A program made the position numbers and the translations under genes. DNA of 64,000 nucleotides from Enterococcus faecium. Lineage in GTDB: Bacteria > Bacillota > Bacilli > Lactobacillales > Enterococcaceae. The notes under the pieces are model-generated. The model did not search any database and had not been told where the DNA came from. It saw only the letters and a program-made list of their open reading frames with translations. The stretch spans positions 2,345,001 to 2,409,000 of the forward strand of contig NZ_CP118955.1 of NCBI RefSeq assembly GCF_029023785.1, in the 5' to 3' direction. This document shows positions 1 through 64,000 of this stretch, one piece after another (within the stretch, counting starts at the first letter, position 1; the number at the start of each line of letters is the position of its first letter).

Positions 1-1232
<1,232 letters not shown>

Positions 1233-1425
1233 GTTCGAACAATCTTGCGATTGTTAAGCTCAATTTGTTTGCTAGCATATTGCTTGCTTGTTAAAAATGT
1301 TTGTTGTCTTGAATTGAATCAAGACGCCCTACACATTTGGTTTGTCTTACTTTGTTCAGTTTTCAAAGGTCTACTTCATCGAGAGTGTTTCCCGATTCAT
1401 TTTTGGCTGCCGTAGCAACTTTTAT
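1233..1425 (-). promoter_or_regulatory. rRNA leader with boxA-like antitermination element
   Basis: Transcribed leader between the nearest rrn promoter and the 16S 5' end. On the minus strand the motif ACCTTTGAAAACTGAACAAA (1352-1371) resembles the boxA-type leader element that precedes Firmicutes rRNA genes and recruits the antitermination machinery. No open frame is seen. The motif assignment is by resemblance. Confidence 0.6.
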
Positions 1426-1454
1426 ATCATATCAGAGAGACAAGCGATTGTCAA
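1426..1454 (-). promoter_or_regulatory. rrn promoter, gene-proximal (1 of 4)
   Basis: On the minus strand: -35 TTGACA (1449-1454), 17-nt spacer, -10 TATGAT (1426-1431). The -35 is a perfect consensus with optimal spacing, and T-rich sequence upstream could act as an UP element. It would start transcription about 190 nt before 16S. Confidence 0.85.
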
Positions 1455-1511
1455 CTCTTTTTTAAAAGTTTTTTTCGATTTCGTTTTTCGAAATCTTTCG
1501 GCAACTCATTT

Positions 1512-1540
1512 ATCATAACTTATCGTTTGTTATTTGTCAA
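1512..1540 (-). promoter_or_regulatory. rrn promoter (2 of 4)
   Basis: On the minus strand: -35 TTGACA (1535-1540), 17-nt spacer, -10 TATGAT (1512-1517). It lies 86 bp upstream of the gene-proximal promoter. Sequence around it (AAAAAAGTT before the -35, TGAGT after the -10) is shared with promoter 3, which suggests a local duplication. Confidence 0.85.
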
Positions 1541-1607
1541 GAACTTTTTTGAAGTTTTTTTCGATAGAATCAAGCTTCGCAAGTGGTTCTTTTTTAACGA
1601 CTCAGTT

Positions 1608-1636
1608 ATCTTATCATGTCGTTAGTAACATGTCAA
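1608..1636 (-). promoter_or_regulatory. rrn promoter (3 of 4)
   Basis: On the minus strand: -35 TTGACA (1631-1636), 17-nt spacer, -10 TAAGAT (1608-1613), 96 bp upstream of promoter 2. Its flanks are similar to those of promoter 2. Confidence 0.8.
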
Positions 1637-1693
1637 TAACTTTTTTGTTATGTTTTTGAATAAATATTTTCTTCTGTCTTTTGGACAAGTAAT

Positions 1694-1722
1694 AATATAC
1701 CAACTAAATTTAGCTTGGTCAA
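1694..1722 (-). promoter_or_regulatory. rrn promoter, distal (4 of 4)
   Basis: On the minus strand: -35 TTGACC (1717-1722), 17-nt spacer, -10 TATATT (1694-1699), 86 bp upstream of promoter 3. It is preceded by A/T-rich sequence. It is the weakest of the four because the -35 has one mismatch. Confidence 0.7.
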
Positions 1723-1871
1723 CGAATTTTTTGTATTTTTTCAAGTTTTTTTCAATAAACGATTATTCATAACTTTTCTTTCTTTATCGTTCGTTTTCGT
1801 CTTCTTTAATGTCTAGAATAGTCGGCATTAGCTTTTGAACTTTCGTTATTATTTATTCCTTTCTACACAGC

Positions 1872-1905
1872 AAAAGCTGCCTAAGGAATTCCTTAGACAG
1901 CTTTT
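1872..1905 (-). terminator. Terminator after lysS
   Basis: Inverted repeat of about 15 bp with an AATT loop, followed on the minus strand by a short T run. It sits immediately after the lysS stop codon and separates lysS from the rrn promoters. Confidence 0.7.
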
Positions 1906-1911
1906 ATTCGA

Positions 1912-3429
<1,518 letters not shown>

Positions 3430-3460
3430 TTAATCTCTTTCCTATAATGCCAATGAAACA

Positions 3461-3496
3461 CAAAAAAAGCAAGCCGAACTTGGAATTTCGGCTTGA
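3461..3496 (-). terminator. Terminator between dusB and lysS
   Basis: Stem AAGCCGAA/TTCGGCTT (3471-3478 with 3487-3494), followed on the minus strand by a run of seven T. It ends the hslO-dusB transcript just before lysS. Confidence 0.85.
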
Positions 3497-3518
3497 AAAT
3501 TCACGAAAAACTTAGAAA

Positions 3519-4523
3519 TCACAACGTTTGTTTCAATAGTACTTTTTCCGCTTTTTCTACAAATTGATCCAGCAGGTCATTGATTTCTTGCTGTTTTTCT
3601 GTCTGATTGATTGCTACTTTCACTTTCGCTGCTCGAGGAATCCCTTTTAAATAATAAGCCGCATGTGTTCTGAATTCTCTACAAGCTACTTTTTCTCCTT
3701 TGAGATCTGCTAAGCGTTGTAAATGAAGTTTAGCTGTAGCAATTTTTTCGGCTGGTGTTGGTTCAGGAATCAGTTCCCCTGTTTCGAGATAATGCTGTGT
3801 GCGGTGAATCATCCATGGATTGCCCAGCGCTGCACGACCAATCATCACACCGTCTGCACCGACATAGTCAAGCATCCATTTTGCATCTTCTGGCGTTTTG
3901 ACATCCCCGTTCCCCATAAATGGGATCGTCAAATGTTTTTTCACTTCTTTCAATACTTCCCAGTCCGCTTTTCCTTCATACATCTGAACCCGTGTACGTC
4001 CATGCATAGCGATGGCACTTGCTCCAGCTGATTGTGCTGCTAATGCATTTTCTACAGCAAAGACGTGCTCTTCATCCCAACCAATACGCATCTTGATTGT
4101 TACTGGGATATTTACTGCTGAAGAAACAGCTTGGACCATTTCGTATACTTTCTCAGGATCTAAAAGCCATTTTGCTCCTGCTTCTGCTTTGATTACTTTA
4201 TTTACTGGACAGCCCATATTGATATCTATTATATCGGCAGCTGTGTTTTCTTCGACAAATTGAGCAGCTTCAACTAGACTATCTTTATTTCCGCCAAATA
4301 TCTGTAAACTTAATGGATGTTCTGTTTCTTCAATGTGGAGCATCTCTAAAGTTTTTTTGTTTCTGAAATGAATACCTTGGTCACTGATCATTTCACATAC
4401 GACTAAGCCCGCACCAAATTCTTTGACAGTGACTCGAAATGCTGAATTTGTTATTCCAGCCATCGGTGCAACAACGACACGATTAGGGATTTCCACATTG
4501 CCAATTTTCCATGTGTGTTCCAC
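3519..4523 (-). CDS. dusB: tRNA-dihydrouridine synthase, DusB type
   Basis: FMN-dependent reduction of uridine to dihydrouridine in the tRNA D-loop. 334 residues, normal for the family. Seen: the N-terminal flavin-barrel motif VVVAPMAGITNSAFR (16-30), the active-site Cys105 in INMGCPVNKV, and HGRTR at 174-178. The start is GTG at 4521-4523, directly abutting the hslO stop codon with no intervening base. Its Shine-Dalgarno (GGAGGG) lies inside the end of hslO, so translation is probably coupled. The operon is hslO-dusB. Confidence 0.95.
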   Translation of the reverse strand: MEHTWKIGNVEIPNRVVVAPMAGITNSAFRVTVKEFGAGLVVCEMISDQGIHFRNKKTLEMLHIEETEHPLSLQIFGGNKDSLVEAAQFVEENTAADIIDINMGCPVNKVIKAEAGAKWLLDPEKVYEMVQAVSSAVNIPVTIKMRIGWDEEHVFAVENALAAQSAGASAIAMHGRTRVQMYEGKADWEVLKEVKKHLTIPFMGNGDVKTPEDAKWMLDYVGADGVMIGRAALGNPWMIHRTQHYLETGELIPEPTPAEKIATAKLHLQRLADLKGEKVACREFRTHAAYYLKGIPRAAKVKVAINQTEKQQEINDLLDQFVEKAEKVLLKQTL

Positions 4524-5411
4524 TTAAATCCCTCCTAAGGCTTCTTTCTTCAATCCATCTAATTCTTCTTCGCTATACTTGTATTTGTTATTACAGAAAG
4601 AACAAACCGCTTCTGCACCGTGATCTTCGTCTATCATTGCTTGGATTTCTTCTGCACCTAACGCGATAATTGCTTCTGCAAATTTTTCTTTTGAACAGTC
4701 ACATTTGAATTGAACAGGCATTTTTTCCAAAATGTTCAATTCTTCTGTACCAAGCAATCCTTTCAATATTTCTTCTGGTGTCTGTCCTTCATCTAAGAGG
4801 GTAGAGATTCTTGGTGTCGTTTTTAATTGTTCTTCGATCTTGCTGATTGTTTCTTCATCGGCACCTGGCATGATTTGGATCATGAATCCTCCCGCCGTCT
4901 TGATGCTGTCGTCAGTATTGACCAATACACTCAGTCCAACAGCTGAAGGGATTTGTTCTGAGATAGCAAGATAGTAAGTAAAATCTTCAGCGATTTCTCC
5001 AGAAACAATCGGCGTTTGCCCAGAAAAAGGTTCTTTTAATCCTAAGTCTTTTGTGACAGTAAACATTCCTTGTGTTCCAACTGCTCCCCGCACATCGATT
5101 TTACCTTCACTATTTAGAGGAAGACTGAGATGCGGATTTTTGATGTAACCTTTCACATCTCCCTTTCCATTTGCATCTACTACAATTCCTGTTGCTGGAC
5201 CATCGCCTTGGATTCGAACAGTTAGTTTGTCTTCTCCTTTGAGCGTCGCACCAAGTAGCAGACTACCGACCAATGTCCGTCCCAAAGCAGCTGAGGAGGT
5301 GTGCCAAGTATCATGACGTCTTTGTGCCTCCGCTACGGTATTTGTTGCTTGAACGGCGTATGCTCGGACGAATCCGTCGTGAGCAAGTGCCTTAACCAAA
5401 TAATCTTTCAT
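4524..5411 (-). CDS. hslO: Redox-regulated chaperone Hsp33
   Basis: Holdase chaperone switched on by oxidative stress through release of zinc from four cysteines. 295 residues. The zinc/redox switch is intact: CxC at 237/239 and CxxC at 270/273. The N-terminal domain begins at [18 protein letters not shown]. The ATG at 5409-5411 has AAAGGAG 9 nt upstream. It is first in a two-gene operon with dusB and has its own promoter at 5452-5480. Neighbours ftsH and dusB match the B. subtilis order, where hslO follows ftsH-coaX; coaX is absent here. Confidence 0.96.
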
Positions 5412-5451
5412 TTGTTATGTACTCCTTTTTCCGTTTTTAAACTCATAGTGA

Positions 5452-5480
5452 ATCATACTAGCAACTACTGCTTTTTTCAA
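5452..5480 (-). promoter_or_regulatory. Promoter of hslO-dusB
   Basis: On the minus strand: -35 TTGAAA (5475-5480), 17-nt spacer, -10 TATGAT (5452-5457), about 40 nt before the hslO start codon. Confidence 0.75.
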
Positions 5481-5554
5481 CTTTGGAATGCTTCTTTTAA
5501 AAATAATTCAGAATCATCTAGAAAACAGGACATCACCCTATTTACAACTTAAAT

Positions 5555-5598
5555 AAAGAAATCTCCCGAAAACCGGTTTTTGTTCCGGTTTTCGGGAG
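5555..5598 (-). terminator. Terminator after ftsH
   Basis: Perfect 14-bp stem (5563-5576 with 5585-5598), 8-nt loop, followed on the minus strand by a T-rich tract. It lies 30 bp after the ftsH stop codon. Confidence 0.85.
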
Positions 5599-5627
5599 TC
5601 ATATCAGATCAATTGACCTATATTTTT

Positions 5628-7739
5628 TTATTTGTATTGATCGTCTGAATGATTATCTTCTGATTGTTGAGAATCTGAATCATGTTCTGCTTTATTTTCC
5701 TCATTCAGTTCATGTTTTGCTTCTTCAAAATCACGTTTTTCTTCCGCTTGTTTTTCAGCGTCTTTTTCTTCCAAAGCACGTTTTGCTTCTTCAAAAGTTT
5801 TCGCTTCTTTTTCGCTTGGATAATCATTTGACTCAGTACCTTCAGGCATCACACCGTGTTCAAACAATGACTTGATTGCTTTGGCATCCAATGTTTCGAA
5901 TTCCAAAAGTTTTTCAGCAATCAGTTTATGCTGTGCACGATGAGCTTCGATGATTTCTCGAGCTTTATCATGAGCTTCCATCAAGATTTTTCGTACTTCT
6001 TGATCAATCTCGAAAGCGACTTGTTCCGAGTAAGCTTTTGTTTGACCATAGTCGCGGCCAACAAACACTTGATGGTTTCCTTCATATTGAACAGGACCTA
6101 AACGATCACTCATTCCATATTCTGTTACCATGCTTCGTGCTAGAGCTGTCGCTTGCTCAAAGTCATTGGAAGCACCAGTTGATTGGACATTGAAGATGAT
6201 TTCTTCAGCTGTACGTCCACCAAGTAAGCCTACGATTTGTTCAAACATATCTTCTTTCGTCATCAAGAACTGATCTTCTTTTGGTAAAGCGATCATATAT
6301 CCGCCGGCGCGTCCGCGAGGGATGATCGTTACTTTGTGGACGACCCGAGCGCGACTCAATACTAATCCGACAATCGTATGACCAGCTTCGTGATAAGCAA
6401 CCATTTCGCGTTCTTTTTTGCTGATTACGCGATCTTTTTTAGCTGGACCTGCAATCACGCGATCTTCCGCTTCATCGATATCAGAAGCATCGATTTTCTT
6501 TTTATTTCTTCTAGCAGCTACTAACGCTGCTTCATTCAAGACATTTTCTAAATCTGCTCCGGCAAAACCTGGTGTCTGTTGAGCCACAACTTTCAAGTCA
6601 ACGTCATCTGCCATCGGTTTATTCCGTGCATGGACTCGCAAGATTGCTTCACGACCTTTTACATCTGGACGTCCAACTAAAATCTGGCGGTCAAAACGGC
6701 CTGGACGTAGTAACGCTGGGTCTAGTACATCAGAACGGTTGGTTGCAGCAATGACGATTACTCCTTCATTTCCGTCGAAGCCATCCATTTCTACAAGCAA
6801 TTGGTTCAATGTTTGTTCGCGTTCATCATGTCCGCCGCCCATACCGGCACCACGTTGACGACCTACCGCATCAATTTCATCAATGAAAATGATAGCTGGT
6901 GCGTTTTTCTTCGCTGTTTCAAACAAATCACGAACACGACTTGCTCCAACACCGACAAACATTTCTACGAAATCAGAACCCGAGATCGAGTAAAACGGTA
7001 CTCCAGCTTCTCCGGCAACAGCTTTTGCTAATAAGGTTTTACCTGTTCCTGGAGGTCCTTCTAAAAGTACACCTGCCGGGATACGGGCACCTAATTCAAC
7101 AAATCGGCGAGGATCTTTCAGAAATTCAACAACTTCAACTAGTTCTTGTTTTTCTTCTTCCGCACCCGCTACATCAGAAAAACGTACGCGATTAGCTTTT
7201 TTGTCTGCTTCTTTGGCTTTTGATTTACCAAAGTTCATGACACGGCCGCCACCGCCACCGCCGCCGCCTTGTTGTCCCATCATCATGTAAAAGAAAAAGA
7301 TGATGATTACGATTGGCAAGAAGCTAAGCAATAGGGAAACCCATATACCGCTGCTTGATTCTTCTTTTACTGTTGTAGCAACTTTGTTTTCTTTTGCCAG
7401 TTCTGTTACTTGGCTCAATGTTGTATCATTTGGCAAAATGATTGTTGTGAAATGGGTAGTAGTCGTATCTGTTGAACCTAAGATAGCTAACCCACCGCTG
7501 TTAGCGACGGTCTGCTGTTCTTTGTATTCACCAGTGATCTTATATACACCATTTGCAGGCTGCACTTCAAATTCTTTGATCTTGCCTGCTTGTAGTTGTT
7601 CTGTGAATTTTGAGTACTCGATATCTGACGATCGCTGGCCGTTATTACCAAAAATGAAATAAACGACCATTACCATCGCTAAGATTACGAGGACATAATA
7701 CAAGGCATTTTTCATCATGCCGTTGTTCTTTTTGTTCAT
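5628..7739 (-). CDS. ftsH: ATP-dependent zinc metalloprotease FtsH
   Basis: Membrane-anchored AAA+ protease that degrades membrane and regulatory proteins. Seen in order: TM1 (about 12-31), an extracytoplasmic domain, TM2 (about 132-154), a glycine-rich linker, Walker A GPPGTGKT (228-235), Walker B IIFIDEID (283-290), the second region of homology near 330-350, and the zinc site HEAGH (450-454). At 703 residues it is longer than many homologues because of a C-terminal tail of roughly 70 residues, very rich in Glu, Lys, Asp and Ser and likely disordered. Upstream is hpt. A -10-like TACAAT lies in the 89-bp gap, so it may be transcribed both alone and from the tilS-hpt transcript. Confidence 0.97.
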
Positions 7740-7798
7740 AGTTGCCCTCCCTAAGCGTCAATTTAATTTAACAGTTTTTTATCAATCCTGACCATTCT

Positions 7799-7828
7799 AT
7801 TGTACCATAATTTAATTGAGATACAGCA
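7799..7828 (-). promoter_or_regulatory. Possible promoter of ftsH
   Basis: On the minus strand, -10 TACAAT (7799-7804) with only a weak -35 (TGCTGT at 18 nt). It falls in the hpt-ftsH gap, about 60 nt before the start codon. Confidence 0.4.
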
Positions 7829-8374
7829 TTAATTTGATTGATAAACACTAGGTTTCAATACACCGATGTACGGAAGGTTACGATATGCTTCTGCATAATC
7901 CAAGCCATAACCGACCACAAATTCATTTGGTACGTTGAAGCCAACATAATCTGCTTCGATATTTACTACTCTTCCTTCAGGTTTGTCAAGTAGTGTAACA
8001 ATTTTGACTGATTTTGCTTTGCGGTATTTGAAAAGATCCACTAAATAAGCAAGTGTTCTTCCGCTGTCAATGATATCTTCAACGATCAACAGATCGCGAC
8101 CTTCTACATTCGTATCTAAGTCTTTGACGATTTTTACTTCCCCTGACGAGACTGTTGCATTCCCGTAGCTTGAAACATCCATGAAATCCAATTCCAAATA
8201 CGTATCGATAGAACGAACGATATCTGCCATGAATGGTACCGCTCCTTTTAAGACACCTACTACTAGGGGATTGGTGTTTTGGTAAATTTCTGTTAACTCT
8301 TTGCCTAGTTCTTTGCAACGAACTTGTATCTCTTCTTGTGAGATCAAAATTCTCTCAATATCCTTTTCCAACAT
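7829..8374 (-). CDS. hpt: Hypoxanthine phosphoribosyltransferase
   Basis: Purine salvage: joins hypoxanthine or guanine to PRPP to give IMP or GMP. 181 residues, normal length. The PRPP-binding loop [10 protein letters not shown] is at 98-107, and the N-terminal [15 protein letters not shown] is typical of the family. The ATG overlaps the tilS stop by one base (TGATG), so the two are translationally coupled. The tilS-hpt-ftsH order is widely conserved in Firmicutes. Confidence 0.96.
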
Positions 8375-9819
8375 CAGGTTCTCCTTCCAATTGCTTCTTT
8401 TTGATATTTGTAAAGAAGTATGTAGTGTATTTTATCAGTTTCTTCACGAATACTCAAATATGAAAAGGCAAAAGGTATCAAGCTATATATATTTCTTTTG
8501 GCATCTGTAATGATCCAAGCATGCTGCCTTTGTGAATTAGGTACTTTCTGATCGATAAAATATCTAGATACTTTTTTTGTGAGATTCTCTGTTAATTTAA
8601 TGCGGTCTCCTGCTTTTCTTTTTTCGACATACAGTTGCACATCAGCAGGAATCCAAATGTCATGAGAAAATAGAGACCATGAATCTGTTGCTTTGATGTC
8701 CCCTGCATTTTCAGGTTTGACCAGACCAATCCATTCTGTTTCATTCAAATATATTCCTTGTTCTGGAATCAGCAACAAGCGCTGGTCTTCTGTCTGGCTA
8801 GTTGCTTGTTTTTCTTTTTTAGAGAGTACAACAAAATGATACTCTCTTTTCAGTATCCAATTATTGCCAATACTGAGTTGCCATTGGCTTTTTTTCTGTT
8901 GCCACTGGTCTAAAATCGACTCCATTTGTTGTTCTTTCAAAATAATTCCTGTTTTTGAGAATGCTTTGTCGAAAAAGGAGTAAAAAAAATAGTATCGTTC
9001 AGCATCTGTCATTTCTTCAATCATTTCTGCAGAAAATCGAAATTGTTCCTCCCACTGTTCGACTTCCTTTTCGATCAACTGTCCCATATATTTTTGAATG
9101 ACTTGGTCTGCCCATTGGATCTGTTGCGAAAATTGCTGGAAATGTCTCAACGCCTGTGTATTTTCTTGTTTCAATTGAGGAACTACCAAATGACGAAGCC
9201 GATTTCTCTGGATATCTAACAATTGGTTTGTCTGATCCTCAAAGTAAACAAGCTGCGATTCCGCTGCATAAGTATATAGGTCTTCTTTGCTAAAACTCAG
9301 CAACGGACGAATCAGTCTGCCCGTAGCAAATGGTTGTACTTCTTTGATTCCAGAAAAAGTATTTAACTGTCCCCCACGAACGATTTTCATTAACACCGTC
9401 TCGATTTGATCATCTCCGTGATGAGCAGTCATCAACGTGTCATATTGTCCTTCTTCCATCACGCGAGTGAATTCTTGATAACGAAAGTTACGAGCTTCTG
9501 TTTCTATGGCGGATTTGGCTGGATCTTCCCAAATACTTACATATAAAGGGAGATTCTTCTCTTCACAATATGAGCGAAGATAGGCAGCTTCTTCTGCTGA
9601 TTCTTCTCTTAATTGGTGATTGATGTGGACGATACCTAAAGAAAAACCGATTTGGCGTTGCACTTGTAAAAGTAAATGGAGCAAAACCATCGAATCAACA
9701 CCACCTGATACCGCTGCTAAAATTCTCGATCCTTGTTGCCAGAATCCTTGTTCATTCCCGTGCCGAATAAATGACTGCTGTAATAGCGGTGCTTTTTTCC
9801 CGCCTTTTTCAACGTTCAT
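8374..9819 (-). CDS. tilS: tRNA(Ile)-lysidine synthase
   Basis: Converts C34 of the CAU-anticodon tRNA-Ile to lysidine using ATP and lysine, so that it reads AUA. 481 residues from the chosen start, with the PP-loop SGGVDS at 38-43 and the C-terminal TilS substrate-binding region. An open frame runs 30 codons further upstream. I chose the ATG at 9817-9819 because the protein similarity begins there and AGAAAGGG lies about 10 nt before it. A GTG three codons upstream is the alternative. The gene stop overlaps the hpt start. A terminator-like hairpin stands just upstream. Confidence 0.94.
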
Positions 9820-9841
9820 CCTTTCCACACCCTTTCTTCCT

Positions 9842-9891
9842 AAAAAAAAGAGAGCGGGAAAACGTCTAAAACGACAATTAACCTGCCCTCT
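9842..9891 (-). terminator. Terminator between yabR and tilS
   Basis: Ten-base arms (9849-9858 and 9882-9891) with one G-U pair and one mismatch, and a small inner stem. On the minus strand they are followed by a run of eight T. It ends only about 25 nt before the tilS start, leaving almost no room for a separate tilS promoter. Confidence 0.65.
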
Positions 9892-9938
9892 GTTGATACT
9901 ATGACCCAAATAGTCGCACTATCATTATTTGCGGCTTT

Positions 9939-10409
9939 TTAGCTGCGACGTCCGCCACGGCCACCGCGCTTTCCTTCTGTGTTTCGCTTCAATGAAGATA
10001 AGCGGTCATCGCTATCTTTCAAAAATGAACTCATCAATGAATCGAAGTCTTCTTTTTGAGCTGAAGGTTGACTGCGAGAAAAAGATTTTTTCTGTGCTGG
10101 ACGATTTCGGTTGTCACGGGGATCTTTTTGTTGATATTTTTTAGGACGGCTTTCTTCTCCAGATTCAGCAGGTTGTTCCTGCGCTTTCCGGATAGATAGT
10201 CCGATTTTTCCATCATCATTTACTGAAATAACTTTAACTGTTACTTCATCTCCTACACTTAAAACATCATGGATGTCTTTTACATAGCCATTTGACACTT
10301 CGCTAATATGAACTAGACCCGTTTTTCCAGCACCTAGATCAATAAACGCACCAAAATTTGTGATTCCTGATACTTTTCCTTGCAGTTTTGCTCCTACCTC
10401 GATTGACAT
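9939..10409 (-). CDS. yabR: S1-domain RNA-binding protein, YabR type
   Basis: Small RNA-binding protein of 156 residues. Residues 1-75 form one S1 domain (KLQGKVSGITNFGAFIDLG, then GLVHISEVS and KIGLSIRKA). The rest is low-complexity and basic, rich in Q, P, S and R, ending in an Arg-Gly tract. Related single-S1 proteins act in post-transcriptional control and ribosome association; the precise role is not clear from sequence. Its position between divIC and tilS matches yabR in B. subtilis. Shine-Dalgarno TAGGAGGAAC precedes the ATG. Confidence 0.88.
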   Translation of the reverse strand: MSIEVGAKLQGKVSGITNFGAFIDLGAGKTGLVHISEVSNGYVKDIHDVLSVGDEVTVKVISVNDDGKIGLSIRKAQEQPAESGEESRPKKYQQKDPRDNRNRPAQKKSFSRSQPSAQKEDFDSLMSSFLKDSDDRLSSLKRNTEGKRGGRGGRRS

Positions 10410-10454
10410 AAAAAAAATGTTCCTCCTAATTATTTCCCTTTTTTATATTCCTGC

Positions 10455-10880
10455 TTATTTTGCAGTTGTAGAACTAGTTGATTGATCTGTTTCATTTGTC
10501 GAGCTGTCTGTATTTGATTCTAATATAGGATAAACTTTTTCACCGTCTTTTGAGTAAAAGAATTTGCTTCTGGCAAGTTTAGCTACATACTCATCATCTT
10601 TCAGCAATGAAACATCTTGGTGCAGCTGATCAACGTCTGCGTTGACTTCTTTCATTTCAGTATTTGCTTCGACTCTCAATTCGTTCAATTGATGCATCCT
10701 TTGCATGTCATGGAAAATCTGCACACCTATTATCGCGAAAATGACCAAAGCACCAACAAAAATTGCAGCCAGTCTGCGTCTTCGAAAAATCAGTTGACGT
10801 TGTTGTTGCTGAAATTCAGCATACTTTTTCTTTGCATATTCCGTATCTAGCGCAGCGATTTTATTGCTTTTTTTCGTCAC
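10455..10880 (-). CDS. divIC: Septum formation initiator DivIC (FtsB-like)
   Basis: Bitopic divisome protein that forms a complex with FtsL and DivIB at the septum. 141 residues: a basic cytoplasmic N-terminus, RRRRLAAIFVGALVIFAII leading into a single TM (about residues 33-53), then an extracytoplasmic coiled coil and the conserved end region (ARSKFFYSKDGEKVYPI). I chose the GTG at 10878-10880 because GGAG lies 9 nt before it; a TTG five codons upstream is the alternative. The extreme C-terminus is a Ser/Thr-rich tail. It has a strong promoter of its own in the short gap after rqcP. Confidence 0.92.
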   Translation of the reverse strand: MTKKSNKIAALDTEYAKKKYAEFQQQQRQLIFRRRRLAAIFVGALVIFAIIGVQIFHDMQRMHQLNELRVEANTEMKEVNADVDQLHQDVSLLKDDEYVAKLARSKFFYSKDGEKVYPILESNTDSSTNETDQSTSSTTAK

Positions 10881-10915
10881 TTGGATTCGCTCCAATCTTT
10901 TTGATTGTCTTTTTC

Positions 10916-10944
10916 ATTATACCAATATCGTGAAAGCTTGTCTA
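10916..10944 (-). promoter_or_regulatory. Promoter of divIC
   Basis: On the minus strand: -35 TAGACA (10939-10944), 17-nt spacer, perfect -10 TATAAT (10916-10921) with an extended TGG just before it. It fits entirely in the 66-bp rqcP-divIC gap. Confidence 0.8.
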
Positions 10945-10946
10945 AT

Positions 10947-11216
10947 CTATTTCTCTAGTGTTTCTGTGCGATTTTCAGAAATAATTTCGTACATTTTTTG
11001 TGCATCTTCTTTTTTGGTTGATTCATGTAATTCCGTAATTTTCACTTCCAACGTTTTGTTGCCAAACTGGACTTTCAAAATATCGCCTACTTTGACATCA
11101 CTGGAAGATTTCGCCAATTTACCGTTGATTTGAATTCTTCCTTTATCAGCTACTTCTTTTGCTACTGATCGTCTTTTGATGATTCGGGAAATTTTTAAAA
11201 ATTTATCTAATCGCAT
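10947..11216 (-). CDS. rqcP: S4-domain ribosome-associated quality control protein RqcP
   Basis: Small S4-domain protein of 89 residues, homologous by sequence and position to B. subtilis YabO/RqcP. That protein works with RqcH in C-terminal alanine tailing of nascent chains on stalled 50S subunits. Seen: [21 protein letters not shown] opening, [11 protein letters not shown] and [10 protein letters not shown], spanning the S4 fold over residues 1-60. It lies 10 nt after the flippase gene with no terminator, so it is cotranscribed with pth, mfd and the flippase. Confidence 0.9.
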
Positions 11217-11226
11217 ATCTTATTCC

Positions 11227-12822
11227 TCACTTTTTAATTTTTTTATTTAATCGCAGGATTTTCTTACCAAAAGGCAACATTAGCCATTCTCGTACTGTAA
11301 ACAGACGAAGACGAATCACTGCATAAATGAACACAGAAGCCCCGATCCCAACTCCTATCACGCTGACAAAAAAAGCAGTGGAACGATGAGTTACAGGACC
11401 AAATACTATATTCAATACACCATAATACAGCAGCAGTACTACTGTCATACAAAGAAGGCTGAACATCAACTTCCGTCCAAAATGCCGTTCTTTCCAAAAA
11501 GCATTTAGCTCTTTTGTTTCAATTCGAACAAAATACCAAAGCGTCACACCTAATCCTAAAAGGGTAGACAGGCTTGCACCTGCTGTTCCTAATAAACCGG
11601 TCAGAAAAGAAGTAGTCAATCCTTTTACCAATAGTCCCCATCCTGCGCCTTTTAAAGAAGGGCGAAACGAGTTCTTGCTTTGAGCAATACTTTGATAAGC
11701 TTGGATGACTGCAGTGAAAGCAATGGAAAAAACAAATAATACAAGCGCTGCATTTCCCGCATAATCTTTAAACAACGCATAATTGATATAAGGGAGCAGC
11801 AAGGCTAATCCCAAAGACGCAGCTAATGCTAAAGCGGTCGTCAATCTAAGATAGATTTTGGCTGTCTGTAAAAACTGACGATAGATCCGGTTGGTCAAAT
11901 GACGAGTCAACGCAGGCAGGAATGTCGCACTTAATGCAGTGGCAATCACTAAACCTAATTGTACTAAAGGCTGACCTCGATCATAGACCCCTTTTGCTAT
12001 CTTCGCACCGTATTCTGACAGTCCGTAAACTTCCAAAGCATTTTTTACAAAGAAAGAGTCGATCAGCTGGAAAAAGATAAGCAATCCACTATAAATCGAA
12101 ACCAGTCCGCCTTCTACCAGAAAACGCCGGATCAAGGGCTTTGACGGCTGTTTGAACAATGGAAACCGTCGGAAGCTTAACGCTCCTCCATGAATCTTTT
12201 GTTCATAGTAGTGAAGGATCCCATATGCGCATAAACCGCCAAAAACAGCTCCACTCATTGCTGCCGTCCCTGTTTGGTACACCGTCCATCCAAGCTTTCT
12301 AAAAGCAAACGCACTACAGACAATCACAAAAACACGAACGAACTGCTCAACTACTTGAGAAACAGCAGTTGGTTCCATCAAGAATCTTCCTTGGAAATTC
12401 CCTCGATAAAAAGATAGACCAGGCATCAGCAAAAAGGTAAAGGAAACTACTTGGATCAGCGGTTTCAATTGTATGTCTCCCATCATCCAAGCAATCCAGC
12501 TGCTAAATGCAAAGACAAACAACCACAAAAAGACACCTGTCCAAAATACTAAGGGATAAAGATTTTGCAAAGCTTGCTTTCGCTCGAAAGGATTCTTTCT
12601 TTCTGCAACGTACTTTGATATGAACTGCGGAAGACCGGATAAAGCTAAAGTCATTGCTATCCCATAAATTGGATAAACTTGCTGATAAACATAAAAACCT
12701 TCGTCGCCGACTAAGTTTTGGAGGGGAATTCGGTAAAGGGCACTTAATACTTTTGCTATGAAAGAAGCAATCGTCAATACAAATGCTCCTTGCATGACGC
12801 GCCGCATTTCTTTATGATCCAA
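11227..12822 (-). CDS. Polysaccharide/lipid flippase, MOP superfamily (YabM/SpoVB/MurJ-like)
   Basis: Integral membrane protein of 531 residues with about 14 hydrophobic segments. The opening GAFVLTIASFIAKVLSALYR and the central Arg-rich loops are typical of the MATE-like MOP flippases that move lipid-linked saccharides. It holds the position of yabM in B. subtilis, between mfd and the S4 protein. Whether it flips lipid II or another precursor cannot be read from sequence. It lies 14 nt after mfd, in the same operon. Confidence 0.88.
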   Translation of the reverse strand: MDHKEMRRVMQGAFVLTIASFIAKVLSALYRIPLQNLVGDEGFYVYQQVYPIYGIAMTLALSGLPQFISKYVAERKNPFERKQALQNLYPLVFWTGVFLWLFVFAFSSWIAWMMGDIQLKPLIQVVSFTFLLMPGLSFYRGNFQGRFLMEPTAVSQVVEQFVRVFVIVCSAFAFRKLGWTVYQTGTAAMSGAVFGGLCAYGILHYYEQKIHGGALSFRRFPLFKQPSKPLIRRFLVEGGLVSIYSGLLIFFQLIDSFFVKNALEVYGLSEYGAKIAKGVYDRGQPLVQLGLVIATALSATFLPALTRHLTNRIYRQFLQTAKIYLRLTTALALAASLGLALLLPYINYALFKDYAGNAALVLFVFSIAFTAVIQAYQSIAQSKNSFRPSLKGAGWGLLVKGLTTSFLTGLLGTAGASLSTLLGLGVTLWYFVRIETKELNAFWKERHFGRKLMFSLLCMTVVLLLYYGVLNIVFGPVTHRSTAFFVSVIGVGIGASVFIYAVIRLRLFTVREWLMLPFGKKILRLNKKIKK

Positions 12823-12836
12823 ATCATTGCTCCTTC

Positions 12837-15800
12837 CTACGCTGACAGATATTTTTGCTCACGCAACGCTTTGACAAACTTTTGGATTTCCTGAAGCCAT
12901 ACTGCTTCTTCCATTTGGTTGGGGATCGTCAAGCGTATCACCATCTGTTCTTTTTCAACGCCTAGACTGGCTTTTAGTTTTGTCGCTGTCAGTGCTTCGA
13001 ATAACTGTTCCACACTATAGCGTTTTGTTCCAACTTTACTTAGAGTAAAGACTATATGCGCCTCCTGTTTCCTTATCGTTTCTAGGAGCGCTCGATCGCC
13101 ATCCATTTTGATCTGCCCAATTGTCAAGAGATGTGCTACTTCTTCTGGATATTCTCCAAAACGGTCGAGCAGATCATCTTCTAGTTCATCTAGCATTTCT
13201 TGCGAATCAAGTTCACGAATTCGTTTATAGATCTCGATTTTCTGCCGTTGATCTGCCACGTATGTTTCAGGTAGATACGCATCGACACCGAGGTCGATCT
13301 CAACAGTGGTCTTCTCCACTTGACTATTCTTTCCTTGTTTACGAGAAACAGCTTCGCTTAGCATTTGAGAATACATATCGAAACCGACTGCATCAATAAA
13401 TCCATGCTGCTGAGCACCTAAGAGATTACCTGCACCGCGAATGGAAAGATCCCGCATCGCAATCTTGAATCCAGATCCCAGTTCTGTAAAATCTTTGATT
13501 GCCTGAAGACGTTTTTCACTGACTTCGTTAAGGATCTTCTGCTGCTCATACATAAAGTAAGCATATGCGACACGGCTGCTTCTTCCTACCCGCCCTCGCA
13601 ATTGGTATAACGTGGATAATCCCATATAATCAGCGTTCTCAACGAACAACGTATTTGCGTTCGGGATATCTACTCCTGTTTCAATGATGGTTGTAGTGAC
13701 AAGAACATCATATTGACCTTCAATAAATTCAAAAAGCGTATTTTCTAATTGCGCCTCTGTCATTTGCCCATGAGCATAACCGATCCGTGCTTCCGGAACG
13801 AGTTCTTGGATTTCTTCTACTTTTTGTTCGATCGTTTCTACCCGATTATATAAATAGAATACTTGTCCACCTCGTCCCATTTCTCGATGGATTGCTTCGC
13901 GAATAGCCCCAGGATTTTTTTCCATAACATACGTTTGGATCGGATAACGATTCGCAGGCGGTGTTTCGATTACTGAAAGATCCCGCACGCCTAACATCGA
14001 CATATGCAAAGTTCTCGGAATCGGTGTTGCAGTCAGAGTCAAAACATCCACTTGTGCACGTAACTGTTTCAATCGTTCCTTATGTTTTACACCAAAACGT
14101 TGTTCTTCGTCAATGATCAGTAGACCCAAATCGCTAAATTCAATATCTTTTGACAAAATTCGGTGGGTTCCTACAACAATATCAACTTGACCTGTACGCA
14201 GTTGTTCGATGGTTTCTTTTTGTTGCTTTCTTGTTCTGAAACGACTTAATAGCCCGATATTTACGGGGAAACCTTCAAATCTTTCCAGCATCGTTTCATA
14301 GTGCTGCTGTGCCAAGATCGTTGTTGGAACTAAAAAGGCTACTTGTTTGCTTTCCTTTATCGCTTTAAAGGCCGCTCGAAGCGCTACTTCTGTTTTCCCA
14401 TAACCAACATCACCTACGAGTAGTCGATCCATTGGTTTTTCTTTTTCCATATCCCGTTTGATCTCCGCTGCACTTCTCAACTGGTCATCAGTTTCAGAGT
14501 AGGGGAAGGCATTTTCGAATTCTTTTTGGTAGGCGTCATCAGGTCCAAAAGCATATCCTTTTTCTGACTCTCTTGCGGCATATAATTTGATTAGATCGTC
14601 AGCGATATCCTCGATTTTTGAAGAGACTTTTCGCTTGGTTTTCGTCCATTCACTTCCGCCTAGCTTATTGATGCGAGGCGCTTTGGCTTCAGAGGCGACA
14701 TATTTTTGGATCAGATTCAGTTGAGTAACAGGAATAAACAGTTTGTCGTCGTTTTGATACAAAATAGTCATATAGTCTTGGTGAACGCCATCTACTTCTA
14801 GCGTTTCCATCCCAATGTATTTCCCGATACCATGATTGGCATGGACAACGTAATCTCCTGCTTTTAACTCATTATAGCTTTTCAATCGCTCTGCGTTTGT
14901 TACTGTTTGACGTCTCGTTTGTTTTTTCGTCGTTTTTTGGAAAATTTCTTTTTCTGTGATAGCTACTATTTTTTCTTGAGGAAGTTCAAAACCAGCCTGC
15001 AAAGCTCCTTCAACTAATTGTACCTGTCCTCTGATCAATGCATTTTTTTCTGTTTCTACTACTAATATGTCTTCATCTCGAAGCATTTGTTCTGCTTTGC
15101 GTATTCTGTCCTTTGTCGGAATAAAGATCACAACAGTCTGTTTTTGCTTGCGCCAACGGTCCATTTCTGTTTTCAGCAATGGCATTTGTCCGAAGAACTG
15201 TTGCATCGTCCGATATTGAAAATTATGGATTGCTTGGAAACGAAGATTTCCCATCCCTTTTTGGAAGAGTGAGAAAAAGGTTGTGGTGAACTTTTCCTTC
15301 TGCACGATTTTTTGTATATCTGCTGAAAATGTCTGCTCAGAAAACACCCGCAATTCGCTGATTTTTTGAGTCTGCCATTCTGCCGCTTCCCTTTCGATTT
15401 CCCGATTTGTTTCCATGATTCGCTGATAATCATCAACGACTAGTAAACTATTTGAAGGGAAATAATCCAAGATCGTCACAGATTCTTGGTAAAGAAGATC
15501 TGAGTAGAATTTTGCTTCTTCTGTCGGGACACCTGCTTGCCAGCTTGAAGTCAGCTGACCGAAGTAATCTTGCAAAAACTCGCGGTCTGCTTCTTCTGTG
15601 GTCGCAGCAAGCCGTTTTTCTAGCATTTTTTGCATTTGCTCTATTCCATGTTCTAGATCCTCTGGTCCGTAGACTTGTTCACTCGTTGGGGAAACCCAGA
15701 TTTCTTCCGTTTTTTCGATTGAGCGTTGTGTTTCTGCTTCAAAATACCGCATAGAATCTATCTCTACATCAAATAGTTCTACACGAACAGGATAGGTTGT

Positions 15801-16358
15801 CGTTAACGGGTAAATATCGATAATGCTTCCTCGAATACTGAATTCTCCCGGTTTTGCGACCATCTCTTCTCGTACATAGCCCATCAAAGTCAATTGGCGA
15901 GGAAGATTTTCCACGTCTATCTCATCACCAATATGCCAATTCAATTGCGCCTGTAGCCAAGTTTTCTTATTCGGCAGTCGTTTGTGCAAAGATGCGACTG
16001 GCAACAAATAGATACCTGCTTTTTTTTCTTGAAGTGCGTTAAGCGTTGCAACTCTCTCGCCTCGCGCTTCTGGAGAAGAAAAGGCCATTTCAGCAGAAAG
16101 CACTTCATCCACTGGAAATAAATGGATCTGATCTTGCGGAATCACATGTTGCAGATCTTCTGCTAACTGATTCGCATAATACAAATTTGGCATCAGAATA
16201 ATCATGTTTTTATTTGTTTTCTTAAACGCTCGAGCAAATAGAAGTGTTTTCGCTGAGCCCGCTAATCCTGTGATTAGTTGTCTAGGCATTTTTTCTTCTA
16301 AATTGCTGACCCATTCTTTTACTTGCGGATCTTTTCCGACTAATTGAATAATATCCAT
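12837..16358 (-). CDS. mfd: Transcription-repair coupling factor
   Basis: ATP-dependent translocase that removes RNA polymerase stalled at DNA damage and recruits UvrA. 1173 residues, full length. Seen: a UvrB-like N-terminal part, a CarD-like RNA-polymerase-binding domain (KAGDYVVHANHGIGKYIG), Walker A GDVGYGKTEVAL, DEEQRFG, the helicase motif TATPIPRTL, and the TRG-like C-terminal motor. Shine-Dalgarno AAGGAGGAAAAG precedes the ATG. It follows pth by 16 nt, the conserved Firmicutes order. Confidence 0.97.
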   Translation of the reverse strand: MDIIQLVGKDPQVKEWVSNLEEKMPRQLITGLAGSAKTLLFARAFKKTNKNMIILMPNLYYANQLAEDLQHVIPQDQIHLFPVDEVLSAEMAFSSPEARGERVATLNALQEKKAGIYLLPVASLHKRLPNKKTWLQAQLNWHIGDEIDVENLPRQLTLMGYVREEMVAKPGEFSIRGSIIDIYPLTTTYPVRVELFDVEIDSMRYFEAETQRSIEKTEEIWVSPTSEQVYGPEDLEHGIEQMQKMLEKRLAATTEEADREFLQDYFGQLTSSWQAGVPTEEAKFYSDLLYQESVTILDYFPSNSLLVVDDYQRIMETNREIEREAAEWQTQKISELRVFSEQTFSADIQKIVQKEKFTTTFFSLFQKGMGNLRFQAIHNFQYRTMQQFFGQMPLLKTEMDRWRKQKQTVVIFIPTKDRIRKAEQMLRDEDILVVETEKNALIRGQVQLVEGALQAGFELPQEKIVAITEKEIFQKTTKKQTRRQTVTNAERLKSYNELKAGDYVVHANHGIGKYIGMETLEVDGVHQDYMTILYQNDDKLFIPVTQLNLIQKYVASEAKAPRINKLGGSEWTKTKRKVSSKIEDIADDLIKLYAARESEKGYAFGPDDAYQKEFENAFPYSETDDQLRSAAEIKRDMEKEKPMDRLLVGDVGYGKTEVALRAAFKAIKESKQVAFLVPTTILAQQHYETMLERFEGFPVNIGLLSRFRTRKQQKETIEQLRTGQVDIVVGTHRILSKDIEFSDLGLLIIDEEQRFGVKHKERLKQLRAQVDVLTLTATPIPRTLHMSMLGVRDLSVIETPPANRYPIQTYVMEKNPGAIREAIHREMGRGGQVFYLYNRVETIEQKVEEIQELVPEARIGYAHGQMTEAQLENTLFEFIEGQYDVLVTTTIIETGVDIPNANTLFVENADYMGLSTLYQLRGRVGRSSRVAYAYFMYEQQKILNEVSEKRLQAIKDFTELGSGFKIAMRDLSIRGAGNLLGAQQHGFIDAVGFDMYSQMLSEAVSRKQGKNSQVEKTTVEIDLGVDAYLPETYVADQRQKIEIYKRIRELDSQEMLDELEDDLLDRFGEYPEEVAHLLTIGQIKMDGDRALLETIRKQEAHIVFTLSKVGTKRYSVEQLFEALTATKLKASLGVEKEQMVIRLTIPNQMEEAVWLQEIQKFVKALREQKYLSA

Positions 16359-16374
16359 TCCTTTTCCTCCTTCC

Positions 16375-16935
16375 TCAATTGAATCGATTCATCGCATCCA
16401 CGAACGAATGCCCTTCTATGAGATATTCGACTGCTTTAACAGATTGACACATGCTTTCTTCTATCAAAGGCTGATTTTCTTTGCTGAAAGGACTAAGCAC
16501 ATGCTGGACTACTGTTTTTTTCCCTTCTGGCCTGCCGATTCCCACCTTGATTCGATCAAAGACATTCGTATTCAAATGGGAAATAATACTTTTGATACCG
16601 TTATGCCCGCCGGCACTTCCCTTTTGACGGAGCCGGATTTTTCCCACTGCCAGATCCAAATCATCGTAGATTACGACTAATTCCTCTGGATAAATCCCAA
16701 AATAAGTCATTAGTGGGCCGACTGCACGACCAGATTCATTCATGAATGTTTGTGGTTTGACTAAAAGGATCTTTTCTCCATTATGAAAAAATTCGGCAAC
16801 TTCTGCTTCGAACGGATTTTTTTTGAAAGTAGCTTGATGCTCGCGTGCAATTTTATCCACGACCATAAAGCCGATATTGTGTTTTGTATATTGGTATTTG
16901 GTACCTGGGTTTCCTAACCCGACGATCATTTTCAT
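16375..16935 (-). CDS. pth: Peptidyl-tRNA hydrolase
   Basis: Releases peptides from prematurely dropped peptidyl-tRNA. 186 residues from the chosen start: MKMIVGLGNPG opening, catalytic His19 in TKHNIGF, QTFMNESGRAV, and YDDLDL with the conserved Asp. The frame extends 11 codons further up, but the ATG at 16933-16935 has AGGTGG 9 nt upstream and begins at the conserved N-terminus. First gene of pth-mfd-flippase-rqcP. It is preceded by a structured leader and an extended -10 promoter. Confidence 0.95.
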   Translation of the reverse strand: MKMIVGLGNPGTKYQYTKHNIGFMVVDKIAREHQATFKKNPFEAEVAEFFHNGEKILLVKPQTFMNESGRAVGPLMTYFGIYPEELVVIYDDLDLAVGKIRLRQKGSAGGHNGIKSIISHLNTNVFDRIKVGIGRPEGKKTVVQHVLSPFSKENQPLIEESMCQSVKAVEYLIEGHSFVDAMNRFN

Positions 16936-16952
16936 TTTTGTTTTCCACCTAA

Positions 16953-17008
16953 TTCTAAAAAGCAGCACAAAAGGCTGGACTGCTAATTAGCGGTCCAGTC
17001 CATCGAGC
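16953..17008 (-). promoter_or_regulatory. Structured leader of the pth-mfd transcript
   Basis: Near-perfect 24-bp palindrome at 16975-16998 (arms CTGGAC...GTCCAG around GCTAATTAGC). On the minus strand its 3' arm overlaps a second possible hairpin (AGCAG paired with CTGCT) that is followed by five T. The two folds are mutually exclusive, as in an attenuator. No T-box or other known riboswitch motif was seen. The function is inferred only from the possible folds. Confidence 0.4.
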
Positions 17009-17037
17009 TTTTTTCTTTTTTATACTTGTCAATGCAT

Positions 17038-17046
17038 AGTATAACA
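17038..17046 (-). promoter_or_regulatory. Extended -10 promoter of pth-mfd
   Basis: On the minus strand, TGTTATACT (TG, one base, then TATACT at 17038-17043). The -35 is poor. It would give a leader of about 95 nt carrying the palindrome. Confidence 0.55.
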
Positions 17047-17158
17047 CAAAACAAGGCGTTTCGGCTAAAAGAGAATCGTTAATAAATGATAAAGAAATTA
17101 AAAATTTCTTCAAAGTTTAATGAAATAATTGATATATAAAAATAGTGAAATAACGCAC

Positions 17159-17174
17159 ATGTAAGCTTTTACAT
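17159..17174 (+). promoter_or_regulatory. cre-like CcpA site upstream of ldh
   Basis: ATGTAAGCTTTTACAT matches the catabolite-responsive element consensus (WTGNAARCGNWWWCAW) at all but one position, the central G. It directly abuts a TATAAT (17174-17179). ldh control by sugar supply through CcpA is known in related bacteria; the site here is a sequence match only. Confidence 0.5.
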
Positions 17175-17202
17175 ATAATACAACCTTGTTATCTGTTATA
17201 TT
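17174..17202 (+). promoter_or_regulatory. Candidate ldh promoter region
   Basis: Two possible -10 elements: TATAAT (17174-17179) and an extended TGTTATATT (17194-17202). Neither has a clear -35. They would give untranslated leaders of roughly 80-105 nt. The rest of the 17044-17287 gap is A/T rich with no open frame. Confidence 0.4.
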
Positions 17203-17287
17203 TTATAGCCAAATAGCGTGACATGGGGCTTGAGAAATGTTAGCATAAGCATGGGAAAAAACAAATCAATGGAAGGATTGATACTAA

Positions 17288-18262
<975 letters not shown>

Positions 18263-18274
18263 TCTTTGAACATG

Positions 18275-18309
18275 ACGGAAAACATCTATTCGGTGTTTTC
18301 CGTTTTTTT
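18275..18309 (+). terminator. Terminator after ldh
   Basis: Arms ACGGAAAACA (18275-18284) and TGTTTTCCGT (18294-18303) followed by seven T. It begins 13 bp after the stop codon. Confidence 0.92.
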
Positions 18310-18359
18310 ATTTTATCACCCTTATGGTTTCTAAATTTTTTCATAAAGTAGAGATAACC

Positions 18360-18389
18360 TTCGTCTTTTCCTCTAAATTATGCTATCAT
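18360..18389 (+). promoter_or_regulatory. Promoter of the L,D-transpeptidase gene
   Basis: Extended -10 TGCTATCAT (18381-18389) with a weak -35-like TTCGTC at 18 nt. It lies about 45 nt before the start codon. Confidence 0.55.
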
Positions 18390-18431
18390 GAGACCGTTCC
18401 ACCCTAAACTTTTACTTAAGGAGTTGTCGAT

Positions 18432-19832
18432 ATGACAAGATCTTCGCATCGAAAAAAATCGAAACATGTTGCTTTGCTTTCAGTTCTTGGTGTTCTCTTA
18501 GTGCTGATCAGCTTTTATACCTATCGCAGTACATACTACACAAAGCATTTTTTGCCGAATACAGAAATAAATGGAATAAATGTCAGCAATCTAACAGTCG
18601 AAAAAGCAAATGAAAAATTAAAAGAAGCTTATTCTGATAAAAAACTGGCTATTAAAGAAGATGGAAAAGTCTGGCAGGAAGTACCAAAATCCGAGCTCGG
18701 CTACAAAGATGATTTCACTTCGGAGCTTTCTCCGATCCTAAATGAACAAAACGGATGGACTTGGGGAATGACTTATGTCTCAGCGGCAGAAAAACAAGAA
18801 ATAGATCCTGTCAGTCAAAACCACCAAAAACTAGACACTACCGTTCAGACATTGACAACTAAGCTGACTGATTTGAACAAAGACCGGACACCTACTACTG
18901 ATGCAACGATCGAAAAAGCAGGTGACTCTTTCGTTATCAAGCCTGAAGTCAATGGAAATACGATCGACGTCGATGCTGCGGTCAAACAATTAAAAAGTGC
19001 GGTAAACTCTGGTAAAGATACAATTGAATTGACTGAATTCAAAGAAAAACCAAAAGTAACATCTGAAGACAGCTCACTGAAAGAACAACTCGCATCCATG
19101 AATGCTATCGCAAATGTAAAAGCTACTTACAGTATAAACGGTGAGACTTTCCAGATCCCATCAAGTGATATTATGAGTTGGCTGACCTACAATGATGGAA
19201 AAGTCGATTTAGATACGGAACAAGTACGTCAATATGTAACAGATTTAGGCACAAAGTATAACACAAGTACGAATGACACAAAATTTAAAAGTACAAAAAG
19301 AGGAGAAGTTACGGTCCCAGTTGGCACTTACAGTTGGACGATCCAAACAGACAGTGAGACAGAAGCATTGAAAAAAGCGATTCTGGCAGGCCAAGATTTT
19401 ACTCGTTCACCCATTGTGCAAGGTGGCACAACCGCTGATCATCCATTGATCGAAGATACGTATATCGAAGTTGATCTGGAGAACCAGCATATGTGGTATT
19501 ACAAAGACGGAAAAGTGGCCCTTGAAACAGATATCGTTTCCGGAAAGCCAACTACACCTACACCTGCTGGAGTCTTCTATGTTTGGAATAAAGAAGAAGA
19601 TGCAACTTTAAAAGGAACAAATGACGATGGAACACCTTACGAGAGTCCGGTAAACTACTGGATGCCGATTGACTGGACAGGTGTTGGTATCCACGATTCA
19701 GACTGGCAACCTGAATACGGTGGAGACTTATGGAAAACCCGCGGTTCACACGGCTGCATCAACACCCCACCAAGTGTAATGAAGGAATTATTCGGGATGG
19801 TCGAAAAAGGAACGCCTGTATTGGTCTTCTAA
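18432..19832 (+). CDS. L,D-transpeptidase (Ldtfm type, YkuD domain)
   Basis: Cross-links peptidoglycan through 3-to-3 bonds using tetrapeptide donors. In E. faecium this enzyme (Ldtfm) can bypass D,D-transpeptidases and so give beta-lactam resistance when tetrapeptides are supplied. Seen: a basic N-terminus and one TM (about 13-30), two tandem VanW/PG-binding-4-like extracellular modules, then the YkuD catalytic domain (about 341-466) with the signature SHGCINTPP and Cys442. The 466-residue length and Cys442 agree with the published Ldtfm. Monocistronic, with its own promoter and a shared terminator. Confidence 0.96.
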   Translation: MTRSSHRKKSKHVALLSVLGVLLVLISFYTYRSTYYTKHFLPNTEINGINVSNLTVEKANEKLKEAYSDKKLAIKEDGKVWQEVPKSELGYKDDFTSELSPILNEQNGWTWGMTYVSAAEKQEIDPVSQNHQKLDTTVQTLTTKLTDLNKDRTPTTDATIEKAGDSFVIKPEVNGNTIDVDAAVKQLKSAVNSGKDTIELTEFKEKPKVTSEDSSLKEQLASMNAIANVKATYSINGETFQIPSSDIMSWLTYNDGKVDLDTEQVRQYVTDLGTKYNTSTNDTKFKSTKRGEVTVPVGTYSWTIQTDSETEALKKAILAGQDFTRSPIVQGGTTADHPLIEDTYIEVDLENQHMWYYKDGKVALETDIVSGKPTTPTPAGVFYVWNKEEDATLKGTNDDGTPYESPVNYWMPIDWTGVGIHDSDWQPEYGGDLWKTRGSHGCINTPPSVMKELFGMVEKGTPVLVF

Positions 19833-19845
19833 CAAAAATAATATA

Positions 19846-19890
19846 TAAAAAGAAAGCACCCGTACGATTGGTACAGGTGCTTTCTTTTTA
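19846..19890. terminator. Bidirectional terminator between ldt and yebC
   Basis: Long stem (AAAGAAAGCACC with GGTGCTTTCTTT, plus inner CGTAC/GTAC) flanked by A and T runs on both sides. It serves the two convergent genes. Confidence 0.9.
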
Positions 19891-19909
19891 TTATCTAACA
19901 ATGTGCTAC

Positions 19910-20632
19910 TTACATTTCAGCAGCAGTAAAGACTTCTGAAACATCATCATCGTCTTCTAGCTTATCTACTAGACGTTCCAATTGCTCTTTTTGTTCCTCA
20001 TTTAAATCAATCGTCGTTTGTGGAATCATCGTCAATTCTGCTTGCGCCAAAGTGAACTCTTTTTCCAACTCATCTCGTACAGCAGCAAAATCTTCTGGTG
20101 CAGTATAAATCTCGAATACTTCAGGAGAAGTTTGCAGATCTTCTGCCCCCGCCTCTAATACATCCTCAAACATCGTCTCTTCATCAACAGTCAACCCATC
20201 GCGTTCAATAGCGATATATCCTTTGCGGTCAAACAAGTAACTGACTGAACCCGTTTCTCCCAGTGATCCACCGTTTCGAGTAAAAGCTACTCGGACATTT
20301 GTCGCTGTCCGATTACGGTTATCTGTCAATGCATGGACTAAGATTCCTACTCCACCCGGACCATATCCTTCATACGTGATTTCATCGTAATTCGTTTCAT
20401 CTACGGCACTCGTAGCCTTTTTAATCGCCCGTTCCACATTGTCGTTAGGCATATTTGCAGCTTTTGCTTTGTCCACAACAAGCCGCAAAGCTGGATTCAT
20501 AGATGGATCAGGACCGCCTGCTTTAGCTGCCATATAAATTTCACGAGAAAGTTTCTGAAAGACTTTCCCTCGTTTTGCATCTTGGGCATTTTTTCTTCCT
20601 TGGATATTATGCCATTTACTATGTCCTGACAT
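19910..20632 (-). CDS. yebC: YebC/PmpR family protein
   Basis: DNA-binding regulator family; some members have recently been linked to translation of difficult peptide motifs. 240 residues: opening [22 protein letters not shown], then [19 protein letters not shown] and [11 protein letters not shown], both family signatures. The frame extends 11 codons further up, but the ATG at 20630-20632 has AAGGGAGGAAAA in front and begins at the conserved N-terminus. It is convergent with ldt and has its own promoter. Confidence 0.93.
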
Positions 20633-20669
20633 GATTTTTCCTCCCTTGTTCTTTTGAGAATACACTTCT

Positions 20670-20697
20670 ATTCTAGTACTATTTCACAAAAAAACAA
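20670..20697 (-). promoter_or_regulatory. Possible promoter of yebC
   Basis: On the minus strand: -35 TTGTTT (20692-20697), 16-nt spacer, -10 TAGAAT (20670-20675). Confidence 0.45.
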
Positions 20698-20710
20698 AGC
20701 CACAGCCAAT

Positions 20711-21217
20711 CTATAAACGCTTCTTGAATGCCGCAAAAAGCACACATAATATCACAGCAGTCAGAGCACCGATCGAATCCAACATGACATCTTGGAACAT
20801 AGGTGTTCGTCCACCGGTCATCATCTGATGGAATTCGTCCAAACCTGCGTACCCTGTTGCTGAAAGCCAAGCAAGGATCGCTGTCAGCCACCAAATTTTT
20901 AGCTTGGGGAAAACACCTAAAAACAAGCTGCCTCCCAAAATAAAATAGGTACCGAAATGTGCGCCCTTCCTTAAAAAGAACTCTAAAAATTTGGCGTAGC
21001 CCAGATGGTTGATACTCACCATACTTCCACCATAATTAAAACGTATACCCGCTAATGTGTCTTTAAATGGCTGATTAGGCAGCCAGCTTTCTAATCGCGA
21101 AACTTGTGATTGCTGTCCGTAAGTTTGAGAAGAACTGTAAAATAAGATTATAACGACTATCAGTGCGATTACTAAATAAATATTTCCGTTTTTCATTTGT
21201 TTTTTTGAAGAATTCAT
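20711..21217 (-). CDS. VanZ-like family membrane protein
   Basis: 168 residues with about four hydrophobic segments (near 13-31, 83-102, 110-126, 148-166) and the VanZ-like core (FLEFFLRKGAHFGTYFILG and AGLDEFHQ..GRTPMFQDVMLDSIG). VanZ itself gives low teicoplanin resistance. Chromosomal paralogues such as this are common and their role is unknown, so the name describes the fold, not a resistance phenotype. Shine-Dalgarno AGAGGTGAC precedes the ATG. It is divergent from the pepF-like gene. Confidence 0.85.
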   Translation of the reverse strand: MNSSKKQMKNGNIYLVIALIVVIILFYSSSQTYGQQSQVSRLESWLPNQPFKDTLAGIRFNYGGSMVSINHLGYAKFLEFFLRKGAHFGTYFILGGSLFLGVFPKLKIWWLTAILAWLSATGYAGLDEFHQMMTGGRTPMFQDVMLDSIGALTAVILCVLFAAFKKRL

Positions 21218-21235
21218 AAGTCACCTCTGTATTTT

Positions 21236-21264
21236 ATCTTAGACTTTTTTTGAAGAAACAACAA
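21236..21264 (-). promoter_or_regulatory. Promoter of the VanZ-like gene
   Basis: On the minus strand: -35 TTGTTG (21259-21264), 17-nt spacer, -10 TAAGAT (21236-21241). Confidence 0.5.
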
Positions 21265-21296
21265 TCATTTTCATAGAGACTTCTTCCATAAAAAAG

Positions 21297-21305
21297 TGCT
21301 ATACT
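21297..21305 (+). promoter_or_regulatory. Extended -10 promoter of the pepF-like gene
   Basis: TGCTATACT (TG, one base, then TATACT at 21300-21305), 35 nt before the start codon. No convincing -35. Confidence 0.5.
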
Positions 21306-21339
21306 TAATTTTGTATTACAATATGAAGGGAGTTTTTTC

Positions 21340-23139
21340 ATGAGTTATTCATTAAATTGGAATCTAGATTCTATTTTTTCCGGAGGCAGTCATTCTGATG
21401 CTTTGAACCAACGGATGAAGCAATTGGAAGACCAAATGAACGAGTATTATCACCGCGTAACAAAATGGTCACCTAGTTCTGACAATGCAGAGCAGTTAAA
21501 CGCTATTCTTCAATTGCAAGAAACGATTACGAATGGTTTTACCCAATGCAGCAGCTATATTACTGCATTGCTTTCTGCCAATGTCAATGATTCAGATGCA
21601 AAGGTCTTATCAGGCAAGCTTTACGCAATGCTGCCTCGTCTGCAATCAGCCGAAACTGTATTGTCAAAGAAATTTGCAGAAATATCTGACAATGATTGGA
21701 ATCAGATGCTTTCTCAATCTTCGTTTGAAACAATTGCTTTTCGTTTAAACGAGATTCGTCGTGATGGCTCACAATTATTATCAGAAGCTGAAGAAAACAT
21801 TATAAATACGCTTTCTTTAGATGGTCTAAATGCTTGGAGCAGTCATTATGATACGATTGTAGCCAGCATTTCGATTCCCTTCGAACAAGATGGACAAGTA
21901 GTCGAATTATCTGCTGGACAAGCCTTCAATAAGATGATGGGCGATCCAGATCCAAAAGTCAGAGAAACACTTTTCGCAGCATGGGAAGAAGCCTGGAAAG
22001 AAAAGGCACCCCTCTTCACGGATACTTTGAATCATTTAGATGGTTTTAGACTTTCTGACTATGAACTTCATGGTGTCACAGATTTTCTACAAAAACCATT
22101 AGAGTACAATCGGTTGAAGAAAGAAACATTGTCTGTCATGTGGGATACAATCCAGAAAAACAAACAACCCCTTGTTAATTACTTGACTAGAAAAGCTAAT
22201 CTTTTCGGTAAAGAAAAAATGGAATGGCAAGATCAAGATGCACCTATTATTTTAGGCGATTTGAAAGAAAAAACCTTTAGTTTTGACGAAGCAGCAGCAT
22301 TTATTATCGAAAACTTTAACAAATTCAGTCCAAAAATGGCTAAATTTGCCCAATCTGCTTTTGAAAAGAGCTGGATCGAAGCAGAAGATCGTCCTGGGAA
22401 ACGTCCTGGTGGTTATTGTACTGAGTTACCAGAAACAAAAGAATCAAGGATCTTTATGACCTACAGTAATTCTGTTAATGAGGTTGCGACACTTGCTCAT
22501 GAACTAGGACATGCTTTCCATAGCAGCACGATGTGGGATTTACCTTCTTTAAATCGCGAATATGCCATGAATGTCGCAGAAACAGCAAGTACATTCGCAG
22601 AACTGATCGTAGCCGATGCTACATTAAAAGTCGCAAAAACAAAAGAAGAAAAAATCAATTTGCTAGATACAAAACTGCAAAATGCTTTAGCTATGTTCAT
22701 GAATATCCATTCCCGATTCATTTTTGAAAATCGATTCTATGAAGCACGGCAAGAAGGATTAGTCTCAGAAGATAAGATCACAGAGATGATGGTTGAGGCG
22801 CAAAAAGAAGGCTATCAAGGAGCTTTAGCTACTTACCATCCATATTTCTGGGCTGCAAAATTGCATTTCTTTATTGATGACGTACCGTTTTATAACTTCC
22901 CATACACATTTGGCTACCTCTTTAGTTTGGGCATCTATGCTTACGCCAACCAAAAGGGAGCAAATTTTGAAGAAGAATATATCCATTTACTACGCGATAC
23001 TGCCTCAATGACGACGGAAGATCTTGCGAAGAAACATTTGAATGTCGATCTTACCCAACCAGATTTTTGGCAAGCAGGTATCGACATGGTGACTGAAGAT
23101 ATCCAAACGTTCATGGAATTGACAGAAGAATTTATCTGA
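21340..23139 (+). CDS. M3-family oligoendopeptidase (PepF-like)
   Basis: Cytoplasmic zinc metallopeptidase that cleaves short oligopeptides. 599 residues, the usual length for PepF/M3B enzymes. The zinc motif HELGH is at 387-391 in ATLAHELGHAFHSS, with the downstream Glu in YAMNVAETASTFAEL. There is no signal peptide. The ATG is preceded by GAAGGGAG. It is monocistronic and convergent with sagA. Several M3 paralogues usually occur in enterococci, so no specific symbol is given. Confidence 0.93.
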   Translation: MSYSLNWNLDSIFSGGSHSDALNQRMKQLEDQMNEYYHRVTKWSPSSDNAEQLNAILQLQETITNGFTQCSSYITALLSANVNDSDAKVLSGKLYAMLPRLQSAETVLSKKFAEISDNDWNQMLSQSSFETIAFRLNEIRRDGSQLLSEAEENIINTLSLDGLNAWSSHYDTIVASISIPFEQDGQVVELSAGQAFNKMMGDPDPKVRETLFAAWEEAWKEKAPLFTDTLNHLDGFRLSDYELHGVTDFLQKPLEYNRLKKETLSVMWDTIQKNKQPLVNYLTRKANLFGKEKMEWQDQDAPIILGDLKEKTFSFDEAAAFIIENFNKFSPKMAKFAQSAFEKSWIEAEDRPGKRPGGYCTELPETKESRIFMTYSNSVNEVATLAHELGHAFHSSTMWDLPSLNREYAMNVAETASTFAELIVADATLKVAKTKEEKINLLDTKLQNALAMFMNIHSRFIFENRFYEARQEGLVSEDKITEMMVEAQKEGYQGALATYHPYFWAAKLHFFIDDVPFYNFPYTFGYLFSLGIYAYANQKGANFEEEYIHLLRDTASMTTEDLAKKHLNVDLTQPDFWQAGIDMVTEDIQTFMELTEEFI

Positions 23140-23154
23140 TTTCTATTTTATCAC

Positions 23155-23195
23155 AATAAAAAAAGAGTTAGTCCAGAATGGGCTAACTCTTTTTG
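23155..23195. terminator. Bidirectional terminator between the pepF-like gene and sagA
   Basis: Arms AGAGTTAGTCC (23164-23174) and GGGCTAACTCT (23180-23190) with A and T runs on either side; it ends both convergent transcripts. Confidence 0.9.
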
Positions 23196-23206
23196 ATTAA
23201 TCATTC

Positions 23207-24781
23207 TTACATGCTGACAGCAAAGTCAGGGGCAAACCATTGAACTGAACCAACTTTTACGCTTTCGCCTGGTTGAGGAGCATGGATATATTGTCCTCCG
23301 CCTAAAGCAATCGCTACGTGGTAAGTTCCGCCTTGTGACCCCCAGAATAACAAGTCTCCAGCTTTTGCTTGAGAAACTGAAATTTTTGTTCCAGCTGATT
23401 CTTGAGGAACTGTCCAACCACCGATGTCACGACCAGTTACTTGCATGTAAACATAGCGTGTGAACCCTGAGCAGTCAAAGCCACTTGGATCTTTACCGCC
23501 CCAAACATATGGAGTACCAATATATTTGTAAGCTTCTGCTACGATTGCTGCACCATTCACACTTCCAGAAGGAGCTGGAGCAGGTGTTACAGGTTTTGGT
23601 TGTTCAGGTGTTGGTGTTGGCGTTGGAGCCGGAGTACTACTTCCTGTGCCGTTTCCTGTATCAACACTTTGATCTGTTGATGGTGTTGTAGGCGCAGGTG
23701 TTGTTGATTCTTCTGTTGTTGAAGATTCAGGCACTGTTGTTGATTCTTCTGTTGCTGAAGATTCAGGCACTGTTGTTGATTCTTCTGTTGCTGAAGATTC
23801 AGGCGCTGTTGTTGATTCTTCTGTTGCTGAAGATTCAGGCGCTGTTGATTCTTCTGTTGAAGATTCAGGTGTTGTTGATTCTTCTGTTGCTGAAGATTGT
23901 GTAGCTGATGATGATTCTTCAGTCATTGAAGATTGTGTAGCTGATGATTCTTCTGTTGCTGAGCTTTGTGCAGTAGATGAAGCTTGAGTAGCTTGTGCTT
24001 CAGCCTCTGCTTGTTCGCGTGCTTCTTTTTCAGCTTTTTCTTGTGCAGCTTGTTGACGAGCTTGTTCTGCTAGACGTTGTTGTTCACGAATACGAGCTTG
24101 CTCTGCTTCAGCTTCTGCTTTTTGACGGTTCAAGTCAGCTTTCTTGTCTTCAGCAGTTGCTTGTTCAGCAGCTAATGAAGTTTTCAGTACGTTCAAATCA
24201 GCTTGTTTAGATAAAAGATCGCCTTTTTGAGATTCCAAAGCAGCTTGGTTTTCAGCTAATTCTTTTAGTTTAGCATCGTTTTCAGCTTTTTTGTCTTCTA
24301 CAGCTTTTTTATCTTGTTTTTGTTGTTCCATCAAGTCGTTGTTTGCTTTTACCATCGTTGTCATTGCTTGAACGCGTCCAATAGCATCTGCTAATGAATC
24401 AGCATTCAATACAGCATCGATGTAGTTTGAGCTTGTGTTGCTTACTTGTGCTTCGCGTGCTTGTTTTTGGATTGTATCTTCACGTTTTTCAATACGTTCT
24501 TGTAAATCTGCAATGTCTTTTACTAATTGTGCAGATTCTTGACGCAATGTATCTTGTTTTGCTAATAGGTCTTGTGCTTGTGTGTTGATTTCAGAAACTT
24601 GGCTTTCTAAGGCATCGATTTGTGATTGTGCATCTGCTTGTTGATTTTTCAAGTCTGCAATCTTTTGATCTTGCTGTTGTATCTGAGAATCAAAATCGTC
24701 CGCCGCGGCAGCGATCGGTGATGCTACGGCAGTCAAGGTCATTGAACATACCATTACTGCTGATATTAAACTCTTTTTCAC
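23207..24781 (-). CDS. sagA: Secreted antigen SagA, NlpC/P60 peptidoglycan endopeptidase
   Basis: Secreted D,L-endopeptidase of the NlpC/P60 family needed for daughter-cell separation. In E. faecium its muropeptide products are known to activate host NOD2. 524 residues: signal peptide (about 1-26, ending AAA-ADD), a long coiled coil rich in Q, E, A and K (about 30-255), a Ser/Thr/Glu low-complexity region with 12-residue repeats (about 262-375), a proline-rich linker, then the NlpC/P60 domain with catalytic Cys437 (DCSGF), His488 and His500. The start is GTG at 24779-24781 with GGAGG 8 nt upstream. It lies downstream of mreC-mreD, the known E. faecium arrangement, with its own promoter. Confidence 0.96.
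   Translation of the reverse strand: MKKSLISAVMVCSMTLTAVASPIAAAADDFDSQIQQQDQKIADLKNQQADAQSQIDALESQVSEINTQAQDLLAKQDTLRQESAQLVKDIADLQERIEKREDTIQKQAREAQVSNTSSNYIDAVLNADSLADAIGRVQAMTTMVKANNDLMEQQKQDKKAVEDKKAENDAKLKELAENQAALESQKGDLLSKQADLNVLKTSLAAEQATAEDKKADLNRQKAEAEAEQARIREQQRLAEQARQQAAQEKAEKEAREQAEAEAQATQASSTAQSSATEESSATQSSMTEESSSATQSSATEESTTPESSTEESTAPESSATEESTTAPESSATEESTTVPESSATEESTTVPESSTTEESTTPAPTTPSTDQSVDTGNGTGSSTPAPTPTPTPEQPKPVTPAPAPSGSVNGAAIVAEAYKYIGTPYVWGGKDPSGFDCSGFTRYVYMQVTGRDIGGWTVPQESAGTKISVSQAKAGDLLFWGSQGGTYHVAIALGGGQYIHAPQPGESVKVGSVQWFAPDFAVSM
23699..23964 (-). repeat. In-frame tandem repeats inside sagA
   Basis: Imperfect 36-bp direct repeats (12 codons encoding PESSATEESTTV-like units), about four close copies plus shorter variants. 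The units keep frame and encode Ser/Thr/Glu-rich sequence between the coiled coil and the catalytic domain. Such repeats usually vary in number between strains. Confidence 0.9.
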
Positions 24782-24852
24782 TCTTCATTCCTCCGACTGG
24801 CTTAATTTAATAAATATCTAAATATATTTAAGTCTTTCTTAACGATATAAAA

Positions 24853-24875
24853 ATTGTACCATAGCAGTGTGTCAA
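24853..24875 (-). promoter_or_regulatory. Promoter of sagA
   Basis: On the minus strand an extended -10 TGGTACAAT (TACAAT at 24853-24858). A consensus -35-like TTGACA at 24870-24875 stands only 11 nt away, too close to pair with it, so the extended -10 is probably what matters. The leader is about 65-70 nt and very A/T rich. Confidence 0.5.
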
Positions 24876-24879
24876 CGAT

Positions 24880-24896
24880 ATAATAGTTATGTTACA
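24880..24896 (-). promoter_or_regulatory. Candidate WalR box upstream of sagA
   Basis: On the minus strand TGTAAC, five bases, TATTAT. This fits the WalR direct-repeat consensus (TGTWAH-N5-TGTWAH) at 11 of 12 positions and sits just upstream of the promoter. WalRK controlling NlpC/P60 hydrolases is established in Firmicutes; its action here is inferred. Confidence 0.5.
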
Positions 24897-25021
24897 AAAA
24901 TGTTTCAAAACAACTTTTAAAAATGACAAAACTGTTCGTTTCAGAAAATGATCATGAAAAAGCCGCGTTAAGTCTAGCATTTCTTAAGATAACAACGATT
25001 CTTTTTCGCTTTCGACCTAAA

Positions 25022-25058
25022 AATAAAAAAAGAAATTATTCATCACTGAATAATTTCT
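25022..25058 (-). terminator. Terminator of mreC-mreD, overlapping the mreD stop codon
   Basis: Perfect 11-bp stem (25031-25041 with 25048-25058) followed on the minus strand by a T-rich run. The upstream arm and loop are the last codons of mreD, and the stop codon lies inside the downstream arm. Confidence 0.85.
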
Positions 25059-25545
25059 TAAAGGGAAAAATGAATAATACAAATATAACCATGTTCAACA
25101 GCAGTGTAGGTCCTAAAAACCTTGTAATAAAATACGTGTTATTTACTACTGCTAATTTAAAAATCAACTGGACCACCATCGTAAACAATTCATAACCCGT
25201 GACAAAGATGATCATACTGAAAAATTCAGTAAAGATGTTGACATGGATAACGTCTTTCATTACATACATCAACCATACAATTAAAGGGAGAGCTACTGCA
25301 TAGATACCGATAACGCCAATATAGTAAGCGTCATAGATAGCCCCGAGAACAATCGTGGTAATCAGTAAATAACGTTTTTCAAACGCCATACTGCAACATA
25401 ATAATGCCAATATCAGAAAGTGGGCATTTGACATATAGGTGCCTTTCGACCACTCCCCTAGCATTCTTGTTAAATGACCATCTATCAACATCAAAAAGAA
25501 CAAAACGATTGGCAGATAGTACTTCATTGTTTCTTTCTTCAACAT
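25036..25545 (-). CDS. mreD: Rod shape-determining protein MreD
   Basis: Integral membrane partner of MreC in the elongation complex that directs side-wall peptidoglycan synthesis. 169 residues, about five to six hydrophobic segments, low overall similarity as usual for MreD. The assignment rests on its hydrophobic pattern and its place 3 bp after mreC. Its last codons form half of the transcript terminator. Confidence 0.9.
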   Translation of the reverse strand: MLKKETMKYYLPIVLFFLMLIDGHLTRMLGEWSKGTYMSNAHFLILALLCCSMAFEKRYLLITTIVLGAIYDAYYIGVIGIYAVALPLIVWLMYVMKDVIHVNIFTEFFSMIIFVTGYELFTMVVQLIFKLAVVNNTYFITRFLGPTLLLNMVIFVLFIFPFKKLFSDE

Positions 25546-25548
25546 GGA

Positions 25549-26403
25549 CTAATCCTCCGCTAGCCGTTGGACAATCGTCACAACTGACACGTCATACATT
25601 TCTGCATAAGGTTTCACATAAACTTCCCGATCCAGCCCATAACTATCTGGTTTCGTTTTAATAACCGTACCGATCGGCAAGTTAGCTGGAGAATTCCCTC
25701 CAAGACCGGATGTCTGGACAACATCCCCTTCTTTGATATCCGTATCACCAGTTAATTGGGTCACCACTAAGGCATGGAGCTTTTCATCATAGTTTTTAAG
25801 CAAACCAAACGCTTCGCCATTAGCCGAAGATACCCGTACTGGAAAATGATTGGAGCTTTCATTAGAGGATGACAGTAATTCGATTTTAGACGAAGCCGTA
25901 TTGACCTCGATCACTCGGCCAATCAATCCTTTTTGCGACATGACTGCCATATTTGCTTCGATACCGTCTTTAGAACCCTTGTCTACGATCAGCATGTCCT
26001 GCCAACTGTCAGGCGAACGAGTAATGACATTTGCCGTTACTTTTTCGTAACTAGTCAGCGTCTGATTCAACTCAAGTTCTTTTTTCAACGCTTCGATTTC
26101 TCTCTCGTAATTCTTGTTTTGCTGTGAAACGTCATCATAGCTATCGATTTTTTCTTTTAGCCGCTCATTTTCGGCATAAGTTGAAAAAAGATTATGGACA
26201 GAATCTACTCCATTTCGTACCCACCGTACTGGGGCAGAGATTGTTTTATCAACCATTGCAACACTGTCATTAACGATGGATTGGAAGAAATTGGGCTTTC
26301 CTTCATTCGCTCGCTGCGCAGCGGTCACACTTAGTATCGTCACCACGATGATAACAATAACCAAGGTAATAATAATATTTTTATTAGGATTGAACTTCTT
26401 CAC
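25549..26403 (-). CDS. mreC: Cell shape-determining protein MreC
   Basis: Bitopic membrane protein that scaffolds the elongation peptidoglycan machinery. 284 residues: one N-terminal TM (about 9-27), a coiled coil (about 70-112), then the extracytoplasmic beta domain (WQDMLIVDKGSKDGIEANMAV; GEAFGLLKNYD; GDVVQTSGLGG). First gene of mreC-mreD, which stands just upstream of sagA. In ovoid cocci MreCD act in peripheral wall synthesis. Confidence 0.95.
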   Translation of the reverse strand: MKKFNPNKNIIITLVIVIIVVTILSVTAAQRANEGKPNFFQSIVNDSVAMVDKTISAPVRWVRNGVDSVHNLFSTYAENERLKEKIDSYDDVSQQNKNYEREIEALKKELELNQTLTSYEKVTANVITRSPDSWQDMLIVDKGSKDGIEANMAVMSQKGLIGRVIEVNTASSKIELLSSSNESSNHFPVRVSSANGEAFGLLKNYDEKLHALVVTQLTGDTDIKEGDVVQTSGLGGNSPANLPIGTVIKTKPDSYGLDREVYVKPYAEMYDVSVVTIVQRLAED

Positions 26404-26438
26404 AAAGACACCTCGAATTAATTAGACTCTTGTGTTCA

Positions 26439-26461
26439 ATTTTATCACTAAATGCCGTGAA
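26439..26461 (-). promoter_or_regulatory. Possible promoter of mreC-mreD
   Basis: On the minus strand, extended -10 TGATAAAAT (TAAAAT at 26439-26444) with a TTTGTT-like -35 at 16 nt. The remainder of the mreC-thiN gap shows no open frame and no clear terminator. Confidence 0.45.
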
Positions 26462-26557
26462 ACAAAAGGTAAGTTGCTCCTCTTAAGCTTTTTTTTAGCA
26501 AATAATAGATTCTGTCATTTTTAGCCTGAAAGACAAATTTTTTTATTTGTTTATGGA

Positions 26558-27196
26558 TCAATCTTTGCTTTGAATAACTGCAATCATACCATCTGAAAAA
26601 GAAAATTCTGCGGTATCTGAAAGAAATTCGTTACTTGCATAAGATGTCGGATATTCTACTTCTTTATTTTCCAATACATACTTGCTGCCTTTTAATGTAA
26701 GATTCGAGACGGGAGTCAAGCAGCAATAAGCTAAATACTTCATATCTGGTATCTGTCTTACTATATGCTCTCCAGGCAAATAATAAGACAAATAATTTTG
26801 ACAATCTCTGATAATAAGCTGATGGGCAAAGGGTTTGAAGCGAGGTTCCATACCTAACCAGAGATTGGCTAAAAGATGATCCAATCTTCCGCCCGTAGCT
26901 CCAATCAAAGTGACTTCCGCTTGCGGGTAACGTTCAAATGTTTTTAAGATACCTAACTGTGTATCTGTATCGTCTTTTTCTGCAGGGGAACGGGTATACT
27001 CTTTGGCTTTTGCAAATACTTCCTTCTGCTCTTCGTTCGACAATGAATCAAAATCACCCACTGCCAGATCTACTGGGTAGCCTGCTTGAAGCAGGTACAG
27101 CGCACCACGGTCTATCCCGACATAGGCATCGTATTTGGACAGCAGAGACTGCGGCCAGTTTTGCGGATTACCTCCAGCAGCTAATAAAATTTTCAT
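26558..27196 (-). CDS. thiN: Thiamine diphosphokinase
   Basis: Transfers pyrophosphate from ATP to thiamine, giving the cofactor TPP. 212 residues: VGIDRGALYLLQAG, the acidic VGDFDSLS (about 46-53), KDDTDTQLG and the glycine-rich TLIGATGGRLDH (about 96-107). The ATG directly abuts the rpe stop codon (TAA then ATG), so the two are coupled. Last gene of rsgA-rpe-thiN. It provides TPP from the thiamine imported by ThiT, encoded further along in the window. Confidence 0.94.
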   Translation of the reverse strand: MKILLAAGGNPQNWPQSLLSKYDAYVGIDRGALYLLQAGYPVDLAVGDFDSLSNEEQKEVFAKAKEYTRSPAEKDDTDTQLGILKTFERYPQAEVTLIGATGGRLDHLLANLWLGMEPRFKPFAHQLIIRDCQNYLSYYLPGEHIVRQIPDMKYLAYCCLTPVSNLTLKGSKYVLENKEVEYPTSYASNEFLSDTAEFSFSDGMIAVIQSKD

Positions 27197-27847
27197 TTAG
27201 TCTAATGCCTCTTTTAATCGTTCGATTTGTCCGACTGGATTTTCGGCTCCATAGATATATGATCCTGCAACGAAGACATCCGCCCCTGCATCTTTACAGA
27301 TTTTTGCTGTTTCTGGAACGATTCCGCCATCTACTTCGATTGCATAAGTCCAATTGTTCTCTCTACGTAGATCAGCGAGTTCCGTAATTTTTTCTACTGT
27401 TTCTTCAATAAAGCTTTGTCCGCCGAACCCAGGATTGACAGTCATGACTAGTACTTGATCAGCCAAAGGCAAAACATGTTTGATCATGGAGACTGGTGTT
27501 CCTGGATTGATAACTACTCCAGCTTTAACTCCTAAGCTTTTTGTCATTTGAAGTGCCCGATGAATATGAGGAGTTGCTTCGACGTGGACAGTAATGATAT
27601 CTGCTCCAGCTTTTGCAAATGCTGGAATGTAGTTTTCTGGATCAACGATCATCAGATGGACGTCTAACGGTAATTTAGTAACAGGACGGATTGCCTGAAC
27701 AATATTTGGCCCTAATGTGATATTTGGGACAAATTGGCCATCCATTACATCTACGTGGATGTAATCTGCGCCTCCTTTTTCCACTAACTCAATGTCTCTT
27801 TGTAAATTGGCAAAATCTGCACTCAAAATGGATGGTGCTATCTTCAT
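27197..27847 (-). CDS. rpe: Ribulose-phosphate 3-epimerase
   Basis: Interconverts ribulose 5-phosphate and xylulose 5-phosphate in the pentose phosphate pathway. 216 residues, TIM barrel, with the metal-site motifs HVDVMDG (31-37) and DVHLMI (62-67), VMTVNPGFGGQSF (about 136-148) and EVDGGI near 172. It lies 12 nt after rsgA and abuts thiN, the common rsgA-rpe-thiN cluster. Confidence 0.96.
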   Translation of the reverse strand: MKIAPSILSADFANLQRDIELVEKGGADYIHVDVMDGQFVPNITLGPNIVQAIRPVTKLPLDVHLMIVDPENYIPAFAKAGADIITVHVEATPHIHRALQMTKSLGVKAGVVINPGTPVSMIKHVLPLADQVLVMTVNPGFGGQSFIEETVEKITELADLRRENNWTYAIEVDGGIVPETAKICKDAGADVFVAGSYIYGAENPVGQIERLKEALD

Positions 27848-27859
27848 TCTTGTTTCCTC

Positions 27860-28759
27860 CTATTTTCGTTTACCTTCTTTTTTTGCATACATTGGTTTTC
27901 TTTTTTCGATTTCTTGTAAGAATTGCAAATAATTGTCGTAACGTGTCTGTGCGATACCACCTGTTTCTACTCTATGTTTTACTTCGCAGCCAGGTTCTTT
28001 AGCATGCATGCACTCTCTAAATTTGCAATGGACAGAAGCTTCTACAAATTCAGGAAATTGTCTCGGCAGTTCTCCTGCTTCAATTGTCAAAAAGTCAATC
28101 GAGCTAAATCCTGGTGTATCTGCTACTAACCCGCCATAGATAGGAATCAGTTCCACATGACGTGTTGTATGCCGTCCTCTTCCAAGTGCATCAGAAATCT
28201 CTCCTGTTGCTAAATTCAGTTCCGGTGATATTTGATTCAGTAGCGTCGATTTTCCTGCTCCAGACTGACCCATAAAGACCGATAGCCGTTCTGGGAAGTA
28301 ACGGATCAGTTCTGTCGTATCACCCGTATGATTGGGTACAATCACCGGATAGCCTATTTTAGTATAGGTTTGCTTGATCTCTTCGATTTTTTCTGGGTCG
28401 TCTGACAAGTCGGTCTTTGTCAAAAAAATAATCGGTTCGATCGACTCGTATTCCAAGGTAACTAGAAAGCGGTCAAGTAGATTATAAGAAAATGCAGGCT
28501 CTACGATACTTGTGACAATGATTCCAAGATCAACATTTGTGACTGGTGGGCGAACTAATTGATTTTTTCTCGGCAAGATTTCCAGAAGATAGCCGTCTGT
28601 TTGATTTTCACTCTCAAAGATCACCTGATCTCCGACAAGCGGCGTGATTTTCCGATTCCGGAAATTTCCTCTTCCTCTTGTTTGATAGGTCTCTCCGTTT
28701 GCGTATACATAGTAAAAACCGCTGATTGCTTTTCTGATTTGTCCTTTGATAAGTGCCAC
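27860..28759 (-). CDS. rsgA: Small ribosomal subunit biogenesis GTPase RsgA
   Basis: Circularly permuted GTPase that checks late 30S assembly. 299 residues: N-terminal OB fold (about 8-70), the GTPase motifs in permuted order with TKTD (G4) before MGQSGAGKST (G1, about 171-180), then DTPGF (G3), and the C-terminal zinc site CKFREC-x3-H-x5-C. The start is written as GTG at 28757-28759, but the GGAGG overlaps or touches that codon, which is unusually close. The true start may lie a few codons downstream. It is followed by rpe and thiN. Confidence 0.93.
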   Translation of the reverse strand: MALIKGQIRKAISGFYYVYANGETYQTRGRGNFRNRKITPLVGDQVIFESENQTDGYLLEILPRKNQLVRPPVTNVDLGIIVTSIVEPAFSYNLLDRFLVTLEYESIEPIIFLTKTDLSDDPEKIEEIKQTYTKIGYPVIVPNHTGDTTELIRYFPERLSVFMGQSGAGKSTLLNQISPELNLATGEISDALGRGRHTTRHVELIPIYGGLVADTPGFSSIDFLTIEAGELPRQFPEFVEASVHCKFRECMHAKEPGCEVKHRVETGGIAQTRYDNYLQFLQEIEKRKPMYAKKEGKRK

Positions 28760-28773
28760 CTCCGTTTTTGTTT

Positions 28774-28784
28774 ATTTTACCATA
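28774..28784 (-). promoter_or_regulatory. Extended -10 promoter of rsgA-rpe-thiN
   Basis: On the minus strand TGGTAAAAT (TAAAAT at 28774-28779), very close to the rsgA start. The -35 is weak. Confidence 0.45.
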
Positions 28785-28864
28785 CGAAGAGGAAAGTAGG
28801 TGTTATTCCATGCAAACTTCTCAAAGTATATGGCTTGAAAATTGATCAAAAGAGATAGAAACAC

Positions 28865-28898
28865 AAAAAAGAGAATGCAACAAATCAATGTCGCATTC
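28865..28898 (-). terminator. Terminator after prkC
   Basis: Ten-base arms (28873-28882 with 28889-28898, one G-U pair) followed on the minus strand by a run of T. It lies 26 bp after the prkC stop codon. Confidence 0.85.
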
Positions 28899-28923
28899 CC
28901 TTCTGATATATTTTATTCAGCAC

Positions 28924-30993
28924 TTATTTTGAACTTTCTGAGGTGCTAGCTGATGAACTTGTGGAGCTGGAAGATTCTTCTTTTGAAGAGTTGCTTGTGC
29001 TACTGGAGCTACTTGAGCTGCTAGAACTGTCTGAAGAGTCTTTTTCAGAACTAGAAGACGCTGGATCTGGTCCTTTAGAGTAAATTACGTTCACAACCAT
29101 TCCTTTGGTAATTGTCGTTCCTGCCCCTGGTACTGTACGAATCACTTTATCTTTATCCACCGTGTTTGAATATTCGGAAGTCTCATGCCCGATATATTCT
29201 GCACCGACACTAGCTAAATAACTTTGTGCTTCGCTTTTTGTATAGCCGGAGATATCATTCAATTTAGGCTCTGTTCCTTGGCTTACGACAAAATTGATGT
29301 AAGTTTCTTCTGCTACAACTTCACCCGAGGCTGGATCCTGACTGATGATCGAACCTGATGGTACAGTGTCGCTATAGTCATAAGTAGCACTAATATTATT
29401 GATATTGAATCCTTGTGTAACAAGCCAATTACGAACAGTTTCGTAGTTTTCTCCTACATGACTACTCAAAGTCACTGTTTCTGGTCCTTTGCTGACTGTG
29501 AAAGTAATCGTGTCTGTTTTAGGATCGACTTCTGTATCTTCTGATGGAGATTGCGAAATGATCATTCCGCTTTCTACCTCTGAACTGAATTCCTCTTCTT
29601 TTTGAATCAAGTCAGCAGAAAACCCTAATTCTTTCAAACTTGCTTCGGCATCTTCATAACTTTTACCACTGTAATCATCTAATTTGATTTTTTTCGTGCC
29701 GCTACTAATATACAGAGTGACTTCGCGTTTTTGCTTGACTGTCGTTCCCGCTGCCGGGTCTGTCTTCACTACATTACCTTCTTCGATTTTGTCATCTGCA
29801 ATTTCTTCTGTTTTTGTTGCTACTTCTAATTTCGCTTTTGCGAGTGTTTCTCTAGCAGAAGCTTCAGAAAGATCAGAAACATCAGGAACAACAACTTCTC
29901 CTCGCCCGCCAGAAGCAAAGAATACAGCTGTTCCGATTCCTAAAACAGCAAGAATAGCTAATAGGATCAGCCACCATTTTTTCTGTCCTTTCTTTTTAGG
30001 ATCAGGCAGAACTTCTTCCTCCTCTGGTAAGGTTTCGTTTTCTGGCTTGTCTTTTGGCAGAGGCATAGATTTGAATGAATCAGGCATTGGTGCATCTTCC
30101 GTAAGGGGTGTGATAACTTTTGTTTCATTATCCATCACATGAGGCTGCCATTTTTCTTCGTTTGCACGAGCTGGTGATAATACTGTAGAAAGATCATCAG
30201 ACATTTCCTCGGCTGACTTATAACGGTCTGCAGGTTCTTTAGCCGTTGCCCGTAAAATCACGTTTTCCAGTGCTTGTGGCACATTTGGATCAAGTGCTTT
30301 TATAGATGGAAGATCATCTTGAAAATGTTTTAAAGCAATTGTTACAGCAGATTCACCATCAAACGGTACGCTACCCGTCAACATCTCATAAAGGATGATC
30401 CCTAAAGCATAAATATCTGACTGCTTCGTTGCCATACTTCCTCTGGCCTGCTCAGGGGACAGATAATGAACAGATCCTAGCATCGTATTCGTCTGCGTGA
30501 TCGATGTTTCAGATAAAGCGATAGCAATCCCGAAATCCGTGATTTTTACAACACCTTCATTATCGATCAGTACGTTTTGGGGTTTCAAATCTCGGTGGAT
30601 GATTTGATGGTTATGAGCTAAAGAAATAGCAGAAAGGATCTGCTGCATAATATTTACTGCTGTTTCATAAGGAACAGGATAATGTGTTTGGATATATCGT
30701 TTCAAGTCCATTCCTTTGACGTATTCCATCACCAGATACTGCATGTTGTCTTCTTCACCAACATCGTAAACACTAACAATGTTTGGATGAACGAGTTCTG
30801 TTGCTGCTAAAGCTTCTCTCTGAAATCGTCGAATCGCAGTCTGGTCATTTTGAAAGTCAAATCGTAAGACTTTAACTGCTACATCACGATCCAAGATTAA
30901 ATCGTGCGCCAAAAATACATTTGCCATACCACCGCTACCGATATTTCCAGTGATTTGATAACGGCCATTTAATTTTTTGCCCAACTCGATCAT
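28924..30993 (-). CDS. prkC: PASTA-domain Ser/Thr protein kinase (PrkC/IreK/Stk)
   Basis: Membrane kinase that senses muropeptides or lipid II through extracellular PASTA domains. In enterococci the orthologue IreK controls cephalosporin tolerance. 689 residues: kinase domain 1-275 with Lys41, HRDLKPQN (133-140), DFG (153-155) and the [16 protein letters not shown] activation segment; a juxtamembrane region; one TM near 340-360; four PASTA repeats; and a C-terminal tail of about 40 residues that is nearly all Ser with some Thr, Lys and Glu. The ATG overlaps the stp stop by 4 bp. Partner phosphatase and kinase are therefore made together. Confidence 0.96.
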
Positions 30994-31730
30994 ACACTGT
31001 CCTCCTTATATTCGATAAGAAGAACGGTGATATTATCCGCTCCGCCTGCTTCATTGGCACGATCAATCAGCTCAGTTACTTTATGAGACAATGGGCCTTC
31101 TTGATTGATGATCGTTCCTATTTCTTCTTCAGACAGCATGTTCGTCAAGCCATCTGAACATAACAGCAGTCGATCTTTTAGTTGCCAAAGATGAGTAGAA
31201 ACATCTACTTCGACTGTTCCAGGCATGCCGACAGAACGTGTTAAAATATTTTTCCTTGGATGGTTCACTGCCATTTCTTCGCTGATTTCTCCTGATTTGA
31301 CTAGTTCATTGACTAAAGAATGATCCTCCGTCAATTGCATGATTTTATCTTCACGAATCAAATAAGCTCTGCTATCCCCAACATTGGCAATCGTGAACCA
31401 GTCATCTGACAGAGCGGCCGCTACGATTGTTGTTCCCATACCGTTATATTCCGGCTGTTCTTGTCCACGCTGATAAATCAGCATATTTTCTTCTTGAATC
31501 GATTGAATGAACCATTGGGCGATTTTTTCATCGTCAACAGCTTCTTGTTTTTCCCAAGCTTCGCCTAGATTCGTTACCGCCATCTGACTGGCAATGTCTC
31601 CGGCACGATGACCACCCATCCCGTCTGCTAATACAGCAAGCTTGAGACCTGAACGGCTGGTAAATACACTGGCATAGTCTTGATTTGTGTTACGTCGTCT
31701 TCCTACATCTGATTGATATTCAATCTGCAT
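30990..31730 (-). CDS. stp: PP2C-type protein phosphatase (Stp/PrpC/IreP)
   Basis: Metal-dependent phosphatase that reverses phosphorylation by the adjacent PASTA kinase. 246 residues with the PP2C metal-binding motifs: NQD at 16-18, [11 protein letters not shown] (34-44), [18 protein letters not shown] and [10 protein letters not shown] near the C-terminus. Overlaps prkC by 4 bp and lies 12 nt after rsmB, in the fmt-rsmB-stp-prkC order conserved in Firmicutes. Confidence 0.96.
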
Positions 31731-31742
31731 TTTTTCACCTCA

Positions 31743-33101
31743 TTACTTTTTGCGCAAACAACAAATGAAAAATCCATCTGTGTAAAACTGATGCGGATAC
31801 AAAGTCAACATTTTCTCTTCGATTGATGATTGTAGCATAGGATTGGTCAAAACATCAATCCTCTCAAAATCAGGGTGTCTTTCCAAGAAAGCAGAAACAA
31901 CGTCTTGGTTTTCTTCTTTTAAGATCGTACAAGTGCTATAAGTCAGAATACCGGAAGACTTTAAAGTTGGTGCGCAGCTTTCTAAAATTTCCAATTGGAT
32001 TTTTGGTAAATTCGCTAATTCATCCGGCTGTTTTTTATAACGAATATCTGGTTTTCGCCGAAGCAGCCCAAGACCTGAACAAGGCGCGTCTACTAAAATC
32101 CGATCAAACTGCTCTGCTTCGAACTGTTTACTGACTTCTCTAGCATCCATCTTTTGAGCGTAGACAGCAGAAGAGACACCTAGACGTGCTGCATTATCTT
32201 CAATGAGTTTGACTTTGTGTTCGTGTACATCTAAAGCGACCACTTCTCCACCGCATGACGGATCTAAAAAAGAAGCAATATGCGTCGTCTTACCTCCGGG
32301 TGCTGCACAGGCATCTAAGACATGATGTTCAGGCTCGATTTGCATAGACGGCGCTACAAGCATCGAACTTTCATCTTGGATCGTCATGACGCCATCGTGG
32401 AACAATGAGCTAGAAGCTAAATGCCCTTTTTTCGCTACTATACCGTATGGACTGACTTGGCTTTTTTCAGCTGTGATCTCTTCTTCTTGCAAAACAGTGA
32501 TGGCCTGATCTCTGGAAAGTCGGCGTGTATCTACTCGGGCACTAGCATGGCTAGGCTGATATAGCGATAAACCGAGCTTTTCAGTTTCTTCGTATCCGAT
32601 TTGATCCACCAGTCGTTTCGTCATCCATAGAGGCAGGCTGATTTTGACAGAAAGTCTTTCGATAGGATCAGCAATGCCTTGCAGATCTGGTGCTCCTTGA
32701 CGCTGATAATTCCTCAAGACACCATTTACAAATTTCCCTGTCCCAGGATTTCCTTTTACTTTTGCGATTTCGACCGCCTCGTTTAAAATAGCATGTGCAG
32801 GGACTTTATCTAAAAATTCTAATTGGTATACAGAAAGATAAAGAAGCGTCTTGACCCAGTCATCCACTTTTTTTGCTTTAGCGATCAATGGTGCAACGTA
32901 AAATTCCAATAGTCGCTGATGGCTAATCGTACCATAGATCAATTCTGTAAATAAACCCACATCTTTTTGATTTAGCTCGCTTTGTTTGATCATCTCATTC
33001 AACAAAAGATTCGAGTAGGCGCCACCCTTGTTCACTCGCTCTAATGTCAGTAATGCCATATATCGTACTGATTTTTTCATTTTTTTAGGGATTTTTTTCA
33101 T
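31743..33101 (-). CDS. rsmB: 16S rRNA (cytosine(967)-C(5))-methyltransferase
   Basis: Methylates C967 of 16S rRNA with S-adenosylmethionine. 452 residues: an N-terminal NusB-like RNA-binding domain (about 10-140), then the methyltransferase domain with VLDACAAPGGKTTHI and the two cysteines in VDAPCSGLG (motif IV) and TYSTCTI (motif VI). The start ATG overlaps the fmt stop by one base (TAATG), with AGGTGA as Shine-Dalgarno. Confidence 0.96.
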   Translation of the reverse strand: MKKIPKKMKKSVRYMALLTLERVNKGGAYSNLLLNEMIKQSELNQKDVGLFTELIYGTISHQRLLEFYVAPLIAKAKKVDDWVKTLLYLSVYQLEFLDKVPAHAILNEAVEIAKVKGNPGTGKFVNGVLRNYQRQGAPDLQGIADPIERLSVKISLPLWMTKRLVDQIGYEETEKLGLSLYQPSHASARVDTRRLSRDQAITVLQEEEITAEKSQVSPYGIVAKKGHLASSSLFHDGVMTIQDESSMLVAPSMQIEPEHHVLDACAAPGGKTTHIASFLDPSCGGEVVALDVHEHKVKLIEDNAARLGVSSAVYAQKMDAREVSKQFEAEQFDRILVDAPCSGLGLLRRKPDIRYKKQPDELANLPKIQLEILESCAPTLKSSGILTYSTCTILKEENQDVVSAFLERHPDFERIDVLTNPMLQSSIEEKMLTLYPHQFYTDGFFICCLRKK

Positions 33102-34039
33102 TATTTCACCTGCTGACCAATCTGAACTTGCTGACCGCTTCCGTTAAGGAAATCATGTACGGCCTGTTTTCCTTTACCAGCTGGCTGTAATTCATTGATG
33201 GCTAAGACGGTCTGTTTACCGCAAGCAATCCATAGATTTTTTTTGTCTTTCCGGATGATCGTACCAGGTGCTTTGTCTGTAGTTTCTGCCAATACTTCAA
33301 CCGATAATAATTTCCAGCGTATGCCCTCATAGGTCGTGAATGCAATTGGCCAAGGACGCATTCCGCGTACTTGGTTGTCAATTTCTTCTGCAGTTTTATG
33401 CCAATCGATTGCTTCTTGTTCCCGTGTGATGTTTGGCGAAAAAGTTGCTTCTGACTCGTCTTGAGGTACTGGTTTTTGTCCATCCAAAATATTGGGCAAT
33501 GTTTCTAGCAATAGCTTTCTTCCTAAAAGGCTAAGCTTTTCAAACATCGTCCCTACATCATCTTGTTTAGTGATTGGTATGCTTTCTTGCGCATAGATTC
33601 CGCCTGCATCCATTTTTTTGATCATTTCCATGATCGTTACACCAGTTTCTTTCTCCCCATTCATGATGGCATAATGAACAGGCGCACCTCCCCGATATTT
33701 AGGAAGTAAAGAAGCATGGACATTGATTGCCCCTAATTTTGGTACTTGCAATAACTTTTCAGGCAAGAATTGGCCAAATGCCGCAGTGACGATCACATCA
33801 GGCACCAATTCAATGATTTCTTCCATTTCTGGCGAACCGGAGATTTTCTCTGGCTGCAGCACACGGATACCGTGCTTCAGAGCCGCTTTTTTTACCGGTG
33901 TCGGCGTAATTACTCGTTTCCGCCCAACTGGACGGTCGGGCTGTGTTACCACTGCCTGGATCTCGTAACCTGATTCTATCAGCCCTTCAAGAATCGGCAC
34001 AGAAAAAGCAGGTGTGCCCATAAATACTAGCTTAGTCAT
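33101..34039 (-). CDS. fmt: Methionyl-tRNA formyltransferase
   Basis: Formylates initiator Met-tRNA. 312 residues from the chosen start: KLVFMGTPAFSVPIL opening, the active-site region INVHASLLPKYRGGAPVHYAI (about 110-130) and the C-terminal OB-like domain. The ATG at 34037-34039 lies inside the last codons of def (8-bp overlap) with GGAGGAAC 9 nt upstream; nine upstream codons of open frame are not used. Its neighbour def removes the formyl group that fmt adds. Confidence 0.95.
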   Translation of the reverse strand: MTKLVFMGTPAFSVPILEGLIESGYEIQAVVTQPDRPVGRKRVITPTPVKKAALKHGIRVLQPEKISGSPEMEEIIELVPDVIVTAAFGQFLPEKLLQVPKLGAINVHASLLPKYRGGAPVHYAIMNGEKETGVTIMEMIKKMDAGGIYAQESIPITKQDDVGTMFEKLSLLGRKLLLETLPNILDGQKPVPQDESEATFSPNITREQEAIDWHKTAEEIDNQVRGMRPWPIAFTTYEGIRWKLLSVEVLAETTDKAPGTIIRKDKKNLWIACGKQTVLAINELQPAGKGKQAVHDFLNGSGQQVQIGQQVK

Positions 34040-34523
34040 CAAGATGTTCCTCCATATATTCTTCAAGTTCTTCTTCCGGGATCTGCTGTATCATTTTCTC
34101 AATGAACAAGATACCGTCTAAGTGATCGATTTCATGCTGGAAGGCACGGGCTAAATAGCCAAAAGCCGTCACTTCTATCTCTTCTCCGTCTCGATCATAA
34201 TAACGCACGGTCACTTCATCTGCTCGCTTGACCGTTCCATAGACATGCGGAATACTGAGACAACCTTCTACGTCAAGGCTTTCACCTTTTGCTTCGATGA
34301 TTTCTGGGTTAATCAGTTCAAATTTCTCGCCTTCATCTACTTCGATCACAGCAATTCTCTTGTTTTGTCCTACTTGAGGAGCAGCGATCCCTATTCCGTC
34401 ATTCGCAATCATTGTCTCATATAAATTGTCTAATAAAGCGATTGTCTCGTCCGTGATTACATCGATTGGCTGAGCAGTTCTTTTTAATTTATCATTAGGG
34501 TGGATCAATATAGGATAGCGCAT
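34032..34523 (-). CDS. def: Peptide deformylase
   Basis: Removes the N-formyl group from nascent proteins using a metal ion (usually Fe or Zn). 163 residues with all three motifs: GIGIAAPQVG (43-52), EGCLSIP (86-92, metal ligand Cys88) and HEIDH (130-134). Overlaps fmt by 8 bp and follows priA by 14 bp. This is the short Def form; enterococci often carry a second, longer one elsewhere. Confidence 0.95.
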   Translation of the reverse strand: MRYPILIHPNDKLKRTAQPIDVITDETIALLDNLYETMIANDGIGIAAPQVGQNKRIAVIEVDEGEKFELINPEIIEAKGESLDVEGCLSIPHVYGTVKRADEVTVRYYDRDGEEIEVTAFGYLARAFQHEIDHLDGILFIEKMIQQIPEEELEEYMEEHLDD

Positions 34524-34537
34524 AATTTGGCCCTTTC

Positions 34538-36946
34538 TTAAATAAAGTTTAATGGTTCGTTGTCAATTGCCACAAAAAGACCTTGTCGCTGTTCTTTCTG
34601 GCTTCCATTCAAAATTTCATCCAAAACATGAGGAAGATTCGGTTCATGTTTATATTTGATGATTAGTTGATAATAATATCGGTTTTTCACTCTCAAAATC
34701 ATGCTGGGCGTTGGCCCTAATAGCAAGCTTTGAGGGCTTAACACTTCTTTTAGCTGATTGGCAATCTGAAAGATTTTCTTTGCCGCTACTTGTTCTTCAG
34801 GATGGCTGGCGGTTATTTTCACAGTAAAGTAATAAGGAGGATAGCCTCCACGATGCCGTACATGCATTTCCTGCTGATAAAACTGCTCATAATTTTGTTT
34901 TTTAGCCAATTCTATGGCGTAATGTTGAGGATTGAATGTTTGGATCACGACTTCGCCTGCTTTTTCCGCTCGCCCTGCTCGTCCTGAAACTTGGGTAAGC
35001 AATTGGAATGTATGCTCACTAGAACGAAAATCCGGTAAATTCAGGGAGGTATCAGCATTCAACACCCCAACTAATGTCACTTCTGGAAAGTCCAAACCTT
35101 TAGCAATCATTTGTGTCCCTAATAATATATCTGCTTCTTTTGCACCGAATTTTTGTAAAATCTGTTCGTGTGCCCCTTTTCTTCGAGTGGTATCTACATC
35201 CATACGCAAAATCCTAGCTTGCGGATAAAGTTCTCGGAGTTCCTCTTCTACTTTTTGAGTACCTGTTCCATAGTAGCGGATTTTATTGCCGCCACAATTA
35301 GGACAGCGATTGGGAATAGGTTCTTCATGTCCGCAATAATGGCAGCGCATTGAACGTGTATCCATATGCAGTGTAAGAGAGATATCGCAATTAGGACATG
35401 GAAGAACAAATCCACAGTCCCTACACATCACAAAAGACGAATATCCTCGACGATTGAGCAGTAGGACAGTTTGTTCTTTTTTGTCTAATCGATTTTGTAT
35501 TTTTTCCTGCAAATTAGCAGAAAAAGTAGAGGTCCGATGATTCTGAAACTCTTCACGCATATCTACGATCTCAATAGCTGGAAGCTGTGCAGCTGCTTTG
35601 GCTCGGTGGTTTAACTGCAATAACTGATAAACGCCTTTTTGAGCTCGTGCTCTTGATTCTAAAGAGGGCGTCGCGCTTCCTAGAACTATTGGGCAATGAT
35701 GATATTTACTGCGCCAAATTGCTAGATCTCTCGCATGATAACGCGGTGTCTCATCTTGTTTGTAACTTGATTCATGTTCTTCATCGATAATGATCAGCCC
35801 GATATTTTTCAGCGGGGCAAAAATAGCAGATCGTGCGCCTACTACTACTTGCGCTTCTTCCCGCTCAATCTTGCGCCATTCATCATATTTTTCACCTTGG
35901 GAAAGTCCGCTATGTAAGACCGCAACTGATTCTCCGAAGCGTCCTTTGAATCGCTCGACCATTTGCGGAGTCAATGCGATTTCAGGCACTAACATAATAG
36001 CCGTTTTATTTTCTGACAAAACATCAGCGATTGCCTGAAGATATACTTCTGTTTTCCCGCTGCCAGTGATTCCCTCCAGCAAAAAGACCTGATCTTTTTG
36101 CTGCTGACCTGCTGTGATGATTTGTTCGACAGCATTTTTTTGTTCTGCATTCAGTTCCAATGCCGTCGTTTGGTCAAATACTCGGTCTTTATAAGGGTCG
36201 CGATAACGTTCTGATTCTATAAACTCCAGCCAGCCCTTTTCTTTTCCTTGATTCAAGACAGCAGTACTGATTCCTTTATTTTTGAAATAAGCAATTGGTT
36301 CTTCTTGGCTCAGTTCAGATAAACACAAAAGAAGTTCTTTTTGTTTCTTGGCATTTTGCCGTAATTTTGCCCATTCTTCTTCGATTTGCTTTTCAGTTAA
36401 CAAAGAACGGACCAAACGAATCGTTTTTACTTTATTTCGTGTATGGACTTCATATTTGATATCTACTAATTGCTCTTGGCGCCAGCGAATCAATTGAGAA
36501 AGGCTGCCTTCTTCTTCTGCTTCCTTCCAGGAAATCACTTCTCGCTGATCAAACAATACCTGAACTTCTGGTGTGTCTGCCAAAGGATAGATCAATTTAT
36601 CATATTCTGCTTTCATCACACTCGGAAGCATCGTTTGTAGACAAGTGATTTTGAATGCGTAAGTAATTTTTTTCATATAATCAGCTAATGAAAGTAATTC
36701 TTCATTGACCACCGGAGCAAGGTCTAGCAAACGAATAACTGCCTTCAAAGATGGATTAGCTGATTCTTCTGATTTTTGGATAGCCATAACAAATCCTTGG
36801 ACATGACGATTGCCATTACCAAAAGGGACTTCTACTCGCATCCCGACTTGCAAAGCTGTTTCCATTTCAGAGGGAACCAAATAAGTGAATGGCTGATCGG
36901 TCTGCATAGTAGGTACGTCCACAATGACTTCAGCTGTTAATGTCAT
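34538..36946 (-). CDS. priA: Primosomal replication protein N' (PriA helicase)
   Basis: Superfamily 2 helicase that restarts collapsed replication forks. 802 residues from the chosen start: N-terminal DNA-binding domain (VDVPTMQTDQPFTYLVP), Walker A in LEGITGSGKTEVYL, DEEH, a zinc-binding cysteine cluster of CxxC pairs (CRDCG, CPNC, CHYCG, CPNCG), QMIAKGLDFPEVTLV and QVSGRAGRAEKAG. The ATG at 36944-36946 has AAAGGAGG in front; 12 upstream codons of open frame are rejected. First gene of priA-def-fmt-rsmB-stp-prkC. Confidence 0.96.
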   Translation of the reverse strand: MTLTAEVIVDVPTMQTDQPFTYLVPSEMETALQVGMRVEVPFGNGNRHVQGFVMAIQKSEESANPSLKAVIRLLDLAPVVNEELLSLADYMKKITYAFKITCLQTMLPSVMKAEYDKLIYPLADTPEVQVLFDQREVISWKEAEEEGSLSQLIRWRQEQLVDIKYEVHTRNKVKTIRLVRSLLTEKQIEEEWAKLRQNAKKQKELLLCLSELSQEEPIAYFKNKGISTAVLNQGKEKGWLEFIESERYRDPYKDRVFDQTTALELNAEQKNAVEQIITAGQQQKDQVFLLEGITGSGKTEVYLQAIADVLSENKTAIMLVPEIALTPQMVERFKGRFGESVAVLHSGLSQGEKYDEWRKIEREEAQVVVGARSAIFAPLKNIGLIIIDEEHESSYKQDETPRYHARDLAIWRSKYHHCPIVLGSATPSLESRARAQKGVYQLLQLNHRAKAAAQLPAIEIVDMREEFQNHRTSTFSANLQEKIQNRLDKKEQTVLLLNRRGYSSFVMCRDCGFVLPCPNCDISLTLHMDTRSMRCHYCGHEEPIPNRCPNCGGNKIRYYGTGTQKVEEELRELYPQARILRMDVDTTRRKGAHEQILQKFGAKEADILLGTQMIAKGLDFPEVTLVGVLNADTSLNLPDFRSSEHTFQLLTQVSGRAGRAEKAGEVVIQTFNPQHYAIELAKKQNYEQFYQQEMHVRHRGGYPPYYFTVKITASHPEEQVAAKKIFQIANQLKEVLSPQSLLLGPTPSMILRVKNRYYYQLIIKYKHEPNLPHVLDEILNGSQKEQRQGLFVAIDNEPLNFI

Positions 36947-37003
36947 GGTTCGTTTCCTCCTTTTTTTGTCTTTTCTTATCAAGCGACAAAAAGTTCCTTG
37001 CCT

Positions 37004-37032
37004 ATTTTACTAGAGATCGATGGATTTGTCTT
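37004..37032 (-). promoter_or_regulatory. Promoter of the priA operon
   Basis: On the minus strand: -35 AAGACA (37027-37032), 17-nt spacer, -10 TAAAAT (37004-37009). Confidence 0.5.
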
Positions 37033-37071
37033 ATCTTCTGCCAAATCCTAACAAAAAATTAACAGCAGATA

Positions 37072-37110
37072 AGAAAAAAAAGAACTGTGTCAAAAAGTTC
37101 AGACACAGCC
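37072..37110 (-). terminator. Terminator after rpoZ
   Basis: Stem AACTGTGTC/GACACAGCC (37083-37091 with 37102-37110), followed on the minus strand by a long T run. The GCTGTG(T)C..GACACAG core recurs in other terminators of this window. Confidence 0.88.
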
Positions 37111-37134
37111 TTTTCTACCAGACAATAAGTGGCG

Positions 37135-37190
37135 AATGTTTGAAAAGGAAACAGCTGGGTTTGCTTTTCTTTTTAGATGTTCGCTCTATT
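37135..37190. repeat. Unassigned hairpin between the rpoZ terminator and rpoZ
   Basis: Compound inverted repeat: GCGAA/TTCGC, GAAAAG/CTTTTC and AAAC/GTTT around an AGCTGG loop. It occupies the same kind of place (between a terminator hairpin and a gene) as the large modular repeats of this window and begins after AATAAGTGG. The sequence likeness is weak, so kinship is only a guess. Confidence 0.35.
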
Positions 37191-37198
37191 TTTCTTTA

Positions 37199-37504
37199 TT
37201 ACATTTTTTGCTCTTCACGGATACGTGATTCCAATTCGTGTTGTTCACGCTCTTTTTGTGCTTGACGTTCCTCTTCTTCCATCTTCAAACGTTCACGTTT
37301 TAATTCAGGATGTGGATCATTGACTACATTTCCTGCATCGATTTCTTCTAAAGCTTGACCGACGCTTTTTACTGAATCAAAAGAATCTAGAGTAGGCTGT
37401 GCACTTGCATCCAATTCATGCGCGCGTTTACTTGCTAAAATCACTAGAGAATATTTTGAATTTACACGATCTAATAGTGAGTCAATTGAAGGTTTTAACA
37501 TCAT
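37199..37504 (-). CDS. rpoZ: RNA polymerase omega subunit
   Basis: Small subunit that supports beta-prime folding in RNA polymerase. 101 residues: [30 protein letters not shown] is the conserved omega core. The C-terminal half is a charged helix of Glu, Arg and Lys. It lies 4 bp after gmk, the conserved gmk-rpoZ pair. Two adjacent ATG codons are possible starts; AAAGGAGA favours the first. Confidence 0.95.
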
Positions 37505-37508
37505 AAGA

Positions 37509-38135
<627 letters not shown>

Positions 38136-38163
38136 TCAACTAGTCTTTTTGTACTTATCGTTT

Positions 38164-38192
38164 ATTTTGCACTTTTTTTCTGCAACTTTCAA
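38164..38192 (-). promoter_or_regulatory. Possible promoter of gmk-rpoZ
   Basis: On the minus strand: -35 TTGAAA (38187-38192), 17-nt spacer, -10-like CAAAAT (38164-38169). It lies just downstream (in transcription) of the repeat array. Confidence 0.4.
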
Positions 38193-38215
38193 GGTTATCT
38201 TTAATTATAGCTAGA

Positions 38216-38485
38216 AATTGGTAAAAAAGCTACCCTGTACCAAGAGGTCGTAAAAAAGCTGTCCTGCATCAAGTAATAAGAACAGCCAAACATAAACAGC
38301 TTCTCATGTTTTTCGTTTGGTTGGGGTTATTATCGCAGATGCAAGCTTTTGAACGCCGTGTATAAGAGGTCGTGAAGAAGCCGATTAGTTTCGAGTATGA
38401 AGAAAAATTTTGTGAAAATAGTTTCTCACATTTTTGCATAAATTTGGCTTAATACCGAGAAAATGGTTTTTGAACATCACTTATT
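38216..38485 (-). repeat. Modular hairpin repeat array A (modules 3, 4, remnant of 5; inverted)
   Basis: Read on the minus strand from the terminator at 38489-38527: module 3 at about 38365-38485, module 4 at 38244-38364, then a short remnant of module 5 (38216-38243). Module 4 has stems AAAGCT/AGCTTT, TGCATC/GATGCA, an AATAA/TTATT core and CCAAAC/GTTTGG (38315-38320 with 38286-38291). Modules end with ACGACCTCTT and begin GGCGTTC or GATGTTC, degenerate forms of the common frame. There is no open frame here. The array faces the opposite way to the other three relative to the window. Confidence 0.8.
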
Positions 38486-38488
38486 CAA

Positions 38489-38527
38489 AATAAAAAAAGA
38501 TTGTGACACGAATTTTGTCACAACCTT
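38489..38527 (-). terminator. Terminator after the DUF1827-type gene
   Basis: Stem TTGTGACA/TGTCACAA (38501-38508 with 38516-38523), followed on the minus strand by seven T. Repeat array A begins immediately beyond it. Confidence 0.85.
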
Positions 38528-38609
38528 TAAATGTATTCCTAGAGCAAAGAAGCTAAGCGAAGAAATCCAATTCTGATTATTTATTGTATTTCTTTGTTCA
38601 GCATCCTTG

Positions 38610-38894
38610 CTAAAAGCCCATATTGGACAAAGTATTCACTACACCCATGATCTCATCTTTTCGAGAACGTGCTTTTTCTGTCGGATCTTCTACCTCTTCT
38701 GTGTCAATTCGAACAATAAATTTCCGATTCATCGTCACGTAAGCACCGTCGTTGATCAAAATAAACAGTTCGTTCTCATTATAGTCTGCACAGGCATCTT
38801 TCCATACGTCAAAGCCGTTTTTTTCAGAAGGGATATCCCGTTTAACCACAGTTTTTCCACTTAATTCGTGGAACGTTACGTCATAATATTTCAT
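38610..38894 (-). CDS. DUF1827-type hypothetical protein
   Basis: 94 residues, acidic, with no TM or signal peptide; opening MKYYDVTFHELSGKTVVKRDI. It resembles a small protein family of lactic acid bacteria with no established function (DUF1827). I use the ATG at 38892-38894 with AGAGGTAG upstream. An ATG seven codons earlier overlaps the yicC stop (ATGA) and is the alternative. Probably cotranscribed with yicC. Confidence 0.75.
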   Translation of the reverse strand: MKYYDVTFHELSGKTVVKRDIPSEKNGFDVWKDACADYNENELFILINDGAYVTMNRKFIVRIDTEEVEDPTEKARSRKDEIMGVVNTLSNMGF

Positions 38895-38911
38895 TATCTC
38901 TACCTCTTTCG

Positions 38912-39802
38912 TCATTCAATATTTTGTACTTGTTCTCTGATTTTTTCTAAGATCGTCTTAGACTGGACGACTTGATTTTTAATTTCGATTGCATTTGATT
39001 TGGAACCGATCGTGTTGATTTCCCGATTCATTTCTTGGATCAGGAAATCTAATTCCCGACCTACAGGACATTGTGCTTCGATAAGTTCATCTAGTTTTTG
39101 TACATGGATCGCCAGACGATCCAGTTCCTCGTGAATATCTCCGCGTTCCAACAAGATGGCTAGCTCCGTCAACAACCGTTGCTCATCGACTTTCGCTCCA
39201 AGAAATTCCTCCAGCTTTTTTTGATACCTTATTTGAAATTCCTTTTCATAGATTTCTACAAAACTATCGAGTTTTTTTAGTACTTCTTTGAATTCTTCAG
39301 TATTCTTTTTCAACACTAAAGCTAAAGCTTGACCTTCTTTTTCTCGACTCGCCTCAATAGAATCAAGTGCGCTTTTCAATGTATCTAGAGCTAACTGTGC
39401 CAATTCTTCCATGCTCTCTTCCGGTTTTTCTTCTACCGTTACGAAGTTTTCGTCCAGCACGAAGCGTTCCGCCATCCGACTAATTGACACTTGATTTTGA
39501 CTACCGTATCGTTGTTGAATTCCGTCTGTCAATTGAGTGATAAGTGAATCAATCAATTCCCAGTTGATGACGATCTGTTTTTCGTTTTTGCCAATATAAG
39601 CTAGATTCACAAATACTTCGATTCGACCGCGGCTTAACTGCTGTTTAATAAGCTGACGAAAATCGTTTTCAACAAAGTTCAGGATTTTAGGACTTCGTAT
39701 TTGAACATCTAGAAAACGCTGGTTGACACTTTTTATTTCAATATCTAACTGATACGCTTTTGTTTCGCGGATGGCTTTGCCAAAACCAGTCATACTTTTC
39801 AT
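38912..39802 (-). CDS. yicC: YicC/YloC-family endoribonuclease
   Basis: 296 residues with the signature opening MKSMTGFGKA, EIKSVNQRFLDVQIRSP, and the conserved end QEMNREINTIGSKSN...VVQSKTILEKIREQVQN. The E. coli homologue acts as an endoribonuclease that affects small-RNA turnover; activity here is inferred. It lies 19 bp after the ydbC-type gene in a likely operon patatin-ydbC-yicC-DUF1827. Proximity to gmk and rpoZ matches other Firmicutes. Confidence 0.93.
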   Translation of the reverse strand: MKSMTGFGKAIRETKAYQLDIEIKSVNQRFLDVQIRSPKILNFVENDFRQLIKQQLSRGRIEVFVNLAYIGKNEKQIVINWELIDSLITQLTDGIQQRYGSQNQVSISRMAERFVLDENFVTVEEKPEESMEELAQLALDTLKSALDSIEASREKEGQALALVLKKNTEEFKEVLKKLDSFVEIYEKEFQIRYQKKLEEFLGAKVDEQRLLTELAILLERGDIHEELDRLAIHVQKLDELIEAQCPVGRELDFLIQEMNREINTIGSKSNAIEIKNQVVQSKTILEKIREQVQNIE

Positions 39803-39821
39803 TCGACAGGGTCCTTCCTCA

Positions 39822-40040
39822 TTACATATTTTCTATTGCTTTTTGCAGTTGTTCAAACTCTTCGTTCGTCAATGTCAGGCCTTTCCCCATTTTTTCATGG
39901 TCTGGCGCCCAATCTCGAAGATCGAATTTTGGCGGGCGACCATTCCAGCTGACTAGGTTCAGTTCTTTACGCCACCCCTTGTTGTTTTCTGACAATATAG
40001 CGATTTCTTCTACGATTTCATATGAAAATTCTTGTGCCAT
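39822..40040 (-). CDS. YdbC-type PC4-like ssDNA-binding protein
   Basis: 72 residues resembling the Lactococcus YdbC family, whose fold matches the eukaryotic coactivator PC4 and binds single-stranded DNA. Seen: [37 protein letters not shown], then [15 protein letters not shown]. The start ATG lies inside the last codons of the patatin gene, in another frame (31-bp overlap), with AAGGAGGAAC as Shine-Dalgarno, so coupling is likely. Role in the cell unknown. Confidence 0.82.
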
Positions 40041-41710
40041 GGTTGTTCCTCCTTGAGATAATATAAATATAGGATCAGTAATGTGTCAACTGGTTGCTTA
40101 AGCAATTCATGCTGCAAACGATCCTTGCGTTTTCCTTGTAGCAGATAATCAAAATAAACAGTTTTCGTGCGCTCATTTTGTATTTTTTGCTGGTATTTTC
40201 GATACCTTCGCCATTCTTCAGTACTTAATTGACCAATTTGTGCCAATAAATCATCCGGCATACTTTTTATATCTTGTTGGCAGATCATTTGAATCATCAT
40301 GTCTACTTGATAGATTTCATTGGGCAGTAAAAAATGTTTTTTTGCTAAAAGTTCTAGCATCGCCAATCCGCATGTCTCTGGTACGACCCTGTTCTTATAT
40401 AAATTACGCAGTTTTTGCCAAAATTTTATGCTTTTGAAAAAAGATAATTCTAACTGAATTTCTTTTGTTAAGTAAGACAAAAATCCTCGCCAGTATGTTC
40501 TTGCAGGTTTAACAGAATGAAATGTATACCAGTTCCCATAGTAATAGCCTAATCGTTTTTTCATTTCCAGATAGCCTAATTGTAAATTTAATTGGTTCCT
40601 TTGGCTATCAAAAAGCAGAAAGCTGCCTAGTGTCCACAATGTTTGACATTTCCAATGGATAAAAATGTCTGGCATACGAATTTTTTTCGCTGGGCCTGGC
40701 CCTTGCACATCTACGACAAATGCCTCTGTTGCTCCTTTGTTAATCGCAATATCAATAGGTATTTTGTTGCGATACCCACCGTCTGCATATTTATTTTTTC
40801 CGATCTTTCGATAAGCCATAGCGGGATAAAATGAAGCAGAGGCGAGTATCCAATCTGGTATTTCTTCTGTTTTTGTCTGTTGGATATCAGTCACTACTTC
40901 CGCTAGTTCTGGCAGTTTAGTAGACACCGTATATAAACGTATTTTGGGATTATGTTTGAGTAAGGACAAATCCAAATTGTCTTTGACCATCTTTTCCAAT
41001 GGAGCAGAAGAAACCCCGCCTTCAATTAGTGCTGTTTTCGTCATTTGGCGTCTTTCTCGATAGAAGCGTTCACGAAGGTCTTCAACTGCAGCCATTTCTG
41101 GTAACGCAAGCACTTGTCTTGTCGACAGCTTTTTCCATAAATTCACAGCTTTTTTCATATCTCCTTGTAAAATCAATGCGCCGTTCAACGCACCTACCGA
41201 GGTACCTGTGATAATCTCAAAGTTGATATCATGTTCCTTCAGCGCCTGCCACACACCAATCTGATAAGCACCGTGCGCTCCTCCTCCACCTAAAACAAGT
41301 GCTGTATGATAGACCAGCTTTTTATTTAATTGTGTGGTTCCTTGATAGCCGTTTTTATGAAAAATACGCAACCATTCTTCTGATAGAGGAGATTGAAATA
41401 AAAAACAACAGTTTTCTTTAATAAAAAAACGAGCGCAAGCTTCCATATACCGAAAAAATTTTTTCCATTCAAAAGTTTCACCTTCAATCAACAGATTATT
41501 AAAAATAACATCTCCTCTACTTTTAGCAATAGTAAAATAGACGGTATATTTTTTCGATACTGCTTTAAAAGCACATTGCTTTTTTGCAGAACGCCAAAAA
41601 GCGTCTCTACTTTCTTGATGACTTTGAAAAAATGGAAGGGGTTGTTTTGCTTGCTGGATAGGCGAATACAGCGACATTTTCTGTGAAAAGTAAACTTTTT
41701 TTATCTCCAT
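40010..41710 (-). CDS. Patatin-like phospholipase
   Basis: 566 residues from the chosen start. The patatin catalytic features are present: the oxyanion loop GGGGAHG (about 141-147), the nucleophile elbow GTSVG (169-173) and the DGGY dyad Asp further on. An N-terminal segment of about 130 residues and a C-terminal one of about 230 residues are not recognised. No signal peptide. The ATG at 41708-41710 has AAAGGAGA in front; the frame reaches seven codons higher. The substrate is not predictable. Downstream coupling to the ydbC-type gene. Confidence 0.85.
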
Positions 41711-41730
41711 CGCGCTCTCCTTTTTCTTCA

Positions 41731-41759
41731 AGTATACCAGTACGTCATAAAAAGGTCAT
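41731..41759 (-). promoter_or_regulatory. Promoter of the patatin operon
   Basis: On the minus strand: -35 ATGACC (41754-41759), 17-nt spacer, extended -10 TGGTATACT (TATACT at 41731-41736). It overlaps the end of the small frame at 41745-41804. Confidence 0.5.
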
Positions 41760-41804
41760 GAGTCTCGTATTCGACTTTGTAGATTCCATAAGAAAACAAT
41801 TCAT
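41745..41804 (-). CDS. Possible 19-residue peptide with strong Shine-Dalgarno
   Basis: ATG at 41802-41804 with AAAGGAGG five bases upstream, encoding [19 protein letters not shown] and a stop at 41745-41747. It ends 34 nt before the patatin start codon. The frame continues far upstream as A/T-rich translation of no merit, so only this part is proposed. It could be a leader peptide or chance; no homologue is known to me. Confidence 0.3.
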
Positions 41805-41973
41805 AAAACCTCCTTTAAATAAAAAAATACAAAAATCACAAAAATTAATTGAAAATGAGAGTGTTTTTAATGAAAACGTGATTTTGTAATGGAATTTTAA
41901 AATAAAAGAAACAAGCTTTTTTAATGCAAATGTTGTAAAATAAAAGAGATTAAGAGGAAATAAGAGGAGGAAC

Positions 41974-42750
41974 ATGATGACTGAGTCAGTTTATGTACAT
42001 ATTGATACCACAAGTAATGCTGTTTTAACAAAAGGGCTGACTGCTACTGACTTTGCAAACAGTATCGTGCATTTTCCTCAAAACTTGCTCTTGCTTGATC
42101 CATCTGCTTCTGCTGGATAATATGAATCCCATACAGGGCTGAAAGTAATCCGTGGTACAGAAAATATTCAGCGTTTCTTTTCCTCTTCTCGTAACAGGCG
42201 TGGATTCGATGAATTGAAGTGGATCGACTTTACTGATTTAACGATGCTGAAAGAATTGACACCTTTAGAAATTTCAGAATTATTATATTTTGGTCATATG
42301 AAAACACATCTTCATTCGCCGTTTTTTTATAAACTACAGAATAATTTTGTATACTTCGATCTTAATGATCAGCTGAATCGGATTTATTATCGCTATTTAG
42401 ATGAATTTTATAGGATTTTTGCTAGTAAATTAAGTTCGATCTTGTCAGATAAGATCAATGTAAAAAAATCTTTTTTCAAAAAAGAAACACCTGTTGAAAA
42501 AATCAGTGTGGAATTATTGAAAGAAATGCGTAATTTGATGCAGGAAGGGATCATTTTTTCTTTTGATCAAGTTGGTTTGATCGATGGTAAATATCGTATC
42601 CCAATCTATGTGATTGAAGATTATATTTGGAAATTAAAAGGCACCCGGTATCGAGAAGAGGAAATCATCGCTACTTTAATCTACTCTGTCACCGATCGAC
42701 ACTGGCAATTGGTAGAAGATGCCGATCTTTCTTATCTGCCATTGAAGTAG
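41974..42750 (+). pseudogene. Hypothetical gene interrupted by one nonsense codon
   Basis: An ATG at 41974 with AGAGGAGGAAC upstream opens a frame that continues to 42750 and is broken only by TAA at 42118-42120 (codon 49). The two parts are in the same frame and read smoothly across the stop (...DPSASAG, stop, YESHTGLKVIRG...). Without the stop it would encode about 258 residues, soluble, rich in F, Y, L and K. I do not recognise the family. The downstream part could start again at an internal ATG (42214). It is either a true pseudogene or a sequencing difference. Divergent from the patatin gene. Confidence 0.75.
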
Positions 42751-42782
42751 ATCTATTTCTTATCAAAAAATAAAAAGGAAAC

Positions 42783-42831
42783 AAGAAACTAGGACATGAT
42801 TCTGTCTCAAGTTTCTTGCTTCTTTTTTATT
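42783..42831. terminator. Bidirectional terminator between the broken gene and thiT
   Basis: Arms CAAGAAACTAGGACA and TGTCTCAAGTTTCTTG with T-rich sequence to the right and A-rich to the left. It serves both convergent genes. Confidence 0.85.
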
Positions 42832-43400
42832 TACAGCTCCTGTCGTTTATCTGGCACAAAAATCGAAGGAGTCGTTTGTTGGATCCCTAATAAAACGATG
42901 ATCGTTACAATAGCTGTACTCAACCCGCTGGCACCATTCATTACGAAAGAAAAGAGCCAAGGATTCATCCCCCATAGTGCATACGCTCCCCAGAAAACCA
43001 CTCCTGCAATAAAATGCCAAAAATATCTGGAAAGTGCGCCAATCAATGCACCAAACACGATGCTTTTTCTAATTTGTTTCGTATTATCGTCTACATAGCC
43101 TTTTTGGACATTTGAAGCCATGAGCCCTGCTGCGCCTGCAAAAGTATAGGCAATCGGGTACTCAATCAACACTTGAACGACACTTAAATAATAAACTTGT
43201 CCCAACGGAAAATGTAGGATGCCCCAAATGAAACCTGCCAGCATCCCTGCCTTTGTCCCTCTTCTTAACGCAAAAAGAGTCAATGGAATCTGCCCTAATG
43301 AAATAGAAAAACTGCTGCCGATCTGGATCGGAATCAACGACAACACCATCGCTAACGCTGCAACAATCGTTCCTTCTACCCAAACTCTATTTTTTCCCAT
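42831..43400 (-). CDS. thiT: ECF-type thiamine transporter substrate-binding subunit ThiT
   Basis: S component of an energy-coupling-factor importer that binds thiamine and uses the shared EcfAA'T module (not in this window). 189 residues and six hydrophobic segments, with the ThiT-like GQIPLTLFALRRGTKAGMLAGFIWG, VLIEYPIAYTFAGAAGL and RYFWHFIAGVVFWG. The ATG at 43398-43400 is chosen because GGAGGAAG lies upstream and because it follows a TPP riboswitch, which itself supports the thiamine assignment. Confidence 0.92.
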   Translation of the reverse strand: MGKNRVWVEGTIVAALAMVLSLIPIQIGSSFSISLGQIPLTLFALRRGTKAGMLAGFIWGILHFPLGQVYYLSVVQVLIEYPIAYTFAGAAGLMASNVQKGYVDDNTKQIRKSIVFGALIGALSRYFWHFIAGVVFWGAYALWGMNPWLFSFVMNGASGLSTAIVTIIVLLGIQQTTPSIFVPDKRQEL

Positions 43401-43407
43401 AAAAAAA

Positions 43408-43444
43408 CTTCCTCCTTTGAATAAAAAAGTCACAAAGGAGGAAG
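43408..43444 (-). promoter_or_regulatory. Shine-Dalgarno-masking hairpin / terminator of thiT
   Basis: Perfect 12-bp stem (43408-43419 with 43433-43444). On the minus strand the downstream arm contains the AAAGGAGGAAG ribosome-binding site of thiT and is followed by seven T just before the ATG. It can mask initiation, terminate transcription, or both, and is the likely expression platform of the riboswitch. Confidence 0.8.
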
Positions 43445-43475
43445 CAGCTTTCGAAAATAGTCAAACAGCTGTTTA

Positions 43476-43566
43476 TTCACAATTCCTACGCTCGCATAAC
43501 CGATACAGGTACGAAGGGTTTAGAAATAGATTCAATCTCAGCCCAATTGGACTCCCCTTTGTGAGT
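43476..43566 (-). ncRNA. TPP riboswitch (thi box)
   Basis: On the minus strand the conserved elements occur in order: GGGGAG near the 5' end, GGGCTGAGATTG, ACCCTTCGTACCTGTATCGG, TTATGCGAGCGTAGGAATTGTG, closed by a TCACAA/TTGTGA P1 stem. These are the hallmarks of the thiamine pyrophosphate aptamer. It stands between prs and thiT. Confidence 0.95.
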
Positions 43567-43573
43567 TTATTTA

Positions 43574-44545
43574 TTATTTATTTTTTGTTTCAAACAATGG
43601 ACTAACTGGTTTGTTTTCATGGATACGTTTGATTGCATCTCCCATTAGTCCGCCAACACTTACTTCATCGATTTTGTCGATTTTACGATCTTCTGGAAGA
43701 TAGATCGAGTCTGTAACAACTAGACGCTCGATAGCTGAATCTTCTATTCTTTGTAAAGCAGGGCCGGATAATACTGGATGTGTACATGAAGCATACACAC
43801 TAGTTGCACCAGCTTCTTTCAAAGCATTGGCAGCCAATGTGATCGTACCTGCTGTATCGATCATATCATCGATCAGTACACAAGTTTTGCCTTTGACTTG
43901 TCCAATGATATTCATTACTTCTGCAACATTTGCTTTTGGACGGCGTTTGTCTATGATCGCAATCGGAGATTTCAAAAATTCCGCTAATTTACGTGCCCGT
44001 GTGACACCACCATGGTCTGGTGAAACAACGACAACATCATCGCCTTTGATTCCTTTTTCTAAGAAATAATTGGCAATAAGTGGCGCACCCATCAAATGAT
44101 CGACTGGAATATCAAAGAAACCTTGGATTTGGACTGCATGAAGGTCCAAAGTCAGCATTCTTGTTGCACCAGCTTTTTGAATCATGTTTGCTACTAATTT
44201 CGCTGTGATTGGTTCCCGTGCACGTGCTTTACGGTCTTGACGCGCATAGCCATAATAAGGCATGACTACGTTGATTGTTTTTGCACTTGCTCGTTTCAGT
44301 GCGTCAATCATGATCAGCAACTCCATCAAGTTATCATTGACTGGGCTGCTCGTTGATTGAATAACATAGACATGCGATCCACGAATACTTTCTTCAATGT
44401 TTACTTGAATTTCTCCATCACTAAATTGAGTAACAGATGATTTTCCTAACTCGACGCCGACTGCTGCTGCAATTTTCTCTGCTAATGGGCGATTGGAATT
44501 TAACGCAAAAATTTTTAATCTTGGGTCAAAGTAATGTTTTGACAT
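43574..44545 (-). CDS. prs: Ribose-phosphate pyrophosphokinase
   Basis: Makes PRPP from ribose 5-phosphate and ATP, feeding purine, pyrimidine, His, Trp and NAD synthesis. 323 residues: [16 protein letters not shown] opening, [27 protein letters not shown] and the PRPP loop [12 protein letters not shown]. The ATG at 44543-44545 has GTGGAGGT upstream; eight upstream codons are rejected. It follows glmU, the glmU-prs order found throughout Firmicutes. Its product supplies hpt and the effector of PurR, both encoded in the window. Confidence 0.97.
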
Positions 44546-44638
44546 GGGGACCTCCACTTTCTTTTTCACAACTCTAGAATTCTACCTAATAAATAGTAGT
44601 CATATTTTTTAAATAAATCAAGTGATTTTGCAAAAGTC

Positions 44639-46012
44639 TTAGTTTAGATAAGGGAGTTTTTTTGCATATCCTTCTTTATTGACTTGTCTTGCTCTCGCAA
44701 TTGCCAGCGCATATTCTGGAATATTGTCTGTAATTGTTGACCCGGCAGCAATCGAACTGTTTTTAGCTACCTCGACAGGTCCGATGATATTCGTGCTAGA
44801 ACCAATAAAGCTGTGGTCGCCGACAGTCGTATGATGTTTGTTCTTTCCATCATAGTTGACGAAGACAACACCACATCCGACATTGATTTCTTCTCCCAGC
44901 GTAGCATCACCAACATAAGTCAAGTGACCGACTTTAGTTCCTTTGCCGATTTGAGCATTTTTCACTTCCACAAAGTTTCCGATATGGACGTTTTCGCCAA
45001 TTTCAGCTTTTGGTCGTAAATGTGCATAAGGTCCCACATCTGCATGTTTCTTGACATGGCTGCTTTCAATGACTGAGTTTTCAATGACGACGTGATCCTC
45101 AATCCTACTGTCTACGATTTTTGAATGTGACCCGATGACACAATCAGAACCAATGACTGTATTTCCTTGGATTTGTACACCTGCTTCGATCAATGTGTCT
45201 GGACCGATTTCTACGCCTGCATCGATGTATGTCGTTGCTGAATCGACAAAGCTTACGCCATTGACCATATGCATCTGGTTAATTCGCTTTCTCATGATCT
45301 CATTTGCTTTAGCTAACGCGATCCGATCATTGACTCCCATTGATTCTTCAAAATCATCCGTTTGATAAGCAGCAACTGTATGGCCTTCTTCTTTTAAGAT
45401 TTCGATGATATCTGTTAGATAGTATTCACCTTGAGCATTGTTTGTTCCAACTTTGCTTAACGCATCGAACAAAGCTTCGTTGTCAAAACAGTAAGTTCCT
45501 GTATTGATTTCTTGTACAAGAGCTTCTTCTGGTGTTGCATCTTTTTGTTCCACGATTTTTTCTACGATCCCAATATGGTCACGGATGATTCGTCCATATC
45601 CTGTTGGGTTTTCTGCTTGTGCCGTCAAGATCGTTGCACTTGCATTTTTTCCTTGGTGATATTCAAAAAGATTGTTCAGCGTTTCAGTAGTCAATAATGG
45701 TGTATCGCCACTGATAACTAACGTTGTTCCTTTTTTTCCTTCCAAGAAAGAAGCAGCTTGCAAAACAGCATGTCCTGTTCCCAATTGTTCTGCTTGTAAC
45801 GCATATTTACTGCGTTCTCCTAGTTGTGCTTTAACTTGTTCTGCTCCGTGTCCAACGATCGTAATCACTTCATCTGGTTTCGTTTCACTGACCCGATTAA
45901 TGATATGTTCTACCATAGGTTTACCAGAAACGGGATGTAAAACTTTATATAATTTTGACTTCATGCGGGTACCTTTCCCTGCCGCCAAAATAATTGCATA
46001 ACGTGCGTCCAA
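44639..46012 (-). CDS. glmU: Bifunctional GlcNAc-1-P uridyltransferase / GlcN-1-P acetyltransferase
   Basis: Makes UDP-GlcNAc for peptidoglycan. N-terminal pyrophosphorylase domain with [15 protein letters not shown], then a C-terminal left-handed beta-helix of hexapeptide repeats ([20 protein letters not shown] onward) with the acetyltransferase site. I prefer TTG at 46010-46012 (457 residues), because AGGAG lies 8 nt upstream. A GTG three codons earlier directly touches that AGGAG and is the alternative. It lies 93 bp upstream of prs in transcription, without a clear terminator. Confidence 0.95.
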
Positions 46013-46045
46013 CTGCGTCACTCCTAAATATAGTTTGCTGATTTC

Positions 46046-46074
46046 AGTTTATCCCAGTATACCCATTTTTTCAA
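46046..46074 (-). promoter_or_regulatory. Promoter of glmU-prs
   Basis: On the minus strand: -35 TTGAAA (46069-46074), 17-nt spacer, -10 TAAACT (46046-46051). A small hairpin (46091-46118, TTTTATCC/GGATAAAA arms) lies just upstream of it. Confidence 0.55.
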
Positions 46075-46111
46075 CAAAACAAGTGATTTTCTTTTATCCC
46101 AGCGTTTTCTG

Positions 46112-46150
46112 GATAAAAAAATAGATAGACCATAACGGGCCTATCTATTT
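46112..46150 (-). terminator. Terminator after purR (beyond repeat array B)
   Basis: Arms AAATAGATAG (46119-46128) and CTATCTATTT (46141-46150), followed on the minus strand by seven T. purR transcripts would reach it only after crossing the whole repeat array, giving a 3' untranslated region of about 370 nt. Confidence 0.85.
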
Positions 46151-46516
46151 GGTAACCGGTGCTCTCCTGCCAACTCCTCGGTCACAAGTCACACTACTCA
46201 TAAAACATGAAAAGCTGTTTTTTGAAATCGTTTCTTGTGACTTAGAGTTAAACGGTAGGCTTACAACCTCTTCATTAAACGTTTTTCAATCAGCTGACCT
46301 TCGGTATTAGCTCAATAAACGGCAAAATATGAGGAGCAATTTTTCCGTTTATTGAGCTAATACTCAGGACAGGACGCTGATTTCACAACCTCTAGATAAA
46401 CGGTGTTCAAAAGCCAGTTTCTCGGTATTAAGCCAAATTTATGAAAAAATGTGGAAAGCCATTTTCACAAAATTTTTCTTACTACTCGAAACTAAGCGGC
46501 TTTTTCACAACCTCTT
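46151..46516 (+). repeat. Modular hairpin repeat array B (modules 1-2-3)
   Basis: Read on the plus strand from the terminator: module 1 about 46151-46271, module 2 about 46272-46393, module 3 about 46394-46516. Module 2 contains a perfect 18-bp stem (46305-46322 with 46345-46362) plus outer AATCAGC/GCTGATT. Module 1 pairs CTGCC/GGTAG, AACTC/GAGTT and GTCACAAG/CTTGTGAC. Module 3 pairs AAAAGCC/GGCTTTT and AGTTTC/GAAACT. Junctions carry CACAACCTCT followed by TAAACGGTGTTC. The last base triplet coincides with the purR stop codon. No coding capacity. Confidence 0.85.
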
Positions 46517-47333
46517 ATTCTGAAAAATAATTTCCTGGCACAACCGTAATATTTTTCGTTTGAGTATCTACATCTTTGACATAAAGCAGTGACGTATAAT
46601 CATCGATGGCGCGATGACCGTTGAATTTTGATTCGGCAAATACAGTGATGCCAACAAGTTCTGATTCGAATTCTTCAATCAAGCTCTTCATTCCGTTGAC
46701 TGTTCCGCCGCCTTTCATGAAATCATCCACTACAAGGACACGTGAACCACGTTTCAAACTTCTCTTAGACAGTTCCATCTTTTCAATTCTTTCAGAAGAT
46801 CCAGACACATAGTTGACACTTACTGTTGATCCTTCTGTTATTTTTGAGTCCCGGCGTACAATAACGAATGGCGCATTCAGATAATAGGACACAGCTTGGG
46901 CAATAGGTACGCCTTTTGTGGCTACAGTCATTACAGCATCGATTTTTTCACCAAGGTATTTAGAAGCAATGATTCTTCCAACTTGACGCAGCAGTTCAGG
47001 TTCTCCTAACAAATCAGAGAGATAAACATATCCTCCTGGAAGCAGACGGTCTTGTTCTGATAGACGTTCTGCTAGAGATTCAATATATTTTTTCGCCTCT
47101 TCATATGAAATTTCAGGGATGAACAATACACCACCTGCAGCACCCGGGATTGTTTCCAAGGTTCCATACCCTCGTTCTTTAAATGTTTTCTTGATGATTC
47201 CCAAATCTTCACTGATAGAAGATTTAGCAGATTCATAACGTTCGGCAAAGCTTGTTAAGGAAATCAATTCATGCGGGTGATTCAATAAATACTGTGTCAT
47301 GTCAACTAGACGTTCACTGCGACGTACTTTCAC
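46515..47333 (-). CDS. purR: Pur operon repressor
   Basis: Represses purine genes and is released by PRPP. 272 residues: an N-terminal winged helix (RRSERLVDMTQYLLNHPHEL; SLTSFAERYESAKSSISED) and a phosphoribosyltransferase-like domain with the PRPP loop VLVVDDFMKGGGTVNGM. The start is GTG at 47331-47333 with AAGGAG upstream. The stop codon is the outer edge of repeat array B. Its control region carries PurBoxes, suggesting autoregulation as in B. subtilis. Confidence 0.95.
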   Translation of the reverse strand: MKVRRSERLVDMTQYLLNHPHELISLTSFAERYESAKSSISEDLGIIKKTFKERGYGTLETIPGAAGGVLFIPEISYEEAKKYIESLAERLSEQDRLLPGGYVYLSDLLGEPELLRQVGRIIASKYLGEKIDAVMTVATKGVPIAQAVSYYLNAPFVIVRRDSKITEGSTVSVNYVSGSSERIEKMELSKRSLKRGSRVLVVDDFMKGGGTVNGMKSLIEEFESELVGITVFAESKFNGHRAIDDYTSLLYVKDVDTQTKNITVVPGNYFSE

Positions 47334-47370
47334 CTATTCCAACTCCTTTTAAGAAATTTTATCGTTTTAC

Positions 47371-47376
47371 ATTATA
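47371..47376 (-). promoter_or_regulatory. -10 element of the purR promoter
   Basis: Perfect TATAAT on the minus strand, about 40 nt before the start codon, with no good -35 at the usual distance. The downstream PurBox overlaps where the -35 would be. Confidence 0.5.
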
Positions 47377-47391
47377 TAAGTTTTTCTTCAA

Positions 47392-47435
47392 AAATTCGAG
47401 CATTTTATGAAAAAATAAGAAAATAGTTCGGTATT
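47392..47435 (-). promoter_or_regulatory. Pair of inverted PurBoxes upstream of purR
   Basis: On the minus strand AATACCGAACTAT (47423-47435) matches the PurBox consensus AWWWCCGAACWWT at every position. A second box in the opposite orientation (47392-47404, AAATTCGAGCATT) matches 11 of 13. The 18-bp gap is close to the usual spacing of paired boxes. Confidence 0.75.
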
Positions 47436-47445
47436 TATTAAAATA

Positions 47446-47490
47446 AAAAGAAGCCTATAAAAAATTTTTCGTTTTTATAAGGCTTCTTTT
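47446..47490. terminator. Terminator after adcB
   Basis: Arms AAAAGAAGCC-TATAAAAA and TTTTTATA-AGGCTTCTTTT, flanked by A/T-rich tails on both sides, between the adcB stop and the purR control region. Confidence 0.88.
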
Positions 47491-47499
47491 CTTTATAAT

Positions 47500-48324
47500 T
47501 TAGTTATTTTTTCTTCTGAAGGCAACCAATATTCGTTTGATGATATTTACAATCAGGAACAAAGCAATAAAGACTAATGTGATTGTTGCTCCTGGAGGTG
47601 TATCTAGATAAAACGAGCTAGTTAGTCCTGACAGCATCCCTAGAAATCCTACACAAACACTGATAGCAATCACGACATTGAAGCTTTTGCCTAATCGCAT
47701 ACCGATTGCTGCGGGAAGAACCATGATTGCGGATATCAAAAGTGCACCGGCAATCGGGATCATCACAGCAATAGCCACACCAGTAATCACATTGAACATC
47801 ATCGACATCAAATGAACGGGTAGCCCATCCACGTGGGCGGTATCTTCATCAAAAGTCAGAACATACATCGGCCGTTTGAATAAAAAGAACAATATACCGA
47901 TGGCAACGAATAAGATTCCTAAAAAGATGACTTGCTCCCATGTAATGGTCACGATCGAACCAAACAGATAGGATTGGATACTTGTTGCTGAATTCCCTCC
48001 GCTCAAATTCATCAATACTAACGCTAGCGCCAAACCACCAGCCATTAAAATGGCAATGGAGATTTCTGAATAGGTTCGGTAGATCGTTCGCAGATACTCC
48101 AATATCACAGCTGCTAATACAACGACTAGCATGGTCGTAAGTGTAGGATTAAGGTTCAAAAAGAATCCTAACGCTACCCCTGCTAAAGAGACATGAGAAA
48201 GCGTATCAGCCATCAGCGATTGTCTTCTGATCACTAAAAACACACCTAGCATCGGGGCGATTCCGGCAATGAAGATAGCGGCAAGAAACGCTCTTCTCAT
48301 GAATTCATATGAAAGCAACGCCAT
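47500..48324 (-). CDS. adcB: Zinc ABC transporter permease (AdcB/ZnuB type)
   Basis: Membrane channel of the metal importer, ABC-3 family. 274 residues with about eight to nine TM segments; [27 protein letters not shown] is the conserved motif that contacts the ATPase. Overlaps the end of the ATPase gene by 28 bp, with AGGAGG 8 nt before the ATG. Last gene of adcA-adcC-adcB. Confidence 0.94.
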
Positions 48325-48977
48325 TGAGAATCCTCCTTTCTCACCAGTCGGATCTGTCTGTCCGCATACTGTTTGATATCTTCATGATCATGGGTGATCA
48401 TTAGAACTGATTTCCCATGGACATGCGCACTATGTCGGAGAAGACGATAAAATTCATTTCTGGATTCTTCATCCATACCTGTTGTTGGTTCATCAAGAAC
48501 AAATAAGTCAGGGTCAGTAGCAAAAATACGCGCTAAACTGATTCGCTGCTTTTGTCCGCCAGACAATTCACCTATTCGCCGATTTCGCATATCCCACATC
48601 CCTACAGCTTCTAAAGCACGCTGTACATGTTGATGATCTTTTTCAGAGAGACGCTTGAACCAGCGGCCTCTTGGATATCTTCCTGAACGGACTAATTCGA
48701 TCACCGTACTAGGAAAACCTGCATTGAAAGATGCAACTTGTTGAGGAATATAACCGATACTTAATTTTTTTCCTTCTTGATTTTTCTCAGCAATCTTTAT
48801 CATTCCTTTTGAAGGTTTCAGTAATCCTAACGATGCTTTCACCAAGGTTGACTTGGCTGCTCCATTTTCTCCAGTTAAAATGACAAATTCACCCGCATCT
48901 ACATGATAAGAGACATCTTCTAGTACAGGTTCATCATCATAGTAAAAGGTCAAATCAGATATTTCGATATAACGCAC
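48297..48977 (-). CDS. adcC: Zinc ABC transporter ATP-binding protein (AdcC/ZnuC type)
   Basis: ATPase of the metal importer. 226 residues with Walker [12 protein letters not shown], the signature LSGGQKQR, Walker [11 protein letters not shown] and the H-loop MITHDHED. In Walker A the usual GxGKS is GAAKS, a departure from consensus that other zinc/manganese ATPases of this family also show. Lies 22 bp after adcA and overlaps adcB. Confidence 0.94.
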
Positions 48978-48999
48978 CTTACAACCTCCATTCTAAAAC

Positions 49000-49938
49000 T
49001 TAATTGATACTTTCTTTTAAAGCTTTCAGATTTTTTTCCATGACAGAAATATAATTTTCGCCTGCTTTGATTTGTTCATTAGTCAAGCTTTCTAAAGGAT
49101 TCAACACTTCTAGCTTCACTCCTGTTTCATTCGACAATGTCTCAGCTACCTTCGAAGAGGCATTTTCTTCAAAATAAATCACTTTGATGTTGTTTTTCTT
49201 CACAAATTCTTTTAGCTCAGCTAAGCGACTTGGTGTGGGTTCCTGATCTGGTGAAACGCCCGAAATCGCTACTTGTTTTAAGTCGTATTGATTCGCTAAA
49301 TAAGCAAAAGCAGCATGCTGAGTGACAAATGTGCGGTTTGTTGCATCTTTTAGCTCATCGGAGTATTTTTGATCCAGTGCTTCAAGCTTTTTGATATAAG
49401 CATCGGCATTCTTCGTAAAAGTTTCCTTTTTATCTGGATATTTTTCGCCTAATTCTTCAGCAATCGTTCTGACTTCTTTTATAGCTAATACCGGATCGAG
49501 CCAAACATGTGGATCGTATTCATGTGAATGACCATGCCCTTCTTCTGATTCTTCATGTTCGTCTGCTTCTTGCGATTCTAAACGGTCGATTCCTTTAGCT
49601 GCTTCGATCATCAAGGTCTGTTTGCTATCCACTGAATCCTTTAACGAATCCACAAAAAATTCCATGTCTGAACTATTATACACGAAAACATCTGCATCGG
49701 AAATTTCTGCTCTTTCTTTTGCACTTGGTTCGAAATCATGCGGCTCCGTTCCAGCAGGGATCAAAAGTTTCACGTTTCCTTCATCCCCTACGATCTCTTT
49801 TGTAAAATCATACATCGGATAAAAAGTCGTAACGATCGTCAAATCCTCTTTTTTGTCTGCTTCCTTGTTCGTATTTCCACATGCTGCAAACAGTAAAGCA
49901 CCTATCATTACCGTAGCTGTCAAAAGATATTTTTTCAT
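49000..49938 (-). CDS. adcA: Zinc-binding lipoprotein AdcA
   Basis: Cluster A-I metal-binding lipoprotein that captures Zn outside the membrane. 312 residues: signal peptide with lipobox LLFAAC (Cys20), a His/Glu-rich flexible loop (HEESEEGHGHSHEYDPH, about 128-145) typical of zinc rather than manganese binders, and further His ligands in the core. There is no C-terminal ZinT-like domain, which longer streptococcal AdcA proteins have. First gene of the operon, under a Zur-type box. Confidence 0.94.
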   Translation of the reverse strand: MKKYLLTATVMIGALLFAACGNTNKEADKKEDLTIVTTFYPMYDFTKEIVGDEGNVKLLIPAGTEPHDFEPSAKERAEISDADVFVYNSSDMEFFVDSLKDSVDSKQTLMIEAAKGIDRLESQEADEHEESEEGHGHSHEYDPHVWLDPVLAIKEVRTIAEELGEKYPDKKETFTKNADAYIKKLEALDQKYSDELKDATNRTFVTQHAAFAYLANQYDLKQVAISGVSPDQEPTPSRLAELKEFVKKNNIKVIYFEENASSKVAETLSNETGVKLEVLNPLESLTNEQIKAGENYISVMEKNLKALKESIN

Positions 49939-49960
49939 TTATATGCTCCTTTCAATGAAC

Positions 49961-49980
49961 AAATCGGAATTTTACGATTT
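49961..49980 (-). promoter_or_regulatory. Zur-type operator upstream of adcA
   Basis: AAATCGGAATTTTACGATTT is an imperfect palindrome closely resembling the Firmicutes Zur box (AAATCGTAAT-N-ATTACGATTT), one base shorter in the middle. It lies just downstream of the -10 of adcA, a position suited to repression. A lone half site AAATCGTAA occurs at 50067-50075. Confidence 0.65.
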
Positions 49981-49993
49981 ATTAACGTGAACT

Positions 49994-50022
49994 AATGTAT
50001 CAAAATAAAAAAACACAGTCAA
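49994..50022 (-). promoter_or_regulatory. Promoter of adcA-adcC-adcB
   Basis: On the minus strand: -35 TTGACT (50017-50022), 17-nt spacer, -10 TACATT (49994-49999). Confidence 0.7.
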
Positions 50023-50115
50023 TAGAAATCCATCAATTTCTGATTTAAGCATGTATATTCTTGATTAAATCGTAAAATGGATGAGTTGCTGCTCATATCT
50101 AGCCATTTCACTACA

Positions 50116-50157
50116 ATAAAAAACTGAAGAATACCATTTTAGGATTCCTCAGTTTTT
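50116..50157 (-). terminator. Terminator after ispE
   Basis: Arms AAAAACTGA..GAAT and ATTC..TCAGTTTTT, with a T-rich exit on the minus strand, 26 bp after the stop codon. Confidence 0.8.
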
Positions 50158-50182
50158 CATCACCTATTTTACTTCTTATATT

Positions 50183-51034
50183 TTATTGCAGGGTTCGTAC
50201 TAAATAAACTTCCTCACAAAAACCTTTTAACCCATTATATACTCTCTGCGCTCTTGAATAATGTTGACACAAGGCAAAAACGGTTGGTCCGCTTCCACTC
50301 ATCAATGCAGCATCTGCTCCGTACTTGATCATACGCTCTTTGATTTGATGGATGACTGGATGCCGCTTTCCCGTTATATCTTCTAAACTGTTTCCCATTT
50401 TTTTGATCATCTGCTGATAATCTTGCTCTCGGATGGCTTCAGCAAGTCCGTGGATGTCTTGATGTTGGATGGCTTGCGTATCTACTTCTCTAAACACTGT
50501 ACGTGTAGAGACACTCATTCTTGGTTTGACCAACACAACCCAGCACTGTGGCATAGAAGGTAATACTTGGATTTCTTCCCCTTTGCCACCGACAAATGCC
50601 GTACTTCCGTAGACACAGTAAGGAACATCTGTACCGACTTCCAAACCGATTTCTGCCAGTTCTTCTAACGAACAGCCCAGATTCCATAATTGGTTGATCC
50701 CTCTTAGAGCAGCTGCACAGTCTGTACTTCCTCCGCCTAATCCAGCTGCTACTGGAATATTCTTCTTAACAAAGATCTTGACACCGGTTTTGATATTGTA
50801 TTTATTTTTTAGCAATAAAGCAGCTTGATAAACATTGTTCCGTTCATCTACCGGTAAAAATGCTTTATTTGTTTCTACAATGATTTTGTCTTCTGTTATT
50901 TCTTCAAAAAATAGATGATCTGCCAAGTCTACGCTCGACATCACCATTTCCAACTCATGATACCCATCTTGCCGTCTATATAATACATCCAGTCCTAAAT
51001 TTATCTTGGCTGGCGCTTTTTCAATCAATTCCAT
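50183..51034 (-). CDS. ispE: 4-diphosphocytidyl-2-C-methyl-D-erythritol kinase
   Basis: GHMP kinase that phosphorylates CDP-methylerythritol. 283 residues: EKAPAKINLGLDVL opening, the ATP loop PVAAGLGGGSTDCAAAL and LMSGSGPTVFAL. The ATG at 51032-51034 has GGGTGAGAGG directly upstream; an ATG four codons earlier lacks a ribosome site. Enterococci make isoprenoids through the mevalonate route, so an IspE homologue without the rest of the MEP pathway is commonly retained and its substrate in vivo is uncertain. Monocistronic here. Confidence 0.92.
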   Translation of the reverse strand: MELIEKAPAKINLGLDVLYRRQDGYHELEMVMSSVDLADHLFFEEITEDKIIVETNKAFLPVDERNNVYQAALLLKNKYNIKTGVKIFVKKNIPVAAGLGGGSTDCAAALRGINQLWNLGCSLEELAEIGLEVGTDVPYCVYGSTAFVGGKGEEIQVLPSMPQCWVVLVKPRMSVSTRTVFREVDTQAIQHQDIHGLAEAIREQDYQQMIKKMGNSLEDITGKRHPVIHQIKERMIKYGADAALMSGSGPTVFALCQHYSRAQRVYNGLKGFCEEVYLVRTLQ

Positions 51035-51187
51035 CCTCTCACCCATTCGAAAAGTCTAAGTCGCAAGTATTCTATCATAGGGAAAAATAAAAGTATAGCT
51101 TATGTCTGCCTAGTGGTTGATTTTGTCATCGTTTCAACAGCTTTCACAGAATTTTCTCTTCATAATCCAAACAAGTTCTAGTGATTC

Positions 51188-53761
51188 TTATAATTCTGTG
51201 AGCACTTCTTCTGCCAAACTCGGAACATTTCCTTTTTCTTTTCCTATCAGACTGAGTAGCTGCATGGTAGCAAATCCGAAATTACTTCCTTTCCTATAAG
51301 CAAAATAACGTCCTTCCCAATGATCGACATATTTTAATTTCTTTTCATAAGCAGACTGGAAGGAATAGAAAAAATTACCATAATTATATACGATATGCAT
51401 GACTTTTTCTTGAAAGAAAGAAAAATCTGTTTCTCCAACATTAGCTAATGGAGCTAAGCCTAGATTGGCTTCCGAGTAGCCCATTTTCTCGTATACAATA
51501 AACAGATTGGCTAACAGATAGTCAGCTAATTCCTCAGATTCTTTAGGTAAGACCCGCAACAAATCATATCCCGCCTGCTTCTTCGTCATCGGCTGAGCGG
51601 TGATGAAGCCAACGACTTTTTGATCTTTACGGACAATACCGACACCGCTAGATAATACATATGATTTATCAAATCGTCCCACAGAGAAGTATTTTTCTCG
51701 TGCACCTTGAAGCCATTTTTGTGAAACTTCATTTACAGCTTGATGTAATTCTTCCGGCAGTTGATCGTACCAAGTAAAATGGTATCCTTCTTTCATCAAA
51801 CGTTGATATTCAAGTTGCTGACTCAGCCGAGACAAGTCTTCTGTTGCTAGATCAACAATCCCTGCTTCACCTACTTTCGTGAAGTGAAAACCCAATTCAT
51901 GAAGCATCACTACGTAGCTTTCTGATATCTTATAAAACGCAAGCTGATAGCCTAAACAATCTGCTTGTTTCATAAACTGATTCGTTGCTGCCCGCATCAT
52001 TTTAGGATTGCCAACTGGATCTCCTAAAACAAAGCATTTGTTTCCTTTGATCTGATAACCAAAAACGACTTGATCTTGGTCGTCTTCTTGGTAATAAAAA
52101 TAACTGTAACCTGACAAGCGAAGCTGATGGCTTGTAGCTGTGCCTCCGTATGTTTCCAATAAACGGTCAAAACGGTCTTTTTCGTACTCACTGCCAAGCT
52201 TCGTAGTATCTTCAGCTAAATATTGATAAAGCGCCACTAAAGCTAGCAATGAGATGCCCAAACCAATAAGCCCTGAGAACCACACATCATCTGAAGGAAA
52301 CAAAATAAAATGATTTCCTGTTATTCGACCGACTAAAAAGCGTCCGCTGTGATAGCCTGCAATTGCGTAAACGATAAACAAAAAGCCGAACAAGCTAGCA
52401 TCAAAGATTATAGCTCCCCAAGAATAAACGAATTTTGTTCGATAAAATTCTTTTCTGGATAACCACACAGCTAACAGAATCAAGACATATACCAATATCA
52501 ACTGCCAAGATAACGTACGTGTGATTGTATTTAAAATACCAAAAGATAGTAAAGCAATCGTAGGCAGAAATGCCTTTTTGACTTTTACTGAAAGTGCTCT
52601 AGCAAGGCCGAGTAATAAAAAGCCAACCAATAGATTCACTGTCTGATCTAAAAAATTGAATGAGAACGGCAATAATACTTGAAATAGCCGACTGATTGCA
52701 GACAGATTAGTGATTGTTGATAGAAGTACCATCATGATCCCCGCAAAATAGACAGCACTTACGAGCACGATATGCGCAACCTTTTGGAAAAACAGTCGCG
52801 GAATGTTATCTAAAAATCGATTGATTTTGACTCCTGTATGTGTGATGAACAATAGAAGTCCCGTCATAAAAGGTAGAACATAATAAAACAACCGATAATA
52901 TAATAGCCAAACTACTGCTACATCTTGCCGAACAGACAATTGACTCATTCCTAAGATCATCAAAACGTCAAAAGTCCCCATTCCACCTGGGACCATCGTC
53001 AGCATTCCTATCAATGTAGCAATCATGAACATAGGATAGATCGAAAGCATCGAAATATCTATTCTCATCAACTTGCCGATGATCAAAAATACCGCAAGGG
53101 CTCCCGTCCATTGTCCAAAGGATGCCAGTAGCAGACCAAGCAAGCCTTTTGGATAAAACTCGAAGAACAATGTCTTTCTCTTTAGATAAGCAAAAAAGAA
53201 AATGACTGGTGCTAAAAAACTACCGCCGAAAAGCCAGATCCAATAGCTTCGAAAAATACTTTCTGACTGAATAAAAAAGACATCAATAAATGTAAGAAAC
53301 GACCATACAGACAAACCAGTCAGCATAAATAGTGCGACTTTTGATACAGTGGCTAAAACCATTTTTCTATTTGTCTGCTTTCCATAAAAACTAGCCCGCA
53401 GACTTGCTCCTACCACACCACCAAAACCGGCGAGATTGTTGATCGTGTTTGTTACCCACGCAGCAAGAAGAAACTCTTTTCTTTCCATTTTTGGTTTTCC
53501 TTGTTTTTCTAAGACTCTGATCGTCACCCAATCATACAACAACATCGGAGTGACACCCAGCAGTCCAGCCAGAATCATGAGCAGGATCGTCATGCGGCTT
53601 TGTTGTCCCATCCTTTGCCAAATATCTTGCCAACTCATGCCATTAGCAATATTTGCGACTTGATTTGCCACAAAGACTAACACGGAGCCGAAAAAAATCA
53701 GTTTTAAAATCAGACTATGTTCCTTTATCCATTGCAGCATCAAGTATCGTTTATTTTTCAC
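51188..53761 (-). CDS. mprF: Phosphatidylglycerol lysyltransferase / flippase MprF
   Basis: Adds lysine (in enterococci also other residues) from aminoacyl-tRNA to phosphatidylglycerol and flips the product, lowering membrane negative charge and protecting from cationic peptides and daptomycin. 857 residues: about 14 TM segments in the first 510 residues (flippase), then a soluble GNAT-like synthase domain (DUF2156, about 540-840). The start is written as GTG at 53759-53761 after AGGAATGG; an ATG seven codons later is possible. Enterococci usually carry two mprF genes; which one this is cannot be told. Confidence 0.94.
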   Translation of the reverse strand: MKNKRYLMLQWIKEHSLILKLIFFGSVLVFVANQVANIANGMSWQDIWQRMGQQSRMTILLMILAGLLGVTPMLLYDWVTIRVLEKQGKPKMERKEFLLAAWVTNTINNLAGFGGVVGASLRASFYGKQTNRKMVLATVSKVALFMLTGLSVWSFLTFIDVFFIQSESIFRSYWIWLFGGSFLAPVIFFFAYLKRKTLFFEFYPKGLLGLLLASFGQWTGALAVFLIIGKLMRIDISMLSIYPMFMIATLIGMLTMVPGGMGTFDVLMILGMSQLSVRQDVAVVWLLYYRLFYYVLPFMTGLLLFITHTGVKINRFLDNIPRLFFQKVAHIVLVSAVYFAGIMMVLLSTITNLSAISRLFQVLLPFSFNFLDQTVNLLVGFLLLGLARALSVKVKKAFLPTIALLSFGILNTITRTLSWQLILVYVLILLAVWLSRKEFYRTKFVYSWGAIIFDASLFGFLFIVYAIAGYHSGRFLVGRITGNHFILFPSDDVWFSGLIGLGISLLALVALYQYLAEDTTKLGSEYEKDRFDRLLETYGGTATSHQLRLSGYSYFYYQEDDQDQVVFGYQIKGNKCFVLGDPVGNPKMMRAATNQFMKQADCLGYQLAFYKISESYVVMLHELGFHFTKVGEAGIVDLATEDLSRLSQQLEYQRLMKEGYHFTWYDQLPEELHQAVNEVSQKWLQGAREKYFSVGRFDKSYVLSSGVGIVRKDQKVVGFITAQPMTKKQAGYDLLRVLPKESEELADYLLANLFIVYEKMGYSEANLGLAPLANVGETDFSFFQEKVMHIVYNYGNFFYSFQSAYEKKLKYVDHWEGRYFAYRKGSNFGFATMQLLSLIGKEKGNVPSLAEEVLTEL

Positions 53762-53901
53762 ATTTTCCCATTCCTAACTTGTATACTTTTGTGTCATACC
53801 CCAATGTTATCTTATTTATTTTAATTTTTCCACTTTAGACCTGTTCTTTGCTTGCGATGATAGAAAAAGAAAGATATCCTAATGCTAAAGGAGAGGATAA
53901 C

Positions 53902-54708
53902 ATGAAAGTAGGATTTATCGGCACAGGGAATATGGCACAAGCTATTATTGATGGTTTATTAAAAAAAGGAACAGTCTCGAAAGAAGAGGTGTTCGTTTCC
54001 AGTGGACATTTTGAAAATGCACAAAAATTTGCTGCTGAAACTGGCGTCCATGCATGCAAAAGTAATCAGGAAGTTGCATCACAATCAGATATCGTTCTTT
54101 TAGCCGTGAAACCAAAAATCATTGAAAAAGTATTGGAAGAACTAAGAGAATATAGCCAGAAAGTCTTATTCATTTCTATTGCTTCAGGAAAATCATTAAC
54201 AGATTTAGAAACAGCGCTTGAAGATCCTCAGGCCTCCATCGTACGTGTGATGCCGAATGTCAATGTCAGCGTAGGAGCAGGCGTTTCTGCGATTTGCAAA
54301 AATGAAGCTGCCACGGAGGAACAGCTTCAGCAAGCTACGATGATTTTTGAAGCAATCGGCAGCGTCTATCCTTTAGCAGAATCAGATTTCAGTACATTCA
54401 TTGGCCTTGCTGGCAGCTCACCCGCATTCGTTTACATGCTGATCGATGCGATGGGACGGACTGGTGTACTGAATGGTTTGTCCAAACAGACAGCCACTGA
54501 GATTGCTGCAAAAGCAATTATGGGTTCTTGTCAAAAATTCCTTTCAAGTGATAAAAATCCATGGGAACTTGTAGACCAAGTTTCTTCTCCTGGCGGTACA
54601 ACTGTTGCAGGTGTAGTTGCCTTAGAAGAAGCAGGATTCATCCCAGCAATCATCAAAGGAATCAATACGACGATCGAGAAAGATCTTGAGATGTTGAATA
54701 AAAAATAA
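53902..54708 (+). CDS. proC: Pyrroline-5-carboxylate reductase
   Basis: Last step of proline synthesis, NAD(P)H dependent. 268 residues from the chosen start: MKVGFIGTGNMAQAI Rossmann motif, VRVMPNVNVSVGAG, and the C-terminal signature VDQVSSPGGTTVAGV. The ATG at 53902 has AAAGGAGAGG 5 nt upstream; 18 upstream codons of open frame are not used. Divergent from mprF and convergent with rny. No proA/proB nearby. Confidence 0.95.
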   Translation: MKVGFIGTGNMAQAIIDGLLKKGTVSKEEVFVSSGHFENAQKFAAETGVHACKSNQEVASQSDIVLLAVKPKIIEKVLEELREYSQKVLFISIASGKSLTDLETALEDPQASIVRVMPNVNVSVGAGVSAICKNEAATEEQLQQATMIFEAIGSVYPLAESDFSTFIGLAGSSPAFVYMLIDAMGRTGVLNGLSKQTATEIAAKAIMGSCQKFLSSDKNPWELVDQVSSPGGTTVAGVVALEEAGFIPAIIKGINTTIEKDLEMLNKK

Positions 54709-54737
54709 TGATAGCAATGTTTTTTCGTGCCTTACAA

Positions 54738-54778
54738 AAAAAGAAGAGCTGTGGCTTTTGCCGCGGCTCTTCTTTTGT
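54738..54778. terminator. Bidirectional terminator between proC and rny
   Basis: Arms AAGAAGAGC-TGTGGC and GCCGCG-GCTCTTCTT, with A run on the left and T run on the right, about 30 bp after proC and 10 bp after the rny stop. Confidence 0.9.
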
Positions 54779-54786
54779 ATTTTTTA

Positions 54787-56343
54787 TTATTTAGCATAAT
54801 CAGTTGCACGAGTTTCCCGAATAACGATTACTTTGATGTGTCCAGGATAATCCAGTTCTTCTTCGATTCGTTTACGAATATCACGTACTAAACGAACAGC
54901 GTCTAAATCCGAGATTTCTTCTGGCTTGACCATTACCCGAACTTCGCGTCCAGCTTGAACTGCGTAACTTGATTCTACACCGGCGAAGCTGTTCGAAATA
55001 TTTTCCAGACTTCTTAAACGACGGATGTAGTTTTCTAATGATTCACTTCGCGCACCAGGTCTTGCTGCTGAGAGCGCATCTGCTGCAGCTACAAGGACAG
55101 AGATAACAGAAGTAGCTTCCACATCTCCATGATGAGAAGCGATCGCGTTGATTACTACTGGGTTTTCTTTGTACTTGGCAGCTAATTCCGCACCGATCTC
55201 AACGTGAGATCCTTCAATCTCATGGTCAAGTGCTTTCCCAATATCATGGAGCAACCCGGCACGTTTTGCTAATTGGATATCTTCGCCAAGCTCTGCTGCT
55301 AAGATACCAGCTAATTTTGCAACCTCGACCGAATGCTTCAAGACGTTTTGTCCATAACTAGTTCTGAATCGCAGACGTCCGATGATCTTGATTAGATCTG
55401 GATGAAGTGTATGAGCACCGACTTCAAACGCTGCCTCTTCCCCGTATTCGCGAATACGTTCATCCATTTCTTTACGAGATTTCTCGACCATTTCTTCGAT
55501 ACGCGCTGGATGGATTCGTCCATCTTGTATCAGTTTTTCCAAGGTCATCCGTGCGATTTCTCTTCGGATTGGATCGAATCCGGAAAGAACAACTGCTTCC
55601 GGTGTATCATCGATGATTAAATCGATACCAGTCAGCGTCTCAAGCGTTCGAATATTACGACCTTCTCGTCCAATGATACGACCTTTCATTTCATCATTCG
55701 GAAGGGTAACGACTGAAACAGTCGTTTCTGAAACTTGATCTGCTGCGCAGCGTTGAATCGCTAATGATAATAAGTTTTTCGCTTTGCGATCTGCTTCTTC
55801 TTTGGCACGCTGTTCAGATTCTTTTACCATTAGAGTTAACTCATGATTCAGCTCTTCTTCAGTCGATTTCATGATGACATCTCGTGCGTCCTCTTTTGAT
55901 AAACCAGCAATTTTTTCTAGTTCTTTTTGTTGATCTTCAATCATTTTTTCAACGTCTTTTTCTCGCTCTTCAATTAATTGCTGTTTTGAACTAAGTGCTT
56001 CTTCTTTACTTTCAAGTGAGTTCTCGCGTTTTTCTAACGAGTCATCTTTACGATTCAGCGTTTGTTCGCGTTGAATCAAACGATTCTCTTGAGATTTTAA
56101 TTCTAACTTACTTTCTCTCAGCTCACTTTCAACTTCAGAACGGTATTTCTGATTTTCTTCCTTAGCTTCTAACAATGCTTCTTTTTTTAGAGTTTCTGCT
56201 TCTTTTTTTGCACTATCGATGATTCCAGCAGCTGATGATTGTGCACCAGCTATTTCTTTCTCGTGACGTGACTTTGCGACCATAAACCCTAAACCAAGAC
56301 CGACAATTAAACCGATGATAGCGAGGAGAATGTTGAATACCAT
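54787..56343 (-). CDS. rny: Ribonuclease Y
   Basis: Membrane-anchored endoribonuclease that starts mRNA decay. 518 residues: N-terminal TM (about 5-22), a long charged coiled coil (about 30-200), the KH domain with [15 protein letters not shown], and the HD domain with [10 protein letters not shown] and [12 protein letters not shown]. The ATG at 56341-56343 has GGAGGTGG upstream. The frame runs 50 codons higher but lacks similarity. It has its own strong promoter and is monocistronic. Confidence 0.96.
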
Positions 56344-56464
56344 AAAATCCACCTCCATACTATCTTTTTCATTTTTATCATCTATACAGCTTCTATGATA
56401 AATTATTCTAAACTCGTCAATATGCATCTTCGCATATATGTGTACAAAAAACATGCACAACTTT

Positions 56465-56493
56465 ATTCTAATGTTTGTACCCCGTAGTGTCAA
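56465..56493 (-). promoter_or_regulatory. Promoter of rny
   Basis: On the minus strand: perfect -35 TTGACA (56488-56493), 17-nt spacer, -10 TAGAAT (56465-56470). The leader is about 115 nt. The remaining 56494-56688 stretch is A/T rich with no open frame or other signal that I can support. Confidence 0.8.
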
Positions 56494-56683
56494 CTTTAAA
56501 TAAACAAAGAAACGGCTTTCTACTTATTCATTAAACGATGGTTTTTAAAATAAATGACACTAGTTTCATATAGGTAAACCTTTAAATTGAGAAACTTTTC
56601 TATTAAATTATTCTTTGTAGATGAACAGATATTTTTATTTTATGTACCCACTCGTATAATTAAATAACTCACGATTTCTTTAT

Positions 56684-56740
56684 TCAATAAAAAAACGGCA
56701 GGTCAAGGAGAGTACCTACTCTTCAGACCAGCCGTTTTTG
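56684..56740 (-). terminator. Terminator after recA
   Basis: Outer arms AAAAACGGC and GCCGTTTTT with inner AGGTC/GACC and GGAGAGTA/TACTCTT pairing, forming one long hairpin; T-rich exit on the minus strand. Confidence 0.88.
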
Positions 56741-56753
56741 TTTATCATAATTT

Positions 56754-57803
56754 TTATTCTTCTACTAAAGGCAATTCTTCTTGTCCTTTTTCATCTTCTG
56801 GGACAGCGACTTCTTCACCAATACCATAAGCTGCTCTAACTAGAGCAGAAACTTCTGCCATCATTTCAGGATGATTAGCCATATAGATTTTAGCGTTTTC
56901 CCGTCCTTGACCAATCCGATCTTCTTTATAAGAATACCAAGCACCGCTTTTATCAACAATGTCTTTTTCTACTGCCATGTCTAGAAGTTCTCCTTCTTGT
57001 GAGATCCCTAAACCATACATGACATCTACTTCAGCGATTTTGAAAGGAGGTGCTACTTTGTTTTTTACGACTTTGATCTTTGTACGGTTACCAACAATAT
57101 CTGTACCTTGTTTCAATTGTTCTGCACGACGTACTTCCAAACGGATCGTTGCGTAGAATTTCAATGCGCGTCCTCCAGGAGTGATTTCTGGATTCCCAAA
57201 CATCACGCCTACTTTTTCACGGATTTGGTTGATGAAAATAGCGATTGTTTTTGTTTTGTTGATCGAACCAGAGAGTTTACGCAATGCTTGAGACATCAAA
57301 CGTGCTTGTAACCCGACATGTGAGTCACCCATTTCGCCGTCGATTTCTGCTCGTGGAACTAAAGCAGCAACTGAATCGACTACTACGATATCTACAGCCC
57401 CACTTGATACTAAAGCATCAGCGATCTCTAGACCTTGTTCTCCTGTGTCAGGCTGTGAAAGAAGTAGTTCATCGATATTCACACCTAATTTTTGTGCATA
57501 TTGCGGATCTAACGCATGCTCAGCATCAATGAAAGCGGCCGTTCCGCCATTTTTTTGTACTTCTGCAATAGCGTGTAGTGCAACTGTTGTTTTACCTGAA
57601 CTTTCAGGTCCATATACTTCGATGATACGTCCACGGGGGTAACCGCCGACACCTAAAGCGACATCTAACGCAAGAGAGCCACTTGGAATTGTAGAGATTT
57701 GTTGGTCGATTTTTTCGCCCAATTTCATAATAGAGCCTTTACCATAGCTCTTTTCAATTTTTTTCAGTGCAGCATCTAAGGCTGCTTTACGATCATCTGC
57801 CAA
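56754..57803 (-). CDS. recA: Recombinase RecA
   Basis: ATP-dependent strand-exchange protein and coprotease for LexA. 349 residues: Walker A GPESSGKT (65-72), [21 protein letters not shown], and the loop [15 protein letters not shown]. The start is TTG at 57801-57803, supported by AGGAGG 9 nt upstream; such a start may limit its translation. It follows cinA, with its own promoter and a LexA-type box in the 108-bp gap. The acidic C-terminus ([14 protein letters not shown]) is typical. Confidence 0.97.
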
Positions 57804-57854
57804 TACGATAATCCTCCTTATATTTACAAATCAGAGCAACATTTCATTATCCTT

Positions 57855-57883
57855 ATCATATCTTTTTTAGTGAAAAAAAGCAA
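57855..57883 (-). promoter_or_regulatory. Promoter of recA
   Basis: On the minus strand: -35 TTGCTT (57878-57883), 17-nt spacer, -10 TATGAT (57855-57860). Confidence 0.75.
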
Positions 57884-57891
57884 GAAAAAAC

Positions 57892-57905
57892 CGAACAAAT
57901 ATTCG
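57892..57905 (-). promoter_or_regulatory. LexA/DinR (SOS) box upstream of recA
   Basis: CGAACAAATATTCG, close to the Firmicutes SOS consensus CGAACNNNNGTTCG (one mismatch). It sits just upstream of the recA -35, which fits DNA-damage induction. Confidence 0.8.
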
Positions 57906-57911
57906 CATTTA

Positions 57912-59153
57912 TCATTTTCTTAAAAGCTGTTTTCTCAAAAGATCAAATCCTTGCATAACCGCATTATATCTGATAGCAGCACGATCTCTGGCAAAGTGAT
58001 ATTTTTCCGAAACCACGCCGTCTTTAGATGAAATAGCGATCCATACTGTTCCTGCAGATTGACCTTCTAACGTGTCCGGTCCAGCCACTCCGGTGAAAGC
58101 TACACTGTAATCTGTTCTTGCTATCTCACGTGCTTGAATGGCCATCTGCTCCACACATTCTTTGCTGACTGTTCCATATTCTGCTAATAGCTCCGGATCA
58201 ATCTCCAGAAAACCAGCTTTTGTTTGGAGCGAGTAGGTAACGAATCCGCCTGGAAATACTTCAGATACACCAGCAATGTCGCCTAATGCGGCTTGGAAGG
58301 CGCCGGCTGTCAAACTTTCCGCTGCTGTTACAGTCTGCTTGTTTTCTTTCAGTAGTTCCACTACGACTTTTGCTAGCGAATTATCATCGCCGTATCCATA
58401 AAAATATTCCCCTACTCGTTCTTGGATTTTTTCTTCTAATGCTAAAAGAGCTTGATTCCCTGCCTGAACATCATTTGTTTTCACTGTCAGTCGTAATGTC
58501 ACTTCATTTGGTTTGGCATATGGTGCGATCGTTGGATTGATCTGTGTCTCAATCAGATCTTTTAGCTCAGTGACCAGTCGCGATTCACCAATCCCATAAA
58601 AGCGCAAAACTTTAGAAATTAGTTTTTCTTCAGAAGGAAAACGTTCCTCTAGTAAAGGACGTACTTGTTCCACAAACATTGGTTTCAACTCATTAGGCGG
58701 ACCGGGAAGAAGGATATACGCATGTGTATCTGTTTGATAAAAAGTCCCTAAAGCAAGCCCTGTACGATTTGGTAGAGGAACCCCGCCTTCGATAATCTGG
58801 GACTGTTGCAGATTGTTTTTGGTCATTTTTCGATGGGTTGTTTCAAAATATGCCAATAATTTTTTGTATCCTTCCGTATTTTGTATGAGAGACTTACCGA
58901 GGTGAGCCGCAGTTGCTTCTTTTGTCAGGTCATCTTCTGTCGGTCCTAATCCGCCACATAAGAGTATGAGTTCACTTCTTGTTTCAGCTAGAGCAATCAA
59001 CTCTTCTAAACGCTGCTGATTATCTCCTACAACTGTTTGATAATAAACTTCGATACCTAGATCAGCTAGCTGTTCTGACAAGAAAGTGGCATTCGTATTC
59101 ACGACTTGTCCTAGTAAAAGTTCTGTTCCGACAGCTATTATTTCTGCTTTCAT
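57912..59153 (-). CDS. cinA: CinA family competence/damage-inducible protein
   Basis: 413 residues with two domains: an N-terminal MoaB/MogA-like domain ([32 protein letters not shown]) and a C-terminal CinA domain ([29 protein letters not shown]) of the nicotinamide-nucleotide amidase type. In pneumococcus CinA ties RecA to the membrane during transformation. The cinA-recA order is conserved here. The ATG has AAGGGAGCGGG upstream. The repeat array C and a terminator lie between it and pgsA. Confidence 0.93.
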
Positions 59154-59173
59154 TACTTCCCGCTCCCTTATAT

Positions 59174-59179
59174 AGTATA
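59174..59179 (-). promoter_or_regulatory. Possible -10 of cinA
   Basis: TATACT on the minus strand in a very A/T-rich stretch just before cinA; no good -35. Proposed because the terminator at 59201-59251 would otherwise cut cinA off from pgsA. Confidence 0.3.
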
Positions 59180-59200
59180 CGCTGTATTTTTATATTTTTT

Positions 59201-59251
59201 TATTTAAAAAGAGGGCAAGGAGCTGTGACAAAAATCTTGTCACAGCTCCTT
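59201..59251 (-). terminator. Terminator between pgsA (array C) and cinA
   Basis: Perfect 15-bp arms (59217-59231 with 59237-59251; core GGAGCTGTGACAA) followed on the minus strand by a T-rich stretch. It marks the first end of repeat array C. Confidence 0.85.
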
Positions 59252-59256
59252 GTTCC

Positions 59257-59392
59257 AAATAAACAGTGTTCTCCTGCCAAAACCTCGGTCATAAGTCACA
59301 ATATACATAAAACATGAAAAGCTGTTTTTTGAAATTATCCCTTGTGACTCAGAGTTAGACGGCAGGCTCACAACCTCTCCACTAAACGATAC
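59257..59392 (+). repeat. Modular hairpin repeat array C (module 1 and start of another)
   Basis: Read on the plus strand from the terminator: AATAAACAGTGTTC, then module 1 (to about 59378) ending CACAACCTCT, then TAAACG of a following module cut short at the pgsA stop codon (59393-59395). Pairing CTGCC/GGCAG and GTCACAA/TTGTGAC is kept. The core ACATGAAAAGCTGTTTTTTGA is shared with array B module 1. On the pgsA transcript it would form a structured 3' untranslated region. Confidence 0.85.
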
Positions 59393-59971
59393 TTACATTG
59401 ATCCTTTGAACACACCGCTGTTTTTGATGAAGTAATCCACACCTGAATAGATAGTAAAGATCAGACAAGCATAAAGCATGATTTGATCTACTGGAATACC
59501 GATCAGGCTGAATGGGATATTATTGATAAACAGCAAGATAATAGCAACCATTTGTGTAGCCGTCTTGACTTTTCCCGGCCAAGCTGCAGCCATGACTTCT
59601 CCATGTTCGACAAGTAGTAAACGCAAGCCTGTGACGGCTAATTCACGACAGACAATGATCGCTACTACCCAACCAGGGGCCTTTCCTTGGTCAACCAACA
59701 TGATAAAAGCAGTCATAACTAGCATTTTATCTGCCAACGGGTCCGCAAACTTGCCAAAATTAGTGACAAGGCCTCGCGCACGGGCAATTTTTCCATCTAA
59801 CCAGTCTGTGATACTAGCTAAAGCAAAAATAACTGCACCTACTAGCTGTGTGACAGCCAGTGTGGTGTCTCCTACGTTAAATTGTCCCCAATCTAAAGGT
59901 AAACCTACAACCAAAATGAAAATCGGGATCATACAAATTCTAAGTACAGTTAATTTATTTGGTAAATTCAC
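59393..59971 (-). CDS. pgsA: CDP-diacylglycerol--glycerol-3-phosphate 3-phosphatidyltransferase
   Basis: Makes phosphatidylglycerol phosphate, the precursor of PG, cardiolipin and lysyl-PG (the MprF product). 192 residues with four to five TM segments and the CDP-alcohol phosphotransferase signature DWLDGKIARARGLVTNFGKF followed by ADPLADK. The start is GTG at 59969-59971 with AAAGGAGTCG upstream. It belongs to the ymfF-ymfH-rodZ-pgsA-cinA-recA neighbourhood. Array C touches its stop codon. Confidence 0.95.
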   Translation of the reverse strand: MNLPNKLTVLRICMIPIFILVVGLPLDWGQFNVGDTTLAVTQLVGAVIFALASITDWLDGKIARARGLVTNFGKFADPLADKMLVMTAFIMLVDQGKAPGWVVAIIVCRELAVTGLRLLLVEHGEVMAAAWPGKVKTATQMVAIILLFINNIPFSLIGIPVDQIMLYACLIFTIYSGVDYFIKNSGVFKGSM

Positions 59972-60099
59972 ACTATCGACTCCTTTCTTCCCTATTCTAC
60001 GTGACTATCAGCGAAGTTTCCACCGATATTATTTACTTTTCCAAATGAATTTATTCAAAGGAGTATTTTTATTGAAATTGATCTTTTTGAATTAACGAA

Positions 60100-60139
60100 G
60101 AAGGACCGCGACACAGATTTGTCACGATCCTTCTTTTTT
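60100..60139. terminator. Terminator-like hairpin between rodZ and pgsA
   Basis: Arms GAAGGA-(CC)-GCGACA and TGTCAC-GATCCTTC (60100-60133). The T run of six is on the plus-strand side, while the flanking genes are read on the minus strand, where the exit is weaker (TTCTTCG). It may therefore be leaky for rodZ-pgsA. Confidence 0.6.
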
Positions 60140-60179
60140 ATACCTACAAGTAAACAGATGCGTAAACTAATTTATACGA

Positions 60180-61064
60180 TCATTCTGCGTATTGAAGAGT
60201 AAGGTTCACATTTTTTGGACTCTGATTGTTTTCCCCTGGATTAACTGGTACGGATTCTCCATTCGCTTTGATCGTTGCATTGCTTGCTGCACCAATCGTG
60301 ATGGTCGCATTTGTTGCTGTTTCCGGTAACACGGTACTCTGTGTTTCATTTGCTGCCAGTGTCCCTTGATAAACATAGGCATTGTCTACTAGCACACCTA
60401 ACCATACACGATTGACAGCAGTAAATTCAAGGGTTACAGGCTTGGTAGCGTCTGTGATATTTACTGCGATGGCACTGCCAGAATCTTCTCCTGTAGCTAT
60501 TGCCATTTTCTTTTCTTCACTTGATTTTGTTGTTGATTCTACTGTAGAAGACTCTTTGGTCTGCGTGCTTTGCTCTGAGGAAGAGGACTCCTCGACTGAT
60601 CCTTCTACTTTAAGCGAAGAAGCTGTGTCTCCGATTATTGGATCAGCTTGACGATCTTGCCAAGTCATATAGCCCACGACAACGACAATCGCCAAAGCAA
60701 CCAATCCTAATAAAATGACAGGAAGACTTGTCCAAAAGCGACTTGGATGCGATTCTTCCTGATGCATTGCTTTTCTAGAAGTACTTACTGTTTCAGGCTG
60801 CGGACGTTCAGGGACCGATCCTGTCAATTTGCTTTTCCCATCAAAAACATCGACTAAATGGTCTCCATCTTCTCCTACAGCTTCAGCGTATTGCCGAATA
60901 AATGCCCGCACGTAAAATTTACCAGGCAATTGGTCAAAATCATCATTGTCGATTGCTTCCAAATAACGTTTTTGAATTTTTGTAATCTGCTGTAATTCAT
61001 CTAAAGATATTTTTTTATTCAGGCGTGCTTGCCGTAATTTTTCTCCGATGGTTTCAAAAGCCAC
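60180..61064 (-). CDS. rodZ: RodZ-like cell-shape protein with helix-turn-helix
   Basis: Links the elongation machinery to the membrane. 294 residues: N-terminal Cro-type HTH (IGEKLRQARLNKKISLDELQ; ITKIQKRYLEAIDNDDFDQLPG), a Ser/Pro-rich linker, one TM (about 118-138), a Ser/Glu-rich stretch, and the C-terminal DUF4115 domain. I chose GTG at 61062-61064 because GGAGAAGAT lies 6-10 nt upstream; a TTG 17 codons earlier has no ribosome site. Corresponds to B. subtilis YmfM, upstream of pgsA. Repeat array D separates it from ymfH. Confidence 0.9.
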   Translation of the reverse strand: MAFETIGEKLRQARLNKKISLDELQQITKIQKRYLEAIDNDDFDQLPGKFYVRAFIRQYAEAVGEDGDHLVDVFDGKSKLTGSVPERPQPETVSTSRKAMHQEESHPSRFWTSLPVILLGLVALAIVVVVGYMTWQDRQADPIIGDTASSLKVEGSVEESSSSEQSTQTKESSTVESTTKSSEEKKMAIATGEDSGSAIAVNITDATKPVTLEFTAVNRVWLGVLVDNAYVYQGTLAANETQSTVLPETATNATITIGAASNATIKANGESVPVNPGENNQSPKNVNLTLQYAE

Positions 61065-61136
61065 TCGTTCATCTTCTCCAGTCTGTTTGATTCTCCGAAG
61101 CATCTGCTGTTGCAACGAAAGACGTTATGTTTGGGT

Positions 61137-61161
61137 GCTGTGACAAAAGTCATGTCACAGC
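61137..61161. other. Terminator-type hairpin at the head of repeat array D
   Basis: Arms GCTGTGACA/TGTCACAGC, the same core as the terminator of pgsA. On the minus strand no T run follows, so termination toward rodZ would be weak; on the plus strand six T follow. Confidence 0.7.
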
Positions 61162-61173
61162 TCCTTTTTTCCG

Positions 61174-61665
61174 AATAAACATTGTTCTCCTGCCAACTCC
61201 TCTGTCACAAGTCACAATATCCAATAAATATAAGAAGCTGTTTTTTGAACTTGTTCCTTGTGACTCGGAGTTAAACGGCAGGCTCACGACCTCTTTCTTA
61301 AACGGTGTTCAATCAGCTGTTCCTCGGTATTAGCTCAAAAACCGGCAAAATATAAGGAGATATTTTTCCGTATGTTTCTCTAATACTCAGGTCAAAACGC
61401 TGATTTCACAACCTCTTCCTTAAACGGTGTTCAAAAGCTTGCATCTGCGGTAATAAGTCCAACCAAGTTAAAAACATTAAGAAGCTGTTTTTACTTGGCT
61501 GTTCTTATTACTTGATGCAGGGCAGCTTTTTCACAACCTCTTGGTACACGGTGTTCCAGAAGTAGCTTCTTCGGCAATAAGCCGAAATATCACAAAAATT
61601 TGAGAAGCAATTTTCGTAAATTCCTTCTTATTTCTTGAAGCTGACCACTTCTGTCACAACCTCTT
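61174..61665 (+). repeat. Modular hairpin repeat array D (modules 1-2-4-5)
   Basis: Longest array. Module 1 about 61174-61295, module 2 about 61296-61416, module 4 about 61417-61541, module 5 about 61542-61665. Module 4 pairs 61434-61439/61524-61529, 61440-61445/61514-61519, 61450-61457/61504-61511 and 61463-61468/61493-61498. Module 5 pairs 61557-61563/61647-61653 and 61564-61569/61637-61642. Module 2 is degenerate: only about two thirds of the 18-bp stem of array B is kept. All share the frame (TAAACGGTGTTC ... TCACAACCTCTT), a CGGTAATAAG-like left arm and a GAAGCTGTTTTT-like apical loop. No coding capacity. Confidence 0.85.
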
Positions 61666-61841
61666 TGATTACTTCGTTTGATTTTATTTTAATATAAGTT
61701 GATTAAAAGAGAGCATGATTTGTTTTATTTTCTCACTAATTTTTCCAACACAACTAAGAATACCATAAAAGCTGATTTTGGAGGAGGTTCCTACTACAAG
61801 TCTAAAACGAAATTTAAGACTTTTCCTCATAAAATACTGGT
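61666..61841. other. Rest of the ymfH-rodZ gap
   Basis: A/T-rich spacer between array D and the ymfH stop codon. One weak inverted repeat (AAGTCT...AGACTT near 61797-61822) without a T run. I see no open frame and no convincing terminator. Confidence 0.5.
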
Positions 61842-63128
61842 TTATTTTGGTCTCATGTAAAACTCGCTGAAGGCCTCTTCACTTATAAATGCTTCCCCAG
61901 CTGCCAGTACGTCTTTCATTTGGATCGAATCGATGATTTCAGGAAGATCAAATAAAGTTCGATCGCCAAATAAACTTTGCGTAAATTGATTGGCAATATA
62001 TTCGATCGAATTTAATGATTGGAAATATTGTCCAAGCATTTTCTTCTTCAGCAAATCGAGATTTGTTTCTGACACTTCCGGATCATCAGCGAATCCAAGA
62101 ATGATTTCTTTGACTTTTTCTGCTGCTTTCTCTGGTTCGTCCGTATCTCCGCTGAAGTCCGCAAAGTGAAATTCACGATCCAAGCTGAATTCAAAACCAA
62201 AGCTGTCATCGATAATTCCTTGATTGTACATCGCTAGATAGTTTCGAGAAGTATTGCCTAAAATCATTTGGAACAACAGATTGATTGCTGTTTTATAGCG
62301 TAACAGTTCTGTTCCTTCTTGCGGCAATGTGTCTAATCCTTTAATACCAAGTACAAATTTATCTCGTGTAATGGCTGCTTCCAATGCACTTTGTTTGATG
62401 ATTTCTTTTGTGTTTTCAGGGAAATAACGTACAATTTCTTGCTTTGGAGGGAAATTTTTTGCTTCTTGGTTTTCCCGAATAAGTTTCATCAATTTCTCAG
62501 GCTCCATCTTACCAACTACAAATAAAACCATATTGCTTGGCTGATAAAACGTCCGATAGCACGTATACAAGTCTTGAGCTGTGATTTTGTCGATACTTTC
62601 AACCGTGCCCGCAATATCGATATGCAATGGGTGTGTAGGATACAAGTTATTTAGTATGCCAAAAAACATCCGCCAGTTAGGGTCGTCTTCATACATTTGG
62701 ATTTCCTGACCGATGATTCCTTTTTCCTTGTTTACAGTTTCTTCTGTGAAGTAAGGTGCTTGTACAAAATCGATCAGAGTCGTCAGATTCTTTTCTACCT
62801 GATCCGTCGTAGAAAACAGATAGCTGGTTTTCGTAAAACTTGTGAAAGCATTGGCGGAAGCTCCTTGTTTCCCAAATAATTGAAAGACATCACCATCTTC
62901 TTTTTCAAACAACTTATGTTCTAAAAAATGGGCAATTCCATCTGGAACTTTCACCTTTTCTTTTTCACCATAGGGAATAAATTCGTTATCGATCGAACCA
63001 TAATTCGTACTGAACAAACCATATGTCTTGTGATAGTCATTTTTAGGCAACAAATACACGGTCAAACCGTTTGGCAGTACTTCATGATAAAGTGTTTCAT
63101 TGATTTGCTCATATTCTGTTTTATTCAT
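61842..63128 (-). CDS. ymfH: M16-family peptidase YmfH
   Basis: Insulinase-type metalloprotease subunit. 428 residues: the zinc motif HFLEH in DGIAHFLEHKLFE (about 76-80) is intact, and the distal Glu region follows (KEKGIIGQEIQMYEDDP). The ATG at 63126-63128 has AGGAGG 8 nt upstream; an ATG two codons earlier is too close to it. Overlaps the end of ymfF by 8 bp from this start. YmfF and YmfH homologues form a conserved pair; their substrate is not established. Confidence 0.92.
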   Translation of the reverse strand: MNKTEYEQINETLYHEVLPNGLTVYLLPKNDYHKTYGLFSTNYGSIDNEFIPYGEKEKVKVPDGIAHFLEHKLFEKEDGDVFQLFGKQGASANAFTSFTKTSYLFSTTDQVEKNLTTLIDFVQAPYFTEETVNKEKGIIGQEIQMYEDDPNWRMFFGILNNLYPTHPLHIDIAGTVESIDKITAQDLYTCYRTFYQPSNMVLFVVGKMEPEKLMKLIRENQEAKNFPPKQEIVRYFPENTKEIIKQSALEAAITRDKFVLGIKGLDTLPQEGTELLRYKTAINLLFQMILGNTSRNYLAMYNQGIIDDSFGFEFSLDREFHFADFSGDTDEPEKAAEKVKEIILGFADDPEVSETNLDLLKKKMLGQYFQSLNSIEYIANQFTQSLFGDRTLFDLPEIIDSIQMKDVLAAGEAFISEEAFSEFYMRPK

Positions 63129-64000
63129 TTGCATTTCCTCCTGCTAAAAAGAAGATTGCCTGCAATTCGATTTGCTCAGCTACTTGTTGTATCTCTTTGA
63201 TCGTTACGCTCTCCATACGTTTCAACCATTCTTCATCAGATAATTTTGTTTCCGGCAGCCAGCTGTCCAAAAAAGAAGCTTCGATTGCCGCTTGCGGAGA
63301 GTCTAGAGAAAGCAGATATTGGTTTCTCAGCATTGCTTTTGTCTGAGACAGTTCCAACTCTGTTATTTCACCATTTCGCAAACTTTCTAATTGCTCGTGA
63401 ATCAGATGAAGTACTTGATTTCGGTTCTTTTCATCGATACCGGTTTGGACACTCATGAATCCTCGGAACGTATCCACGCTACTAGAGGCATAATAAGCTA
63501 GACTTTCTTTCTCTCTGACATTCATGAAAAGTTTAGAGTGAGGAAAACCGCCAAATAAACCGTTAAAGACCATTAGCGCAAAACGTTCTGGTTCATCGTA
63601 ATACACATTTGTCTGATAAGCTAGGTTCAGCTTTGCTTGAACGATTGGCTCACGTACTTGTCGTTCCTTCACGATATTCACTTGAGGTTGGGTATAAAAC
63701 AGATCTGGATAAACTGTTTCCCGCGACTCAAATGGTAATTGCCCAACTGCTTCAGCTGCTTTGTCCGGATCAACATCGCCGACAACAAAAATGTCGATTT
63801 GATCATTTGCCATCATTTCTTGATAGTAGGACGCTAGCGAACTAGCAGTGATCTTGTCCAAATCTTCGACTACGCCCAACCCTGGGATCTTTTGTTCCGG
63901 GCTGTTTTCAAAATAAAGTTCTTGCAAGGCATAGGAAGCAAAAGTTTGTTTATCTTCCTTCAAACTTTCCAAATATAGACGCAGATTGTTCTTTTCCAAG
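63121..64000 (-). CDS. ymfF: M16-family peptidase-like protein YmfF, C-terminal part
   Basis: Runs off the right edge, so the N-terminus and true start are missing; 292 residues are visible. Seen: FVVGDVDPDKAAEAV, the M16 C-domain core, and YETNVYYDEPERF-like segments (LAYQTNVYYDEP), FGGFPHSKLFMNVREKESLAYYASS. In this family the YmfF partner usually lacks the zinc motif; that region is outside the window and cannot be checked. Overlaps ymfH. Confidence 0.9.
   Translation of the reverse strand, partial: LEKNNLRLYLESLKEDKQTFASYALQELYFENSPEQKIPGLGVVEDLDKITASSLASYYQEMMANDQIDIFVVGDVDPDKAAEAVGQLPFESRETVYPDLFYTQPQVNIVKERQVREPIVQAKLNLAYQTNVYYDEPERFALMVFNGLFGGFPHSKLFMNVREKESLAYYASSSVDTFRGFMSVQTGIDEKNRNQVLHLIHEQLESLRNGEITELELSQTKAMLRNQYLLSLDSPQAAIEASFLDSWLPETKLSDEEWLKRMESVTIKEIQQVAEQIELQAIFFLAGGNANE

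Follow-up and report, generated by a model that had tools for sequence, protein, structure and literature searches.

Arrays of hairpin modules, very probably of the EFAR repeat family, at gene ends of an Enterococcus faecium genome

Four intergenic regions of the window, the whole stretch of 64,000 nucleotides of Enterococcus faecium DNA analysed here, carry arrays of hairpin modules that very probably belong to the known MITE-like EFAR repeat family of enterococci. Comparison with the sister species Enterococcus lactis suggests that arrays of this kind may replace gene terminators and may gain, lose and swap whole units. The genome holds at least 189 such structured units, mostly at gene ends, and the module string differs between the two species at 22 of the 25 sites compared against a flank divergence of about 5%. 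If the arrays affect termination or mRNA life they would generate regulatory differences among enterococci on a large scale and quickly, and the sites compared lend themselves to testing how such repeats come to occupy terminators and trade their units.

Architecture of the arrays in the window

The first-pass annotation of the window reported four intergenic arrays of units of about 120 bp. This was borne out, arrays A, B, C and D together comprising ten modules. Array D (61137-61665) is built of a leader hairpin and four modules of 118-121 bp each, all on the plus strand. The leader (61134..61164) is a short hairpin, GGTGCTGTGACA...TGTCACAGCTCC, with a run of T after it; it is terminator-like by inspection, fold and terminator scan, and a close copy is found at the equivalent place in E. 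lactis. The modules were assigned by fold and clustering to type 1 (module 1, 61177..61295, outer stem CTGCC/GGCAG), type 2 (module 2, 61300..61417, AATCAGC/GCTGATT), type 7 (module 3, 61422..61542, AAAAGCT/AGCTTTT) and type 6 (module 4, 61546..61665, CAGAAGT/ACTTCTG). Their apex repeats are spaced by 122, 125 and 123, and module 4 is the sole one of the four that is also present in E. lactis. A 68-aa ORF overlaps the start of the array.

Array C has a single type 1 module (59261..59379, plus strand; fold and clustering) and a leader hairpin on the minus strand (59216..59252) that obtained a terminator-like score on this strand in the terminator scan. The three modules of array B (46154-46516, plus strand) are of type 1 (module 1, 46154..46272), type 2 (module 2, 46277..46394), which has a perfected inner palindrome and is absent from E. 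lactis, and type 5 (module 3, 46398..46516, AAAAGCC/GGCTTTT). The leader of array B (46120..46149, plus strand) is an unrelated hairpin, AATAGATAGACC...GGCCTATCTATT, that is found also in E. lactis. Array A (38242-38480) lies on the minus strand, with its leader hairpin AAAGGTTGTGAC...GTCACAATCTTT at 38496..38528 followed by module 1 of type 5 (38364..38480) and module 2 of type 7 (38242..38361). A separate short hairpin thus precedes each of the four arrays, a feature that was not listed in the first-pass annotation.

The motif TCACAACCTCTT, with up to 2 mismatches, has 18 matches in the window against a chance mean of 7.3 (0 of 100 shuffles reach 18), and AAACGGTGTTC has 31 against a shuffle mean of 18.3, with one shuffle having as many. 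At the gathering score no Rfam family covers the arrays, the hits to array D being microRNA models far below this score. Elsewhere in the window Rfam identifies a TPP riboswitch (43466-43568, minus strand) and part of a 16S rRNA gene (1-1231, minus strand).

Copy number, module types and order

More copies beyond the window had been predicted, and the genome search found them: at least 150 places match a covariance model built from the ten modules (R1). Across the whole genome TCACAACCTCTT occurs 291 times with up to 1 mismatch, against 29 occurrences of the reversed control. A profile search of 80 genome stretches and the window delivered 210 entries, which are distributed over 87 arrays and comprise 189 full modules. 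The number of full modules per array is one in 29 arrays, two in 27, three in 14, four in 13 and six in 2, the remaining 2 arrays holding fragments only; 56 of the 87 have thus two or more full modules, up to six.

Types can be distinguished by their stems, as had been described, with the difference that clustering yields six main types genome-wide where five had been counted in the window. The clusters comprise 63, 53, 36, 30, 21 and 4 entries, plus three odd entries. The modules had also been called ordered, which holds only to some extent. Among the 56 multi-module arrays, type 1 stands first in 17 (8.6 expected; a count reached in 0 of 5000 shuffles) and the last position is held by type 6 in 11 (5.2 expected, P 0.0024), while type 7 is first in 10, fewer than the 17.2 expected (P 0.0076); these are three of twelve comparisons with uncorrected P values, and arrays may share ancestry.

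Module fold and compensated pairing

A fold into one long hairpin is found for nine of the ten window modules. The exception to this earlier claim is module 4 of array D, which keeps its outer stem and whose lowest-energy fold has two inner hairpins. The outer stems were also named correctly, but the statement that each pairs perfectly is too strong since module 1 of array B has one G-U pair and module 1 of array A has mismatches.

Differences between stems had been proposed to be compensated, and this was confirmed in modules of the window's genome and of other genomes. RNAalifold found 38 consensus pairs in the ten window modules, 26 of them with at least one double-sided compensated change. 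Larger sets were examined in alignments that are fitted to the covariance model and therefore lean towards it, with statistics that ignore relatedness. In 142 distinct modules of the window's genome 91.8% of the pair cells are standard pairs, against 70.4% after shuffling and at most 48.3% with slid partners, and covariation scores 0.536, compared with 0.177 for shuffles and no more than 0.106 for slid partners. The number of further pair types (78 vs 75.9 shuffled, with 126 of 500 shuffles as high) is the sole one of five measures that is not above its control in this set. A set of 57 distinct modules, drawn from 43 loci in other genomes, has 91.0% of cells paired (67.8% shuffled, 48.7% slid), a covariation score of 0.581 (0.171 shuffled, 0.101 slid) and values above every shuffle in all five measures.

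Conservation of the unpaired columns equals or exceeds that of the paired ones (1.30 vs 1.12 bits, with similar sequences down-weighted to an effective number of about 7). Among the stretches of highest conservation are TAAAC and GTGTTC at the module start, the bend CTCGG, the terminal CACAACCTCTT and parts of the apex. The first-pass interpretation, selection on the shape of RNA or single-stranded DNA, stands in that the shape is conserved and the changes are compensated, but compensation alone is no proof because template switching and exchange between arrays can also generate such changes. Selection on module shape is the likely, though unproven, source of the compensated changes.

Leader hairpins and position at gene ends

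The region ahead of the first module was studied by a direct inverted-repeat scan in the 73 arrays whose first module is intact. A strong inverted repeat is present within the 65 bases before this module in 38 of the 73 arrays, against 0 of 73 after one shuffle each; the other 35 have no leader above the strict cut. T after the core or A before it occupies at least 5 of 8 bases in 32 of the 38 strong leaders, and both do so in 16 (an A/T count made without a control). Many leaders therefore look like intrinsic terminators, sometimes in both directions, as judged from their hairpins and A/T tracts. Note that a terminator scan of positions 59100-61800 found the two leaders there and no more sites than in shuffled sequence (2 vs 1.9). 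An RNAfold estimate of a leader in 70 of the 73 arrays was dropped, neighbouring structures having been merged in it.

The gene on the tail side reads into the array in 60 of 78 arrays, and in 42 of these 60 its stop codon lies within 30 bp of the tail. Genes were defined for this count as ORFs of at least 70 aa, and 9 of the 87 arrays, with no ORF on one side of the stretch, were left unclassed. Raising the minimum ORF to 100 or 120 aa gives 61 or 58 read-in arrays, respectively, with 42 within 30 bp either way. Arrays are flanked by convergent gene pairs in 25 cases and by divergent pairs in 3 (P 2.7e-5, assuming that both kinds of pair are equally common). Between genes of the same direction the array is antisense in 35 cases and sense in 15 (P 0.0066).

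Comparison with Enterococcus lactis

Twenty-five sites were compared at which the window's genome has an array and both flanks fall in one E. lactis stretch with a gap under 1500 bases. Site 78, whose gap is 3.4 kb, was left out, fragments were excluded from the module strings, and sites 44 and 45 are neighbouring arrays of one locus counted as two of the 25. For array D, whose flanks fall in two E. lactis stretches, the comparison had to be made by hand. Mean flank identity over the 25 sites is 95%, and the full-module string is identical in E. lactis at 3 of them. At 6 sites E. lactis has no full module, three of these holding a fragment.

Differing sites do so by whole modules or by the whole array, as scored, in 14 of 22 cases, and the other 8 involve fragments or fusions. 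Strings that differ by whole modules are, for example, 2-1-7-6 vs 2-7-6, 1-2-5 vs 2-5, 1-2-5 vs 1-5 and 1-2-7 vs 2-7. Sites 0, 41, 74 and 77 have whole modules in only one of the two species, as does array D, where the four modules of the window face one in E. lactis. Sites 37 and 38 carry different modules within the same flanks in the two species. The fused module of site 73 and the chimera of site 39 count against exchange by whole modules. Of the E. lactis modules, 28 are of a type shared with the counterpart site. The counterpart is the closer match for 11 of them, and a module at another site of the window's genome for the other 17; near ties account for several of these 17, the count has no null, and some such cases are expected at up to about 60 copies per type.

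In place of the array of the window's genome, an unrelated hairpin is found in E. lactis at sites 42, 46 and 75 (the last being array C), a small number of cases. The A-run before and the T-run after are kept at site 46 and the stem-loop between them differs; at site 42 short stem ends on either side are identical or almost so; at site 75 the part that differs reaches beyond the hairpin. No target duplication was seen by eye at these three sites. Their organization fits replacement of a terminator stem by the array and would fit loss in E. lactis too, since sites were picked by the presence of an array in the window's genome, so that a loss in E. lactis looks the same as a gain here. In the reverse comparison, none of the three E. 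lactis arrays typed is missing from the window.

Origin and maintenance of the arrays

The reading that we favour, and hold to be reasonably probable, is that EFAR-type elements replaced the stem-loops of terminators and that whole modules were then exchanged by recombination. It starts from what is observed directly: the anatomy, copy number and distribution of the arrays, their compensated pairing and position at gene ends, the species differences and the hairpins at the three array-less sites. The element would be a non-autonomous, MITE-like mosaic of a short leader hairpin and one to six modules of about 122 bp, each a hairpin. It would replace the stem-loop of a gene's intrinsic terminator, the direction of change being presumed to be insertion and not loss. 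The element's own leader, a putative terminator, would then end transcription, and insertion would therefore do little harm. Modules may later be gained, lost, duplicated and swapped by recombination within and between arrays, the predicted exchange point being the shared junction of CACAACCTCTT, a few bases and TAAACGGTGTTC. Mobility would depend on a trans-acting transposase. The sequences compared show no active transposition, and no transposase could be tied to the family, the Y1 family being the one tested.

The modules could instead be kept as RNA, as a structured 3' UTR of the tail-side gene that would be read on the strand opposite to the module orientation and would protect or process the mRNA, a possibility that we regard as doubtful. 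It agrees with the 60 of 78 tail-side genes that read into the array and with unpaired positions being no less conserved than paired ones. One-sided departures from pairing point the same way, with 122 distinct A-C events against 87 G-U events on the plus strand when other genomes are added (P 0.018) and 87 against 63 in the window's genome alone (P 0.06); A-C on the plus strand corresponds to G-U on the other strand, which is the one read from the tail-side gene. However, this asymmetry is weak and its statistics ignore ancestry. The excess of G>A over C>T is about equal at unpaired positions, therefore only A-T pairs carry the strand signal, and 133 of the 142 rows have a plus-strand G-U at one of the consensus pairs. 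We treat the strand asymmetry as a lead, not a result. The compensated changes might, on the other hand, be mutational and not selected if template switching copied one arm to the other and exchange between arrays spread the product. Perfected palindromes in module 2 of array B and in the E. lactis type 2 module of site 0, where 42 of the 49 type 2 modules here have imperfect arms, are of the kind that such copying would leave, and there are signs of exchange between arrays. Yet only 1 of the 49 type 2 modules of the window's genome, that of array B, has the perfected pattern, and the internal loops and apex are unpaired and conserved across types although free correction would tend to erase them. 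We consider this mutational origin unlikely.

Two enzymatic routes have to be weighed against homologous recombination as the means of exchange. By analogy with integron attC sites, modules might be cassettes moved as folded single strands by a recombinase that reads their structure. The different modules within the same flanks at sites 37 and 38, the conserved ends and apex with variable stems, and the excess of type 1 in first and type 6 in last position could all be accommodated in this way. The same data are, however, explained by homologous recombination, and an integron-like polarity was discarded because comparison of the sites by eye reveals no clear polar pattern, either end or both being possibly kept; movement as cassettes is thus very improbable. 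A resident Y1 transposase of the IS200/IS605 type (RAYT-like), moving the modules as REPs are moved, is more improbable still. Hairpin repeats at gene ends would suit it, and Y1 genes occur in the window's genome, with four Pfam Y1_Tnp matches, two of them neighbouring halves of apparently one broken copy, and in 25 of 35 genomes of relatives. Nevertheless, 6 of the 10 genomes without Y1 hold modules (48, 38, 28, 19, 6 and 2 matches), and Y1 is present in two of the six genomes that lack modules. On the chromosome, Y1 matches occur at two places, at distances of 44 kb and 4 kb from the nearest array examined, and another copy is on contig C2. The consensus module ends, which read TAAACGG and CCTCTT over a length of 119-121, lack the GTAG tag. 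A resident Y1 transposase as a required mobiliser was ruled out since Y1 does not track the presence of modules. The broadest proposal, that 3' ends in Enterococcaceae carry hairpin cassettes whose 122-bp modules are swapped at terminators by a structure-reading enzyme and act as 3' UTR RNA of the opposite strand, is judged quite improbable as a whole.

Relation to known repeat families

Whether the family had already been described was left open in the first-pass annotation; it very probably is EFAR, an identification by kind and architecture. De Gregorio et al. are said to have reported in 2009 that EFAR elements have 42-650 bp, mostly 170, and fall into 16 sequence types. These elements reportedly insert into stem-loops, where most of the target is lost and parts of the stem are kept. 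EFAR elements "in Enterococci" are counted among bacterial MITEs in the available passages of a later source citing that work (PMC3733652), and Efa-1 of E. faecalis is described, likewise in part of its source, as a pair of adjacent stem-loops with a length of 163 (PMC2267715). Efa-1 and EFAR are probably one family. The likeness to the arrays is that of palindromic enterococcal repeats in many copies whose basic element has two stem-loops and about 163-170 bp, whereas multi-module arrays make up 56 of the 87 here and six main types are distinguished, features that the 2009 paper may already describe. The passages of the literature searched gave no sequence-level description of EFAR, and those of the E. 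faecium TX16 genome paper (PMC3433357) and of a Grad-seq paper (PMC10117718) held nothing on such repeats.

The architecture of an E. faecalis-labelled contig provides a link to EFAR. In this stretch (L331) the leader has 42 bp and the element 170 bp, with two adjacent hairpins in the fold. This architecture fits EFAR, therefore the kind was already known. L331 is one of five stretches of four phage-collection records, all five of which match R1, four having been chosen by a BLAST match to a module. The host is E. faecalis for two records (three stretches), and none is given for the other two (Enterococcus phage IME_EF3). Among the other stretches the leader is the same in L330, a variant in L334 and another hairpin in L333, with none clear in L332. 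The closing stem is GGTG/CAC.ACC here vs CGGGA/TCCCG in the E. faecalis-labelled contigs. Possible terminal inverted repeats, AAGAGGTTGTGAC and GTCACAACCTCTT, are present in some leaders and tails, many leaders among those listed having GGACTGTGAC instead. Note that partial modules at C1:641371-641476 and 2515843-2515948 follow TAAACGGCGGAAG, akin to the start in E. faecalis-labelled contigs, and have a different leader (GAGCGTGGGAC), so that two sub-families may meet in one genome.

Other bacterial repeats share single features with the arrays. The E. faecium loci VNTR-7 to VNTR-10 have tandem units of about 121 bp, a likeness in unit length. These loci are named as part of MLVA schemes in passages of PMC6419805 and PMC6615243. 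BOX of pneumococcus is modular with a variable number of inner units, and BOX, RUP and SPRITE are over-represented between convergent genes, SPRITE being terminator-like, in the passages available of PMC3049150; as far as these descriptions go, a terminator-like leader combined with modules that are full hairpins in one element is not described there. REP/BIME palindromic repeats are mostly located downstream of coding regions, according to part of PMC3733652, and the units of the REP/BIME-RAYT system measure 20-40 bp against the about 120 bp of the modules.

Distribution across organisms

All 15 genomes of the genus that were searched match the module model, and the number of matching places per genome ranges from 29 to at least 150. 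Among 34 named enterococcal, vagococcal and tetragenococcal genomes 28 match at E 1e-4, the six without a match at this threshold being Enterococcus sp. CU9D, Enterococcus sp. RIT-PI-f, Candidatus Tetragenococcus pullicola, E. hermanniensis, Tetragenococcus halophilus and E. casseliflavus. Of 148 genomes sampled from the order and searched under stricter filters 27 match, 16 in the family (own genus included) and 11 outside it. The pgsA neighbourhood has 14 matches in 10 of 80 named loci, which indicates that arrays C and D are not generally conserved at their positions. Among the named loci listed, the closest one comes from Enterococcus lactis CCM 8412, with a pgsA protein 98% identical and regional DNA 94-97% identical.

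An array with its leader matches 131 plasmid records, 105 of which are from Enterococcus, and module 2 of array D alone matches 5, three of these from E. faecium. A phage or plasmid origin of the arrays was set aside after examination of the plasmid matches and inspection of phage records. Plasmids CP069367, CP069368 and CP069369, named Klebsiella pneumoniae, carry enterococcal modules and are possibly enterococcal sequence under a wrong name. Seven listed plasmids of Lactiplantibacillus and Lacticaseibacillus share the same part of the array and the same level of identity, which suggests one transferred segment. Phage-named records that match the repeat comprise 217 with a Listeria name (many being "Listeria phage LM 4-11-1 / 4-14-1") and 21 with an Enterococcus name. 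The four that were opened (OR846588, OR846624, PQ520155 and PQ520371) are marked UNVERIFIED, carry no annotation and look like bacterial contigs filed as phage.
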